This document shows positions 1-64,000 of a stretch of 64,000 nucleotides of DNA, in pieces (positions within the stretch are counted from its first letter, which is position 1; every line of letters begins with the position of its first letter). A program made the translations under genes and the position numbers. A model generated the notes under the pieces. The model saw only the letters and a program-made list of their open reading frames with translations, was not told the origin of the DNA and searched no databases. Source of the DNA: Alphaproteobacteria bacterium MarineAlpha5_Bin5 (GTDB lineage Bacteria; Pseudomonadota; Alphaproteobacteria; HIMB59; GCA-002718135); the NCBI GenBank assembly GCA_002938205.1, contig PTKZ01000001.1:62001-126000 (forward strand), written 5' to 3'.

Positions 1-45
1 GAAAATAGGCTAATTAATTTATAATTTTCATAAATTAAATATTAT

Positions 46-447
46 ATGCTAAAAATTATAAATAAGGGTGCAAAATCGGATTTGCCTTTTAGTCCTGCTA
101 TTCAAGTAGGAGATTTGGTTTATATTTCAGGTCAAGCATCTGTAGATCATAATACTGGTAAAATAATTAGTGGCACAATAGAAGAGGAGATTTATAAAAC
201 TTTAGATAATGTAAAAAAAATATTAAATTCAATAAATTTAACACCTGATAATATAATTAATGTTAAAGCCTATGTTTCCAAACAAGAAGATATTAAAATT
301 TATAATCAAATATACAAAGATTTTTTTGTTGCTCCCTATCCTACTAGAACAACTATTGTAAATGCTCTTCCAAGTTTTTTGAAATTTGAAATTGATTGTA
401 TAGCATATGCTAAAGAAACACGAAAACAAGCAGTTATTGAATCATAA
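46..447 (+). CDS. RidA/YjgF/UK114 family protein (reactive intermediate deaminase-like)
   Basis: 133 aa ORF; GDLVYISGQASVD and PTRTTIVNALPSFLKFEIDCIAYA match the RidA family pattern. Confidence 0.85.
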   Translation: MLKIINKGAKSDLPFSPAIQVGDLVYISGQASVDHNTGKIISGTIEEEIYKTLDNVKKILNSINLTPDNIINVKAYVSKQEDIKIYNQIYKDFFVAPYPTRTTIVNALPSFLKFEIDCIAYAKETRKQAVIES

Positions 448-451
448 TATG

Positions 452-1564
452 ATTATAGTTTTAACACAATGCTTCCCTCCCAGGATAGGTGGTATTGAAA
501 ATTTAGTTAGCAATTTAGTTTTAAATTTATCAGAACAAGAAAAAATTATAGTTTTTGCAGATCAGTACCATATTTTTAATGATAAAATTTATGATTTATC
601 TGTAAAAGATAAATTTCATGTAAGAAGAATAAGCGGTCTAAAATTTTTCAGAAGAAGAAAAAAAGTAAGAGAACTTGAACCTATTTTAATGTCAAGAGAA
701 GTAAAATGTGTGATTGGAGACACTTGGAAAAGTTTTGAACTTAGTATAGATTTAATTAATAAACAAAACATCCCAACAATTTGTTTAGCTCATGGTAATG
801 AAATTATTTACAAAGATAATAAACATTTTTTAAGAATTAAGGAAACGCTAAATAAATTAAGTGCTATAGTTTGTAATTCTGAATATACTAAAAAATTAAT
901 TAATGATTATCATTTAAACAAACCAATTTTAAAGACAATTTATCCTGGTGCTTGTAATTATTTAAATATTAAAGAAACTCCCGTTCCTAGTGTTGATGGG
1001 GATCCAATACTATTAACTTTAGCTAGATTAGAAAAAAGAAAAGGTCACAAGGAAATAATTTATTCAATAGGTGAATTGATAGATGATTTTCCTAATATCA
1101 AATATATTATAGCGGGTAGTGGACGAGAATTAAAAAATTTAAAAAAGTTAGTTAATGATTTAAATTTAAATAATAATGTTATTTTTGTTGATAATGTTAA
1201 TGACGCTCAAAAAAAATATTTATTTAAAAAAGCAAAGTTAATGATAATGCCAACCTTGGATGACACTTCAAATAGATCTATTGAGGGCTTTGGTATTTCC
1301 TATTTAGAAGCATCTTTTTTTAGGATACCATCTATTGCATCTAATGTTGGAGGAACACCTGAGGCTGTAATAAATAATAAAACAGGAATCATTATTGATG
1401 ATATAAAATTATTACATTCTGCAATAGAGCAGTTATTAATTGATGAGCAAAAAATAAATAAACTAGGTATCAATGCAGAAAAAAGAGCTGTGTCTGATTT
1501 TCTATGGGAAAATGTTGTAAAAAAATACACTTCTCTTATTTATGAATTAAATCATGCTAGGTAA
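452..1564 (+). CDS. Glycosyltransferase family 4/GT1-like
   Basis: ORF track starts at 407, but MIIVLTQCFPPRIGGIENLV at 452 is a typical GT4 N-terminus; LARLEKRKGHKEII and EGFGISYLEA motifs. Confidence 0.8.
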   Translation: MIVLTQCFPPRIGGIENLVSNLVLNLSEQEKIIVFADQYHIFNDKIYDLSVKDKFHVRRISGLKFFRRRKKVRELEPILMSREVKCVIGDTWKSFELSIDLINKQNIPTICLAHGNEIIYKDNKHFLRIKETLNKLSAIVCNSEYTKKLINDYHLNKPILKTIYPGACNYLNIKETPVPSVDGDPILLTLARLEKRKGHKEIIYSIGELIDDFPNIKYIIAGSGRELKNLKKLVNDLNLNNNVIFVDNVNDAQKKYLFKKAKLMIMPTLDDTSNRSIEGFGISYLEASFFRIPSIASNVGGTPEAVINNKTGIIIDDIKLLHSAIEQLLIDEQKINKLGINAEKRAVSDFLWENVVKKYTSLIYELNHAR

Positions 1565-1573
1565 TAATTCATT

Positions 1574-2506
1574 ATGAATATTTTATTTTATACTACTTTT
1601 GCAAATCAGCGAGAGCTTCTCAAATTTATAAAAAAAAAATTTAAAGGTGTTAAAGTATTTACTATTAAAGACAAAGTAAATCTAAAAAAAATTGAGATAG
1701 CTATGGTGTTTAACTTACCTAATAGTTATTTTAAAAAATTGGTAAATTTAAAACTGATATTTTCATTAGGTGCAGGGGTTGATCATATATTAAATTCTCC
1801 AAATTATAATAATAAAATACCGATTATAAGAATGAAAGATCCGAATATGAGAAAAAGAATGTTTAATCACACACTGTCACAAATTTTATATTATCAACTT
1901 AAACTTCAAGTATATCAGGAGTCTCAAAGAAAAAAAGTATGGCTTAAAGAGCAAGATACATTATTAAATAATCAATTAACTATAGGAATATTAGGAGTTG
2001 GTTATTTAGGCAGTTTTATTGGAATCCAATTACATCGATTAGGTTATAATGTATTAGGATTTAAAAATTCTTCCTCTAATTTAAAAGTTCCGTTCAAATT
2101 ATTTAGGGGAAATCAAATTAATAATTTTATAAGTCAATGCGATATATTAATATCTATATTACCCTCTACTCAAAAAACAATAGATATAATCAATAAAAAT
2201 TTTTTAAAAATTATGAAAAAAAAATCACTATTAATTAATATTGGAAGAGGCTTGTCTCTCAATGAGGAAGATTTAATTAACCATTTAAAATTAAATTCTA
2301 ATTTTTATGCTTCTTTAGATGTTTTCAAAAATGAACCAATTAATAAAAATCATAAGTTTTGGTCTCATCCAAATATTACAATTACCCCTCATATTGCATC
2401 TATTACTGATATAGAGTCTTCTATAGAATATATGTATAAAAATTATTTAAAATTTAAAAAAAATGGTAAAATTAAAAGCGATGTTAATATTAAAAAGGGC
2501 TATTAG
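1574..2506 (+). CDS. D-2-hydroxyacid dehydrogenase (glyoxylate/hydroxypyruvate reductase A-like)
   Basis: GILGVGYLGS NAD-binding motif, LINIGRG, SLDVFKNEPI, HPNITITPHIAS. Confidence 0.8.
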   Translation: MNILFYTTFANQRELLKFIKKKFKGVKVFTIKDKVNLKKIEIAMVFNLPNSYFKKLVNLKLIFSLGAGVDHILNSPNYNNKIPIIRMKDPNMRKRMFNHTLSQILYYQLKLQVYQESQRKKVWLKEQDTLLNNQLTIGILGVGYLGSFIGIQLHRLGYNVLGFKNSSSNLKVPFKLFRGNQINNFISQCDILISILPSTQKTIDIINKNFLKIMKKKSLLINIGRGLSLNEEDLINHLKLNSNFYASLDVFKNEPINKNHKFWSHPNITITPHIASITDIESSIEYMYKNYLKFKKNGKIKSDVNIKKGY

Positions 2507-3684
2507 TTTTTACTAAAAAAATTTTCTATTATTTTAAAATAAATATTATGAAGTTCTTCAATATCTTTGAGATAAACAAATTCATCAACTTTATGTAGCG
2601 TCTGATTACGGATACCTAATTCAGCTACTTCACAATAATCTTTAATAAAACGTGCATCAGAAGTACCGCCGTCAGTTGCAAATTCTGGTTCGTTATTTTG
2701 ACCAGTTACTTCAGTAATTGATTTTGTCATTAACTTTGTTAATTCACCTTGTTTATTAATAAAAGACTCAGCATTCGCATCTACTGTAAAAGTACAACGA
2801 GCTTTATTATCTTTATTAAAAATACCATTAATCTGATTTTGCATCCATTCAGTCAAGCTGTGACTTGTGTAAATATCATTAAATCTAATATTTACAGTAG
2901 CTTTAGCAATTTCTGGAATTACATTCATAGCAGGATTATCTATGTCAATTGTAGCTATTTGAACTGAAGTAGGTAAAAAATTACTGTTTCCTTGGTCTAA
3001 AGGTTTTGAAATTATATTATTTAATAACTTTGTTAAATAATGAGCAGCATTTTCAGCTCTATGCGCATTCGCTGTATGACCTTGTACTCCTTTTACAACA
3101 AGAAAAAAACTGATAGACCCTCTTCTGCCGATTTTAATTTTATCACCTATATTTTTGTTTGATGTAGGTTCTCCAACAATACAATGATCAAAAAAAATAT
3201 TATTTTTTTTTGTCCATTCCATTATTTTTGTTGTGCCATTTATCGCTAGTTTTTCTTCATCACCTGTAATTATAAAAGATATTTTTCCATTAAAATTATT
3301 ATTATTTTTAATTAAAAATTTATGTGTGGCAGATATAAAACAAGCAATATTGCTTTTCATATCTTCTGATCCTCTACCATATAATTTATTATCTTCTATT
3401 GTTGCTGAAAATGGAGGATATTTCCAAGAGTCTTCATTTCCTGGAGGAACTACATCTGTATGACCAGCAAAAGCTAAATGTTTTCCATCTGAGCCAATAG
3501 TTGCAAAAAGATTATCAACGTCATAAGAATTTTTATCTGAGAAAGGTAAGCGAGTACATTTAAAGCCTAAATAACTTAAATGTTCTTGCACAATATCAAG
3601 AGCACCCGCATCTTCTGGAGTTATACTCGGGCATTTAACTAATGATTGCGTTAAGCAAATTGGATCAAAATTTAAATCAGTCAT
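2503..3684 (-). CDS. dapE: Succinyl-diaminopimelate desuccinylase
   Basis: M20 peptidase motifs (FAGHTDVVPPG, YGRGSEDMKS, GRRGSISF); adjacent to dapD. Confidence 0.93.
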   Translation of the reverse strand: MTDLNFDPICLTQSLVKCPSITPEDAGALDIVQEHLSYLGFKCTRLPFSDKNSYDVDNLFATIGSDGKHLAFAGHTDVVPPGNEDSWKYPPFSATIEDNKLYGRGSEDMKSNIACFISATHKFLIKNNNNFNGKISFIITGDEEKLAINGTTKIMEWTKKNNIFFDHCIVGEPTSNKNIGDKIKIGRRGSISFFLVVKGVQGHTANAHRAENAAHYLTKLLNNIISKPLDQGNSNFLPTSVQIATIDIDNPAMNVIPEIAKATVNIRFNDIYTSHSLTEWMQNQINGIFNKDNKARCTFTVDANAESFINKQGELTKLMTKSITEVTGQNNEPEFATDGGTSDARFIKDYCEVAELGIRNQTLHKVDEFVYLKDIEELHNIYFKIIENFFSKN

Positions 3685-4514
3685 TAATCGCGCAACAAAT
3701 CATTAATAGATGTTTTCGATCTTGTTTTTTCATCTACTTGTTTAATAATAACGGCACAATTTAATGAAGGAGCACTTGGATTGTTTTTATCTGGCAATGA
3801 ACCAGGCACAACAACTGAATAAGGTGGTATTTTGCCATAAGTGATAACACCAGTTTTTCTATTAACAATTTTTGTTGATTGTCCTATGTACATACCCATA
3901 CTGATTACAGAACCTTCACCTACAATCACTCCTTCTACAACCTCTGACATTGCTCCTAGAAATACATTATTTTCAATTATAGTAGGAAGAGCTTGAGCAG
4001 GTTCTAATACTCCACCAACTCCACTTCCTGCAGAAATATGGCAGTTTTCTCCAATTTGACAGCAAGATCCTGCCCTTGAAAAAGTATCCATCATAGTTCC
4101 AGATCCAACATATGCACCAATATTAATAAAGCATGGCATTAAAACAACATTTTTTGCGATATAAGATCCTTTCCTTACAGGAGAATTAGGCACCATTCTA
4201 AATCCAGCATTTTCAAAATCATCCTTTGTCCAACCTGCCGTTTTTCCTTTAATTAGATGCGACTTGTCATACCAAGAACTGTAGGGCCCTGATAAAGTTT
4301 CCATCCCATGTATTCTAAAGCTTAGCATAATTGCTTTTTTAATATATTGATGTGTGTACCATTCATTATTAATTTTTTCTGCTACACGGATATTTCCCTT
4401 ATCTAAATCTTCAATAATTTGATTTATTGCATTGATTATAAATTCATCAGATGTTTGGCTAATTTCCTCTCTTTTTTCCCAACTATCGTTAATAATTTTT
4501 TCTAATTCTCTCAT
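3684..4514 (-). CDS. dapD: 2,3,4,5-tetrahydropyridine-2,6-dicarboxylate N-succinyltransferase
   Basis: Hexapeptide-repeat protein; RKGSYIAKNVVLMPCFINIGAYVG typical of DapD. Confidence 0.95.
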   Translation of the reverse strand: MRELEKIINDSWEKREEISQTSDEFIINAINQIIEDLDKGNIRVAEKINNEWYTHQYIKKAIMLSFRIHGMETLSGPYSSWYDKSHLIKGKTAGWTKDDFENAGFRMVPNSPVRKGSYIAKNVVLMPCFINIGAYVGSGTMMDTFSRAGSCCQIGENCHISAGSGVGGVLEPAQALPTIIENNVFLGAMSEVVEGVIVGEGSVISMGMYIGQSTKIVNRKTGVITYGKIPPYSVVVPGSLPDKNNPSAPSLNCAVIIKQVDEKTRSKTSINDLLRD

Positions 4515-5212
4515 ATATTTCCCTTGTTAACTTTTTCTAAAAAAAAAAGCAAATTACTAGTTTTATAATCTAAATATTTTTTTGAAGCATTGATATCATC
4601 ACTAAAATTTTCATATCCTGCATCAATCCATACTGAAGTAAATCCTACTTTTTTAGCTGGAACCAAATTTTTTGCAATATCATCAAACATAACGGATGAA
4701 TTAGGGTTTAAGTTATATTTTTTTATAATGTTTTGGTAGGGTTTAATTTCAGGTTTTGGAATGTAATTAGCCATTTTTATGTCAAATATTTCATCAAAAA
4801 AATTCGATAAATTTAATCTATTTAAAATATCTAAAGTATGCTGCATATTAGCATTAGTATAAATAATTTTTTTCCCTTTTAATTCTTGTAATTGTTTATT
4901 AAGCTTAACGTTAGCATCAACTATTGAATAATCAAGTTTATGAACTTCAGATAAAAAAAAATCTGGATCAATGCCATGATTATCCATCATACCTCTTAAA
5001 GTTGTTCCATGCTCTTTATAGTATTTTCGCTGAATTTTTTTTGCCTCCTCAATATTGATATCTAGATGTTTCGAGACAAATTTTCCCATTAGTTGATGAA
5101 CTTGTTGAAATATTCCGCTATCTGCAGAATATAAAGTATTATCAAGGTCAAAAATCCACGTATCTATTTTATCTTTTAAATTATCCATATTAAGAAAAAA
5201 TTTGTGTTCCAA
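4511..5212 (-). CDS. HAD-family pyrimidine 5'-nucleotidase
   Basis: WIFDLDNTLYS, GKKIIYTNA, VMFDDIAKNL motifs. Confidence 0.85.
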   Translation of the reverse strand: MEHKFFLNMDNLKDKIDTWIFDLDNTLYSADSGIFQQVHQLMGKFVSKHLDINIEEAKKIQRKYYKEHGTTLRGMMDNHGIDPDFFLSEVHKLDYSIVDANVKLNKQLQELKGKKIIYTNANMQHTLDILNRLNLSNFFDEIFDIKMANYIPKPEIKPYQNIIKKYNLNPNSSVMFDDIAKNLVPAKKVGFTSVWIDAGYENFSDDINASKKYLDYKTSNLLFFLEKVNKGNI

Positions 5213-6101
5213 TACCGTGTTCAGTAAATAATTCTAAAATCAAAGCATGAGGAATTCTACCATCTAAAATAGTTGATTTTTTAACGCCTTTTTTCATTGA
5301 ATCTATGCAAGTTAATATTTTAGGTTTCATTCCACCTAAAACAAAATCTTGCTTAACAATTTTTTTCGCATCATTTAAGCTCAATGATGATATTAATTTA
5401 TCATTTTCATCTAAAATTCCAGCCACATCAGTTAATAAAAGAAGTTTGCTAGCTTTAATAGTTCCAGCAATAAATCCAGCTACAGTATCAGCATTGATAT
5501 TATAACTATTGTTTTGAGCATCAATGCCCAAAGGCGCTATAACAGGTATTTCACCTTTATTAATGTGATTCATTATAAGATCATTCTTAACATTTGTAGG
5601 TTGACCTACAAATCCAATATCAACAATTTTTTCAATGTTTGAATCAGAATCTTTTATTTGCACATTTAATTTTTTAGCATTTATAAGATTGTCCCGATTC
5701 CCAGCTAAACTAATAGCTTTGCCTCCTGAGCTGTTAATTGAATCAACAATTTCTTTATTTATATCTTTTGCCAGAACTTCTTCAACAATTTTTACTGTAT
5801 CTTTATCTGTCACTCTTAAACCATCAACAAATCTAGATTTAATATTTTTTAATTTTAATCTTTCTCCAATTTGTGGTCCTCCACCGTGAACAATAATAGG
5901 ATGTATGCCAACTTCTTTGATTAAACCAATATCTTTAGAAAAACTTTTAGATAATTTAGGATTACCCATTGCGTGTCCACCATATTTAATAACAACAATA
6001 TCTCCACTATGCTGTCTTATATAAGGTAGTGCCTCTACTAGCGTTGATGCCTTATGAATAAAATAAGCTTGATCACTTTCTGATAAAAAATCAAATTTCA
6101 T
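5190..6101 (-). CDS. argB: Acetylglutamate kinase
   Basis: VIKYGGHAM, PIIVHGGGPQIG, LLTDVAGILDE; likely start MKFDFLSESDQ at 6101, ORF track extends to 6164. Confidence 0.94.
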   Translation of the reverse strand: MKFDFLSESDQAYFIHKASTLVEALPYIRQHSGDIVVIKYGGHAMGNPKLSKSFSKDIGLIKEVGIHPIIVHGGGPQIGERLKLKNIKSRFVDGLRVTDKDTVKIVEEVLAKDINKEIVDSINSSGGKAISLAGNRDNLINAKKLNVQIKDSDSNIEKIVDIGFVGQPTNVKNDLIMNHINKGEIPVIAPLGIDAQNNSYNINADTVAGFIAGTIKASKLLLLTDVAGILDENDKLISSLSLNDAKKIVKQDFVLGGMKPKILTCIDSMKKGVKKSTILDGRIPHALILELFTEHGIGTQIFS

Positions 6102-6765
6102 ATTTTTGTGATAGTTGAAATATAACTTTCTGTACATCAACAATTCCTTGTATTTTTTTTGCACTAGTAAAGAAAGTTTTAAAAAAAAATTTAGAGTATG
6201 ACTTCATAAGACTAAGTATAGATTTGTTTAAAAGTTCCAGATGTGATTTTGGGCATTTATCCGTTTTTGTAAAAATAATAGAAAAAGATTTATTAGATTC
6301 ACTTAAAAGATCAAACATATCAATATCTAAGTTTTTTAGACCAACTTTAGAATCAATTAAAACAAAAGCATGTCTCATATTTGTTCGATTTTTAACATAA
6401 TTTTCAATTAGATTACTAAGATTTTCACGCATTACTTTTGATACTTTTGCAAATCCATACCCAGGCAAATCAGCAATATTTAAAGATTTATTAATTTCAA
6501 AAATATTTATTGATTGAGTTCTTCCTGGAGTTTTGCTTGTTTTAGCAAGGTTTTTTGATTTTGTAATAGCATTAATAATACTTGATTTCCCAACATTTGA
6601 ACGTCCAATAAAGCAGAACTCAATTAAATCATTCGATGAAGAAATTGCACTCAAAGAATTGAATGAACCCTTATAAGTATTTGAATTAAAGAAAAGATTT
6701 AAACGTTTGTTACCCTTACTCATTTTTAGCAAGAATTTTTCTTTGAATAACCCATTGCTGAGCAA
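6091..6765 (-). CDS. engB: Ribosome biogenesis GTP-binding protein YihA/EngB
   Basis: GRSNVGKSSIINAI, TPGRTQSINIFE, DLPGYGFAKV, TKTDK. Confidence 0.93.
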   Translation of the reverse strand: MLSNGLFKEKFLLKMSKGNKRLNLFFNSNTYKGSFNSLSAISSSNDLIEFCFIGRSNVGKSSIINAITKSKNLAKTSKTPGRTQSINIFEINKSLNIADLPGYGFAKVSKVMRENLSNLIENYVKNRTNMRHAFVLIDSKVGLKNLDIDMFDLLSESNKSFSIIFTKTDKCPKSHLELLNKSILSLMKSYSKFFFKTFFTSAKKIQGIVDVQKVIFQLSQKYEI

Positions 6766-8443
6766 TTGATAATATGTTGTTAACTGACCAGTATAAAACT
6801 AGACCTGCGGCAAATCCAGCTAAAACAAAAGTAAATACAAAAGGAAGGAGAGCAAATATTTTAGCTTGAGTTGGATCAGCTGGGGCCGGATTTAGTTTTT
6901 GTTGAAGCCACATAGTAAATCCCATAAATATTGGTAGTATGCCGATATTAATTATTGATAAAATTGCAGGTACATCCCATTTCACAATTCCAAAGAGTGT
7001 CATAATTCCTAATGGATCTGGTGCTGATAAATCATGAATCCATCCATAAAATGGTGCATGATACATTTCAATAGTTACAAAAAGTACTTTGTACAATGAA
7101 AAGAAGATCGGTATTTGGACCAATATAGGCAAACATCCTGCAACTGGATTAGCTCCCTCACGTTTGTATAAGGCCATTAATTCTTGTTGCATTTTTTGAC
7201 GATCATTAGGATAGGTTTCTTTTAATCTTTGCATTTCCGGTTGCAGTTTCTTCATCTTTGCCATTGATTTAAATGAAGCTTGCGCAAGAGGGAAAAGTAT
7301 AAGGCGCATCAATATTGTAAATGCGATAATAGCTAAACCGAAATTACCTACATAACTATAAAACCAATTTATTGCATATGAAATTGGTTTTGTAAGAAAA
7401 CTAAACCAACCCCAATCAATAGCATCTGTGAAACGTGGTATTGATAAATTTTCTGAATATTTTTTTAAAATATCTAAATTTTTTGCTCCTGCAAATAATT
7501 TACCTTTGTAAATAATTGATTCACCCTTATTAATTTTAAATATTTGACCTACATAGCCCGCACGATAGTTATCCCTTCCGTTATTTCCATGTCGATAATT
7601 GACATTTATTGGTTGATCTGGATCAGGTATTAATACTGACATCCAATATTTATCAGTAAAACCTAACCAGCCACCTTGACCTTTTATATTACAATAAGAA
7701 TCTTTTACTTGTAATGAACTTGAGCAATCATCAACTAAATCATCATATTGTTTTTCTAAAAGCTCATCATTTAAAAGACTGATTAATCCTTCATGTAAAA
7801 TAAAAAAATTAATTGTTTTGGGTGTATTTATTCTTTTAATAAGTCTGTATGGATAAACCTCTATATTTGAATTACTATTATTTACAATTTCTTGATTTAT
7901 TGAAAACATGTAATCTTTATCAATACTAAAGTTTAATAAAAATGTTATATTGCTATCATTCGTCCATTGCAATGTAACAGGATTACTTGGAGTCAATGTT
8001 GATGAATTTGTTGACCATTTTGTATTTAGGTCTGGAAATTTAATATTATTTCCTTCAATTTCTTTCCATCCGAATTCTATATAGTAGGGATTTGAAGTAC
8101 CATCAGGTAATAAAAGTTCTATATTATTAGAATTTTCCTCTAAACTAATTTTATATTTTGATAGATTTAGATTATCTAAAACAGCACCCGTTAAATTTAT
8201 AGATCCTGTTAATGATGGATTTTCAATTGTAATTCTTTCGCTTTTTGTGAGTACTTCTTCTTTAGGTTTTATCACTTCTAAATTTGAAGCTTTATTTCCA
8301 TCTATAGAAGTTGCAGGAGCAAGAATTTCTTTATCCAAATCTTGAGTTCTTTCTATTGGTTGTGTAGGGAATAGTACTTGAAAAAATACAATTATTACTA
8401 TGGAAATTCCTATAGCTAAAAATAAATTTTTTTGCTCATTCAT
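6716..8443 (-). CDS. yidC: Membrane protein insertase YidC
   Basis: MNEQKNLFLAIGISIVIIVFFQ N-terminus; conserved GWFSFLTKPISYAINWFYSYVGNFGLAIIAFTILMRLILFPL; adjacent to yidD/rnpA. Confidence 0.96.
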   Translation of the reverse strand: MNEQKNLFLAIGISIVIIVFFQVLFPTQPIERTQDLDKEILAPATSIDGNKASNLEVIKPKEEVLTKSERITIENPSLTGSINLTGAVLDNLNLSKYKISLEENSNNIELLLPDGTSNPYYIEFGWKEIEGNNIKFPDLNTKWSTNSSTLTPSNPVTLQWTNDSNITFLLNFSIDKDYMFSINQEIVNNSNSNIEVYPYRLIKRINTPKTINFFILHEGLISLLNDELLEKQYDDLVDDCSSSLQVKDSYCNIKGQGGWLGFTDKYWMSVLIPDPDQPINVNYRHGNNGRDNYRAGYVGQIFKINKGESIIYKGKLFAGAKNLDILKKYSENLSIPRFTDAIDWGWFSFLTKPISYAINWFYSYVGNFGLAIIAFTILMRLILFPLAQASFKSMAKMKKLQPEMQRLKETYPNDRQKMQQELMALYKREGANPVAGCLPILVQIPIFFSLYKVLFVTIEMYHAPFYGWIHDLSAPDPLGIMTLFGIVKWDVPAILSIINIGILPIFMGFTMWLQQKLNPAPADPTQAKIFALLPFVFTFVLAGFAAGLVLYWSVNNILSIAQQWVIQRKILAKNE

Positions 8444-8693
8444 TTTTATTTTTTCCGTATTTTAAAGATATTGGATCATAACCATGTCCTCCCCATGGAT
8501 GACATTTTAATATTCTTTTTATAGAAAAATAAAATCCTTTTAGTAAACCAAATCTTTTGATTGACTCAATTGCGTATTCTGAACAAGTTGGTAGATAACG
8601 ACAATTAGAGCCTAATAAAGGCGAAATAATTAGCTGATAAAATTTAATGAAAATTATGAATGGAAGTGCAATAAATTTATTTATCATTAACAT
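8436..8693 (-). CDS. yidD: Membrane protein insertion efficiency factor YidD
   Basis: YQLIISPLLGSNCRYLPTCSEYAIESIKRFG...HPWGGHGYDP. Confidence 0.94.
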   Translation of the reverse strand: MLMINKFIALPFIIFIKFYQLIISPLLGSNCRYLPTCSEYAIESIKRFGLLKGFYFSIKRILKCHPWGGHGYDPISLKYGKNKNE

Positions 8694-9009
8694 ACCTTTC
8701 TAACTCTAATAATAAATTATCAAATTTAGTCTCTAAAATTGAAGATTTTGCTATTAGCACATAATAAGAATTTATTTTACCATTATTAAGAATTTTTTTT
8801 GCCAGTTCTCTCATAATTCTTTTTGCTTTATTACGTTTAACAGCATTACCAATTTTTTTAGTAGCTGTGTAGCCTACACCTATGTCACCATTAAGATTTT
8901 GTTTATGCAATATTTGAAGATTGAAATTCTTTCCTCTAACAAATAAACCATTCTCACGTACAAATACAAAGGTACTTCTTTTTGTTATTGTAAAAATATT
9001 ATGGGCCAT
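8677..9009 (-). CDS. rnpA: Ribonuclease P protein component
   Basis: KIGNAVKRNKAKRIMRE RnpA signature; between rpmH and yidD. Confidence 0.93.
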   Translation of the reverse strand: MAHNIFTITKRSTFVFVRENGLFVRGKNFNLQILHKQNLNGDIGVGYTATKKIGNAVKRNKAKRIMRELAKKILNNGKINSYYVLIAKSSILETKFDNLLLELERYVNDK

Positions 9010-9018
9010 ATGGCCTTA

Positions 9019-9153
9019 TTAAGCGCTTAATTGAGCTCTTCCTTTAGCACGACGTCGATTGATGATATGACGACCAGCTTTAGTTGCCATTCTAGCCCTA
9101 AATCCATGCCTTCGTTTTCTAATCAACTTACTTGGTTGGTATGTTCTTTTCAT
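9019..9153 (-). CDS. rpmH: 50S ribosomal protein L34
   Basis: Below the ORF track length cutoff; reverse-strand translation is [44 protein letters not shown] (44 aa). Confidence 0.97.
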
Positions 9154-9369
9154 AGTTAATTTTTTTGCCCTATTACGAACTGATTATAAATAAGTCAATC
9201 AGTTACTAATAAAAATATGAAAATAATAATAAATAAACAATAATTAATATGAATTTCTAGGCAGTATAAGGAAAATTAAATATATGGATTAATAAATGGA
9301 ATCTACCCTAATAAATTTTTATGAACTTTTAATCTTTAGAATTTAGTAAAAGCAATGGATTTATATTGG

Positions 9370-9975
9370 CTAAGGTATTAACCAATTAAAACTAATTTTA
9401 TTTTTTTTAATATTAATTTTTAATCTTCTATGTCCTGATGCTGCCAAATATAGCCATTCAATTGTTTTAATATTATTTTGAACAACAGTAAAATTATTAA
9501 AACCTTTTTCACTTTCATCCTTACAAGGATCTACACCTTTTAAATGTACAGGCAAACTATCCTTAGGAAATTCCGAAAGAGAACTTGGTGGATTTATAGC
9601 TAAATAGCATTTACGACTTGATAATGAAGTTTTCGCCCAAATTTTTTTTGTAACTTCATTTTGATTATTTATTTTTGTAATTGTTTGAATTTTTAATTGT
9701 ATTTTTAACTTTGGATCATAAAAAACAAAACAAGTATTATTATTATATTGAATTTCTTTAATTTTAGGTGAACGAAAATCAGTATGAAAATTAATTATTA
9801 AATTTATATCATCAAAATTTCGAAGTACTACTATTCTTGAATTTGGAATATTTTCTATATTGTTGCTTGTAAAAATAGGAGTATGAAATGGATGACTTCT
9901 ATCTTTTACACCTAAAACTAACAATTCTTTTATATTATCAAAAATTAATTTAGGATTTTCATTAAGAAAGGTCAT
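9370..9975 (-). CDS. Pyridoxamine 5'-phosphate oxidase-like flavin-binding protein
   Basis: RIVVLRNFD...FHTDFRSPKIKEIQ and WLYLAASGHRRLKI resemble the PNPOx-like family. Confidence 0.7.
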   Translation of the reverse strand: MTFLNENPKLIFDNIKELLVLGVKDRSHPFHTPIFTSNNIENIPNSRIVVLRNFDDINLIINFHTDFRSPKIKEIQYNNNTCFVFYDPKLKIQLKIQTITKINNQNEVTKKIWAKTSLSSRKCYLAINPPSSLSEFPKDSLPVHLKGVDPCKDESEKGFNNFTVVQNNIKTIEWLYLAASGHRRLKINIKKNKISFNWLIP

Positions 9976-10017
9976 ATATTAATACAACTATATAGCTTAA
10001 AAATTATTTAATAAAAA

Positions 10018-10812
10018 ATGTTTAGTTATTCAATAAATAAACTTTTAAATAAATCTTCAATCAAATTTTTATTTGATATTTTTGAAAGAGACCAAAAAGA
10101 GATAAAGTTAGTTGGAGGATGTGTAAGGGATGCAATCTTATCAAGAGAAACAAAAGATTTAGATATAGCGGCAAGATGTGAGCCAAATGAAATAATTGCA
10201 GTTTTAAATAAACATGAGATTGAATTTGAGGATTATGCTTATCAATATGGATCAATTATTGTTTATATAGAGGATGAAAAAATTCAAATTACCTCTTTGC
10301 GTGAAGATATTAATCAAGTTGGTCGTCATACAAATATAATTTACACAAATAATTGGAAAAAAGATTCTTTACGTAGGGATTTTACTATGAACGCTCTATA
10401 TTTATCTGCAGAAGGAGATATTGAAGATTATTATAATGGACAACAAGATATAGAGGAAAAAAGAATAAGTTTCATAGGAAATATTGAAGAAAGTCTGCAA
10501 GAAGATTATTTGCGTATTTATAGGTATTTTAGATTCTTAGGACTTTTTGATGAATTAAATATTTTAAATGAATATGAAAAAATTCTTAATGAGCATACTC
10601 TTCATTCATTTAATTATTTATCAAATGAAATTATTAGACAGGAAATTTTAAAAATGTTTAATATGCCTTATCCCTTAAATTGCTTTTACCAATCCCATCA
10701 AACACAACTAAAATTTAAGTGGATAGAAATTGTAAAAGAACATTTTATAAAAACTAATTACGAACTAGGTCTTAATAAGTGTCTTAATAAAATTGATAAT
10801 ATAATAAATTAA
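10018..10812 (+). CDS. CCA tRNA nucleotidyltransferase/poly(A) polymerase-type protein, short form
   Basis: LVGGCVRDAILSRETKDLDIAA, SLREDINQVGRHT, RDFTMNALYLS motifs; only 264 aa. Confidence 0.88.
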   Translation: MFSYSINKLLNKSSIKFLFDIFERDQKEIKLVGGCVRDAILSRETKDLDIAARCEPNEIIAVLNKHEIEFEDYAYQYGSIIVYIEDEKIQITSLREDINQVGRHTNIIYTNNWKKDSLRRDFTMNALYLSAEGDIEDYYNGQQDIEEKRISFIGNIEESLQEDYLRIYRYFRFLGLFDELNILNEYEKILNEHTLHSFNYLSNEIIRQEILKMFNMPYPLNCFYQSHQTQLKFKWIEIVKEHFIKTNYELGLNKCLNKIDNIIN

Positions 10813-10829
10813 AAAAATAATTATATATT

Positions 10830-11282
10830 TCATAATTGATTTGTTTGTCGAAGCCCTTCACCCAATACTAAAGCAACTGAACTACTGAGATTGATTGATC
10901 TAACACCGTCTTGCATAGGAATTGTTAAACGATGATCAACTATCTTATGAATATTATCTGGAACACCAGCACTTTCTCTTCCAAATAATAAAATATCAGA
11001 AGGATGAAATTTGAATTTGTACAGACTTTCCTTACTTTTAGTAGTCATTAAAATTAATCGAAACTTCTTCTCTTTCACCCACTCATAAAAATGCTGCCAA
11101 TCATCATGTCTTTTATATATAAGGTGATCGATATAATCCATAGCACTCCTTCTAAATTTTTTATCATCAAAAACAAAGCCTGTCGGCTCAATAATATCTA
11201 CTGCAACACCCATACATGCACCCAGACGGAAAATGTTGCCTGTATTTTGTGGGATGTCTGGTTCAAAAAGAGCTATTCTCAT
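10830..11282 (-). CDS. trmL: tRNA (cytidine(34)-2'-O)-methyltransferase
   Basis: MRIALFEPDIPQNTGNIFRLGACMG and LLFGRESAGVP, SPOUT TrmL. Confidence 0.93.
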   Translation of the reverse strand: MRIALFEPDIPQNTGNIFRLGACMGVAVDIIEPTGFVFDDKKFRRSAMDYIDHLIYKRHDDWQHFYEWVKEKKFRLILMTTKSKESLYKFKFHPSDILLFGRESAGVPDNIHKIVDHRLTIPMQDGVRSINLSSSVALVLGEGLRQTNQL

Positions 11283-11381
11283 CTATAGATGGTCTATATC
11301 ATTTTTCCAGCTTGCGTCACGCTGGCACAATATAAATAGGTATTTTTTTTCAATTTTACGTTATAAGAAAACATCAAATTT

Positions 11382-11909
11382 ATGGATGACCAACCAAATA
11401 AAAAAAGAAGAGATTTTTTACAACTAAGCTCTATAACTATTGGTGCTGTAGGTACAGCAGCATTTATGTGGCCTTTTATAAGTAGCATGAATCCTGCAGA
11501 AGATACCTTGGCTTTAGGTACAACTGAAGTTGATGTAAGTGATATTGAAGAAGGTCAGAGCATAACAGTAAAATGGAGAGGAAAACCAGTATTTATTCGT
11601 AAAAGGACAAAAGAAGAAATAGCAGAAGCAAAATTAGTTAACTTAGAAGAATTAAAAGATCCTGAAAAAGATTTAGAAAGAGTAAAAAAAGAAGAGTGGT
11701 TAATACTTGTAGGTGTTTGTACTCATCTGGGTTGTGTCCCACTTGGTCAAAAGTTAACTGATTCAAAAGGAGAATATAATGGTTGGTATTGTCCATGTCA
11801 TGGATCTCATTATGATACCTCTGGTAGGATAAGAAAAGGTCCGGCTCCAAAAAATCTTCCAGTACCTCCTTATACTTTTTTAAACGATACAACTATTAAG
11901 ATTGGATAA
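11382..11909 (+). CDS. petA: Ubiquinol-cytochrome c reductase Rieske iron-sulfur subunit
   Basis: Twin-arginine-like [25 protein letters not shown]...[20 protein letters not shown]. Confidence 0.97.
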
Positions 11910-11911
11910 AG

Positions 11912-13177
11912 ATGAGCAATTCATCAGAACCAAAAAAATATAAAAATTCTTTTTTAAATTGGATTGAATTTCGTCTTCCGATTATTTCTTATTTTCAAAA
12001 AGAATACGGTGATTATCCGATGCCAAAAAATTGTAATTACTTTTGGAGTTTTGGCGCACTAGCTACAATTACCTTAGTAGTTATGATAGTTAGCGGTATT
12101 TTTCTTGCAATGAATTATACACCTCATACTGATATGGCATTTGATAGTGTTGAGAGAATTATGAGAGATGTTAACTATGGTTGGTTACTTCGTTATATTC
12201 ATTCCAATGGGGCAGCATTTTTTTTCATTATTGTTTATATACACATACTAAGAGCTATGTATTACGGCTCTTATAAGTATCCAAGAGAGTTAAATTGGAT
12301 TTTAGGAGTATTTATATATCTATTAATGATGGTAACATCTTTTATGGGATACGTTCTTCCTTGGGGGCAGATGTCTTATTGGGGAGCAACTGTTATTACA
12401 AATTTATTTAGCGCAATACCAATCATTGGCGAAGGTATAAAAACTTGGTTACTTGGTGATTATAATGTTGGTAATGCTACATTGAATAGATTTTTTGCAC
12501 TACATTATGTTTTACCTTTTGTTATTTTGGGAGTAGTAGGTTTGCATGTTGCCGCAGTGCATGTCCATGGTTCGAATAATCCAGCAGGAATAGATATTAA
12601 ATCAAAAAACGATACTGTCAGATTTTTTCCGTATATGTTAATTAAGGATACTATAGCAACTTGTGTTTTTGGTGTTTTGATATCTGCAGTAATTTTTTTC
12701 GGACCGAATTTGATGGCTGAAGTTGATAATTATATCCCAGCCGATCCATTAGTAACACCAGCACACATTGTGCCAAATTGGTATTTAGCGCCATTCTACG
12801 CAATTTTAAGAGCTGTACCAGATAAGCTTGGAGGGGTGTTGTTGATGTTTGGAGCAATAGCGATATTATTTGTTCTGCCATGGTTAGATAGATCAAAGGT
12901 TAGAAGTTGTAATTTTAGACCAATTTACAAGTGGTTTATGATGCTTTTTTTTATTAATTTTTTTGTACTTGGTTATGTTGGAATGCTTCCTGCTGAAGGA
13001 ACTTATTTACTAATTGCAAGAGTTGGACTGATTTATTATTTTGCTTTCTTCCTTGTTATTACTCCATTTATTAACAGAATTGAGAGCCCACAAACTCTTC
13101 CAGCAAGTATCAGTGATGTTTATTTAAGTGAAAATATTAACAATTTAGCTCATTCTGCAGAAAAAGAGACTAATTGA
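11912..13177 (+). CDS. petB: Cytochrome b (bc1 complex)
   Basis: HSNGAAFFFIIVYIHILRAMYYGSYK, GYVLPWGQMSYWGATVITNL, PNWYLAPFYAILR. Confidence 0.97.
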   Translation: MSNSSEPKKYKNSFLNWIEFRLPIISYFQKEYGDYPMPKNCNYFWSFGALATITLVVMIVSGIFLAMNYTPHTDMAFDSVERIMRDVNYGWLLRYIHSNGAAFFFIIVYIHILRAMYYGSYKYPRELNWILGVFIYLLMMVTSFMGYVLPWGQMSYWGATVITNLFSAIPIIGEGIKTWLLGDYNVGNATLNRFFALHYVLPFVILGVVGLHVAAVHVHGSNNPAGIDIKSKNDTVRFFPYMLIKDTIATCVFGVLISAVIFFGPNLMAEVDNYIPADPLVTPAHIVPNWYLAPFYAILRAVPDKLGGVLLMFGAIAILFVLPWLDRSKVRSCNFRPIYKWFMMLFFINFFVLGYVGMLPAEGTYLLIARVGLIYYFAFFLVITPFINRIESPQTLPASISDVYLSENINNLAHSAEKETN

Positions 13178-13180
13178 TTT

Positions 13181-13933
13181 ATGAAGATTTTATTTTTTTT
13201 AGTAACATTTTTAATTTCAGGTTCATTGTTAGCTGCGGAATCTAGTAACAAAAATATGCCAAAACACGAATGGTCTTTTAAAGGAATAACTGGAACCTTT
13301 GATAAAGCAGCATTACAAAGAGGATATAAAGTTTATAGAGAAGTATGTGAAGGATGCCACTCAATGAAATTGCTTTATTATCGTGATCTTATGGATATTG
13401 GATTTTCAGAAGCAGAAGTGAAAGCTATTGCTTCAGAATATACTGTTTTAGATGGCCCTAATGATGAAGGTGAAATGTTTGAAAGATCGGCAAGGCCAGC
13501 TGATAGATTTGTTTCTAGTTATGCAAATGAAAACGAAGCTAGGGCAAGTAATAATGGAGCTTATCCACCAGATTTAAGTGTCATTACAAAAGCCAGAAAA
13601 CATGGAGAAGATTATATTTATAACTTACTAATAGGCTATGAAGAACCACCAGAGAATATCGAGGTAGGTGATGGTATGTATTATAATAAATGGATGGATG
13701 GTAACCAAATAGCTATGCCTCAACCAATATATGATGAAAGTGTTGATTATGATGATGGAACAGATAACAATGAAAAACAAATTGCAAAAGATGTTGTTGC
13801 TTTTCTAAAATGGTCAGCTGAACCAGAATTAGAAGTAAGAAAAAATCTTGGCATTAAAGCTATTCTTTTCTTTCTTGTTCTCGGTACTGTTGTTTATTTA
13901 GCAAAAAATAGATTGTGGAGACGGGTGCATTAA
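13181..13933 (+). CDS. petC: Cytochrome c1
   Basis: CEGCHSM heme motif, PPDLSVITKAR, C-terminal TM; follows petAB. Confidence 0.95.
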   Translation: MKILFFLVTFLISGSLLAAESSNKNMPKHEWSFKGITGTFDKAALQRGYKVYREVCEGCHSMKLLYYRDLMDIGFSEAEVKAIASEYTVLDGPNDEGEMFERSARPADRFVSSYANENEARASNNGAYPPDLSVITKARKHGEDYIYNLLIGYEEPPENIEVGDGMYYNKWMDGNQIAMPQPIYDESVDYDDGTDNNEKQIAKDVVAFLKWSAEPELEVRKNLGIKAILFFLVLGTVVYLAKNRLWRRVH

Positions 13934-15030
13934 TTATTAAAAAGAAAATGCATTACATCACCATCTTGCACAATATAATCTTTCCCTTCTTGTCTAAGCT
14001 TACCAGCTTCTCGACATAAGACCTCTCCTTTAAATTTTACAAAATCATCATAAGAGATCGTTTCTGCACGTATAAATCCTTTTTGAAAATCAGAATGAAT
14101 TTTTCCCGCAGCTTTTGGAGCTAAAGTTTCTTTTTCAATTGTCCATGAGCGTGTTTCTTTTGGACCACTTGTAAAATAATTTATTAGATTTAATAGACTG
14201 TAACCTGATTCAATTAATTTATTTAATGTAGATTCTTTTAAAGCTAACTCTGAAATTAATTCTCTTTTTTCATTTTCATCATCTAAAACTGCGACTTGAG
14301 CTTCTATTGAAGCTGAAACCAAAACTGTTCTGCATCCATCTTTTTTTGCAAATTCAGAAACAATATTGGAATAAGTATTTCCTGATTGTACTGCATTTTC
14401 ATCAACATTGCATATATACATCATTGGTTTTAAAGTAATAAGATTTATTGAGTTGATTAATTCAATCCCACTCTCATCAAAATCATTGAAATTTAATATA
14501 TATATGTTGTCTAAATTATTTATAACTTTATCTATTACATCTATTTGTGATTTAATTTTCTTATCTCCTTGCTTAGCTTTTTTTTGAAGAGAATTTTTTT
14601 TATTTTGAAGAGTTTCTATATCTGCCAGTTGTAATTCAGTTTTTATTATTTCTATATCTTTGATTGGTTCAATTTCATTTGAAACATGAGTAACATTTTC
14701 ATCTTTGAAGCATCTCACTACATGAGCGATAGCATCGACTTCACGAATATGTCCTAAAAATTTATTGCCTAAGCCTTCACCTTTGGAAGCGCCTTTTACA
14801 AGTCCTGCAATATCAACAAAATCCATATATGAAGGAATAATTTTTTCACTTTTACTAATTTTACCTAATGTTTCTAAGCGAGAATCTGGTACGGCCACTC
14901 TTCCAACATTTGGTTCAATTGTTGCAAAAGGATAATTCGCCGCTTCTGCTTTGCTAGATTCGGTAAGAGCATTAAATAATGTTGATTTACCAACATTTGG
15001 TAAACCAATTATACCACATTTAAATCCCAT
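13930..15030 (-). CDS. ychF: Redox-regulated ATPase YchF/OBG family
   Basis: MGFKCGIIGLPNVGKSTLFNALT, FVDIAGLVKGASKGEGLGNKFL, TGS domain C-terminus. Confidence 0.96.
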   Translation of the reverse strand: MGFKCGIIGLPNVGKSTLFNALTESSKAEAANYPFATIEPNVGRVAVPDSRLETLGKISKSEKIIPSYMDFVDIAGLVKGASKGEGLGNKFLGHIREVDAIAHVVRCFKDENVTHVSNEIEPIKDIEIIKTELQLADIETLQNKKNSLQKKAKQGDKKIKSQIDVIDKVINNLDNIYILNFNDFDESGIELINSINLITLKPMMYICNVDENAVQSGNTYSNIVSEFAKKDGCRTVLVSASIEAQVAVLDDENEKRELISELALKESTLNKLIESGYSLLNLINYFTSGPKETRSWTIEKETLAPKAAGKIHSDFQKGFIRAETISYDDFVKFKGEVLCREAGKLRQEGKDYIVQDGDVMHFLFNN

Positions 15031-15592
15031 TTTTTTTATCTGCAGCGATTCGTGTTAAAAACAAGCTAGTATCTTCAAAAATTAGCTCAATAAATTCTGT
15101 TATTTTATCTAATTTACTTTCAATAACATCCATCTCTTTTTTTGAAAATTTACTAAGTACATATTTTGAGACCAAATCTTTTGATCCAGGGTGATTTATA
15201 CCAAATCTTATTCTATTATAATTTTTTCCTATTGTTTCATCTATACTTGAAATTCCATTGTGACCTCCATCGCCACCACCTAATTTGATTTTAACTTTAG
15301 CTATTTCTAAATCTAAATCGTCATGAATAACAAACAAATTACTTTTTTTTATTTTGTAAAAATTTAAAACTTCTTGAACAGCTAACCCAGATAAATTCAT
15401 ATAAGTTAATGGTTTAATTAACAAACAATTATGTTTTCCAATATGTCCCTTAAATATTTGTTTTTTCTTATCTTTTTTTAAAGTTTCAAAATTTAGTTTT
15501 TCAATTAGTTTATCAATAAATTTAAATCCTACATTATGCCTTGTATTGACATATTTATCTTCTGGATTACCCAATCCACATAATAAAAACAT
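15020..15592 (-). CDS. pth: Peptidyl-tRNA hydrolase
   Basis: LLCGLGNPEDKYVNTRHNVGF, KPLTYMNLSG, HDDLDLE. Confidence 0.95.
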   Translation of the reverse strand: MFLLCGLGNPEDKYVNTRHNVGFKFIDKLIEKLNFETLKKDKKKQIFKGHIGKHNCLLIKPLTYMNLSGLAVQEVLNFYKIKKSNLFVIHDDLDLEIAKVKIKLGGGDGGHNGISSIDETIGKNYNRIRFGINHPGSKDLVSKYVLSKFSKKEMDVIESKLDKITEFIELIFEDTSLFLTRIAADKKNGI

Positions 15593-15612
15593 ATATATAT
15601 TTATAGGTTAAA

Positions 15613-16338
15613 TTATTTTGATTCTGGTTTAGAATCTTCTTTTTTCTCTACTTTACTATCTGCTGATTTCTCTTCTTTACTATCTGCTGATTTCTCTTCT
15701 TTACTATCTGCTGATTTCTCTTCTGCCTTTTCTGCAGAATCTTCTTCCTCACCTTCTTCTTCTGGTTTTGTTTCTTCAACTTCAACCGTTGGAGGTACAA
15801 CAGTTGCTATTACAAAGTCTCTATCAGTAATTGTAGGTTTCACACCTTCGGGTAAATTTATATTACTAATTTTTACAGCATCTCCAATTTCAGATTCCTT
15901 TAGATCGAATTCAAGTTTATCAGGTATGTTGTTCGCATTACAACTCAACTCAACTAAACGTCTTACCAGATTTAAAACTCCGCCCTTTTTGAGTCCTGGA
16001 CAAATTTCTTGATTTAAAAATTCAACAGGAATTTCAACAGTTACTTTTGTATCTTCTTGCACTCTAAGAAAATCAAAGTGCATTAATCTGTCTGTTACTG
16101 GATGATATTGTAATTGTTTTGGTAATATTTTTTCAATTTTACCATTAATTTCTATATCAAGAATTTTTGAATAAAATGATCCAGAATGCATTATTTTTTG
16201 TAATATTTTATTTTCAAAAGCTATTTTTACAGGATCAGATCCTTTGCCATAAACTATGCCAGGAATTAATCCTTTACTAATAAGAGATTTGGTTGAACCA
16301 ATATCCTTTGTTCTTTCAATTACTTTAAAGGTGCTCAT
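15613..16338 (-). CDS. rplY: 50S ribosomal protein L25/CTC family with acidic repetitive C-terminus
   Basis: GLIPGIVYGKGSDPV, LMHFDFLRV; between pth and prs. Confidence 0.92.
   Translation of the reverse strand: MSTFKVIERTKDIGSTKSLISKGLIPGIVYGKGSDPVKIAFENKILQKIMHSGSFYSKILDIEINGKIEKILPKQLQYHPVTDRLMHFDFLRVQEDTKVTVEIPVEFLNQEICPGLKKGGVLNLVRRLVELSCNANNIPDKLEFDLKESEIGDAVKISNINLPEGVKPTITDRDFVIATVVPPTVEVEETKPEEEGEEEDSAEKAEEKSADSKEEKSADSKEEKSADSKVEKKEDSKPESK
15644..15724. repeat. 24-bp in-frame tandem repeat in the 3' end of rplY
   Basis: TGCTGATTTCTCTTCTTTACTATC at 15661-15684 and 15685-15708, partial copies on both sides; encodes (S)ADSKEEK repeats. Confidence 0.95.
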
Positions 16339-16346
16339 ACTAAATA

Positions 16347-17282
16347 TTAATCAAAAAGAGCAGAAACAGAGGAATCACTGCTAATTCTCTTAATGGCCTC
16401 CCCCATTAAAGGAGCAATACTAATATGTCTAATATTTTTTATGTTTTTTACTTGATCTGAAGCTTCAATACTATCTGTAAGAACTAGTTCTTCAATTTCT
16501 GAATTTTGTATTCTTTCTAAGGCTTTTCCAGATAATACTCCATGAGCAATATATGAGTATATTTCTTTAGCCCCCTCTTTTTTAAGAGCAGTTGCTGCAT
16601 TGCATAAAGTACCTGCAGAATCTACTATATCATCAAGCAATATACACGTAGTTCCTTTTACATCTCCAATTATATTCATCACATCAGATTCTCCTGCTTT
16701 CTCTCTTCTTTTATCAGCAATAGCTAAGCCAGCATTTAATCTTTTTGCAAAAGCTCTCGCTCTAACAACACCACCAACATCAGGGGATGCAATAACTAAA
16801 TTTTGATTGTTATTAAATTTTTCTTTCATATCTTTGATAATAGGAGGTGCAGAAAAAATATTATCAAGAGGGATATCAAAAAAACCTTGTATTTGACCAG
16901 CGTGTAAATCCATGGTTAAAACTCTATCTGCGCCTGAAGAAGTGATAAGGTTAGCAACTAGCTTTGCAGTAATTGGTGTTCGTGGTCCAGTTTTTCTATC
17001 TTGTCTTGCATATCCATAGTATGGCATTACAGCAGTAATCCTTTTTGCAGATCCTCTTTTTGCTGCATCAATACAAATCAATAATTCTAGTAAATGATCA
17101 TTAGCTGGATTTGATGTTGATTGGATAATAAAAACATCCTCACCTCTTATATTCTCATTTATTTCTACAAATATTTCATGATCAGCAAATTTACGAATTG
17201 AAGCATTTGCTAATGGTACACCAATGTGTGATGAAATTGATTCAGCTAGAACTTTATTACTATTACAGGCAATAATTTTCAT
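16347..17282 (-). CDS. prs: Ribose-phosphate pyrophosphokinase
   Basis: [57 protein letters not shown]. Confidence 0.96.
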
Positions 17283-17334
17283 TAAATTAAATTATTCAAT
17301 ATATAAGAATTATAATAGTTCAAGTACTAAGATA

Positions 17335-18102
17335 TTATTTAAAACCTATGATATTAATCATCCTGCCTGTATTATATTCTTTGTTAATAGTTGATCTGCG
17401 GTGGCTATAAAATTTAGAATCATTAGAATAGGTATCTTTTTTTATATTATGCAAATTGTTAACTCCTAGCTCTATAAATTGATAGTTAATCATACCTCTT
17501 AAATCAAATAGGTCCTTTTTTCTATTTTTAGCGGTAAAATATTTATTATATTTACAATTTTTTATTATAAATTTTTCTTTGAAATCTAAATCTACCTCAT
17601 AATTTTTTTTAGACAAACATGGTCCAATTATAGCTACTATATCTTTAATTTTAATTTTGTTTTTTTTAAAAATTTTAATACCTTCTTTTACAATATTATT
17701 TAGAGTTCCCTTCCAACCCGCATGCAAGCAGCATATAATTTTTTTATTTTTATCGAATATGAATATAGGCGCACAATCAGCAGTCAGTACTGCTAAAGCT
17801 ACATCAGTAACTTTTGTTATCATGCCATCAGCCACATGTTTTTTATTTAAATTGTTTAAATTTACTTCTATTATTTTGTTTGAATGTATTTGGTTAAGTA
17901 GTTTTATTTTTTTATTTAATAGCCCTATTTCCTTTTGAGCTATTTTGATATTTTTTTTTACATTTTTCTTATTATCAGTACTTGATAAGCTACAATTTAA
18001 TGATGAAAATTTTTTTTTGGAACTTCCGCCCTTTCTTGTAAAAAAACCATATTTTAAATACGGAGTTCTAAGAGATTTGATAATTAAGTGTTTATTTTTC
18101 AT
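17335..18102 (-). CDS. pgeF: Peptidoglycan editing factor PgeF (YfiH/laccase-domain)
   Basis: GFFTRKGGSS, LNQIHSN, LTADCAPIF, HAGWKGTLNNI. Confidence 0.88.
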   Translation of the reverse strand: MKNKHLIIKSLRTPYLKYGFFTRKGGSSKKKFSSLNCSLSSTDNKKNVKKNIKIAQKEIGLLNKKIKLLNQIHSNKIIEVNLNNLNKKHVADGMITKVTDVALAVLTADCAPIFIFDKNKKIICCLHAGWKGTLNNIVKEGIKIFKKNKIKIKDIVAIIGPCLSKKNYEVDLDFKEKFIIKNCKYNKYFTAKNRKKDLFDLRGMINYQFIELGVNNLHNIKKDTYSNDSKFYSHRRSTINKEYNTGRMINIIGFK

Positions 18103-19140
18103 TTAGTAGATACTACTAAAACTTTAAAATTACCCATTTGTTTTTCACCTATTAGCCTCTTATATTCTTCTTCAATTTTTTTTTGTTTTTGTAAAGGTGA
18201 ATTTTTTTTTAAAATTTTTTTTCTATCATTTATACCATTGCTTATTAAAAAATCTTTTTGTGAGCAATAAATATCAATTTTTAAATTATTTAATTTTGCA
18301 ATACCTTTTAATTCATCAAAGTTTACTAGAGAAGTAATATCTTGTTTGCCAATATTATCGAAAAGATGAGTTTTTTTATGTTTAAAAATACTTTGTAAAC
18401 TAAAATTATTTAAAGATTGATCATATCCATAATCAATAGTAATAATGATTCCTTTATTGTTACTGATATGTTTGCAAAGTTTATTGAAAACCTCTCCTCT
18501 TTCTTTGGATATTTCTGCTACACCATTTCTTTCAAATTTTTCTAGTTTTTTTAACAATTTAATATTTATAATTTTTTTATCAATAAAACTAAATCGATTT
18601 TCTGAAGAATGGTAGCTTACATATTTTTCTAGCCAGTGTTTTTTTTTGTAAAATTGTCTTATAGAAAAACAATCAAAAAATTCATTAGAGTAAATTATTG
18701 AAGGCAAGGTTGATGACAAGGAAAATTCTTTTGCCCATTTTATTTTATTAATTTTTAATGAATTTAAAGCTTCTTTTTGAATTTTTATTAAATTATAATT
18801 TTTGTCAATTAAAGTTATATTTGAATAATTTAAAAAATTGGGATTAATTTTTGATACCCTTATAATATCTTTTAACAGAGTTCCATTGCCTGGACCAAGT
18901 TCTATTAAGTTAAAATGTGATTTGATTTTTTTTATCCAATAATCAATAATATATAAACCAATTATTTCACCAAACATTTGAGAAATTTCTGGAGCAGTTA
19001 TAAAATCATGATTTTTACCTATGGGATTATTGATTTTATAATAAGAATTTTTTTCATGCAAACATTCATTGATAAACTTGTCTACTCTGAGATATTTATT
19101 TTTTTTAAATAATTTATTAACTATTCTATCTTTAACATTC
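18099..19140 (-). CDS. MidA/NDUFAF7-like SAM-dependent methyltransferase
   Basis: DFITAPEISQMFGEIIGLY, LIELGPGNGTLLKDIIR, IIYSNEFFDCF; likely start MNVKDRIVNK at 19140. Confidence 0.88.
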
Positions 19141-19912
19141 ATTTTTTTATTAAAAGTAATGTTCCAAATACAAATAACGGAATGCATAACAATTGGCCCA
19201 TTGAAAAAATTTCAAAATATAATCCAAGGTGCGAATCTGGCTCTCTCAAGTTTTCTATAGAGAATCTAAAAATTGAATAAATTAATAAAAATAAACCACT
19301 TATTTTTCCTATAACTTTTTTATTATTATTATAAAAATAGATTAACAAAATAATGAAAAGAATTATTCCTTCAAAAAAAGCTTCATATAATTGAGATGGA
19401 TGTCTAGGTAAATTGTCTATACTGGGATATATCATTGCTATTGGAAACTCGGTAATTCTTCCGTACAATTCAGTATTAATAAAATTTGCTATTCTTCCAA
19501 AAAATAAACCAATAGGAGCCACAAGAGATACTAGATCAGATAAATATAAAAATTTTACATTGTTTATTTTAGAAAAAAAATAAATAGCACCTATCATTCC
19601 TATTAGTCCGCCATGAAAAGACATGCCTCCTGTCCAAATTTTAAAAATATATAGTGGATCAGCTAAAATCAGATTAGTTTGATAAAAAATCACGTATCCA
19701 AATCTTCCTCCTATTATTACTCCAATAATTGCCCAAACAAAAAAATTATCTATTTGTTTGTTACTTAATAAGTTTAAAAAATTTCTGTTAAATATTTTAA
19801 TCAAAAATGAACCAATGACAAAAGCGAGAATATAAGATAGACTGTACCAACGGATATCCAGAATTCCTAATGAGAGAATAATGGGATCTATTGAAGGTTG
19901 TGTAAAAATCAT
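19139..19912 (-). CDS. lgt: Prolipoprotein diacylglyceryl transferase
   Basis: GGRFGYVIFYQ, WTGGMSFHGGLIG, GRIANFINTELYGR, HPSQLYEAFFEG. Confidence 0.95.
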   Translation of the reverse strand: MIFTQPSIDPIILSLGILDIRWYSLSYILAFVIGSFLIKIFNRNFLNLLSNKQIDNFFVWAIIGVIIGGRFGYVIFYQTNLILADPLYIFKIWTGGMSFHGGLIGMIGAIYFFSKINNVKFLYLSDLVSLVAPIGLFFGRIANFINTELYGRITEFPIAMIYPSIDNLPRHPSQLYEAFFEGIILFIILLIYFYNNNKKVIGKISGLFLLIYSIFRFSIENLREPDSHLGLYFEIFSMGQLLCIPLFVFGTLLLIKK

Positions 19913-19937
19913 TATATCTAATTAAACTAAATATCGC

Positions 19938-20213
19938 ATGGTTAACAAAAATAAAATTTTATCTGATTTATCAAAAATAGCTCTTGATACTATGAGTACT
20001 TTTTCAGGTTTAAAAAAGGAAATTGATACCATAGTTTCATTACGTGTTGATAAAATGATTAATAAAATGAAACTTGTTAGAAGGGATGAGTTTGACGTAT
20101 TGAAAAAAATGGTTCAAAAACTGCTTATTGAAAACCAAAAAACAAAAAAAACCGCCAAAAAAAAGACTTCTAAAAAGAAAAAATTAGCAAAAAAAAAGAA
20201 GAAAAAACGATAA
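19938..20213 (+). CDS. UbiK/BMFP (YqiC)-like accessory protein with lysine-rich tail
   Basis: Small coiled-coil protein with VRRDEFDVLKKMVQKL (BMFP motif) then a poly-Lys tail. Confidence 0.6.
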   Translation: MVNKNKILSDLSKIALDTMSTFSGLKKEIDTIVSLRVDKMINKMKLVRRDEFDVLKKMVQKLLIENQKTKKTAKKKTSKKKKLAKKKKKKR

Positions 20214-20320
20214 ATTATTAACAGTTTTTAGCCAATTATTATTAATTTTCTTGCAAAACTCTAAATCAATTTAGTAAAACTATATATAGTATTAAAAAAT
20301 TTAAAGGTACTAGATAAAGT

Positions 20321-20809
20321 ATGGAAATTGAAAGCATTCCAATTAATCCAATAGATGTAGTTGAAGATGTAATTTATCAGAAAAAGTGGAATTTTAGTAG
20401 AGCAGATGACCATGAACTTGTGGCAGAAATTGCTTCACAGTGGTGTCTTTATCGACTTTATTTCAACTGGTCTGAAAATATAAGAGCAATGAGTTTTACT
20501 GTTACATTTGATATAAAGTTTCCTCAGAATAAGATAACGAAAGCATATGAATTATTAGGTTTAATTAATGAAAATCTTTGGATTGGCCATTTTGATATAA
20601 CTCGAAAAAATGGCATTCCAGCATATCGTCATACAGTTTTATCATCATCGGATAATGATTTTCTGCATAAAAAATTAGAAGATTTAGTCGACATTAGTAT
20701 TTATGAGTGCGAAAAATACTATCCATCTTTTCAGCAAGTATTATTTGATGAGATTGCCCCTTTGGCTGCCTTTAAGTTATCTAATTTTGATATTATTGGT
20801 AGAGCTTAA
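20321..20809 (+). CDS. YbjN domain-containing protein
   Basis: FSRADDHELVAEIASQWCLYRLYFNW...LLGLINENLWIGHFDI. Confidence 0.75.
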   Translation: MEIESIPINPIDVVEDVIYQKKWNFSRADDHELVAEIASQWCLYRLYFNWSENIRAMSFTVTFDIKFPQNKITKAYELLGLINENLWIGHFDITRKNGIPAYRHTVLSSSDNDFLHKKLEDLVDISIYECEKYYPSFQQVLFDEIAPLAAFKLSNFDIIGRA

Positions 20810-20852
20810 AAAAACTATTTTTAATATAATAAAAAAGTATAATTAAATTTAA

Positions 20853-21671
20853 ATGAACAAGGTATTGATAATAGGATGTGGTCATATGGGCTCTGCTCTT
20901 CTTACTGCATGGCAAAAATTAAAACTATATAAATTTACAGTTGTTGACCCTTTTAACTATAAATTAATAGAAAAAAAATTTAGATCCAAAAAAGTAACAG
21001 TAAAAAAATCAATTCAAGATTTAAAAAATACATCTGATTATGATTTAATGGTTATTGCTGTAACACCACAAGTTATTAAATCTGTTTTGAAAGAGTATAA
21101 ATCTTTTAAGTTAAAGAAAAATGCAGTTATTGTTAGTATTGTCGCAGGTAAAAAAATAGATTTTTTTAAAAAAAATCTTGTTTATGCTTATCAAGTTATT
21201 AGAGTAATGCCAAACATGCCATCCTTAATTGAAAAAGGAATGAGTTGTTTGGTAGGTAATAAATATGTAAGTAAAAAAAATAAAATAAAAACAACAAATC
21301 TTTTTTCAAAAGTTGGAAAGACTTTATGGCTTTCTAATGAAAACCAATTAGATATGGCAACAGCTGTTTCTGGTAGTGGACCAGGTTATGTTTTTACTAT
21401 TCTGGATGCCCTTGAAAAAGCAGCTATTAATGTTGGTTTTTCAAAAAAGGTAGCAAATATTTTAGTTTTAGAAACAATTTTAGGATCAATATTTTTGAAA
21501 TTAAAATCAAATAAATCATCAAAAGAATTAGCAAATTTAATTGCTATAAAAGGTGGAACTACTGAAGCTGGAATAAAGGTAATGAAAAAAAATAAGATAT
21601 ATAGCATATTTTCTCAATCTATAAAAGCTGCATATAATAGAGCTAGTTTTTTGGGTAAAAACCATAAATGA
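20853..21671 (+). CDS. proC: Pyrroline-5-carboxylate reductase
   Basis: LIIGCGHMGSALL, VIRVMPNMPSLIEKGMS, AVSGSGPGYVF, GGTTEAGI. Confidence 0.93.
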   Translation: MNKVLIIGCGHMGSALLTAWQKLKLYKFTVVDPFNYKLIEKKFRSKKVTVKKSIQDLKNTSDYDLMVIAVTPQVIKSVLKEYKSFKLKKNAVIVSIVAGKKIDFFKKNLVYAYQVIRVMPNMPSLIEKGMSCLVGNKYVSKKNKIKTTNLFSKVGKTLWLSNENQLDMATAVSGSGPGYVFTILDALEKAAINVGFSKKVANILVLETILGSIFLKLKSNKSSKELANLIAIKGGTTEAGIKVMKKNKIYSIFSQSIKAAYNRASFLGKNHK

Positions 21672-22213
21672 ATAAAAAACAAATTAAACTTGCAGAAAAA
21701 ACACTTAATTTATTATCTAAAAAATCTTGGAATTTTATTTCAGTAAATGAGGTATTAAAAGGTTATAAAAATTTACCTAAAGCAATAAATAATAAGAATG
21801 ATTTATTAAGAAATATTAATAGGTATGTGGATCATTTACTCAAAATTGAAACTAAATCTTTAGATAATTCTACACAAAAAGACATGCTATTTGAGGTTAT
21901 AATGTTAAGATTTGATATTCTTCAAAAATATAGAAAATCATTTATAAAACTTTATGATTCTTTTAAATTTAATCCGCAAAAGTCTTTAATTTTTATCCCT
22001 TCCTTTCTGGAAAGTATGCTTTTAAGTGCAGATATTGCTAAGATAAATTCAAATGGCTTAAAAGGTAGAATGATAATTAAAGGATTATTTATAATATATA
22101 TTGCAACATTTTTGGTTTGGATCAAAGACGAAACAAAGTCTTTAGAAAAAACAATGACTGCTTTAGATAAATATTTAGCTCATGGCAACAAAATTATAAA
22201 TGGTATTATATGA
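21668..22213 (+). CDS. COQ9/TetR-like C-terminal domain protein
   Basis: All-helical; WNFISVNEV and MLFEVIMLRFDILQKYR resemble TetR/COQ9-like alphaproteobacterial proteins. Confidence 0.5.
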   Translation: MNKKQIKLAEKTLNLLSKKSWNFISVNEVLKGYKNLPKAINNKNDLLRNINRYVDHLLKIETKSLDNSTQKDMLFEVIMLRFDILQKYRKSFIKLYDSFKFNPQKSLIFIPSFLESMLLSADIAKINSNGLKGRMIIKGLFIIYIATFLVWIKDETKSLEKTMTALDKYLAHGNKIINGII

Positions 22214-22551
22214 AAAAATATATTGGATTTGAAGATTTTCAAAAAATAGATATTCGAGTTGGTACAATTATTAAAGCTGAAGAAAATAACAACTTAAAAA
22301 AACCTTCAATAATTTTAAATATAGATTTTGGTAAAGATATAGGAATAAAAAAATCATCGGCTCAATTAAAAATGAATTACAAATCAACTGAGTTAATAAA
22401 TAAACAAGTTGCAGCTGTAATCAATTTTGAACCCAAACAAATTGGAAATTTAATTTCAGAAGTCTTAGTATTAGGTTTCCCTGATGAAGCAAAAGAACCA
22501 ATATTAATTTCTCCTGATTTTAGAGTTAGCAATGGTGGAAAACTTTACTAA
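22210..22551 (+). CDS. tRNA-binding (CsaA-type OB-fold) protein
   Basis: FQKIDIRVGTIIKAE, NFEPKQIGNLISEVLVLGF. Confidence 0.9.
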   Translation: MKKYIGFEDFQKIDIRVGTIIKAEENNNLKKPSIILNIDFGKDIGIKKSSAQLKMNYKSTELINKQVAAVINFEPKQIGNLISEVLVLGFPDEAKEPILISPDFRVSNGGKLY

Positions 22552-22555
22552 AATA

Positions 22556-23851
22556 CTAAATTGGAAGTAAGATTGAGGATTTTAAACCACCAATTTTTGC
22601 TTTCTCTAATTTGATTTCCCCACCATGAGATCTTATTATATCTCTCGCTATTGATAGTCCTAAGCCACTTTCACCTTTTAATTTGTTTCTTGAAGGATCA
22701 AGAGTAAAAAATGGTTTGAAAACATCTTCAAAATTTTTATCTGGTATGCCAGGACCATTATCTTCTATTATAACTAAGCAACCTTGATTATTAATTGATA
22801 TTTCTATATTGATTGTATCTGCATAACGTATAGAGTTGTCTAAAATATTTTGAAAAGCTCTTTTTAATTGTATAGGTCTACCTGATGTTTCAACAATATT
22901 GATTTCTTCAAATGAAATATTGCATTTGAGATCATCAATATTTTTTATATTTTCTTTTAAAATATTATTTATTGAAATTTGTTCTATTGGCTCTGGTGTT
23001 TCTGATTTAACAAAACTAACATAACTATCTAGCATAGCTGTCATTTCTTTAATATCAAGTTCTAGTTCATTTTTTGCTTTTTCATCCTTTAAAAGAGATA
23101 ATTGTAATTTCATTCTTGTTAAAGGGGTTCTTAAATCATGACTAACACCAGCCAACATATCTGTTCTTTGTTTTAAAAAACGTCTAATTCTTGTTCTCAT
23201 TCGATTAAATGCATTTGTTGTTTGTTTAATTTCACTAGCTCCTGAACTTTTTAACTCTGGAGCATCAAGACCTCTTCCAAAAGTTTCAGCAATTATGGCT
23301 AATCTTTTTAAAGGGCGAATTTGTTTGCTCATAAAGAAATAAGAAAAAAATAATAGAATTAATGAAGCAAAAATCATCCATAATAAGAATACAAAAGCAC
23401 TTTCACTATATAATCTATCTTTGTTAACATTTATAATTAGTAAATCATTGTTTGGTTGAATTGTAATTATTACCCCTTTATCAATATTACTTAAGTCATA
23501 ATAAAAAGGAATCTTTAAATCCTCTAAGGATTGTTTTAATCTTTTAGCCAATATACCTCTTTCTTTTTGTACTGATAGAGGAATTAAATCAGTGTTAGAT
23601 TTTATTTTGATATCCATTTTGAAATCTTCTTTAGCAATTCTAATTGCTTCATATTTAAGATCCTGATTTATCAATTTTACTATTACACTTATATCTGCGA
23701 CAACTGATTGTGTTAATCTTTTTGAAATTATATTCCAAGATGTTTGATAAAAGATAATTGATGTTACAGTAACTAAAATTATTATAGGCACAAAAATTAT
23801 TATAATAGATCTTCCTAATAAAGAAGAAGGTATAAGTTTTTTAAAAATCAT
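22556..23851 (-). CDS. EnvZ-like sensor histidine kinase
   Basis: Two TM segments, HAMP, GVSHDLRTPLTRMKLQL H-box, IEDNGPGIPD, GLGLSIARDI. Confidence 0.92.
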   Translation of the reverse strand: MIFKKLIPSSLLGRSIIIIFVPIIILVTVTSIIFYQTSWNIISKRLTQSVVADISVIVKLINQDLKYEAIRIAKEDFKMDIKIKSNTDLIPLSVQKERGILAKRLKQSLEDLKIPFYYDLSNIDKGVIITIQPNNDLLIINVNKDRLYSESAFVFLLWMIFASLILLFFSYFFMSKQIRPLKRLAIIAETFGRGLDAPELKSSGASEIKQTTNAFNRMRTRIRRFLKQRTDMLAGVSHDLRTPLTRMKLQLSLLKDEKAKNELELDIKEMTAMLDSYVSFVKSETPEPIEQISINNILKENIKNIDDLKCNISFEEINIVETSGRPIQLKRAFQNILDNSIRYADTINIEISINNQGCLVIIEDNGPGIPDKNFEDVFKPFFTLDPSRNKLKGESGLGLSIARDIIRSHGGEIKLEKAKIGGLKSSILLPI

Positions 23852-24528
23852 AATTTATTACAAATAATTTTATAACCCTTGCCTCTTATAGTTTTTATAT
23901 ACTGAGGTTGTTTGGGATTAATTTCAATTTTTTGTCTTAATCTAGTGATTCTTACATCAATCTTTCTAAGTTCTGTTTCATCATATTCGCTATCAGCTAA
24001 TTCTTCTCTCAAGACAATATTATTTCTTTTGCTTATTAATTTTAACATAAGGTCATTTTCACCTTCTGTTAAATAAATCATATCTTCATTTTTTTTTAGA
24101 TTTAATGTTGTTGTATTAAAAGTATAATCACCAAAACTTATAATAATTTGTTGTTTATTAATGGTATCATAGATGTTTAATAATTTATTTATTCTTAAAT
24201 ATAGTTCTTCTGGCTCAAATGGTTTGGCAACATAGTCATCAGCTCCAGTTTTTAGTCCATCAATTTTATTTATATCCTCACCCATTGCTGTTAACATAAT
24301 AACAGGAGTGTTTGATTGATTTTTTATATATGAGATTAAATCAATACCATCTCCTGAAGGCATCATTCTGTCTAATATTATTAAATCAAAATATAGAAAG
24401 GTGATTATTTCTTTTGCACTACTAAAATCATCACAAACATAAATTTCAAGTTTTTTTTCACTAAGATAATCTTTTAACAATTCTCTTAATCTTTGATCAT
24501 CATCAACAATGAGTATGTTTTTTTTCAT
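23848..24528 (-). CDS. OmpR-family response regulator
   Basis: ILIVDDDQRLRELL, LDRMMPSGDG, winged-helix C-terminus RKIDVRITRLRQKIE...TIRGKGYKI. Confidence 0.93.
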   Translation of the reverse strand: MKKNILIVDDDQRLRELLKDYLSEKKLEIYVCDDFSSAKEIITFLYFDLIILDRMMPSGDGIDLISYIKNQSNTPVIMLTAMGEDINKIDGLKTGADDYVAKPFEPEELYLRINKLLNIYDTINKQQIIISFGDYTFNTTTLNLKKNEDMIYLTEGENDLMLKLISKRNNIVLREELADSEYDETELRKIDVRITRLRQKIEINPKQPQYIKTIRGKGYKIICNKL

Positions 24529-24530
24529 TT

Positions 24531-25016
24531 TTAATTATTAATTTCGTCAAATTTATTTTTGTTCACATCTTCAATCATTTCATAAAGAATTTTTTTAAAA
24601 CCATTTATATCAGGTTCTTTAAAATTTTTTATAATGTTTCGAATTTTGTTAATTTGAATAGTAGATAGTTGGTTTTCTAGTTCCATACCCTTTTTTGTTA
24701 AGGCCAAATTTTTTGTTCTTTTATCATTTCCTGATGATACCAATATGTATTTTTCTTTTATTAATTGATTCAGAACCCGTGATAAACTTTGTTTGGTAAT
24801 TTGAAGTATGGTTAAAAGCTCCTTAATTGTAATTTTTTTTTGTTTTCCAACAAAATAAATAACTCTATGATGCGCCCTACCAAAACTAAGTTTTTCAAGT
24901 ATTTTATCAGGTCCTGCAGTGAAATCCCTATATGAAAAGAAAAGAAGTTCTATAATTTTTCGAATTTCTTTTTCATTCAAGTAAAGAGGTGTCAGTAAAT
25001 TATTTAGGTCAGCCAT
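24531..25016 (-). CDS. MarR-family transcriptional regulator (PetP-like context)
   Basis: winged HTH LLTILQITKQSLSRVLNQLIKEKYI; upstream of OmpR-type regulator. Confidence 0.85.
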   Translation of the reverse strand: MADLNNLLTPLYLNEKEIRKIIELLFFSYRDFTAGPDKILEKLSFGRAHHRVIYFVGKQKKITIKELLTILQITKQSLSRVLNQLIKEKYILVSSGNDKRTKNLALTKKGMELENQLSTIQINKIRNIIKNFKEPDINGFKKILYEMIEDVNKNKFDEINN

Positions 25017-25078
25017 ATTGACTTAATTATGCATCACTGATAGTCAATTGTCATTGAAAAAATTTAGAACTAGAAAAA

Positions 25079-25963
25079 ATGACTAAATCGTTTGAAAATA
25101 GAGATGGTTGGATATGGATGAATGGTAATTTCATTGAATGGAAAAATGCAAAATCACATATCATTTCCCAAGGACTTCATTATGCTAGTGCGGTATTTGA
25201 AGGAGAGAGAGCTTATAGAGGTAAAATATTTAAATCTAAAGAACATACAAAAAGATTTTTTAAATCAGCAAAAATTATAGGCATAAAAATTCCATTTTCG
25301 GAAGAGCAGATAAATGAAGCAAAAGATAGCTTAATAAAAAAAATGAATTATACAGATTGTTATGTAAGACCACTTGCTTGGAGAGGGGGTAAGATTATGG
25401 GTCTTTCAACAACTAATTCTGATATTAATGTTGCCATAGCAGTTTGGGATGATTGGGCTTCTTATTTTAAAATCGAAGATAGAAAGGCAGGGTTAAGATT
25501 AATCACATCACCTTGGAAAAGGCCTGCCCCAAATACAGCGCCATATGAAGCAAAAGCTTCAGGACCGTATATTATTTGTACAATGTCAAAAGAATTTGCC
25601 GAATCTAAAGGTTTTCACGATGCACTTATGTTAGATTATAGAGGATATGTAGCTGAAGGGACAGGTGCAAATATTTTTTTTATAAAAGATAATGATATTC
25701 ACACACCAATACCTGATTGTTTTCTTAATGGTATTACACGTCAAACAGTAATTGAAATGGCAACAAATCAAGGTTTCAAAATTACAGAGCGTCACATTAT
25801 GCCTGATGAAATGAAAAAATATGATGAAGCTTTTTTAACTGGAACTGCTGCCGAAATTACTCCTATTAGATCAATTGATGATTTAAATTTTACAATTGGT
25901 GACCATACTACTACATTTAAATTTATGCGTGACTTTAGTGATTTGGTTAATAGATCTAATTAG
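25079..25963 (+). CDS. ilvE: Branched-chain amino acid aminotransferase
   Basis: WIWMNGNFIEW, ASAVFEGERAY, YVAEGTGANIFFIKD, FLTGTAAEITPI. Confidence 0.92.
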   Translation: MTKSFENRDGWIWMNGNFIEWKNAKSHIISQGLHYASAVFEGERAYRGKIFKSKEHTKRFFKSAKIIGIKIPFSEEQINEAKDSLIKKMNYTDCYVRPLAWRGGKIMGLSTTNSDINVAIAVWDDWASYFKIEDRKAGLRLITSPWKRPAPNTAPYEAKASGPYIICTMSKEFAESKGFHDALMLDYRGYVAEGTGANIFFIKDNDIHTPIPDCFLNGITRQTVIEMATNQGFKITERHIMPDEMKKYDEAFLTGTAAEITPIRSIDDLNFTIGDHTTTFKFMRDFSDLVNRSN

Positions 25964-26375
25964 TATTTTCTAACCATTCACTATTATTAGTATAATTTTC
26001 TTTTTTCCAAAAAGGGGCGTATTTTTTTAAATAATTCATAATATAATTACATGCATTGAAACTTTCTTGTCGATGTTTTGCAAAACAAGCTACCAAAACT
26101 ATTTTTTCATTAACTTCTAAATAACCATGACGATGAATAATTAAACAATCAATTAATTCCCATTTTTGCTTTGCTTTAACAGTAATTTTGGTCAATTCTT
26201 TATGGACCATTTTTTCATAAACTTCTAAATTAATTGAATTAACATTTTTGTTGTTATTAAAGTCTCTTACATAACCAATAAATGAAGTTACTGCACCAAC
26301 AGAAGGTAGCGAAGATTTTATTAGTTCTATTTCTACTTCTATATTAAAATCTTCTTTTTGAATTTTTATCATCAA
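25956..26375 (-). CDS. moaE: Molybdopterin synthase catalytic subunit
   Basis: GAVTSFIGYVRDFN, HRHGYLEVNEKIVLVA, KYAPFWKKE. Confidence 0.92.
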   Translation of the reverse strand: MMIKIQKEDFNIEVEIELIKSSLPSVGAVTSFIGYVRDFNNNKNVNSINLEVYEKMVHKELTKITVKAKQKWELIDCLIIHRHGYLEVNEKIVLVACFAKHRQESFNACNYIMNYLKKYAPFWKKENYTNNSEWLENTN

Positions 26376-26617
26376 CCACCACTAACTGGAGGGAATATAG
26401 CAATTTCATCATTTTTATATATTTTTTTATTTTCAGATAAATATTCCTGATTGATTGCGAATCGTAATGTATCTTTATCAATATGTTTTTTAAGATCTGG
26501 ATATTTTGTATTTAAATGAATTTTTAGATCATCAATTGTTTTTAGTTTTTTAGAGTCTAAATTTTCTTGATCACAAGATGTGATATTTTTTATCCAAGCA
26601 AAATATTTAATTAGCAT
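26372..26617 (-). CDS. moaD: Molybdopterin synthase sulfur carrier subunit
   Basis: 81 aa ubiquitin-like, C-terminal EIAIFPPVSGG; adjacent moaE. Confidence 0.92.
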   Translation of the reverse strand: MLIKYFAWIKNITSCDQENLDSKKLKTIDDLKIHLNTKYPDLKKHIDKDTLRFAINQEYLSENKKIYKNDEIAIFPPVSGG

Positions 26618-27166
26618 TTAAAAATGTCTTAATCCTGATTTTAGGTAATCATATCCAGTATATAAAGTTAATAATGCCGCAATCCATAGTGAGATTTTAC
26701 CTATTAAGATTATGGGTAAAATTGTAATACCACTTTCACTTAATATTAATAAAGCAAGGGCAATGAGCTGAATGCCTGTTTTAATTTTTGCAATTCTTGA
26801 GGCTGGCACACTAACTTTTATTCCTGCTAAATATTCTCTTAAGCCAGATACTGCTATTTCCCTAAGCAATATTATTAGTGCAGGTATTGTGTCCCAATCT
26901 GCTATCACTTCTTTAGATGTCAGTATTAATATTACCGCTGAAACAAGTAATTTATCTGCAATTGGATCAAGAAAAGTTCCAAAATTTGTTATTTCATTTC
27001 TAATTCTCGCTAAATACCCATCAAAATAATCAGTTATACTAGCTACACAAAAAAGAATGAAAGCTATCCAACCATAAAAAGGTTCTTTCATATATATGCA
27101 AATAACAATTATTGGGATTACTATTATTCTTGCGAGTGTTAAAAAATTAGAAATATTATATTTCAT
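26618..27166 (-). CDS. pgsA: CDP-diacylglycerol-glycerol-3-phosphate 3-phosphatidyltransferase
   Basis: SITDYFDGYLARIRNEITNFGTFLDPIADKLLV CDP-alcohol phosphatidyltransferase motif. Confidence 0.94.
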   Translation of the reverse strand: MKYNISNFLTLARIIVIPIIVICIYMKEPFYGWIAFILFCVASITDYFDGYLARIRNEITNFGTFLDPIADKLLVSAVILILTSKEVIADWDTIPALIILLREIAVSGLREYLAGIKVSVPASRIAKIKTGIQLIALALLILSESGITILPIILIGKISLWIAALLTLYTGYDYLKSGLRHF

Positions 27167-27193
27167 AATTTTTTTTAAATTAAGTATTTATTA

Positions 27194-29080
27194 TTAGCTA
27201 TTAAAAAATTCATATATTTCTTCTATTTTTTTCATAGGAATTTTATTAATTTTGCTCAATTCTTGCAATGTAGCTGTTTTTATCTTTTCCACACTTCCAA
27301 AATGCTTCATTAAAATTTTTTTTCTTTTTGGGCCAATACCCTTTAAATCATCGAAAACGGATCTTATTGCATCCTTTGATCTTTTTTTTCGATGCGAAGT
27401 AATAGCAAATCTATGAGCTTCATCTCGTAAGCGTTGAATAAAATGTAAAAGTGGATCATTGGGTTTTAGATTAATATTCTTGTTTATTGTATGGATAATT
27501 TCTCTACCACTATTTCGATTTATTCCTTTAGCAATACTTATTAAATTAATTTTTTCTAAATTAAATTTTTTTAATATTTCTAAGCCTATATTTAATTGAC
27601 CTTTTCCTCCATCAATTATGATTAATTCAGGAATAATAAAATCTTTGTCAAATTTAATTTTTTTCAATCTTCTAGTTAATACTTCTTTCATCATATAATA
27701 ATCATCAATTTTTGAAGAATTATTAGATGATGAATCAAAGCGAATATTATATTTTCTATAATATTTTGGACTTAATCCATCTCTATTTGCAACAATCATT
27801 ACCCCTATAGCATTTTTTCCAAACGTATGACTATTGTCATAAATCTCTATTCTATTTAACAATTGATCAATTTTTAAGAGTTTTGAGAGTTTGTCCAATG
27901 CTAAGTGATGAGTTTCCAGGCTTGATTTTTTTAACTTAATACTTTCTAAAGCATTTTTTTCTGCAAGTAATATATGCTGCAGCTTCTCTCCTGATTTAGG
28001 TTCAAGAATTTTTACTTTATAATTATTTTTTATATTAAGTATTTTTTCTACTTCTTTAAAAAGAAGATTTGAGAGATTAATTAGTATTTTAGGTGGAGCA
28101 TCCTTGTTAGAGTAAAATTGATATAAAAATGATTCAAGAATTTCATTTTCTTGAGCAGTATCTTCATGTGAAGGAAAAAAAGATTTGTTGCCATAATTAC
28201 TACCATTTCTATAAAATTTGCCATGAATGCAGCTTTTTCCATCTAACATTTTTATAGCAAAAATATCTATATTGCGCATATCTTTTATATATACTGATTG
28301 ATATTTCTGAATTTGATTTATCGATTTTATTCTATCACGCAATCTTGCAGCTTCTTCATACATTCTATTTTTACTTGCGAGTTTCATTTTAGAAGTTAAT
28401 TTTTTTTCAATTTTTTTTGTATTTCCACTGAGAAATTTTTTTGAATCTTCTATGCTTTCTTGATATTTTTTTTCGTCTATAAAACCAACACATGGGGCAC
28501 TACATCTCTTAATGTCATACAGCAAACAAGGACGTGAACGATTTTTAAATATTCCCTCCGGACAACTTCTTAACAAAAATGCTTTTTGAAGAGCTATTAA
28601 TGTATAATCAGCAACAGATGGAGAGACAAAAGGCCCAAAATAATCTCCCTTAAACTTTTTTAATCCTCTATATTTTTGTAATCGGGGAAAAGAAAATTCT
28701 TTATTAATTAGTATATAAGGAAAAGATTTATCATCCCTTAAAATTATATTAAATTTTGGTTTATGCCTTTTGATTAAATTACATTCTAATAATAATGCTT
28801 CAATTTCAGTATTTGTAACAAAAAAATTCATCTTCCTAGTCAAGCTTACCATTCTTTGTAATCGACGAGTGAGGTTATTTAGGGATGTGTAATTTATGAC
28901 TCTTTTGGAAAGATTTTTTGCTTTACCGATGTATAAAATCTTTCCATCTTCATCTTCCATCTGATACACACCTGGTTGACCAGGTAATGTTTTGGCAATA
29001 AATTTAATAATTTTCTGACCTTTTAAATTATTAACAATATTTTCTTGAATAAAAGCAGGAGTTTTATTTTTTTTTATCAT
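27194..29080 (-). CDS. uvrC: UvrABC system protein C
   Basis: LPGQPGVYQMEDEDGKILYIGKAKNL GIY-YIG, UVR motif, IEIYDNSHTFGKNAIGVMIV, HhH C-terminus. Confidence 0.96.
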   Translation of the reverse strand: MIKKNKTPAFIQENIVNNLKGQKIIKFIAKTLPGQPGVYQMEDEDGKILYIGKAKNLSKRVINYTSLNNLTRRLQRMVSLTRKMNFFVTNTEIEALLLECNLIKRHKPKFNIILRDDKSFPYILINKEFSFPRLQKYRGLKKFKGDYFGPFVSPSVADYTLIALQKAFLLRSCPEGIFKNRSRPCLLYDIKRCSAPCVGFIDEKKYQESIEDSKKFLSGNTKKIEKKLTSKMKLASKNRMYEEAARLRDRIKSINQIQKYQSVYIKDMRNIDIFAIKMLDGKSCIHGKFYRNGSNYGNKSFFPSHEDTAQENEILESFLYQFYSNKDAPPKILINLSNLLFKEVEKILNIKNNYKVKILEPKSGEKLQHILLAEKNALESIKLKKSSLETHHLALDKLSKLLKIDQLLNRIEIYDNSHTFGKNAIGVMIVANRDGLSPKYYRKYNIRFDSSSNNSSKIDDYYMMKEVLTRRLKKIKFDKDFIIPELIIIDGGKGQLNIGLEILKKFNLEKINLISIAKGINRNSGREIIHTINKNINLKPNDPLLHFIQRLRDEAHRFAITSHRKKRSKDAIRSVFDDLKGIGPKRKKILMKHFGSVEKIKTATLQELSKINKIPMKKIEEIYEFFNS

Positions 29081-29185
29081 TAGTTATAGTTTATTATCTA
29101 GATTATGATTTAAATTTATTATAGTTCAATTTTGTAATTATAAATAATTTTATATTAAGTTAACTATTAAATTGGAGAAATAAAT

Positions 29186-30955
29186 ATGGCAAAAATGACA
29201 ACTGAGGAAGCATTTATAAAAGTATTGCAAATGCACGGAATACAACACTCTTTTGGTATAATAGGGTCTGCATTTATGCCAATCTCTGATTTATTTCCAA
29301 AAGCTGGAATTACATTTTGGGATGTAGCTCACGAATCAAATGGCGGAATAATGGCGGATGGATATACTCGTTCAACCGGAAAAATTGCAATGTGTATAGC
29401 ACAAAATGGGCCAGGAATAACTGGCCTTGTAACACCTATTAAAACAGCATATTGGAATCATACACCCATGCTTCTTGTAACACCTCAAGCTGCAAATAAA
29501 ACAATGGGACAAGGTGGATTTCAAGAAGTTGAGCAAATGAATTTATTTAAAGATATGGTGTGTTATCAGGAAGAGGTACGAGATCCATCCCGTATGGCAG
29601 AAGTTCTTAATAGAGTAATTTTAAAATCAATTAGGGGCTCAGCGCCTGCACAGATTAATGTGCCAAGAGATTTTTGGACTCAGGTAATTGATATTGAATT
29701 ACCAACAATTATTGAATTTGAAAGACCTTCAGGAGGAGTAGAGGCAATTAAAAAAGCTTCAGATCTATTATCTAAAGCAAAATTTCCTGTAATTTTATCT
29801 GGAGCAGGGGTTGTGCTTGCTGATGCAATTGAGGATTGTAAAGCATTAGCAGAAAAACTAGACGCACCTGTTGCTTGCGGTTACCAACATAATGACAGTT
29901 TTCCAGGCAAACATCCTTTAGCAGTTGGTCCACTTGGATACAATGGATCAAAAGCAGCAATGGAAATAATTTCAAAAGCAGATGTTGTACTTGCTTTAGG
30001 CACACGACTTAATCCTTTTTCTACACTTCCAGGATATGGCATTGATTATTGGCCAAAGAATGCAGAGATTATACAGGTTGATATTAATTCAGATAGGATT
30101 GGCTTAACTAAAAAAGTAGCAGTTGGCATTTGTGGCGATGCTAAATTAGTAGTTAAGCAAATATTATCTCAATTGGAATCGACAGCAGGTGATGAAGGGA
30201 GAGATGAAAGAAAAAATTTAATTCATCAAACTAAATCAGCTTGGTTACAAACTTTAACTAGCTTAGACCACGAAGAGGATGATCCAGGTACTACTTGGAA
30301 CAAAGATTCTCGAGAACGTGAGCCAGACAGAATGTCACCACGAATGGCATGGAGAGCTATACAAGCAGGGCTTCCTGAAGATGCTATTATTTCAAGTGAT
30401 ATTGGAAATAATTGTGCAATTGGAAATGCGTATCCAACATTTGAACAAGGAAGAAAGTATCTTGCACCAGGATTATTTGGTCCCTGCGGATATGGCTTTC
30501 CTTCAGTTTTAGGAGCTAAAATAGGATGTCCTGATACACCAGTGGTTGGATTTGCTGGCGATGGAGCGTTTGGAATCAGCATGAGTGAAATGACATCTTG
30601 TAATAGAGATGATTGGCCAAATATTACAATGGTTGTGTTTAGAAATTATCAATGGGGAGCTGAAAAAAGAAATACGATTTTATGGTATCAAAATAATTTT
30701 GTTGGTACAGAGCTAGACCCTAAACTGAGTTATGCAAAAATAGCAGAAGCTTGTGGTTTTAAAGGAGTAAAAGTGCGTACCCAATCAGAATTAACTGAAG
30801 CCATAAAAAAGTCTTGTGTTGATCAAATGAATGGCATTACAACTTTTATAGAAGTTATTTTAAATCAAGAATTAGGTGAGCCATTTAGAAGGGATGCTAT
30901 GAAAGCCCCTGTAGAAGTTGCTGGGATTGATGGTAAAGATACAATTGTTAAATAA
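29186..30955 (+). CDS. xsc: Sulfoacetaldehyde acetyltransferase
   Basis: TPP enzyme of 589 aa; MTTEEAFIKVLQMHGIQHSFGIIGSAFMPISDLFPKAGITFWDVAHE and GEPFRRDAMKAP are Xsc-like. Confidence 0.9.
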   Translation: MAKMTTEEAFIKVLQMHGIQHSFGIIGSAFMPISDLFPKAGITFWDVAHESNGGIMADGYTRSTGKIAMCIAQNGPGITGLVTPIKTAYWNHTPMLLVTPQAANKTMGQGGFQEVEQMNLFKDMVCYQEEVRDPSRMAEVLNRVILKSIRGSAPAQINVPRDFWTQVIDIELPTIIEFERPSGGVEAIKKASDLLSKAKFPVILSGAGVVLADAIEDCKALAEKLDAPVACGYQHNDSFPGKHPLAVGPLGYNGSKAAMEIISKADVVLALGTRLNPFSTLPGYGIDYWPKNAEIIQVDINSDRIGLTKKVAVGICGDAKLVVKQILSQLESTAGDEGRDERKNLIHQTKSAWLQTLTSLDHEEDDPGTTWNKDSREREPDRMSPRMAWRAIQAGLPEDAIISSDIGNNCAIGNAYPTFEQGRKYLAPGLFGPCGYGFPSVLGAKIGCPDTPVVGFAGDGAFGISMSEMTSCNRDDWPNITMVVFRNYQWGAEKRNTILWYQNNFVGTELDPKLSYAKIAEACGFKGVKVRTQSELTEAIKKSCVDQMNGITTFIEVILNQELGEPFRRDAMKAPVEVAGIDGKDTIVK

Positions 30956-30957
30956 TT

Positions 30958-32559
30958 TTATTTTTCAGCAATAATCATATCAGCTGCTTTTTCGGCAATC
31001 ATAATTGTAGGAGCATTAGTATTTCCGGATGTAATATTTGGCATAATTGAAGCATCAACTACTCTTAAATTGTTAATTCCATGAACTTTTAGTGTATCAC
31101 TCACTACTGCAGTATCATCACATCCCATTTTACAAGTTCCAACTGGATGAAAAATAGTTTGAGCATAATCACTAGCTGCTTTGATAATTTCTTCATCGTC
31201 TTGAAATTGTATGCCAGGTCTATATTCTTCAGGTTGATATTTTCTAAATGTTTTGCTTTCAAAAATAATTTTTCGAACAAGTTTAATACTTGCAGCAGCC
31301 ACCTGTCGATCTTCAATAGTTGATAAATAGTTCATCTTAATTTTTGGATATACCCTCGAATCTTTTGAAGTAATATAAACTTCTCCTCGACTTGTAGGCC
31401 TAATATTTGCTACAGTTGGAGTAAAGGCATTGAAGTTATGAAGTTTAGAACCACCTAATTTATCTGTACTAATTGGCTGGACATGAAATTGTAAATTTGG
31501 TGTTGCTCTACTTTCATCACTTTTTGCAAAAGCACATAATTGACTCGCACCCATAGTCATCACCCCTTTTCGTAAGAAAATAAATTCCAAACCAATCATC
31601 ATTTTTCCAAAAAAACTATTAATAGTTTTATTTAATGTTTTAATATTTTTTACTTTGTAGACTGGTCGCAACATTAAGTGATCTTGTAAATTTTTTCCAA
31701 CATTTGGATTATGATAAATAATAGGAATGCCTAAATCTTGCAATTTTTTTTGATCACCTATTCCTGAAGTTTGAAGTATATGGGGAGAACCAATTGATCC
31801 AGCAGAAAGTATCACTTCTTTATTTGCTTTGATAGTTTTTAATTTATTATTTTTCCAAAAACTAATCCCTGTAGCTTTTTTACCATCAAAATTTATTTTT
31901 TTTAAATGGGCATTAACTTCAATTTTTAAATTCGATCTTTTCTTAATAGGATTAAGATATCCAACGGCAGTACTACAGCGTAATCCATTTTTTTCTGTAA
32001 CTTGAAAATAGTCACATCCAAAATTATCTCCTTTATTAAAATCATTAATTTTAGGAATACCCATTTCAGCAGCAGCATTTCTAAACTCATCTAAAATATC
32101 AAGTTTTATTCTAATATTGGATACTGATAGAGGACCTCCAGTCCCATGAAAGTCATCACTTCCCCTTTCTTGGTCTTCAGATTTTTTAAAATAGGGTAAG
32201 ACATCATCCCATCCCCATCCTTGATTTCCTTGTTGTCTCCAAATGTCATAGTCTTGTGATTGACCTCTGATATAAAGTAGACCATTAATAGAGGAACTTC
32301 CTCCAAGAGTTTTACCTCTTGGATAATTAATTGATCTTCCATTAATTGTGTCGTCTGGCTCGGTTTTAAAACACCAATCAGTCTTAGGGTTGTGCATAGT
32401 TTTATAGTACCCAACCGGAATATGTATCCAAGGATAGTTATCTTTTCCTCCTGCTTCTATTAATAATACTGAAATATTTGGGTTTTTAGTTAATCTATTT
32501 GCTAACACACAACCAGCTGATCCTGCGCCAATAATTATAAAGTCAAAATCCTCAATCAC
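30958..32559 (-). CDS. GMC-family oxidoreductase (choline/alcohol dehydrogenase-like)
   Basis: FDFIIIGAGSAGCVLANRL, GKTLGGSSSINGLLYIRG, HPVGTCKMG; GTG at 32559 preceded by AGAGGA is a better start than ORF-track ATG 32616. Confidence 0.88.
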   Translation of the reverse strand: MIEDFDFIIIGAGSAGCVLANRLTKNPNISVLLIEAGGKDNYPWIHIPVGYYKTMHNPKTDWCFKTEPDDTINGRSINYPRGKTLGGSSSINGLLYIRGQSQDYDIWRQQGNQGWGWDDVLPYFKKSEDQERGSDDFHGTGGPLSVSNIRIKLDILDEFRNAAAEMGIPKINDFNKGDNFGCDYFQVTEKNGLRCSTAVGYLNPIKKRSNLKIEVNAHLKKINFDGKKATGISFWKNNKLKTIKANKEVILSAGSIGSPHILQTSGIGDQKKLQDLGIPIIYHNPNVGKNLQDHLMLRPVYKVKNIKTLNKTINSFFGKMMIGLEFIFLRKGVMTMGASQLCAFAKSDESRATPNLQFHVQPISTDKLGGSKLHNFNAFTPTVANIRPTSRGEVYITSKDSRVYPKIKMNYLSTIEDRQVAAASIKLVRKIIFESKTFRKYQPEEYRPGIQFQDDEEIIKAASDYAQTIFHPVGTCKMGCDDTAVVSDTLKVHGINNLRVVDASIMPNITSGNTNAPTIMIAEKAADMIIAEK

Positions 32560-32654
32560 AATATCCTCTATTAAAGAAATTAATATCTTAGAACAAGGTT
32601 GTAAATGACTTAGCATATGCTAGGTCTTTTTCATCATTAATTTCGGGAGGAAAC

Positions 32655-33752
32655 ATGAAAAAAATACTAAATATAGTTTTGGGCACAGTTGTTGTTTTAG
32701 GATTTATGACTGTATCTTCAAAAGCTAAAACACTTAAATGTCAAACTGTTTTGAATGCTAAAAGTGATGAAGCAAGACTATTAAAAGAAGAGTTCACAGA
32801 TAGAGTAACATTGTTAACTGGTGGGTCTTTGGAATTTGAAATAATGCCAGCAGGTACAGTTGTTGGTGGTAAAGAAACACTAGATGCTATTGATAAAGGT
32901 TTAATCGATTGTGGTTTTGCTTGGACTCACTATTGGTCAGGAGAACATCCTGCGGCAATGCTTTTTGGTTCACCTGTAGCAGGTGGCGGTGTAGGCATTG
33001 ATAATCTTGCTTTTTTATCTTGGTTTAATGCTGCTGGTGGAAAAGAATTATACGAACAGCTTTGGGATGAAATGGGTAGAGACATAAAAGGTTTTATGCT
33101 TCAACCTGTTGGACCAGAAGCTCTTGGTTGGTTTAAAGAACCAATTAATAGCATGGAAGATTTCAGAAAATATCGTTTTAGAACTCCTCCAGGCATACCA
33201 GGCCAAACATATAAAGATATTGGTATTGCATCAGTAGCAATGGGCGGAGGCGATATCCTTCCTGCACTTGAAGCTGGTACAATTGATGCAGCAGAATGGT
33301 GTTGTCCAAAACCTGACAGTGTATTTGGTTTTCAAAAAGTATTAAAACACTATTACCTTCAAGGTTTACACCAAGTTGTTGTAAATGCAGATTTTTATAT
33401 GAACGGTACTCTATATGATAGTTTAACCGATCATGAAAAAGCTTCATTACAGGTAGCAGCTGATGCATCATTGATGTTAACTTTATCTGATAGAATTTAT
33501 GAAAATGGAAAAGCACTTAGAATGTTAACAGAAGAAGCTGGTGTTATACTACATGATACACCAACCGATTATTTTTCTGAATACATGGCGGCAGCTTTAG
33601 CAACTCTAAATAAAAATGCTGAAGAAAATGAATTTTTTAATGAAGTTTATACTTCTATGAAAGATTTTGCAGATATTGCTGTTCCATTCTGGAGTGGTGC
33701 GCAAATGTCTAATGCTAAATTAGGTATGGCTCACGCTGCAACACTAAAATAA
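32655..33752 (+). CDS. TRAP transporter substrate-binding protein (DctP/TakP-like)
   Basis: Signal peptide; IMPAGTVVGGKETLDAIDKGLIDCGF...ALEAGTIDAAEW. Confidence 0.9.
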   Translation: MKKILNIVLGTVVVLGFMTVSSKAKTLKCQTVLNAKSDEARLLKEEFTDRVTLLTGGSLEFEIMPAGTVVGGKETLDAIDKGLIDCGFAWTHYWSGEHPAAMLFGSPVAGGGVGIDNLAFLSWFNAAGGKELYEQLWDEMGRDIKGFMLQPVGPEALGWFKEPINSMEDFRKYRFRTPPGIPGQTYKDIGIASVAMGGGDILPALEAGTIDAAEWCCPKPDSVFGFQKVLKHYYLQGLHQVVVNADFYMNGTLYDSLTDHEKASLQVAADASLMLTLSDRIYENGKALRMLTEEAGVILHDTPTDYFSEYMAAALATLNKNAEENEFFNEVYTSMKDFADIAVPFWSGAQMSNAKLGMAHAATLK

Positions 33753-33764
33753 TTTAATATAAAT

Positions 33765-33790
33765 AAAGAGCGGACTAGTTTCCGCTCTTT
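33765..33790 (+). terminator. Perfect 10-bp intercistronic hairpin between TRAP SBP and membrane subunits
   Basis: AAAGAGCGGA-CTAGTT-TCCGCTCTTT followed by a short T/A-rich stretch. Confidence 0.75.
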
Positions 33791-33810
33791 TATTCCTGTA
33801 GAATAAAAAA

Positions 33811-34422
33811 ATGTCAGATAATATTCAAGATTATGATTTAAAGGATGAATTAATTGCAGAAAGAAAAGTTGGGTATTTCAATAAACCAACTGATATGGCA
33901 AATTGGGTTTATAAAACAATTATAAATATTGATAAGTTTAGTTTGTTGATTGGTAAGACAGTGTGCTGGATTACTGTACCTTTATTTTTGTGTATGGCTT
34001 ATGAAGTTATAGCAAGAAAGTTTTTTTTAGCCCCGACTTATTGGGCTTATGACATGAGTAGGTTTTTTTACGGCGCAATGTTTATGATGGGTTCAGGATA
34101 CGCTTTATCAAGAGGTGTTCATATAAGGGCAGATTTTTTATATCGTAATTTTAAAATAAAAACGCAAGGAATAGTTGATTTTTGGTTATACATATTTTTT
34201 TATTTCCCCGGACTGTTTTTCTGTTTGTATATGACTTCCATTTTTGTAATAGAGTCAATTCAACGTGGTGAAAAAGGTATGGATACTGCGTGGATGCCAT
34301 ATCTATGGCCAATTAAATCTTGTTTGTGGATTGGTATTGTATTTTTATTAATCCAAGGAGTATCAGAGTTATTGAAAAGTCACTATGCTATGAAAAATGG
34401 CAAATGGCCTGGTGACGAATGA
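33811..34422 (+). CDS. TRAP transporter small permease (DctQ-like)
   Basis: Four TM helices; between DctP and DctM. Confidence 0.87.
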   Translation: MSDNIQDYDLKDELIAERKVGYFNKPTDMANWVYKTIINIDKFSLLIGKTVCWITVPLFLCMAYEVIARKFFLAPTYWAYDMSRFFYGAMFMMGSGYALSRGVHIRADFLYRNFKIKTQGIVDFWLYIFFYFPGLFFCLYMTSIFVIESIQRGEKGMDTAWMPYLWPIKSCLWIGIVFLLIQGVSELLKSHYAMKNGKWPGDE

Positions 34423-35753
34423 TTGCAGAATTTATTAGTCCAGAAATATTAGGAATTTTTTTAATAGCAGTAATGCTATTTTCAATTTTTATTGGTTTTC
34501 CTATTTCGTTTACTTTAATTTTTCTCGGTTTTGTTTTTGGATATTTAGGGTTTGGAAAATTAGTTTTTTATTTAATGACATTGCAATTTTCCATGGTCAT
34601 GACGGAACAAACATTAGCCGCAGTACCACTTTTTGTTTTTATGGGGATTATGATGGAACAGGCAGGATTGATGGAAAGATTGTTTGCCTCCGTTCAAATG
34701 ATGCTTTCTCGGGTAAGAGGATCATTGTTTTATGCAGTACTTTTTGTTTCAATAATTTTTGCAGCAGCAACCGGTATTGTTGGTGCTTCAGTAACAATAC
34801 TAGGAATAATGGCTGCAAAGTCTATGAATAGATCTGGGTACGATGTCAGATTAGCTGCTGGAACTATTACAGCTGGTGGAACATTGGGAATTTTAATTCC
34901 TCCAAGTATTATGCTTGTTGTAATGGGTCCAATAATGGAAATACCTGTTACAGATCTTTTTGCAGCAGCAATTATTCCAGGAATTATGTTAGCTGTCCTC
35001 TATGCTGGCTACACTACAATTAGATGTTATTTAGATCCTTCTCTTGGGCCAATTGTACCTGAAGAAGATAGAGAAAAAGATATCAAAGTTGTTATTTATG
35101 AATTTTTTATGGGATTAGTCCCACCAGCGTTGCTAGTTTTTTCTGCGCTTGGAAGTATTTTATTGGGACTTGCTACTCCAACTGAAGCTGCAGGATGTGG
35201 CGCTCTTGGTTCTATCCTTTTAGCACTTGCCTATCGTAAATTAACATTAGAAAAATTAAAAGAAGGTTTAATCAAAACTTTAGAGATAACCGCTTTAATT
35301 ATGCTTTTAGTTGCCGCATCCAATTTTTTTGGAGCTGTTTTTGCAAGATTAGGAACTCCTACAATGATCACTGATTTTCTATTAAATTTAGAGGTAAATA
35401 GGTATTTAATTTTAATAATAGTTATGGGAATGATTTTTTTATTAGGTTGGCCTCTAGAATGGGTTCCAATTGTTTTAATAGTTGTGCCAATTATACTGCC
35501 TTTAATAGAAGGTTTAGACTTTAATCTTATTTGGTTTGCAATTCTTGTAGCAGTTAATTTACAGACAGCATGGCTGTCACCTCCTGTAGCACTATCAGCC
35601 TATTTTTTAAAGGGGGTTGTGCCTGAATGGGATTTAAAAGATATTTATATAGGAATGATGCAATTTATGGTTATTCAAGTTATTGGATTAACCTTAATTA
35701 TAATTTTTCCTCAAATTGCTTTGTGGCTCCCTTATTTTATTTACGGGAGTTAA
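34419..35753 (+). CDS. TRAP transporter large permease (DctM-like)
   Basis: TITAGGTLGILIPPSIMLVVMG, LATPTEAAGCGALG. Confidence 0.94.
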   Translation: MIAEFISPEILGIFLIAVMLFSIFIGFPISFTLIFLGFVFGYLGFGKLVFYLMTLQFSMVMTEQTLAAVPLFVFMGIMMEQAGLMERLFASVQMMLSRVRGSLFYAVLFVSIIFAAATGIVGASVTILGIMAAKSMNRSGYDVRLAAGTITAGGTLGILIPPSIMLVVMGPIMEIPVTDLFAAAIIPGIMLAVLYAGYTTIRCYLDPSLGPIVPEEDREKDIKVVIYEFFMGLVPPALLVFSALGSILLGLATPTEAAGCGALGSILLALAYRKLTLEKLKEGLIKTLEITALIMLLVAASNFFGAVFARLGTPTMITDFLLNLEVNRYLILIIVMGMIFLLGWPLEWVPIVLIVVPIILPLIEGLDFNLIWFAILVAVNLQTAWLSPPVALSAYFLKGVVPEWDLKDIYIGMMQFMVIQVIGLTLIIIFPQIALWLPYFIYGS

Positions 35754-35759
35754 CTATTT

Positions 35760-36680
35760 GTGACTATAATTTTATTAATATTAGGTCTAATTTTTTTAGT
35801 TGGGGGCGCTGAAATCGTAGTTCGTGGATCTGTAAGTTTAGGAAAAAAAATAAATGTATCTCTTTTTGCCATTGGTATTGTTATAGTTGCAGCAGGCACT
35901 TCATTACCTGAACTTGCAAGTGCTATTAAAGCAGTAATAACTAATCATTCAGATTTAGCTGTTGGTGCTGTAGTTGGAAGTAATATTGCAAATTTAATAC
36001 TTATTATGGCAGCAACATCTTTCTTTGCACCAATTGATAAAATAAATCAAAATCAAATCAATCAAGCATGGATGAATATAGGATTAGGATTAATACTTAT
36101 TTTAATGCATATTCTCTTTTTACCTTTTAATTACTTATACGGTATTATTGCTGTTTCACTCTTATTTCTCATTATGTTTCTTCAAGTAAAAAAGGGAGCA
36201 ATAAATATGTCTGGTGTAGATGAAAAAGGAGATTATTCAATTATAGTATCAATTATCTTTATTACTTTAGGAATCTTTCTTTTAATATATGGATCAGATT
36301 TATTTGTTAATTCTGCAATAAATATTGCAAATGTATTTAATATACCAGAGGCAATTATAGGAATTTCATTAGTTGCTTTTGGTACTTCTTTACCAGAATT
36401 GGCAGTTGGAATTCTTGCTGCAATTAAAAGAAAAGTAGATTTCGCTCTTGGTAATGTTTTAGGCTCAAATATTTACAATGTACTTGGTGTTTTAGGAATT
36501 TCATCTTTTTTTGGTAATTTTAATATGCCAAACATTCTTGGCTATCAGGACTTAATCTTTATGCTTTTTGTGACTTTTTTAATTCTAGGTTTTATGTTTT
36601 TTATAAAGCGAATTGGAAGATTATATGGCTCAATAGGTTTATTAATGTATTTTAGTTATATAGTTTATATTTATAACTAA
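35760..36680 (+). CDS. Calcium/sodium antiporter (CaCA family, YrbG-like)
   Basis: Two repeats GTSLPELASAIKAV...GSNIANL and GTSLPELAVGILAA...GSNIYNVLGVLG. Confidence 0.9.
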   Translation: MTIILLILGLIFLVGGAEIVVRGSVSLGKKINVSLFAIGIVIVAAGTSLPELASAIKAVITNHSDLAVGAVVGSNIANLILIMAATSFFAPIDKINQNQINQAWMNIGLGLILILMHILFLPFNYLYGIIAVSLLFLIMFLQVKKGAINMSGVDEKGDYSIIVSIIFITLGIFLLIYGSDLFVNSAINIANVFNIPEAIIGISLVAFGTSLPELAVGILAAIKRKVDFALGNVLGSNIYNVLGVLGISSFFGNFNMPNILGYQDLIFMLFVTFLILGFMFFIKRIGRLYGSIGLLMYFSYIVYIYN

Positions 36681-36686
36681 TAATAA

Positions 36687-37067
36687 TTAAAGCATTTCTT
36701 TTTCTTCTAATACTTTTCTTGCAATGCGAAAACAATCTATTGCCTGAGGAACACCACAATAAATTCCAATTACATGAATTATAGCACGTATTTCTTCTTT
36801 AGTTACACCGTTCGTTATTGCTCCTTTGCAATGAATTTCCCATTCATGCATTTTCCCTAAGGCACCAATCATAGAAAGATTCATCATTGAACGTGTTTTC
36901 ATGTCAATTGTTTCATCACTCCAACCAAAACCCCAACACCATTCAGTCATAGCCTTTTGAAAAGGAAGAGTAAAATCATCAGCTTGTGCAAGATTTTTTT
37001 CTACATATTCTGCACCTAATGTTTTTTTTCTTTTCTCTAATCCTTTTTTAAATAATTCTTCATCCAT
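36687..37067 (-). CDS. Carboxymuconolactone decarboxylase family protein
   Basis: WCWGFGWSDETIDMKTRSMMNLSMIGALGK...EIRAIIHVIGIYCGVPQAIDCFRIA. Confidence 0.9.
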   Translation of the reverse strand: MDEELFKKGLEKRKKTLGAEYVEKNLAQADDFTLPFQKAMTEWCWGFGWSDETIDMKTRSMMNLSMIGALGKMHEWEIHCKGAITNGVTKEEIRAIIHVIGIYCGVPQAIDCFRIARKVLEEKEML

Positions 37068-37098
37068 ACATTCTCCTATTTCTATTATTTAATATTTT

Positions 37099-38397
37099 GT
37101 GTATCACTATACCATGAATTCGGGATTATTTGATTCAAAGAATATTGAGAGAAAAATTGGCCCTAAACTTGGTCAAAAAAATTCATTATCAAATTACAAT
37201 TTTAAGCCAAGGTTGTACGAGGATAAAATTGATATTGATCGCATGCGCATGTATCGATTGAATAGAGTAAGGGATCAATTAATTCAAAACGACATAGGCG
37301 CATGTATTTTATTTGATCCAATTAACATTCGTTATGCGACTGATACAAGAAACATGGCAGTATTTTCATTTCATTTGATGACCCGTTATGTATTTATACC
37401 TGCAAGTGGACCAGTCATATTATTTGAATATCCAAAGTGTGAACATGTATACGAGAATAATTGTACTATAAATGAAGTGAGGGAAGTGATCAGCTGGGAC
37501 CATTTTTCATGGGGCAATAATGTTTATAAAAAAGCATTAGAATGGTCAAAAGTTGTTAATGAATTAATGAAAAAACACAGTGCTAAAAATAAAAATCTTG
37601 CTATTGATGTCTGTGATCCAGCAGGAATAAATGCCTTAAATAATAATTATCAGTATGAAATAATTAATGCTCAAAAATTTTTAGAAATCGCAAGATCTAT
37701 AAAATCAGAAGATGAATTGCTATGTATGCAAGCTTCTATTGAAACTGCTGAAAAAGGCATTTTACTAATGTATAAAAATTTAAATGCAGGGATGACTGAG
37801 GAAGAATTGTGGTCCTATCTTCATAAAACAAATATTGAAAATGGAGGTGAATGGTTTGAAACAAGATTACTTAATTCAGGACAAAAAACAAATCCTTGGT
37901 TCCAAGAATGTAGTAATAGAATTATTGAAAAAGGAGATTTAGTGGCATTTGATACAGATATGATCGGTCCTTATGGATATTGTGCTGATATTTCAAGAAC
38001 ATTTGTTGAGGGTGGAAAACTAAATACTAATCAAAAAAAACTTTATGACTTAGCTTATGAAAATGTAAAATATAATGAGCAACTTATTAAACCCGGACTA
38101 TCTTTTAAAGAGTTTGCAGAAAAAGCTTGGAAACTTCCCGACAATTGTTTTGATAATCACTATCCTTGTCAAATTCATGGAGTAGGCATGAGTGATGAAT
38201 GGCCATTTATACCCTATCCTAATAGAGATTATAGCAATGGAGATTATAGTGGCCGCTTTGAAGAAAACATGACAGTTTGTGTTGAAAGTTACATTGGTGA
38301 AATAGATGGAAAAGAAGGTGTTAAATTAGAGGATCAATACTTAGTTACAAAAGATGGTTTAAAATTACTTTCATCAATTCCTTTAAATAAAATTTAA
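37099..38397 (+). CDS. dddP: M24 metallopeptidase-like protein, DMSP lyase DddP-like
   Basis: GGEWFETRLLNSGQKTNPWFQECSNRIIEKGDLVAFDTDMIGPYGYCADISRTF, HGVGMSDEWPF; likely start M at 37114. Confidence 0.72.
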   Translation: MYHYTMNSGLFDSKNIERKIGPKLGQKNSLSNYNFKPRLYEDKIDIDRMRMYRLNRVRDQLIQNDIGACILFDPINIRYATDTRNMAVFSFHLMTRYVFIPASGPVILFEYPKCEHVYENNCTINEVREVISWDHFSWGNNVYKKALEWSKVVNELMKKHSAKNKNLAIDVCDPAGINALNNNYQYEIINAQKFLEIARSIKSEDELLCMQASIETAEKGILLMYKNLNAGMTEEELWSYLHKTNIENGGEWFETRLLNSGQKTNPWFQECSNRIIEKGDLVAFDTDMIGPYGYCADISRTFVEGGKLNTNQKKLYDLAYENVKYNEQLIKPGLSFKEFAEKAWKLPDNCFDNHYPCQIHGVGMSDEWPFIPYPNRDYSNGDYSGRFEENMTVCVESYIGEIDGKEGVKLEDQYLVTKDGLKLLSSIPLNKI

Positions 38398-39063
38398 ATT
38401 ATTTTTATTTTTTTTTGCAACACAGAACCAAGCGTCTACATCTTTATTAACAATATAGGATGATTTTTTTAATTCTAAAATTTTCCATTGATTGTTTTGT
38501 TCTAATTTTTGTATTTTTTTATCAAATTCATATTTTTGATAAATACCTTCATTAATAGTGAAACAAATTAAGCCATTAGTTTTAACAATACGAAGAAATT
38601 CATCAAGAGTAGGAGCTTTGACATGTCCATAAGTAAATGTGCCAACACAAATTACTGCATCAAAATAATTATCAGTATATTTTAATTGTTTGTTTAAATC
38701 GATTAGATCTAATTTATTATATAAACCGTTTGGTACAAGATTTAACATATCCTGTGATAAATCAGCACCAATGAGATTACCAAAACCTTCTTTTGAAAGT
38801 TCTTGTCCAACTAAACCTGTTCCACAACCTGCATCTAAGATATTAATTGATTTATTAATTGCATGCTTGCCAAAAATTTTTGCTGCATTTTTTGGAGCAA
38901 TATAATTCCAATCAACCATGTCTAGGTTATATTGGTTGTTTTTGGTCCAGCTGGTATAATACTCTAAAACTTTTTCTTTTGTTTCTAATTTATAAATGGG
39001 AATTTTATTGTCTGTATTCTTAGTATTCATCCATTTTATTTGGTTATATTTATAGCAACCCAT
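38383..39063 (-). CDS. Class I SAM-dependent methyltransferase
   Basis: ILDAGCGTGLVGQEL, GADLSQDML, DAVICVGTFTYGHV; likely start M at 39030. Confidence 0.82.
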   Translation of the reverse strand: MGCYKYNQIKWMNTKNTDNKIPIYKLETKEKVLEYYTSWTKNNQYNLDMVDWNYIAPKNAAKIFGKHAINKSINILDAGCGTGLVGQELSKEGFGNLIGADLSQDMLNLVPNGLYNKLDLIDLNKQLKYTDNYFDAVICVGTFTYGHVKAPTLDEFLRIVKTNGLICFTINEGIYQKYEFDKKIQKLEQNNQWKILELKKSSYIVNKDVDAWFCVAKKNKNNLNFI

Positions 39064-40217
39064 TTATTAAAATGATGCGTAGGATTATCAAGAACTGGAG
39101 AAAAATTACCACCATTATATACAGGAGAATTACGACCTTCTTGCATACCTTGAATAATCATCAAATCTTCAGATTGAATACTATGCCATTGTTTAAAATT
39201 TTGTTCCCTCAGAGACTTGTATTTATCTGATAATGCCGCCTCTTCTCCCACATAATATATTTCCATATGTTCTTTTGTAAATTCATGGTTTATGGGCTCG
39301 AGCCAGTAGGCATAATAATGATCTTTATGAATCCCAAGCATAACATTTGGGAATAAAGCAACATATTCAGCATGTTTTTCTTTTTCTTTAGACCATCCTG
39401 GGAAATTTGGAAATTGCTCATCATTTCTAAATCGAGGATTATAAACAAGTGTTCCTTGTCCAGCAAAGCGATTAGGTAGTCCTTGTATATGATAGTGATC
39501 ATCAATTTTGGAATAAGAATTTAGACCTGGATGGACAAAAGGTAGATGATAGCTTTCGCAATAGTTTTCAATTGCAAATTTCCAATTACACTTAGCTTCT
39601 AATAAAAAATAACCATAGTCTTTTGGGTGATAAATCATTGCCTGATCTTCCTTTGTCCAAAAATCAGCCCATCTTTCTTCTAACGGTTTTATATATTCTG
39701 CAAAAGCAATCTCATTATTCGATATATTAACCATTATTAAATCTAACCACACTGACGTACGAACCTCTTTTAATCCACTCTTTGACTTATCAAATTTTTT
39801 GTGTTCATTTTTATTCAAACCACCTAAATGAGGTGTAGCTACAAGATTACCTTCAAAATTATAAGACCATGAGTGATAAGGGCAGCGAAGAACATTTTTT
39901 AATGAGCACTCTTCATGAATTAGTTTATATCCACGATGACTGCAAACATTATGGAATACACGTACTTTATTATTTTTGTCACGAATAATAATAAGAGGAA
40001 TTCCTAATAAGTCAAAAGGCTTCGTATCTCCCGGATTTGGCACAGAGCTTGCGACTCCTATTGTAACCCATTTATCTTCAAAAATTTTTTTACGCTCTAT
40101 TTTTGTATATGGCCCATTTAAATAACATTCATTAGGCAATCCATGTGCTTTTTCAATAGATTCACTAACAACATCTAGTTTTTTTTTATCAATTAAATTA
40201 AATATTTCTTTATTCAT
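39036..40217 (-). CDS. Rieske aromatic ring-hydroxylating-type oxygenase alpha subunit
   Basis: CSHRGYKLI...CPYHSWSYNFEG Rieske motif, NWKFAIENYCESYHLPFVHP mononuclear iron site. Confidence 0.9.
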   Translation of the reverse strand: MNKEIFNLIDKKKLDVVSESIEKAHGLPNECYLNGPYTKIERKKIFEDKWVTIGVASSVPNPGDTKPFDLLGIPLIIIRDKNNKVRVFHNVCSHRGYKLIHEECSLKNVLRCPYHSWSYNFEGNLVATPHLGGLNKNEHKKFDKSKSGLKEVRTSVWLDLIMVNISNNEIAFAEYIKPLEERWADFWTKEDQAMIYHPKDYGYFLLEAKCNWKFAIENYCESYHLPFVHPGLNSYSKIDDHYHIQGLPNRFAGQGTLVYNPRFRNDEQFPNFPGWSKEKEKHAEYVALFPNVMLGIHKDHYYAYWLEPINHEFTKEHMEIYYVGEEAALSDKYKSLREQNFKQWHSIQSEDLMIIQGMQEGRNSPVYNGGNFSPVLDNPTHHFNKWVAINITK

Positions 40218-40266
40218 ATAAAGCTACTAAAATCTTATTTTAGGTTTTATAAATGTCAAATTAATT

Positions 40267-41064
40267 ATGTTAGAAAATGACGACAAATTAATACTTAAGG
40301 TTTCAAATATTGCTATTGAAGCAGGCAAAATAATTCTGGAACATTATAAAAGTGATCTACAAGTGATGGAAAAGAAAGATAATTCACCTTTAACAAATGC
40401 AGATTTACAATCAAACAATTTTATTACCAAAGAGTTAAAGTTATTAAATGAAGAAACTCCAATTTTAAGTGAAGAATCACTAATTAAATGGGATGAAAGA
40501 AAAAAATGGAATACCTATTGGTTAGTTGATCCATTAGATGGGACTAAAGAATTTATAAATAAAAATGGAGAATTTACAGTTAATATTGCTTTAATTAATA
40601 ACAATCAACCGATACTAGGGGTGATTTATGCTCCTGAGCTTTCTCTTTTATACTTTGCACAACAAAATAAAGGTTCTCATAAGATCAATTGTTCAAATAA
40701 TTTATCTACATTAGACAAAGCAATTCGATTGCATGTAAATAATAAAAAAAAATCTGAACGGATAATAGTTATTGGTAGTCGTTCTCATTCTAATGAAAAA
40801 TTTACAACTTGGATTAAAGAAAACTATCAGATCTACAGTATTGTACAAAAAGGGAGTTCACTAAAACTTTGTGAAATTGCAGAAGGCGTTGCAGATATTT
40901 ATCCTCGATTTGGTCCAACTTCTGAATGGGACATTGCTGCAGGTCAAATAATATTAGAAGAAGCAGGTGGAAATATTTATAGCTTTAATAATGAAAGATT
41001 ACTATACAATTATAAAGAAAATCTTCTTAATCCTGAATTTGTTGCTACTTGTAAAATTTCTTAG
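40267..41064 (+). CDS. cysQ: 3'(2'),5'-bisphosphate nucleotidase CysQ-like
   Basis: VDPLDGTKEFINKNGEFTVNIALI and SEWDIAAGQIILEEAGG. Confidence 0.9.
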   Translation: MLENDDKLILKVSNIAIEAGKIILEHYKSDLQVMEKKDNSPLTNADLQSNNFITKELKLLNEETPILSEESLIKWDERKKWNTYWLVDPLDGTKEFINKNGEFTVNIALINNNQPILGVIYAPELSLLYFAQQNKGSHKINCSNNLSTLDKAIRLHVNNKKKSERIIVIGSRSHSNEKFTTWIKENYQIYSIVQKGSSLKLCEIAEGVADIYPRFGPTSEWDIAAGQIILEEAGGNIYSFNNERLLYNYKENLLNPEFVATCKIS

Positions 41065-41415
41065 TTAGAAAATTGTAGCTCCAAAAATTTTAACATTATT
41101 ATCTTCTAATCCCAAAACAAGTCGACCTAAAAATTCGCCAGATAGTTTTGAACTTTTCTGCTTATATAAAATTGTTACATATTCATTTCTTCTTAAGCAT
41201 CCAAGGCAAAGAGAATCATTTGACAAATTAACTAATAATTCATTATTAGCCCATTGTTTTCCAATTTCTATTTCATTTGCACCGTAAAGCATTTGTGCTG
41301 AAAAATTTTTTGTGAATCCACTGTAATCTTTATTATTAGAACATTGAATAAGATTATCCCATATAGGTTTAGCAATTTTAATTATTTCTTCATCTGTTTT
41401 TTCTTGAAGACTCAT
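41065..41415 (-). CDS. Hypothetical protein next to aprA
   Basis: 116 aa ORF without a clear family; weak NTF2-like look (IIKIAKPIWDNLIQCSNNKDYSGFTKNF). Confidence 0.55.
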   Translation of the reverse strand: MSLQEKTDEEIIKIAKPIWDNLIQCSNNKDYSGFTKNFSAQMLYGANEIEIGKQWANNELLVNLSNDSLCLGCLRRNEYVTILYKQKSSKLSGEFLGRLVLGLEDNNVKIFGATIF

Positions 41416-41430
41416 TACTTTTAATATTTT

Positions 41431-43290
41431 TTAAGAAGCTTCTTTTTTCTTTTCTTCATCTATAATATGATAAACAGGCTTTTTTTCCATTGTAAATTTA
41501 CCTGTTTCTGGATCACGTGTTGATACTGTTAAGCAATGCCAATTTTCATCATCTAATTTCATATGATCACCTCTATAATAATATCCTGGCCATCGGGTTT
41601 CTTCTCTAAATAAAGTATGTTCGGTTACACATTGAGAAGTAATGGCACGGTGTTTTAATTCCCATGCACGCATAAGTTGATGATAATCTTCAGCTCCAAC
41701 GTGTTCTAAATCTTCTTGCAACCAATCTAATAATTCCAACCCTCTTTTGAGTGTATTTTCATTGGTCATATAATTAAAAGAAATACCACCAACATATTCA
41801 TCCATTATTTTTTGCAGACGTTGCAATCCTTGAATCGGCAAAATATAACTTGGGGAAACTGTTCCAGCTGTAATTTCATTTCTTCCAACCTTATAATTTT
41901 CAAGAGGTTTGTAAATAATCTCTCTGAAGTTTTCACACTGTTTATCTGTTACCTGTATACCTTCTGCTTTTTGATCTTGAATATATTTAACAGCTGCTTT
42001 TGCTGCTAGGCGACCCTCTGTAAAAGATCCAGATGAAAATTTATGTGCACTTCCTCCAACTGTATCACCTGCTCCAAAAAGACCATCAACGGTAGTCATT
42101 CTATTGTAACCCCAAAAGTATTCAGGAGGTGAAAGATCTTCAGGTCCACTTACCCAAGCTCCCGAGCAGGTAGCGTGCGAACCCATCACGTAAGGTTCCG
42201 AAGTAGTTAATTCAGGATTTTGATATTTTGGATCTATGTTCTGAGAAGCCCATACAACTGCTTGTCCAACGGTCATCCCTAAAAAATTTTCCCATCCAAT
42301 AGTTTCTAAGTGTGGGTCTTGAAATGCTTCTTTTGTAACCATATGAATCGGACCACCACCAGCGATAACTTCTTGAATGAACGCATGGTTTCGCAAACAA
42401 GTGGGTGTAGGATGATGATCTATATATTCTCCCACTAATTTTTTTGTTTGGTCGTACCATTTTTTTTCGTAATTCTCTCCGTTGGCATTTTGTGTATATG
42501 TTTTTAAATGTAAAAAATATGCACCAACAGGTCCATAACCATCTTTAAATCTGCATAAAACAATACGGTTTTCCATTTGTGTCATTTTAGCTCCAACTGC
42601 AATTGGTAAAGCATACGCCGATCCATTACTCCAAGGTGCGTACCATGTACGACCCATACCTTCACCAACTGCTCTTGGTTTAAATATATGAGAAGCACCA
42701 CCTGCTGCTACTATGACTGTTTTTGCTCTAAAGACATGATAATTTCCTGTGCGCATATTAAATCCAACAGCACCACCAACCCTATTATCTTTGCCCTCAT
42801 CCATTAAGAGATGAGTAATCATAATTCGGTTATAAATTTTATCAGCCGATTTTTTTGCTGCTTCTGCAACGATAGGCTTATAGCTTTCTCCATGGATCAT
42901 TATTTGCCATTTACCTTCTCTCTGATATCTGCCTGTTTCTTTATTACGCATCATAGGAAGACCCCATTCATCAAACATATGAACAGTAGAATCAACATGG
43001 CGAGCCATATCATAGCCTAGATCTTCACGAACAAGTCCCATTAAATCATTACGTGCGTACCGAACATGATCTTCTGGTTGATTTTCATCCCACTGCATTC
43101 CCATATAACAATTAATTGCATATAAACCTTGTGCAACGGCACCACTTCTATCGATATTAGCTTTTTCTACGCAAATTATTTTTAAATCTCTTCCCCAATG
43201 CCTAGCTTCAAATGCAGCTCCTGTTCCTGCCATACCTCCGCCAACAACTAAGATATCGCAATTTTCGTAAACTGTTTTATTTTTTGGCAT
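41431..43290 (-). CDS. aprA: Adenylylsulfate reductase alpha subunit
   Basis: ILVVGGGMAGTGAAFEARHWG...VEKANIDRSGAVAQGLYAINCYMG; DNRVGGAVGFNMRTG. Confidence 0.94.
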   Translation of the reverse strand: MPKNKTVYENCDILVVGGGMAGTGAAFEARHWGRDLKIICVEKANIDRSGAVAQGLYAINCYMGMQWDENQPEDHVRYARNDLMGLVREDLGYDMARHVDSTVHMFDEWGLPMMRNKETGRYQREGKWQIMIHGESYKPIVAEAAKKSADKIYNRIMITHLLMDEGKDNRVGGAVGFNMRTGNYHVFRAKTVIVAAGGASHIFKPRAVGEGMGRTWYAPWSNGSAYALPIAVGAKMTQMENRIVLCRFKDGYGPVGAYFLHLKTYTQNANGENYEKKWYDQTKKLVGEYIDHHPTPTCLRNHAFIQEVIAGGGPIHMVTKEAFQDPHLETIGWENFLGMTVGQAVVWASQNIDPKYQNPELTTSEPYVMGSHATCSGAWVSGPEDLSPPEYFWGYNRMTTVDGLFGAGDTVGGSAHKFSSGSFTEGRLAAKAAVKYIQDQKAEGIQVTDKQCENFREIIYKPLENYKVGRNEITAGTVSPSYILPIQGLQRLQKIMDEYVGGISFNYMTNENTLKRGLELLDWLQEDLEHVGAEDYHQLMRAWELKHRAITSQCVTEHTLFREETRWPGYYYRGDHMKLDDENWHCLTVSTRDPETGKFTMEKKPVYHIIDEEKKKEAS

Positions 43291-43760
43291 TAGTAATAAA
43301 CTCCTTTTTTGAAAGAGCTTTTACTTATTGTGGGTAATTCTTTATTAGTATTTAATCCTTTTGGTTCAGAATATAAAATTTGAGAATTAATTTCTGCCTG
43401 ATTAGGTTCATCCTCTTCAGCTAGTTTAGGAATATGTTTCCCCCATGGTTTTGTAGTTATTGGTGAAACAAAATTTTTCTCCGTTCCATTTCTAAATTTA
43501 ATTCGCCAAGATATTGTTCCCTTTTCTTCTTCACGAAGAACTCTTACACTATGCCCCATTGGAGCAAAGTCAGCATACCCTCTTGCATCAATAGCTTCGT
43601 TAGGACAAGCTTTCACACATGAATAGCATTCCCAGCACATATTCGGCTCAATATTAACAGCTCTTCTTGTAACAGGATCGATATGCATAATATCTGATGG
43701 ACATATATCAACACAATGACCACACCCATCACATTTCGTCATATATACAAACGTTGACAT
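43290..43760 (-). CDS. aprB: Adenylylsulfate reductase beta subunit
   Basis: CDGCGHCVDICPSDIMHIDP and CWECYSCVKACPNEAIDARGYADF, two 4Fe-4S motifs. Confidence 0.94.
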   Translation of the reverse strand: MSTFVYMTKCDGCGHCVDICPSDIMHIDPVTRRAVNIEPNMCWECYSCVKACPNEAIDARGYADFAPMGHSVRVLREEEKGTISWRIKFRNGTEKNFVSPITTKPWGKHIPKLAEEDEPNQAEINSQILYSEPKGLNTNKELPTISKSSFKKGVYY

Positions 43761-43807
43761 CTTAATTTATCTCCTTATTTTTTTTATTTGTGTTTTCATT
43801 TTTATAA

Positions 43808-44602
43808 TTAATAATGTTTAGGGGCCTCTCTTTTTATTCCTAAACCAAATTGCTTAGGTTCATTTGAAGGTTCGGGTAAATTATCTCTTGATCCATCTGC
43901 TTCAGCCAAATTTTTTTGAATAGCTGCTCCTGGTTTATAAAACATATGAGCGAACTTAGACCAATAAACTCCTCCAAATAGAATTATATTTGCAAGACAA
44001 AATAGACCAAAAAATAGTGTATCCCAAACAGCAATATTTGAATATTGAAGCAAAGACCAAATTAAAGCTAACGTTGAGGTTAAAACTAGGGATAGAACAA
44101 ATAGATCAGCTTGAATAATTCTGTACCATGGATGTGCTTCCGCTGAAACATCTACTCTAAGAAAAAACCAAAACCAATAACCTCCAATACAAGTCATTAA
44201 AGCTCCAACATGCCACAGAATTGGATATAATGGAGGTGTTATAGAATTTGCTTGTGTATAGCAAAAAATCATAAGCACTGAAGTAATCCAGAATAATATA
44301 GTTCCATACATTCCAAGCAAATGGGCAATTCTTCTCTTCCCTTTACCTAATTCAGATGTGGTTAAAATTTCATTAGCCACAGTTTTTAAAATCACAGAAG
44401 ATTTTTTAGAAGAACTTAATTCTTTTTTTGCCTGCTTCTTTGCTTTTTTGGCATTTTCAAAAAAATATTTTACATTTTTTTTATGAATAATATCAAATAA
44501 TGTTCCTATAATCACAAGAGCTATCATAGTTAAAACAAACATTTGCATTAGAAGACTTGGTATAGACTGTGCTAGTTCGGCAAAGGGGTTTCTTGCAATC
44601 AT
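43808..44602 (-). CDS. AprB/A-associated membrane protein (AprM-like)
   Basis: Multi-TM protein directly upstream of aprBA; HLLGMYGTILFWITSVLMIF and HPWYRIIQADLFVLSLVL. Confidence 0.65.
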   Translation of the reverse strand: MIARNPFAELAQSIPSLLMQMFVLTMIALVIIGTLFDIIHKKNVKYFFENAKKAKKQAKKELSSSKKSSVILKTVANEILTTSELGKGKRRIAHLLGMYGTILFWITSVLMIFCYTQANSITPPLYPILWHVGALMTCIGGYWFWFFLRVDVSAEAHPWYRIIQADLFVLSLVLTSTLALIWSLLQYSNIAVWDTLFFGLFCLANIILFGGVYWSKFAHMFYKPGAAIQKNLAEADGSRDNLPEPSNEPKQFGLGIKREAPKHY

Positions 44603-44726
44603 ATTTTACTATTTCTAAATTAAATCTTTGTTCTCTTGTAGCGTTTTGCTATGTTTTTCTTAAAGTTTTTTTAACTAAATACAAACATTTATTGCTTGTT
44701 TAAAATTAATATTTATTAATAATTTC

Positions 44727-45221
44727 ATGAAAATATTAATTTGTGGACTTCCTGGATCAGGCAAGACCTGGTTAGCTGAAAGATTACAAAAACATATAAA
44801 AAATTGTGCTTGGTATAATGCTGATTTTGTAAGGAAATATGCAAATGACTGGGATTTTGAGATTGCAGGGAGAATAAGACAGGCAAATAGAATGAAAACA
44901 TTTGCTGATTTTGAAAAATCTCAAGGCAGAAATGTTATTTGTGATTTTGTTGCACCTACAAACACCGTAAGAGATTCATTTGCAGCTGATTGTTTAATTT
45001 GGTTGGATACAGTAAAAGAGGGCAGAGTTGTTTCAGCAAAATTAAATCAGTTGAAAGATATAGAAAATCTTCCCTTTGATGCTGATGAATTATCTAATAG
45101 TAAAAAGTTTGATGATACAAACAAGATGTTTGAAAATCCAAAAAATCCAGATTTCCATATAACGTCATTTTTAAATGATGAAGAAATAGAAAAACTAGCG
45201 GACAAAATTACAAATGTTTGA
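44727..45221 (+). CDS. Adenylylsulfate kinase-like P-loop protein
   Basis: ILICGLPGSGKTWLAERL Walker A; NADFVRKYANDWDFEIAGRIRQANRM resembles the CysC DGD-R region. Confidence 0.72.
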   Translation: MKILICGLPGSGKTWLAERLQKHIKNCAWYNADFVRKYANDWDFEIAGRIRQANRMKTFADFEKSQGRNVICDFVAPTNTVRDSFAADCLIWLDTVKEGRVVSAKLNQLKDIENLPFDADELSNSKKFDDTNKMFENPKNPDFHITSFLNDEEIEKLADKITNV

Positions 45222-45609
45222 TTGGAAAAAACCAACTGTTGAGATGCTTGGACGTTGGCAGCCATGGCATGATGGTCATACAGCTCTCTTTAAAAAGGCA
45301 TTAGAAAAAACTGGACAAGTTTGTATTATGTATAGAGATGTTGGAGGAGTGCATGCAGGTGTCGAGGGGCAAGATGATAATCCTTTTCTATTTGAAGAAG
45401 TAAAAAAAAATATTATTGCTGGACTAGCAACACATGGCTACACTGAAGGAAAAGAATATATAGTCCTAAAGGTTCCAAATATTATTGATATTTCTTATGG
45501 ACGAGGAGTGGGCTATACTTTTACAGAACATGATTTAGGTGAAAAAATTCATAAAATTTCTGCAACTAATATTCGAAAAGAAATGCGCTCAAAAGGAGAT
45601 TTGAAATAA
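45214..45609 (+). CDS. Small HxGH-type nucleotidylyltransferase-like protein
   Basis: GRWQPWHDGHTALFKKAL (HxGH) and KISATNIRKEM (ISxTxxR-like); overlaps upstream kinase gene by 8 nt. Confidence 0.7.
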   Translation: MFDWKKPTVEMLGRWQPWHDGHTALFKKALEKTGQVCIMYRDVGGVHAGVEGQDDNPFLFEEVKKNIIAGLATHGYTEGKEYIVLKVPNIIDISYGRGVGYTFTEHDLGEKIHKISATNIRKEMRSKGDLK

Positions 45610-45625
45610 GAAAATTTCTTACCTA

Positions 45626-45979
45626 ATGAACAAAGAAGTTATAATTTATCATAATCCTAAGTGTAGTAAATCGCGACAAGCATTGGAAATTATTAAAAGT
45701 AAAAATATTGAACCTACTATTATATACTATTTAGAAACTCAATTATCTAAAAAAGAAGTTTACAAACTACTTTCAAAACTAAAATTGGAAGTTAGGGATA
45801 TTTTGAGAACTGGAGAGGATGAATATAAAAATCATAATCTTAAAGATGAAAATTTAAGTGATGATAAATTAATAGAGTTTTTAATTAAATTTCCTAAATT
45901 ATTACAAAGACCTATATTTGTAAAAGGTGATAAAGCGGTGATTGGTAGGCCGCCTGAAGATATCTTAAATTTATTATAA
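45626..45979 (+). CDS. ArsC/Spx-family arsenate reductase-like protein
   Basis: IYHNPKCSKSRQALEII, YLETQLSKKEV, LLQRPIFVKGDKAVIGRPPE. Confidence 0.88.
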   Translation: MNKEVIIYHNPKCSKSRQALEIIKSKNIEPTIIYYLETQLSKKEVYKLLSKLKLEVRDILRTGEDEYKNHNLKDENLSDDKLIEFLIKFPKLLQRPIFVKGDKAVIGRPPEDILNLL

Positions 45980-45981
45980 AT

Positions 45982-46725
45982 TTAATTTCTTGCCCTTAAT
46001 AGACCTCCTCTAGGATAATCATTGTGATTCTTTATTCTCATTTTAAAAGTATCTTCATTCATTGATAATAAATAAAATAAAGGTGGAAAATAATGACCTG
46101 TTCTTTTAAAATATTTTGGTCTATCAATATTTGTTACATCAATATTCCATGCGTTTTCTAATATTGAGTTAGTTGTTGGAGCCTGATCATCTGTGTTAAT
46201 TATTGATGAAGCAAAATCTGCACATTTACCATGGGTACGAGCACCATAATTAAAATCAGATAAACCACGAAGATTAAAAGGATCAAGAAAAGTGGTTTCA
46301 ATATGTGCAACACCATCATTGTTTTTATAGGACTGACAAAAAGATTCTGCGATGAAAGAACCTGCGCTATGCGCTATTATATGAATATTTTTTAATTCTT
46401 TTAAATTAGATATTTCTAAACCTAAGACATTTCCAATTTTAATTGCATTAGCAGATGCTTTTAAATAGCTAGAAGCATATGACCAATCATAATTTATCAC
46501 TTCTATATTTCTATGAGAGTTATAATATGTTGAGTATTTGTCTGCTATTGCTTCTAACTCCAGATTTTTATGATCATTTGACCCATGAAATAACAAGATC
46601 ATTGTTTGCGTTTTTATAGGTGCATTAATTTTAATTATATCTAGCTTATTTGGTAAACGACAATATATTTCCATAACTATCCAAAAAAAAAATATAATTG
46701 GAATAATGAAAATAAATTTTTTCAT
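45982..46725 (-). CDS. Alpha/beta hydrolase (lipase-like), membrane anchored or secreted
   Basis: N-terminal hydrophobic helix; MILLFHGSNDHKN, IHIIAHSAGSFIAE nucleophile elbow. Confidence 0.72.
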   Translation of the reverse strand: MKKFIFIIPIIFFFWIVMEIYCRLPNKLDIIKINAPIKTQTMILLFHGSNDHKNLELEAIADKYSTYYNSHRNIEVINYDWSYASSYLKASANAIKIGNVLGLEISNLKELKNIHIIAHSAGSFIAESFCQSYKNNDGVAHIETTFLDPFNLRGLSDFNYGARTHGKCADFASSIINTDDQAPTTNSILENAWNIDVTNIDRPKYFKRTGHYFPPLFYLLSMNEDTFKMRIKNHNDYPRGGLLRARN

Positions 46726-46797
46726 AAAAAGAATAAATAAAATTGTATTTAATTAACTTTGTTTTAGCAAGTGACGTAATTGACGCATTTAAATTTG

Positions 46798-48120
46798 TCA
46801 GTTTTTCATTTTTTTTGCAGCTTTAGCATATTCTATATTTCTTCCACCATAGCGTCTTAGACGTATGTTGCATTGTTCAGCATGACCTAGAAATCCTTCT
46901 AAATGAGATAGTCTAGAACCATACTCACCAATTAATGTAGCAGCTTCATCTGTTAAAACTTTTTGATATGTATGCGTTTTGATGAATTTGCCCACCCATA
47001 ATCCTCCTGTGTATCGCCCAGCTTTTTTAGTGGGTAAGGTATGGTTTGTTCCAATAACTTTATCGCCATTTGCTACGTTAGTTCTTGGCCCAAGAAATAA
47101 TGCACCGTAAGATTTCATATGTTCTAAAAACCAATCATCTTTTTTAGTCATTACTTGCACATGCTCCGAGGCTATTTCATTTGCCTTATCAAGCATTTCT
47201 TCATACGAATCACAAAGTATAACTTCGCCATAATCTCTCCAACTTATACGTGCTGTTTCTTTAGTTGGTAAAATTTCAAGAATTCTTTCAATCTCTGAAA
47301 GTGTAGATACTGCTAAATTTTTTGAATTTGTAATTAGAACTGCTGGTGAATTATAACCATGTTCAGCCTGACCTAAAAGATCAGTAGCACATAATTCTCC
47401 ATCTACGGTATCATCCGCTATAACCATCGTTTCCGTTGGTCCAGCAAATAAATCAATTCCCACTTTTCCAAATAATTGCCTTTTAGCTTCCGCAACATAG
47501 GCGTTACCAGGACCAACAAGCATATCAACAGGTTTGATTGTTTCAGTTCCGATTGCCATTGCTCCTATGCCTTGCATACCTCCTAATACATATATTTCGT
47601 GGGCACCGCCTAAATACATAGCTGCAATAACCGCTGGATTAGGTTTTCCTTGAAAGGGAGAAGTGGTCGCTGCTATTCGAGGGACACCGGCAACAGATGC
47701 TGTTACTACAGACATGTGCGCAGATGCTACCATAGGAAATTTTCCTGCAGGAACATAACAGCCAACTGATTGCACTGGAATGTTTTTGTGCCCTAATATA
47801 ACTCCTGACAATGTTTCAACTTCTAATTCTTTTAATGTTGAGAGCTGGGCTTCAGCAAATTGTCTAATTTGCTTTTGAGCAAATTTGATATCTTCAATGT
47901 CATCTTCTGATACTTGACTGATTAAATTTTGAATCTCAGAATTTGATAACTTAAAACTCTTTGGCGAATAGTTATCAAATTTTTCTGATAATTCTCTTAT
48001 ACATAGATCACCTCTTTGCTCAATTTTTTTTAATGTTTCTTCTACAATATTTTTAACTTTGTTATCTTCAGTAGATCTTTCTTGTTCATCAATTCCTTTT
48101 TTCAAATATTGAATAGCCAT
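46798..48120 (-). CDS. Histidinol dehydrogenase-family protein, HpsN-like
   Basis: [47 protein letters not shown]; no other his genes nearby; accessory context. Confidence 0.75.
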
Positions 48121-48123
48121 AAG

Positions 48124-49212
48124 TTATTTTTTATGGATTAATTTAAATATATCAATGTCTATCTGATTAAGTATGTGTGCAATATCAATAGGTACCCAAT
48201 TTTCTCTTATTAATCCTTCATGATGCAAATAAAAATCCATAACACGCATTGTAATTTTTTTATTTGTTGGTTCATAACCCAACCAATCTTTACTTCCATA
48301 AATACATTGAATGCTATGCCACCCTCCAGTCATAGAATAATTACCATCGCCTATTTCAATATAATGACCAATTTTCCAATAATCTCTTTCTTTGAAAGTT
48401 AATCTAAAGGGTAATTGGTGATGATCAACAAACCCAGTTAAACCTCTTGCAGTTCCGATCCCACATGGACCATACCACATCATTTTTGGGTGCCAAAAAT
48501 CTTTTTGTGGATGATTAAGTAATTTTTCTCTTATCGTTTCTTTGGAATTTGATTCTTGTTCTGGTTTGATATTTAAGCTTCGCTGCATTTTTAAAGCTTG
48601 CTCCAGTGAGGCAGTTGATAAGTTTACATCATGATTTACATGCCTAGTCCCATCTCCAGTTATTGGTCCAGGCCACATTTCTTCAATACCTAAAGAAGGT
48701 TTAATTGGCCAATATCCAGCTTGACGAATAAAGTCTACAGTGTCGATTAAGATATAAGATTTAAATATTTTATTATCTTTTAACTGATGTGCTTCACATA
48801 CACGTAAATGAACTGTTTTATGAGTAGCTGGTACATTTAGCCACGGGTTACTAAAGGTACCTGTTAGATGACTGATGCAAGAAACAAATACTTTATCTTG
48901 AAAACTCCCACCAATTATTAAATTATCTCTTCTTTCTAAATCAGGAAAAGAGGTCTTCAAAGGTATCCATAATAATGTATATATTGAGTCAAGGCCTGTA
49001 ATCTCATTTATAGGATGAAATCCATTTAACTCAGCTTCGTTATGGTAAGCTTTATCTAAATTTTGTTTCAATGAATCAAAGGAAGATTCAGCAATATCCT
49101 TAAGTAGCTTTCTTACATATTTTTTATTTTTAGTATTATCTTCAGGGTCTAAATTTGCAGACTGAAGATTTGAATCACTCCTTATACCTGTATTAAAATT
49201 TTTAATTTTCAT
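48124..49212 (-). CDS. SnoaL/NTF2-like protein, two domains (A)
   Basis: DFWHPKMMWYGPCGIGTARGLTGFVDHHQLPFRLTF SnoaL-like; N-terminal half also NTF2-like. Confidence 0.7.
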   Translation of the reverse strand: MKIKNFNTGIRSDSNLQSANLDPEDNTKNKKYVRKLLKDIAESSFDSLKQNLDKAYHNEAELNGFHPINEITGLDSIYTLLWIPLKTSFPDLERRDNLIIGGSFQDKVFVSCISHLTGTFSNPWLNVPATHKTVHLRVCEAHQLKDNKIFKSYILIDTVDFIRQAGYWPIKPSLGIEEMWPGPITGDGTRHVNHDVNLSTASLEQALKMQRSLNIKPEQESNSKETIREKLLNHPQKDFWHPKMMWYGPCGIGTARGLTGFVDHHQLPFRLTFKERDYWKIGHYIEIGDGNYSMTGGWHSIQCIYGSKDWLGYEPTNKKITMRVMDFYLHHEGLIRENWVPIDIAHILNQIDIDIFKLIHKK

Positions 49213-49266
49213 AAATTATTTTTTCACTTACTTACTCACAATTATTAAAAATTAACTAATTGATTT

Positions 49267-49282
49267 ATTCAATAATTTGAAT
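49267..49282. promoter_or_regulatory. Candidate LacI-family operator ATTCA-N6-TGAAT (site 1)
   Basis: ATTCAATAATTTGAAT in the divergent region between 49212(-) and 49321(+); a second, N7 copy at 49286-49302. Confidence 0.65.
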
Positions 49283-49320
49283 AATATTCAATAAAAATGA
49301 ATAATTTATAGTATACATAT

Positions 49321-50289
49321 ATGTCAAATAATATTCTATCACGTCTTGCAAAATTTAATGAACTTATTCCCAGCACAGTTCCTTTTGTTGAAGGAAAATT
49401 AAAAGGACATCAGGATAGAAAAAATTATTCAATTATTGGACCTGGAGTAAGTGAAGATTCTAAGCAAAATGTAAAGTTAGCCGAATCTCACGGATTTAAT
49501 ATCGGAGCTGTGAGCGCTGCACCCATGAATGGATCAGGACTGCATAGTCACACTACAGCTGAAGTTTTTATGATACACTCTGGTTCTTGGCGTTTTTATT
49601 GGGGAGTTAACGGAGAAGAAGGTGAGGTAATTCTTAATACAGGGGATGTGGCTTCATTCCCTACCAATATGTTTAGAGGATTTCAGAATGTTAGTGATGA
49701 AGAAGCTCTTATGTTCGTTGCACTAGGTGAAGATGATCCAGGTGTTATTACTTGGACTCCAAAATTATTAAAAGAAGCAAATGATTCTGGAATGTTATTA
49801 ATGGAAGATAGCTCATTGGTTGATCTTACTAAACAAAATATACCTGAAGGTAAGTTCGTAACAAAACCTCTTGAAGAAAAAGAGTTGCAAAGCTTTGACC
49901 ATTACACTTCTGATGAAATTGAAAAATTTGTTATTCGTTATGAAGATAATAAAAATTATGTTCATGATGAACATAATAATTCAAATTCAATAATTAATTA
50001 TTTAGATTCATTTGAAATACATGGAAAAAAAATTGATCCCCAAATTCCCCATAACACAGGTTTTGGATTATCCTTATTAAAAGGTTCTTCTGCTCATATT
50101 CATTCCTATTCTATTGACTCATCTGAATTTTATAATTGTTTAAATGGTCAGTGGGAGGTTACATGTGATGATGAGAAAGTTATTCTTGATCCACATGATA
50201 GTTTTTCTGCTCCAAAAAAATCAACAAGAAGTATAAAACAAATAAGTAATGATAAGGGCAGTTTATTTATTATTAGAAAATCAAAGTAA
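49321..50289 (+). CDS. Cupin-domain protein (bicupin)
   Basis: NGSGLHSHTTAEVFMIHSGSWRFYWG...GDVASFPTNMFRGFQNV; second degenerate cupin AHIHSYSIDSSEFYNCLNGQWEV. Confidence 0.82.
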   Translation: MSNNILSRLAKFNELIPSTVPFVEGKLKGHQDRKNYSIIGPGVSEDSKQNVKLAESHGFNIGAVSAAPMNGSGLHSHTTAEVFMIHSGSWRFYWGVNGEEGEVILNTGDVASFPTNMFRGFQNVSDEEALMFVALGEDDPGVITWTPKLLKEANDSGMLLMEDSSLVDLTKQNIPEGKFVTKPLEEKELQSFDHYTSDEIEKFVIRYEDNKNYVHDEHNNSNSIINYLDSFEIHGKKIDPQIPHNTGFGLSLLKGSSAHIHSYSIDSSEFYNCLNGQWEVTCDDEKVILDPHDSFSAPKKSTRSIKQISNDKGSLFIIRKSK

Positions 50290-50300
50290 TTTAAAAATAT

Positions 50301-51290
50301 ATGAAAGGTTTTGATAGTCAATTTAAAGATTTACCTGATTTTATTTTAAAAATTACATATCAAATTTGGGAAAATAATGATGTTGAGTCTATTAGAAAAT
50401 TCTATGCAGATGTACCAGATGTAAGTCTACCCACCCCAACACGATCTCCATCAGGTGTTATATATGGAGCAGAGCCTGTAATTGAGAGTACTCTAGCGAG
50501 TAAAAAATTATTTCCAGATCGTACTTTGTTAGGTGAAGATGTTATTTGGATTGGGAATGATGATGAAGGATATTTTTCTTCACACCGTATTTTGTCTACA
50601 GCTACTCATAATAAAGATGGTTTGTATGGAAAGGCTACAGGTAAAAAATTGCTGTACAGAGGTATTGCTGATTGCGCTTGTAAAAATAATCAAGTTTATG
50701 ATGAGTGGCTGGTAAGGGATCAAGGAGCAATAGTAAGACAGATAGGGATTGAACCCAAACAATTTGCATACAATTTAATTATTGAAGAAGGAGGAATAGA
50801 TAAAGCTGAGCAAGCATTTAATAATAAAACCCCGATTAAATCTATTTATACTTCCCCAAAGTTACCTGAATCAAATACTGGAAAAAATTATGGTAACATT
50901 TTAAAAAGAATTATGAATGGTGAAAAAAATGTAGTTGAAGAAAATTATGATAGAGCAATTCAGCAATATCAACCAGGCGCTTTCATTAAGTATGGAAAAG
51001 AAGAAGTACTAAATTTTTGGAGCAGTCTTAAATCTTCATTTCCTAATTCTGAATTTAAGATTGAACATATAAGTTTTACAGAAAACATTAATAATCCAAA
51101 AAAAGCAGCAATTCGCTGGTCTCTATCTGGTAAACATAGTGGCGCAGGTATTTTTGGAGCGCCATCAGAGGCTGATGTCTATGTCATGGGTATTAATCAT
51201 GCAGAGTTTGGTCCTCGTGGTATTAAAAATGAATGGGTACTTTATGATGAAACAATGATTTGGAAACAGATTTTAATGCAAACAGGTTAA
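50301..51290 (+). CDS. SnoaL/NTF2-like protein, two domains (B)
   Basis: MKGFDSQFKDLPDFILKITYQIWENNDVESI; paralogous to 53535..54671. Confidence 0.72.
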   Translation: MKGFDSQFKDLPDFILKITYQIWENNDVESIRKFYADVPDVSLPTPTRSPSGVIYGAEPVIESTLASKKLFPDRTLLGEDVIWIGNDDEGYFSSHRILSTATHNKDGLYGKATGKKLLYRGIADCACKNNQVYDEWLVRDQGAIVRQIGIEPKQFAYNLIIEEGGIDKAEQAFNNKTPIKSIYTSPKLPESNTGKNYGNILKRIMNGEKNVVEENYDRAIQQYQPGAFIKYGKEEVLNFWSSLKSSFPNSEFKIEHISFTENINNPKKAAIRWSLSGKHSGAGIFGAPSEADVYVMGINHAEFGPRGIKNEWVLYDETMIWKQILMQTG

Positions 51291-51294
51291 ATTT

Positions 51295-52422
51295 ATGACA
51301 TCTATTTTAACAACGCATGTAGGAAGTTTACCTCGCTCTAAAGAATTAGCAGAATTATTGTTTAAAAAAGATAAAGGCGATTCATTTGATAATAATTTAT
51401 TTCAAGATGTAGTACAAAAAAATGTAGAGCAGGTAGTTAATAAACAATTAGATGTTGGTATAGATTTTGTTAGTGATGGAGAAATGAGTAAAATAAGCTA
51501 TGCTACTTATGTGAAAGATCGACTACATGGTTTTTCTGGGGAAAGTGAAAGAAAGGCACCTGCAGATTTAGATGATTATCCAAACTATAAAGAAAAAATA
51601 GCAAAAAGTGGTGACACTCCCACATATACACGTCCATGTTGTACAAGTAATTTGGAGGTGAAGGATGATAATTCTCTAAATAAAGATATTGAAAATTTTA
51701 GCAAAGCTTTACAAAAATCAAATTATGATAGAGGTTTTATGAACGCTGCATCTCCAGGAGTAATCTCAGTATTTATGCCAAATAAATTTTATAAGAATGA
51801 TGATGAATATTTGGAAAAATTATCTTTCCTTATGTCAAAAGAATATAAAGCAATAACAAAAGCTAATATTCAATTACAATTAGATTGTCCTGACTTAGCT
51901 CTAGCAAGACATATGAGTTATAAATCTTTATCAGATGAAGATTTTTTAAAAAGAGCAGAAAAACAAATTGAATATTTGAATAATTCATTAGTTGATGTAC
52001 CAAACGATATGATACGCATGCATATATGTTGGGGTAATTATGAAGGTCCTCACACTCATGATATTAGTTTAGAAAAAATACTTCCAATAATTTTAAAAGC
52101 AAAAGTGAAATATTTTTTAATTGAATCTTCAAATCCTAGACATTCGCATGAATGGAAAATATTTAAAGATATTAAACTTCCTAAAGATAAAATTCTTGTC
52201 CCTGGCTTAATTGACTCTACGTCAAATTTTATAGAACATCCAGAAGTAGTAGCTGATAGATTGATTCAATTTTCAACAGTGATTCCAAAAGAACAATTAA
52301 TGGCAGGAACAGATTGTGGTTTTAGTACATTTGCTGGCTTTGGGAAAATAGATGAAAATATATGTTATGAGAAACTCCGTGCATTAGTTGAGGGCACTAA
52401 ACTCGCTTCAAAAGTTATCTAA
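51295..52422 (+). CDS. Cobalamin-independent methionine synthase (MetE C-terminal)-like protein
   Basis: LTTHVGSLPRS, DVGIDFVSDGEMSK, HICWGNYEGPHTHDI, AGTDCGFSTFAGFG zinc-site region. Confidence 0.85.
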   Translation: MTSILTTHVGSLPRSKELAELLFKKDKGDSFDNNLFQDVVQKNVEQVVNKQLDVGIDFVSDGEMSKISYATYVKDRLHGFSGESERKAPADLDDYPNYKEKIAKSGDTPTYTRPCCTSNLEVKDDNSLNKDIENFSKALQKSNYDRGFMNAASPGVISVFMPNKFYKNDDEYLEKLSFLMSKEYKAITKANIQLQLDCPDLALARHMSYKSLSDEDFLKRAEKQIEYLNNSLVDVPNDMIRMHICWGNYEGPHTHDISLEKILPIILKAKVKYFLIESSNPRHSHEWKIFKDIKLPKDKILVPGLIDSTSNFIEHPEVVADRLIQFSTVIPKEQLMAGTDCGFSTFAGFGKIDENICYEKLRALVEGTKLASKVI

Positions 52423-53427
52423 TTACTGATTTAAAAATTTTGCTCTTTCTAAAAGATCCACTCCTAGTTTTTTTAAAAAATGTAAATGATCTATAAAGAT
52501 CCAATTTTCAGCTAATTTATCTCCGTCTCTTCGATATAAGTCTACAACTCTCATTTCTGATTCAATATAACTAGTATTTGTTAAACCCAAATATTCTCCT
52601 TTTGGTTTCATAATTAAATTTGGCCACCCAAACCATCCACCTAGATCGTCTTCAGAACTACTAAGTATGTGTCCATTGAATCGCACAAACTCTAAACCAT
52701 CTTGAAATGGTTTAGTGTGACCTTTTTGATAACCTTCAATAGTATAAGAAGCTCCTATACCTCCTGGTCCCCACCAAATCATATCATTATGCCAATCTAA
52801 TTCTAATTCTTTTTTATAAGATTGCATTTTAGATCCTTTAACAAGTCGATCCCGCATTCTGTGAATCAAATCTAATGTTTTTTGACTTTCATTTTGATTA
52901 GAAATATCAAATTTTAAACCTTTATGGTTCATTGGTCCTGGCGTAACACAAACAAGACCTGTAGATTCAGGAATCACAGAAAGACCTAGTTGCTGCATAA
53001 AATTCATTACATCTAAAAAAATAGCTCCTTCAGTAATTTTGTTATTTTCAACTTTATAAAATTCTGCAAATCTTAACAAAATAGATTTATAATTAGGTTT
53101 AAGGCCTAAAAATGATTTATTAAAAACACCCATGAAATGACCCATACTTGAGATCCATTTACCTTCATTTTTATCAAGTGAATTTATCCCCGCATAAAAT
53201 ATATCTAATCGACGTTGTATAGGTGAAAATGAATCTTTAATTGGTTTCCAAAGATTATTTGCAACAAAATCTGCACTACCTAGTTCGTTGAAAGGATGTG
53301 TACACTTCATACAAAAATCCTCTGATGCATATTTAGAGATAACTTCTGATAAAGACTCAATGTTACAACTATCTATTTCATTGAAATAATCTAATACTAA
53401 TTTTTTTTCTGCTTGAAGATCTGTCAT
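52423..53427 (-). CDS. SnoaL/NTF2-like protein, two domains (C)
   Basis: LDWHNDMIWWGPGGIGASYTIEGYQKGHTKPFQDGL. Confidence 0.75.
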   Translation of the reverse strand: MTDLQAEKKLVLDYFNEIDSCNIESLSEVISKYASEDFCMKCTHPFNELGSADFVANNLWKPIKDSFSPIQRRLDIFYAGINSLDKNEGKWISSMGHFMGVFNKSFLGLKPNYKSILLRFAEFYKVENNKITEGAIFLDVMNFMQQLGLSVIPESTGLVCVTPGPMNHKGLKFDISNQNESQKTLDLIHRMRDRLVKGSKMQSYKKELELDWHNDMIWWGPGGIGASYTIEGYQKGHTKPFQDGLEFVRFNGHILSSSEDDLGGWFGWPNLIMKPKGEYLGLTNTSYIESEMRVVDLYRRDGDKLAENWIFIDHLHFLKKLGVDLLERAKFLNQ

Positions 53428-53464
53428 TTCATTTTGATTATATTAATAAGCCAAAAAAGACAAT

Positions 53465-53480
53465 ATTCATTTTTTTGAAT
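53465..53480. promoter_or_regulatory. Candidate LacI-family operator ATTCA-N6-TGAAT (site 2)
   Basis: ATTCATTTTTTTGAAT in the divergent region between 53427(-) and 53535(+). Confidence 0.65.
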
Positions 53481-53534
53481 AAAATTTCATTGCTTTGAAA
53501 TATTTTTAAATGTATCTCAATATAAATACAAATT

Positions 53535-54671
53535 ATGAAAATTAAAAAAATTAAAGATAAAAGACCAAAAGCTCTCCAAGATCATCATATGCCTAAGAGT
53601 TATGATATTTCATTAAAAGCATATGGAGGTGGAGGAACAGAAAAATCTTTAAATCCAAAACCAAAAAAACTTAAACATCAATCAATGAAGGGATTTGAAG
53701 CCCAATACAAAAATATCATAGATTATATAGTGAGGATAACGTATCAAATATGGGAAGAAAAAAATATTGGGTATATCTATGATACATACAGTAAAGATTG
53801 CACAGTTTGGGATGAATTTGGTTTGCAATCTGGATCTGAAAAAATAGTAGCTGATACAGTACACACAAATAATGCCTTTCCAGATATTAGATTATTTGCA
53901 GATGAAGTTATTTGGGCAGGAGATGAAAATTCAAGTTTTCATACATCGCACAGAACAATTATTACTGGCACAAATACTGGATTTAGCAAATTTTCCAAAC
54001 CCACTGGTAAAAAAGTAAGATTATTTTGTATTGCAAATTGTGTAGCAAAAAATAATGAAATTTATTATGAAAATGTTGTGTACGATACTGCAGGTTTAAT
54101 TAAACAGCTTGGCTTGGATCTAAATCAAATTGCCAAACAACTTGTCGATGAAGGAATTGCTGGACCATATGCCCCTCATTTTAAAAAATCTAAGCCAAAA
54201 AGAAATATTACTAAATTAAAGCCAATAAGTTTTGATATTCCTGATAAAATTAAAAATGTAAGACAATTTGTTCATGCAGTTTATGATACAATTTGGAATA
54301 GAAGAAATTTTTCTGCAATAAACAAAGCTTACTCGAACAACGTTGAATTTGAAGGTTCAACTGGTCGTAAATTTAAAGGTATAAAACAACTAAGAAGTTT
54401 TATCATTTCTATGATTTCTGCTTTTCCAGATCTGGCATTAAGTATTGAAGATTTATATTGGATGGGAAATTTACATGATGGTTATTTAGTATCAGTACGT
54501 TGGGGTGCGGTTGGAACTCACAAAGGAAATAGCGTTTATGGACTGCCAACTAATAGAGAATGTTATCTTTGGGGAATTACTCAATGGGAAATAAAAAATA
54601 ATAAGATAATTAGAGAGTGGACTGGCTTTAATGAGCTAGCGATATTAATGCAACTGTTAGGAAATCAATAA
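53535..54671 (+). CDS. SnoaL/NTF2-like protein, two domains with N-terminal extension (D)
   Basis: MKGFEAQYKNIIDYIVRITYQIWEEKNIGYI and second domain NVRQFVHAVYDTIWNRRNFSAI. Confidence 0.75.
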   Translation: MKIKKIKDKRPKALQDHHMPKSYDISLKAYGGGGTEKSLNPKPKKLKHQSMKGFEAQYKNIIDYIVRITYQIWEEKNIGYIYDTYSKDCTVWDEFGLQSGSEKIVADTVHTNNAFPDIRLFADEVIWAGDENSSFHTSHRTIITGTNTGFSKFSKPTGKKVRLFCIANCVAKNNEIYYENVVYDTAGLIKQLGLDLNQIAKQLVDEGIAGPYAPHFKKSKPKRNITKLKPISFDIPDKIKNVRQFVHAVYDTIWNRRNFSAINKAYSNNVEFEGSTGRKFKGIKQLRSFIISMISAFPDLALSIEDLYWMGNLHDGYLVSVRWGAVGTHKGNSVYGLPTNRECYLWGITQWEIKNNKIIREWTGFNELAILMQLLGNQ

Positions 54672-55091
54672 ATGAGTGCTGAATTTAACAAAAAATTAGT
54701 TGAGGATATGTATATTGCTCTTAATACAAAAAATTTAGATGCACACGATAAATATTGGCATCAAGATATGATTTGGCATGGACCTCCAGGATTTGGAGAT
54801 ATACATGGTTTAGAAAATTTTAAAAAGCAAGTAATGAAACCTTTTTATGCAGCTTTCCCAGATTATTATGTAGAAAATGATATTGTTGTGGCAGATGAAA
54901 ATTGGGCAAGTGCTACAGGTTATTTAACAGGTACACACAATGGTACATATTTAGATATTGAGCCAACTGGGAAACCCATCAAGATGCAATTTTCTGATTT
55001 TTGGTTAATTAAAGAAGGTAAATTTTCTGAAAATTTTGTCATGGTTGATAATTATTCAGTTTTACAACAAATGGGAATCAAATTTAAATAA
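54672..55091 (+). CDS. SnoaL-like protein, single domain (E)
   Basis: KYWHQDMIWHGPPGFGDIHGLENFKKQVMKPFYAAFPDYYV. Confidence 0.82.
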   Translation: MSAEFNKKLVEDMYIALNTKNLDAHDKYWHQDMIWHGPPGFGDIHGLENFKKQVMKPFYAAFPDYYVENDIVVADENWASATGYLTGTHNGTYLDIEPTGKPIKMQFSDFWLIKEGKFSENFVMVDNYSVLQQMGIKFK

Positions 55092-55095
55092 ATTA

Positions 55096-56100
55096 TTATT
55101 TAGTAGTTTTTCTTTTTATAAATTTTCCTTCTATCAAATGATTCGAAGGTTCAAAATCAGGGTCTTGAATATATTCATCAATTAATTGAGTTACTAGTTT
55201 TGACATTTGTCTAATAGGTTGTTTTATCGTGCTTAATTTATATGATTCCCAATTTGCCATCAACATATCATCAAACCCTATAACTTCAATTTGACTTGGA
55301 ATTTTATATTTTGTTTTATCTTTAATAAAATCCATACATCCAAAAGCCATTGTGTCATCTGCACAAAAGATAGCTGAAATATTTTTATTTTGTAAAATTT
55401 TTTCTGCAGCTTGATAACCTCCTTCATAGGTGAAATTACCTTTTTCAGAAATTAATTTAATATCTTTAAAATTTTTAATATAGTTTTTAAAACCTTTACA
55501 TCTTTCTTCACTTACAAAAGTTCCTTTTGGTCCTTCTACTATGCCTATGTTTTTATGTTTATTTTGATTTAAATGTTGAGCAACTAGTTCTCCACCATTT
55601 CGATGATTACAGCCAACTGAACTAGTGGTTGGTATTGTAAAATTTCGGTTGTAGGCAATAACTTGAATTTTTTGTTCATTACAACTCGCTACAAATTTAT
55701 CTGTTGGTTTTGAAGCAGTTATAATAGCTATCAATTTATCTTTAAGGTGTGGTCTTATTAGTTTTTCATCTAACTCTTCACTATCATCAGTTGTAATAAG
55801 TAATATTCGATAATTTTTATTTCTAAGAGCTTCATGTAATTCTGTTAACACTTCGGGATAATATCGATTTGTAATATACGGTAAGATAACTCCAACTAAT
55901 CCACTATCAATTGAAGTTGTTGAATTATGCAATAAATTTTGAGCTTTATAACCTAGTTTTTTTGCAGCTTCAATAACACGCAGTTTAGTTCTATTTGAGA
56001 TACTTGCCCCCTTTGTAAAACACCTTGAAACTGCAGATTGCGAAACTCCAGCCAAACTAGCTACATCCTGAGAAGTAGCCATTTTTATGTTCTTTTTCAT
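55096..56100 (-). CDS. LacI-family transcriptional regulator
   Basis: MATSQDVASLAGVSQSAVSRCFTKGASISNRTKLRVIEAAKKLGY; periplasmic-binding-like C-terminus; start MKKNIKMATSQ at 56100, ORF track extends to 56136. Confidence 0.94.
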   Translation of the reverse strand: MKKNIKMATSQDVASLAGVSQSAVSRCFTKGASISNRTKLRVIEAAKKLGYKAQNLLHNSTTSIDSGLVGVILPYITNRYYPEVLTELHEALRNKNYRILLITTDDSEELDEKLIRPHLKDKLIAIITASKPTDKFVASCNEQKIQVIAYNRNFTIPTTSSVGCNHRNGGELVAQHLNQNKHKNIGIVEGPKGTFVSEERCKGFKNYIKNFKDIKLISEKGNFTYEGGYQAAEKILQNKNISAIFCADDTMAFGCMDFIKDKTKYKIPSQIEVIGFDDMLMANWESYKLSTIKQPIRQMSKLVTQLIDEYIQDPDFEPSNHLIEGKFIKRKTTK

Positions 56101-56130
56101 TTTGACTCCATATATTATCCCCATCAAAAT

Positions 56131-56146
56131 ATTCAAATACTTGAAT
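56131..56146. promoter_or_regulatory. Candidate LacI-family operator ATTCA-N6-TGAAT (site 3)
   Basis: ATTCAAATACTTGAAT between lacI-type gene start (56100, -) and ABC SBP start (56228, +). Confidence 0.68.
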
Positions 56147-56227
56147 AATTATTCATTCTATTGCAATATGAACTATTAATTGAAAAAGTGCATTTTGCAC
56201 GAAAAAAATATTTTAGGGGGGTATAAA

Positions 56228-57460
56228 ATGAAAAATATTTTTTACGCACTATTATTTTCACTTGTAAGTACTGGAATATTTGCTGCTGGTCCTTGTAATG
56301 TTTCAGGTGGAAAAATAAATATTCTTGCTAATGAGTTTACTACATACAGAATTTTTATGGATGAGGTAAAAAAATGTGCGGGATCAGAAGCAGATTTCAA
56401 TGTTACACACTCTGTTGATCATAACAAATTGCAAGTAGCAGCTTTATCAGCAAATCCTGCAGAGTTTTCAGCAAAACTTGTTACTAACGGCTCAATTACA
56501 ACACTAATGAATGACGGACTAATTCGTCCATTAGATGATTTAGTTGGAAAATACGGTGGTGATCTCATTAATGATAATCAAAAAATTACTATTGATGGAA
56601 AAATTTATGCTGTAGCTTTCATGGCTAATGCTCAACATCTTTGGTACAGAGAAAGTATTTTAAATGAGCTTGGTATTGCTGTTCCATCGACATATGAGGA
56701 AGTTATTGAGGCTTCAAAAAAAATTCAAGCATCTGGAAAAATGGCTAATCCATATGGAGCTGCTTTTCAAGCAGGCTGGAATTTAGGTCAAGAATTTGTT
56801 AATATGTATTTAGGGCATGGAGGAGAGTTTTTTAAAGCTGGATCAGCTGAACTAAATATTAATAATGATCAAGGTATTGCAACTTTGAATATGCTTAAAA
56901 GGCTTACTGAAGTAGCTAATCCAGATTTCTTAACACAAGATACTAATGCTGTTAAAGAAGAATGGGAATCAGGAAACTTAGCTTTAATGCACATTTGGAA
57001 CTCAGGTGCAGCATCTATATTAGATGATGAGGGTGATCAAATGATTAAAGCTGATACTAGACTGGCCCCTTCTCCTTCAGTTGCAGGTGGAAGCAAACCA
57101 GCAACAACACTTTGGTGGGATGGATTTGGAATTGCCACAAATACTTCGGATGAAGAAGCTGAAGCATCTTTTAGAGCTTTATTAGGTGCTGCTACATCAA
57201 CAGAAATGGCTAATAATAATCCAAATGCAACTATTTGGTTAATTAAAGGTTATTCACCTGGTGATACTGCTGGTCCTGTTGTAGATGCTGCAAACAGAGG
57301 TGCTACTCCTTATCCAAGCTTACCACATATGAGCTTGTTACATGGTGCATTGTCTACTGAGATAGTTGAATTTTTACAAGGAAATGAATCTGCTCAAAAA
57401 GCACTAGATGATGTAGAAGCTGCATATATTGCAAAAGCTGAAGAACAAGGTTTTCTATAA
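56228..57460 (+). CDS. Carbohydrate-type ABC transporter substrate-binding protein
   Basis: Signal peptide MKNIFYALLFSLVSTGIFAA; AFMANAQHLWYRESILNELGIAVPSTYEEVIEASKKI; GGGGGT upstream of ATG 56228, ORF track starts at 56180. Confidence 0.92.
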   Translation: MKNIFYALLFSLVSTGIFAAGPCNVSGGKINILANEFTTYRIFMDEVKKCAGSEADFNVTHSVDHNKLQVAALSANPAEFSAKLVTNGSITTLMNDGLIRPLDDLVGKYGGDLINDNQKITIDGKIYAVAFMANAQHLWYRESILNELGIAVPSTYEEVIEASKKIQASGKMANPYGAAFQAGWNLGQEFVNMYLGHGGEFFKAGSAELNINNDQGIATLNMLKRLTEVANPDFLTQDTNAVKEEWESGNLALMHIWNSGAASILDDEGDQMIKADTRLAPSPSVAGGSKPATTLWWDGFGIATNTSDEEAEASFRALLGAATSTEMANNNPNATIWLIKGYSPGDTAGPVVDAANRGATPYPSLPHMSLLHGALSTEIVEFLQGNESAQKALDDVEAAYIAKAEEQGFL

Positions 57461-57478
57461 ATCTTATTTATTTACATT

Positions 57479-57504
57479 AGAGTGGAACATTTATGTTCCA
57501 CTCT
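57479..57504 (+). terminator. Perfect 11-bp intercistronic hairpin between ABC SBP and permease genes
   Basis: AGAGTGGAACA-TTTA-TGTTCCACTCT followed by TTATTTAA. Confidence 0.78.
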
Positions 57505-57540
57505 TTATTTAATATACATATATAATGCATCATCAATATA

Positions 57541-58569
57541 ATGCCTCATAAAACTTTCTTTTGGTTTTTTTTCCCTAGTGGTCTGGCAATGTTACTTTTT
57601 ATTGGGTTGCCCATAATATCAAGCTTCTTTCAATCTCTACATATCGAGAATGAACAAATTTTAATGGAAGTAGAAAATTGTGATGTATTTGGATGTAAAA
57701 CAGAAGTCAGGGTAGATCTGGATGCAACCAAAAAAATAGAAGAAGAAAACCCACTTGGAAGATTTAATGGATTTGGAACCTATTCTGATAGAAATCATCT
57801 TGCCTTTGATGAAATTAATGACGCCTGGAAAGTTTCTTCATCCTATAATGAATTCTTTGACATAGTTTTAAATTTACCATTTTATAAAGCGCTCTTATTT
57901 ACAATAACTTTTTGTTTTACTGTAACTCCACCTGTAATTGTTTTAGGATTTATTGTAGCTTTAAGTATAAACACAATATCTAAATCTATTAAAGGTCCAA
58001 CTATATTTGGAACAATTTTACCAATGATTGTTACGCCCTTAATTGGATCATTAGTTTTGTTTTGGATGATAGATGCTAAAGGCATATTAGGAGCAACCAT
58101 TCAAAATATTTTTGAAGATCCAAATTTATCTTTAAAATCTTCAAGTGAATTAACATGGATAACTCTAATTATTTATGGGATATGGCATAACACCCCTTTT
58201 GCTTTTGTTGTTTTTTATGCAGCATTGCAAACAGTACCTCTTGATCCACTTGAGGCAGCTATAATAGATGGGGCATCAAGATATCAAAGGGTTAGATACA
58301 TTGTAATACCTCATTTATATCCTGTGGCTACTTTCATAATGTTAATTTGTTTAATGGATAATTTTCGAGTTTTTGAACCTATTATTGGTTTTAAGGCAGA
58401 GGGTGCAGCTCAATCACTTTCATGGTTGATATATTCTGATTTGAGAAATGAAAGTATTATGTTGTTTGGATCCGCAGGAGCAACCTCAATGCTTACAATT
58501 ATAGGAGTTGGTTTATTGTTAACCCCGGTTTTAATTAGAACTTGGAAAGAATTTAAAACAGAGAGATAA
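57541..58569 (+). CDS. Sugar ABC transporter permease (MalF/UgpA-like)
   Basis: EAAIIDGASRYQRVRYIVIPHLYPV EAA motif; multiple TM helices. Confidence 0.92.
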   Translation: MPHKTFFWFFFPSGLAMLLFIGLPIISSFFQSLHIENEQILMEVENCDVFGCKTEVRVDLDATKKIEEENPLGRFNGFGTYSDRNHLAFDEINDAWKVSSSYNEFFDIVLNLPFYKALLFTITFCFTVTPPVIVLGFIVALSINTISKSIKGPTIFGTILPMIVTPLIGSLVLFWMIDAKGILGATIQNIFEDPNLSLKSSSELTWITLIIYGIWHNTPFAFVVFYAALQTVPLDPLEAAIIDGASRYQRVRYIVIPHLYPVATFIMLICLMDNFRVFEPIIGFKAEGAAQSLSWLIYSDLRNESIMLFGSAGATSMLTIIGVGLLLTPVLIRTWKEFKTER

Positions 58570-58570
58570 A

Positions 58571-59452
58571 ATGGAGTCTAAAATAAACAAATATTCTAAA
58601 CAATTAATAATTTTAAATAGTATTTTTATTATTTTTTGGTTAGTGATTTCTGTTTTTCCTTTCATTTGGACTTTTTGGGGCTCTTTCAAAGTTAAAGCTG
58701 ATTTTTTCTCAAGAGCTGATTGGATGTATGCAGTGAATGGTTTCCATACATTTATAGAAACAGGTTCAACATCTACTCTAATTGCATATATTGACTCTTG
58801 GACTGAAGGAGAATTTTGGAGAGCAGCAAAGAATACTATAATTATTACTGTATCGGTTGTTACAATTTCATTGTTTTTAGGAACTTTAGGAGCATATGCT
58901 CTTTCAAGGTCTACTTATAAATATACTTTTTGGATTTTAATTGCTGCACTAATTTTTAGAGCAATGCCTCATATTACGCTTGTTTCTGGTTATCTTTTCC
59001 CTTTTTTTCAACTAAACATTTGGGGAATACTTCCAACTACAATTATTGTTTTGGTAGCAATTAACCAACCATTTACTCTATGGTTGTTATATTCATTTTT
59101 CAAAACTGTGCCTAAAGAACTTGATGAAAGTGCTCTAATAGATGGATGTTCATATTTTCAAGCTTTTCGATATGTTATTATGCCCGTTATGTGGCCTGGT
59201 GTCATTACTGCTGGGCTTTTTAGTTTAATGTTAGCATACAATGATTTTACGGTAACATCACTCTTACTTAATCAACAAAATTATACTATGGTTCCAAAGA
59301 TAAATGCATATTTAGGAACTGTTGAGTATGGTGGTAATTATATGTGGGCAGTTGCTTGTGTAGTTTCTGCAACAGCTCCACTATTTATGATAATAATGTT
59401 TTTTCAACGTCAACTTATTAGTGGCTTAACTACTGGAGCAGTTAAAGGTTAG
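58571..59452 (+). CDS. Sugar ABC transporter permease (MalG/UgpE-like)
   Basis: ESALIDGCSYFQAFRYVIMPVMWPGVITAGLFS EAA-type motif. Confidence 0.92.
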   Translation: MESKINKYSKQLIILNSIFIIFWLVISVFPFIWTFWGSFKVKADFFSRADWMYAVNGFHTFIETGSTSTLIAYIDSWTEGEFWRAAKNTIIITVSVVTISLFLGTLGAYALSRSTYKYTFWILIAALIFRAMPHITLVSGYLFPFFQLNIWGILPTTIIVLVAINQPFTLWLLYSFFKTVPKELDESALIDGCSYFQAFRYVIMPVMWPGVITAGLFSLMLAYNDFTVTSLLLNQQNYTMVPKINAYLGTVEYGGNYMWAVACVVSATAPLFMIIMFFQRQLISGLTTGAVKG

Positions 59453-59468
59453 AAGAAAATTAATATAA

Positions 59469-59528
59469 ATGCTATATCGTTATTTTGATGATAAAAAAGA
59501 TGTTATTGCAGAAATTAAAAAAGATTAA
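59469..59528 (+). CDS. Possible 19-aa micro-ORF overlapping the SDR start
   Basis: MLYRYFDDKKDVIAEIKKD*, stop TAA overlaps SDR ATG as TAATG; AGAAGAAA upstream. Confidence 0.3.
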   Translation: MLYRYFDDKKDVIAEIKKD

Positions 59529-60295
59529 TGTACTTACAAAAAACAGAAGTAAAAAATAAAGTAGCGCTTGTAACAGGGGCTGGTAAAGGTTTAGGAAAAG
59601 CATGTTCTATTGCTTTAGCTGAGGCAGGAGCGAATCTCATTATATTAAGTCGAACGAAATCAGATTTAATTAAAGTTGAAAAACATATAATGAAATTAAA
59701 TAGAAAATGTCGATCAATCGTATGTGATATAACAGATTATAAAGATGTAAAGAAAACATTTTCCTCAATATCCAAGTTAGATATTCTTGTTAACAATGCT
59801 GGTACAAATAGACCTGAGTATTTTACGAAAATTAAAAAAAAGGATATGGATTATGTTGTTGATTTGAATGTAAAAGCTGCATTTCATGTAGCGCAACTTG
59901 CTTCAAAAATAATGTTAAAATCAAAAAATCGAAAGAAAATTGGCGGTTCCATAATTAACATGTCTTCTCAATTAGGAAAAGTTGGTGCTCCGCTTCGAAG
60001 TGTTTACAATATGACAAAATTTGGAATTGAAGGGTTAACCAAAGGAATGGCAGTGGATTTAGCTAAACATAACATTCGCGTCAATTCAGTTTGTCCCACT
60101 TTTGTTAAAACTCCTATGGTTGAAAGGTTTTTTACAGATAAAGAATTTATGAAATCTGTTATAAAAAATATTCCTTTAGGTAGGATAGGTTCTGAAAGTG
60201 ATATTGCAACAGCTGTTGTTTATCTTGCTTCTAATGCTTCATCGATGATTACAGGATCATCGTTAGTAATTGATGGTGGCTGGACTGCAAAATAA
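59528..60295 (+). CDS. Short-chain dehydrogenase/reductase
   Basis: KVALVTGAGKGLGKACSIALAEAGA, LVNNAGTNRPE, YNMTKFGIEGLTKGMAVD. Confidence 0.93.
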   Translation: MYLQKTEVKNKVALVTGAGKGLGKACSIALAEAGANLIILSRTKSDLIKVEKHIMKLNRKCRSIVCDITDYKDVKKTFSSISKLDILVNNAGTNRPEYFTKIKKKDMDYVVDLNVKAAFHVAQLASKIMLKSKNRKKIGGSIINMSSQLGKVGAPLRSVYNMTKFGIEGLTKGMAVDLAKHNIRVNSVCPTFVKTPMVERFFTDKEFMKSVIKNIPLGRIGSESDIATAVVYLASNASSMITGSSLVIDGGWTAK

Positions 60296-60694
60296 TTAAT
60301 TGTGTCTAAAATATTTTTTGATTTCAGGCTTTGATGCATAATGTAAAATAATTGCTACTATGAAGAAAAACAAAACAAACCAATACTCTCTAAGCTCCAA
60401 TTGCAAAGTATAGTAAACAAATAATGAGCATATTGCTAAACTTTTTAAATAGATATTTAAAAATTGGATTGGATACATTTTAACAGATTGCATAAATAAA
60501 TATCGACATCCAAAATAGACAAAAGTTAAAATTATAGATAGTCGAACAGATTGCATTCGATGATAGGGTATTTGTTTTTCCTCAAATACTTGTAAAGGAA
60601 AGTATATATGTACATTTATTATTTCTCCAGCTAGAATTACAATTCCACTTAGAGTTAAGAGAATAATTAATATTTTTGATAAAAAATAGCTCAT
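60296..60694 (-). CDS. Hypothetical membrane protein
   Basis: 132 aa with about four hydrophobic segments; no recognised motif. Confidence 0.6.
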   Translation of the reverse strand: MSYFLSKILIILLTLSGIVILAGEIINVHIYFPLQVFEEKQIPYHRMQSVRLSIILTFVYFGCRYLFMQSVKMYPIQFLNIYLKSLAICSLFVYYTLQLELREYWFVLFFFIVAIILHYASKPEIKKYFRHN

Positions 60695-60871
60695 CGAAGT
60701 AAAATATTTTATAAAATTTATTCAATTAAAGCTGAAACTTTTTGGATGTCAAATAAAAAATTATAAACTCAAGTAAAACTTAAAATATACTTGATTTATA
60801 TTAAATTTTTTATTTGAATTTTTGTATACTAAGTAATAGCATGAAAAAATATTAAGAAAAATGGTAATTAC

Positions 60872-61042
60872 ATGAAATATATACCTCTCGGAATAATCAT
60901 TGTGCTTTTAACTTCTGTATATTTTTCAGTTATGATTTCAGATAAATATGCAGTGAGTGCAAATAAAATTTTACAAGAAGAAGTAACGGAAATTAGAGAC
61001 TCTGTATTTTCTGGAAGGAAACATGGAACAAAGGCACATTAA
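60872..61042 (+). CDS. Possible small single-TM protein (56 aa)
   Basis: MKYIPLGIIIVLLTSVYFSVMISDKYAVSANKILQEEVTEIRDSVFSGRKHGTKAH*; below the ORF track cutoff. Confidence 0.4.
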   Translation: MKYIPLGIIIVLLTSVYFSVMISDKYAVSANKILQEEVTEIRDSVFSGRKHGTKAH

Positions 61043-61195
61043 GATTCATTTAATAATTTCTTAGTTGTGATTAATGCTTCGTTAAGCTTTCACTTCAGGA
61101 AGTTTTGAATTCATGATCAAAAGTCTAAAAAAGCAATTTTATGATTAAAAAAGTTTTAATTTAATTTTATGACAATATAAACTGTATGAGTATAT

Positions 61196-61453
61196 ATGTG
61201 TTCACTTAAGCATTATGAGCAAATATTAAAAAATACAGGTTTTATAAATATTATACTTAAAGATCGTCACGATTGGTATCTTAATAAAGCAAAAAATGAA
61301 CTTGATTCTATAGATGGCTCCCTCAAAAAACAAGTTATTGATGTTATCGGTATAGAAGAGACAAAAGGTGCTATCGATATTTGGAAAAAATTAATTGGCG
61401 TTCTCGAAATTGGAGAACATCGCCCAGGACATTTTCAAGCTTTTAAAAAATAA
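61196..61453 (+). pseudogene. C-terminal fragment of a SAM-dependent N-methyltransferase-like gene
   Basis: YEQILKNTGFINIILKDRHDWYLNKAKNELDSIDG...IDIWKKLIGVLEIGEHRPGHFQAFKK resembles the C-terminus of GSMT/SDMT/phosphoethanolamine methyltransferases; no upstream methyltransferase fold, in-frame stop at 61187. Confidence 0.45.
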
Positions 61454-61473
61454 ATTTTTATTCTTTTACAATT

Positions 61474-62376
61474 TTAATTTATAATTGCTCTATCAACTTG
61501 AATAGGTTTTTGAGTTCCTTTTTTCTTATAGGCTTCACGATAAGTAATGTATACAACCGAAATAAATATTACTATCCCGCCAATCCACGTCCAAATATCA
61601 GGTTGTTCTGCAAAGAGATATAGACCTATCAAGGAAGCCCAAATTAATTTAGTAAATTGAAGCGGCATAACAAAAGTGGTATCAGATAGTTTAAACGCTT
61701 GAGCTAAGCACCAATGAGACAATAGACCAGCTGCTCCCATGAAGCCAAAAATAAATAATTGATTAAGAGTAATGGTTTCCCAAAAAAATAAAGAAAGTAT
61801 AAAAAACACCGGTGTCATAAATAATAAGTGATAGAAGATGATAGTGAGACTTGAGTCAGTCGCAGATAATTTTTTCACAAAAATTAAAACGAAGGAAAAG
61901 CTAAATGATGCAGCTAGCATTAATAATGTACCAAACTCAAATGGCAAATAACCAGGGCGAATAATAATAATAATTCCAATAAAACCTAAAATAAGTGCTG
62001 CTGTACGGTGAAAGCGAATTACTTCACCTAAGACGATTACAGCTAAAATAGTTGTAAATAGAGGAGTAGTAAATCCAAGAGCTGTTGCTTTTTCAAAATA
62101 CATTATACCAATAGCCGTAAACCAACAAATCATTGAAAAGATATTTATTGTAGCTCTTATTAGTTGAAGTTTAAAATTATTTGACTTTAGAGCTTTGAAG
62201 TTATTTTTTGCAACAAAAGGCATTATTAATATCAATCCCATTAAACAACGATAAAAACATATTATAATGGGATGTAAATCGTCAGATAAAAGTTTTACTC
62301 CTGCTCCCATGAAAGAGCCAAATAAAGTTGCTCCAATAGCAAGTAAAGTTACATAAAGAAATTTATTTCTTATCAC
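61474..62376 (-). CDS. EamA/DMT-family transporter
   Basis: About ten TM helices; FYRCLMGLILIMPFVAK, TAIGIMYFEKATALGFTTPLFTTILAVIVLGE. Confidence 0.88.
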   Translation of the reverse strand: MIRNKFLYVTLLAIGATLFGSFMGAGVKLLSDDLHPIIICFYRCLMGLILIMPFVAKNNFKALKSNNFKLQLIRATINIFSMICWFTAIGIMYFEKATALGFTTPLFTTILAVIVLGEVIRFHRTAALILGFIGIIIIIRPGYLPFEFGTLLMLAASFSFSFVLIFVKKLSATDSSLTIIFYHLLFMTPVFFILSLFFWETITLNQLFIFGFMGAAGLLSHWCLAQAFKLSDTTFVMPLQFTKLIWASLIGLYLFAEQPDIWTWIGGIVIFISVVYITYREAYKKKGTQKPIQVDRAIIN

Positions 62377-63287
62377 TCTTGTGCTGCTATAATGGATGCA
62401 GCAATTGAGGCAAGTCTTGAGGCAGAGTTATCTGCTCTACTAGTTACTACAACAGGTACTTTCCCGCCAACAATGAAACCAGCAGCACATGCGCCTAAGA
62501 AATAAACCATTATTTTGGATAAGGCATTTCCAGTCTCTAAGTTAGGAACTAATAATACATCTGCTTTACCAGCTACTTCATTGGTAATTTTTTTTATTTT
62601 TGCCGCTTCAGGAGACACAGCATTATCAAAAGCTAGAGGACCGTGCACAAAAGCATTTATATTTTCTTTTTTTGCACGTTCCATTACTTCTTTTGCTTCC
62701 ATTGAACTTGGCATACTTTCAATTGGATCTTCTGTGCCAGATAAAATAGCTACTCTAGGTTTTTCCATTTCAATTTTATTAGCAAATTCAATGACGTTTT
62801 TAAGTATATGCATTTTTACATCTATACGTGGAGCTACATTAAGTGCTCCATCTGTAATAAAAAGTGGTTTTGAACTATTATTTGTTGTCATGTGCCATAT
62901 ATGACTAAGTCGCTTTCCTTCGATTAGTGCAAATTCTTTTTTTAAATATGTGCGCATTAAAAGATCTGTATGCAAATTACCTTTGATCATAACTTTTATT
63001 TTATTATCTCTTGCCAGTTCAGCACCAACAACTGCTGATTCTTGATTATCATTAGTATTAATTACTTGATATGAACTAATGTCCCATACTTGATTTTCTG
63101 CTTCTTCAAGAATGGTATCTTTTTGCCCTATAAAAATAGGATCAATTAAGCTCATGTCACAAGCTTCTTTCGCTGACTCTATTGTGGAAGAGTGATTCGC
63201 ACATACAATAGCTACCGGTATTTTGGGAGTTTTTTTAGCCAAAGCAAGTAGATTGTTTGGGACTATTGCTTTTAATTTACTGAGCAT
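62373..63287 (-). CDS. Phosphate acetyl/butyryltransferase family protein
   Basis: FVHGPLAFDNAVSPEAAKIK...VAGKADVLLVPNLETGNALSKIMVYFLGACAAGFIVGGKVPVVVTSRADNSASRL. Confidence 0.9.
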   Translation of the reverse strand: MLSKLKAIVPNNLLALAKKTPKIPVAIVCANHSSTIESAKEACDMSLIDPIFIGQKDTILEEAENQVWDISSYQVINTNDNQESAVVGAELARDNKIKVMIKGNLHTDLLMRTYLKKEFALIEGKRLSHIWHMTTNNSSKPLFITDGALNVAPRIDVKMHILKNVIEFANKIEMEKPRVAILSGTEDPIESMPSSMEAKEVMERAKKENINAFVHGPLAFDNAVSPEAAKIKKITNEVAGKADVLLVPNLETGNALSKIMVYFLGACAAGFIVGGKVPVVVTSRADNSASRLASIAASIIAAQE

Positions 63288-63422
63288 ACTTGATATTTTT
63301 TACTTCTATACTAGGCAGTAATTTTTTCCTATGAAATTAAACTTTATAAGAAGAATTCTTCTTGGATTACGTTATTCTATCATGTAAGGCTTAATAAATT
63401 TTGCAGATTTAGGAAGAAAATT

Positions 63423-64000
63423 ATGGATTTAGAAAACAGAAAAGAATTACCAAATTCACTTGAAGAACATTGGATGCCCTTTACTTCAAATAAGGATTAT
63501 AAAAATAGTCCACGTTTAATGGTTAAGGCTGAGGGTGTTTATTACACAGATCATCATGGGAATAAATTAATAGATGCTAGTTCAGGACTCTTTTGCAGTC
63601 CTGCTGGTCATTCAAGACCAGAAATTCGTGAAGCAGTAGCAAATCAATTAGAGCAACTTGATTACGTTCAACCATTTCAACAAGGGTATAGTGGTTCATT
63701 TGAATTAGCTCGAAGAATATCTCAGCATACACCAGGAGATTTAAATAGAATATTTTTTACTATTTGCGGTTCTTCAGCTGTTGAAACTGCTATTAAAACA
63801 GTTATCGCTTATTTTAAAGCAAAAGGTGAAGGTCATCGTTCGCATATTGTAGGTCGTGAAAGAGGATACCACGGTATGAATATTGGAGGAATATCAGTTG
63901 GCGGTATGATTGCTAATCGAAAAACTTTTTCAAATATTTTAATGCCAAATGTTCATCATTTACGTCATACGCATCTTCCTGAAAATTTGTTTGTTAAAGG
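63423..64000 (+). CDS. Class III aminotransferase (omega-amino acid/taurine-pyruvate type), truncated by window end
   Basis: My translation: MDLENRKELPNSLEEHWMPFTSNKDYKNSPRLMVKAEGVYYTDHHGNKLIDASSGLFCSPAGHSRPEIREAV...FFTICGSSAVETAIKTVIAYF. Confidence 0.85.
   Translation, partial: MDLENRKELPNSLEEHWMPFTSNKDYKNSPRLMVKAEGVYYTDHHGNKLIDASSGLFCSPAGHSRPEIREAVANQLEQLDYVQPFQQGYSGSFELARRISQHTPGDLNRIFFTICGSSAVETAIKTVIAYFKAKGEGHRSHIVGRERGYHGMNIGGISVGGMIANRKTFSNILMPNVHHLRHTHLPENLFVK

Follow-up and report, generated by a model that had tools for sequence, protein, structure and literature searches.

The window analysed, 64,000 nt of contig PTKZ01000001.1 of MarineAlpha5_Bin5 (positions 62,001 to 126,000), contains a cluster of genes encoding SnoaL-type, cupin and MetE-like proteins, together with a LacI-family regulator and a sugar-type ABC importer. 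The genes and candidate regulatory sites are as follows.

46798..48120, minus strand: HisD-superfamily dehydrogenase, closest to HpsN, downstream of snoA; predicted target
48124..49212, minus strand: snoA, two SnoaL-type domains; predicted target
49260..49287, plus strand: presumed core promoter of P1, TTGATT-N16-TAATAT, with dyad 1 inside it
49267..49302, plus strand: P1 array (snoA/cupin), ATTCA-N6-TGAAT-N3-ATTCA-N7-TGAAT, score 20/20
49321..50289, plus strand: cupin protein; predicted target
50301..51290, plus strand: snoB, SnoaL-type; predicted target
51295..52422, plus strand: MetE-like (Meth_synt_2) protein; predicted target
52423..53427, minus strand: snoC, SnoaL-type; predicted target
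53457..53485, plus strand: possible core promoter of P2, AAGACA-N17-TAAAAT, with dyad 1 inside it, from a consensus scan
53465..53500, plus strand: P2 array (snoC/snoD), ATTCA-N6-TGAAT-N4-TTTCA-N6-TGAAA, score 18/20
53535..54671, plus strand: snoD, SnoaL-type; predicted target
54672..55091, plus strand: snoE, SnoaL-type; predicted target
55096..56100, minus strand: LacI-family regulator, 334 aa (Pfam, NCBIfam LacI-type models, PDB relatives)
55903..55944, minus strand: degenerate hinge segment of the regulator, residues 53-66, AQNLLHNSTTSIDS; 0/14 positions invariant, 1.53 bits
55945..56079, minus strand: HTH of the regulator, residues 8-52, with GVSQSAVSR; 36/45 positions invariant, 0.13 bits among orthologues
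56131..56166, plus strand: P3 array (lacI/binding-protein gene), ATTCA-N6-TGAAT-N4-ATTCA-N6-TGCAA, score 19/20
56228..57460, plus strand: sugar-type ABC substrate-binding protein; predicted target
57541..59452, plus strand: two ABC permeases; predicted targets

Between 48124 and 55091 five SnoaL-type proteins are encoded beside the cupin and the MetE-like protein; four of them are long (329-378 aa) and have more than one SnoaL-like region. The adenylyl-sulfate reductase genes aprA and aprB (41431-43760) lie near the cluster.

A sequence-only reading of this region had reported the inverted repeat ATTCA-N6-TGAAT in all three divergent promoters of the cluster. These sites lie exactly where it placed them, and the 64-kb window has no other exact match. 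Their excess over chance was confirmed: dinucleotide-shuffled windows contain 0.49 exact dyads on average, and none of 100 shuffles reaches three. On the other hand, the dyad with one mismatch occurs at chance level in the window (16 versus 11.9 expected), and the suggested genome scan, carried out here with pattern and profile searches, found ten bare dyads in 1.58 Mb, about the chance prediction. Thus the dyad alone does not mark the regulon, and it was rejected as such a marker.

Each dyad is the left half of a 36-bp array, ATTCA-N6-TGAAT-N3/4-WTTCA-N6/7-TGMAW. The array consists of a pair of ATKCA-N6-TGMAT dyads spaced by about 20 bp, and its four half-sites start at 0, 11, 20 and 31 (the third at 19 in P1). 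The second dyads of P2 and P3 are slightly degenerate and lie 20 bp downstream of the first. The tandem double dyad replaces the single 16-bp palindrome as the candidate functional unit; the N7 site at 49286-49302, previously listed as a variant, does exist but is the second dyad of the P1 array. A profile trained on P3 arrays alone, in a held-out test, recovered P3, but P1 and P2 stayed below significance, and therefore we scored arrays by matches summed over the four half-sites (maximum 20). This score was defined after the arrays had been seen; the comparisons of conservation and of loci lacking lacI drew on other sequences. Only P1, P2 and P3 score at least 18 in the window, the next best place scoring 17, and shuffles yield 0.04 windows at this level.

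The LacI orthologue (66-92% identity) and the syntenic cluster are present in other marine bacteria of the order HIMB59. One named record among these relatives is AG-337-I02 (L188); the genus of this name has been placed in the AEGEAN-169 group of HIMB59 (PMC8692485). A contig labelled Euryarchaeota archaeon ARS96 (L175) carries this alphaproteobacterial LacI gene (70% identity) and is probably misbinned.

Footprinting in relatives with the LacI orthologue, proposed earlier as a check, shows that the arrays are retained in orthologous promoters at 18-20/20. In the comparison set of 20 lacI-containing loci, each of about 20 kb, P1 scores 20/20 throughout, P3 scores 19-20/20 in 20/20, and P2 scores 18-20/20 in 14/14 loci possessing snoC and snoD; no further arrays scoring at least 18 were found elsewhere in these loci. 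All 77 further lacI upstream regions of a second collection, whose strains are partly shared with the first set, score 19 or 20, and they comprise 22 different sequences. Across orthologous promoters half-site identity is 0.94-0.99, while spacers and flanks drift (at P3, half-sites 0.94, spacers 0.66, flanks 0.59). The N6 spacing of dyad 1 is invariant; the inner spacing and dyad 2 differ by 1 bp between P1 and P2/P3.

At P1, dyad 1 fills the spacer between the -35 and -10 hexamers, and the -10 hexamer lies between the two dyads. The P2 hexamers have the same register relative to the dyads; the count from the consensus scan is not above that in shuffles, so taken alone this prediction is weak. 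The P1 hexamers TTGATT-N16-TAATAT are kept in 17/21 lacI-containing loci (the other four have TATTAT as the -10 box) and in 20/20 loci without lacI, where the half-sites inside and behind them are lost. Thus the promoter is separable from the operator.

Since the sites and the regulator gene share a locus, we sought loci with the targets but without the regulator. In 81 genomes, many of the genomes examined being incomplete single-cell assemblies, a pattern search found the array in 37/37 genomes with lacI, some of them represented only by contig-edge fragments of the gene, and in 1/44 without it (G017, where the contig ends at the expected start of lacI). Three genomes of the same genus (G006, G015, G017) have the cupin-promoter array and no lacI; all their contigs end before the lacI position. 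Twenty genomes of a sister family retain the cupin gene with divergent snoA. Seventeen of these loci can be read across: the gene order is the same up to the binding-protein gene, but no lacI stands between the latter and snoE. This family also has an additional gene, of about 190 aa, between snoB and metE (L321:9609-10181). The P1 array is absent from all 20 loci, and the promoter scores (P1 13-16, P2 13-14, P3 11-13) equal the background. A genome of the same family that does have lacI (G078) has arrays scoring 20, 20 and 19. Partial remnants at P2 promoters of the lacI-less loci, ATATTCATTT...ATTGCTTTGAAT, suggest that the arrays were lost from these loci rather than never present. These loci all belong to one clade and may amount to a single event. 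Lacking lacI and all three operators and keeping the P1 hexamers, they provide a clean natural control.

The regulator has the domain composition that defines the LacI family, namely an HTH (PF00356, 6e-11) followed by a periplasmic-binding-protein-like domain (PF13407, 4e-24; PF00532, 5e-22), and its effector domain is of the sugar type; a hinge helix of the NAxARSL type, whose Ala and Leu are conserved, is common in the family and not required for membership, and is missing here. The hinge segment is the most variable part of the orthologues outside the N-terminal tip, and they carry sequences unrelated to AQNLLHNSTTSIDS at this place. Distant homologues with the GVSQSAVSR helix mostly have a canonical hinge of the PNxxARxL type. 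Structure prediction left the hinge unstructured, at low confidence, in the regulator and in a canonical-hinge control alike.

In 82% of the LacI family the hinge has a leucine, which inserts at a CG in the centre of the operator (PMC2978694). This CG is present in 1173 of 1251 even-palindrome motifs of the family (PMC4052901). None of the dyads 1 listed here has CG at its centre, and thus the arrays depart from the typical LacI operator. The joint lack of the hinge motif and the central CG is mutually consistent, as these are the two partners of one contact. Nothing consistent was found when the same half-site with a CG centre was sought upstream of canonical-hinge GVSQSAVSR homologues. In a 6.3-Mb genome, a perfect ATTCATGTAATTGAAT (L201:1254) lies upstream of the gene for a distant LacI homologue that has a canonical hinge and the helix SISAVSR. 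Both the HTH and the half-sites are nearly invariant, and hence residue-by-base covariation cannot be demonstrated.

The PurR operator, ACGCA-N6-TGCGT, has a 16-bp geometry with half-sites 11 bp apart. The array dyads share this PurR/LacI geometry, whereas the PurR site has a central CG and is a single dyad. Operators of the family are taken to be even palindromes of 16-22 bp near the regulator gene, and a 16-bp dyad lies upstream of lacI in all orthologues. As in described local regulons of LacI-family proteins (PMC4052901, PMC2978694), the regulator gene lies within the cluster, sites are found in its own and neighbouring promoters, and the even 16-bp palindrome is common to both; the differences are the lack of the central CG, the tandem arrangement of the dyads and the degenerate hinge of the regulator. 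The best known comparable exception is CytR of gammaproteobacteria, a LacI-family protein with loose half-site spacing (PMC3454398). Its published half-sites are of the TGCAA/TTGCA type, to which TTGCAAT in the arrays is similar. However, CytR sites lie between CRP sites at variable spacing (PMC3454398), whereas the array spacing is nearly fixed. No literature specific to tandem LacI operators or to the SnoaL/cupin/MetE-like cluster was found.

In three lacI-containing relatives (G029, G044, G004; loci L225, L227, L228) a four-half-site array was observed on a different contig, in a distal divergent promoter between another ABC importer, with a binding protein of 474 aa, and a pair of SDR-GMC oxidoreductase genes. 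Thus the regulon is not purely local. No such distal member was found in the genome to which the window belongs. In the latter, a three-half-site partial array is situated just upstream of a gene encoding an 802-aa sarcosine-oxidase/GcvT-like protein (L226:1958-1988, G000:C14); no close orthologue of this gene for footprinting was found.

The three arrays very probably have the 334-aa LacI protein as their cognate regulator. Taken as a whole, the best explanation, to which we assign a probability of about 0.85, is that the arrays are LacI operators, each binding two dimers, with repression relieved by an effector. Here binding, repression, the two dimers and the effector are what we infer from the array structure, its conservation and its absence together with lacI. 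That the arrays arose by chance or reflect AT-rich promoter sequence is barely credible: the bare dyad in the genome and the one-mismatch dyad in the window are indeed at chance level, but four-half-site arrays are far above it, half-sites are kept while spacers drift, and loci without lacI retain the promoter hexamers but not the half-sites.

A rather improbable possibility is that the arrays are bound by another regulator, ArgR-like, of the MetR/LysR type or other, and LacI only travels with the cluster. ARG boxes of ArgR are tandem pairs of TGAAT/ATTCA half-sites; the same tandem half-sites occur in the arrays in a different register, and the inner TGAAT-N4-ATTCA is similar to the ARG box of E. 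coli. At P1, TGAA-N5-TTCA looks like a MetR box, and the MetE-like gene lies within the cluster. However, ArgR was rejected as the binder, as PF01316 is absent from the genome and was found by the same search in nine control genomes. MetR was rejected as well: the N5 spacing occurs at P1 only, and the single LysR-type gene is on another contig (C55), beside a ribulose-phosphate-epimerase-like gene. Moreover, in loci that lack only lacI, the arrays are gone as well. Somewhat more room should be left for LacI binding as a single dimer, at dyad 1 or at the inner TGAAT-N4-ATTCA pair, the other half-sites being part of the promoter or serving a second factor. The invariant spacing of dyad 1 against the 1-bp variation of the inner spacing and dyad 2, and the overlap of the -10 hexamer with the inner gap, would fit this; on the other hand, all four half-sites are conserved at the three promoters and at the distal ones, and all decay together without lacI. 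Finally, LacI is unlikely to be an activator. CytR-type proteins do work jointly with other factors (PMC3454398), but dyad 1 of P1, between conserved -35 and -10 hexamers, is in a repressor position.

Most likely LacI acts as a repressor, bound over the core promoter: repression by occlusion is favoured by the position of dyad 1 within the spacer at P1 and in the same register at P2. The 20-bp repeat suggests that two LacI dimers would occupy neighbouring positions on the same face of the DNA. At P1, and probably at P2, bound LacI would block RNA polymerase, dyad 1 being in the spacer and the -10 hexamer between the dyads. Since the hinge segment is degenerate, LacI may read the major groove only, with no leucine at a central CG, and the second dimer would add affinity. 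LacI would be released by an effector, probably the compound that the adjacent sugar-type ABC transporter takes up or a product of that compound. This would induce cupin-snoB-metE, snoA-hisD, snoC, snoD-snoE, the importer genes and lacI. Autoregulation, proposed earlier, is supported by the P3 array, which is conserved upstream of lacI and whose presence follows that of lacI. The earlier proposal of one LacI regulon is likewise supported, as orthologous promoters retain the arrays, whose occurrence tracks lacI rather than the target genes.

The dehydrogenase stays in the regulon as a predicted target. Of the solved structures, sulfopropanediol 3-dehydrogenase (HpsN) is its best relative, with 373 bits and E 2e-110; histidinol dehydrogenase reaches 258 bits. 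This likeness is a lead to an organosulfonate or polyol substrate. SmoF is among the solved relatives of the ABC binding protein. Organosulfonate as the substrate of the cluster is weakly indicated by the HpsN-like dehydrogenase, the SmoF relative and aprBA nearby; in the relatives, no aprA was found within the 20-kb loci.

LacI-family proteins are the textbook model of DNA recognition, and to our knowledge insertion of the hinge leucine at the central CG is regarded as nearly universal among them. We tentatively suggest that this lineage may have replaced hinge-helix/central-CG recognition with cooperative binding of two dimers to straight DNA, the -10 hexamer lying between the dyads, although we would not yet favour this over other histories. 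An orthologous group with a near-invariant HTH, a drifting hinge and a CG-less double operator would show how such a rule is replaced. With the predicted operators, the SnoaL/cupin/MetE-like cluster of these abundant uncultured marine bacteria gains a defined regulon and a handle on its substrate.
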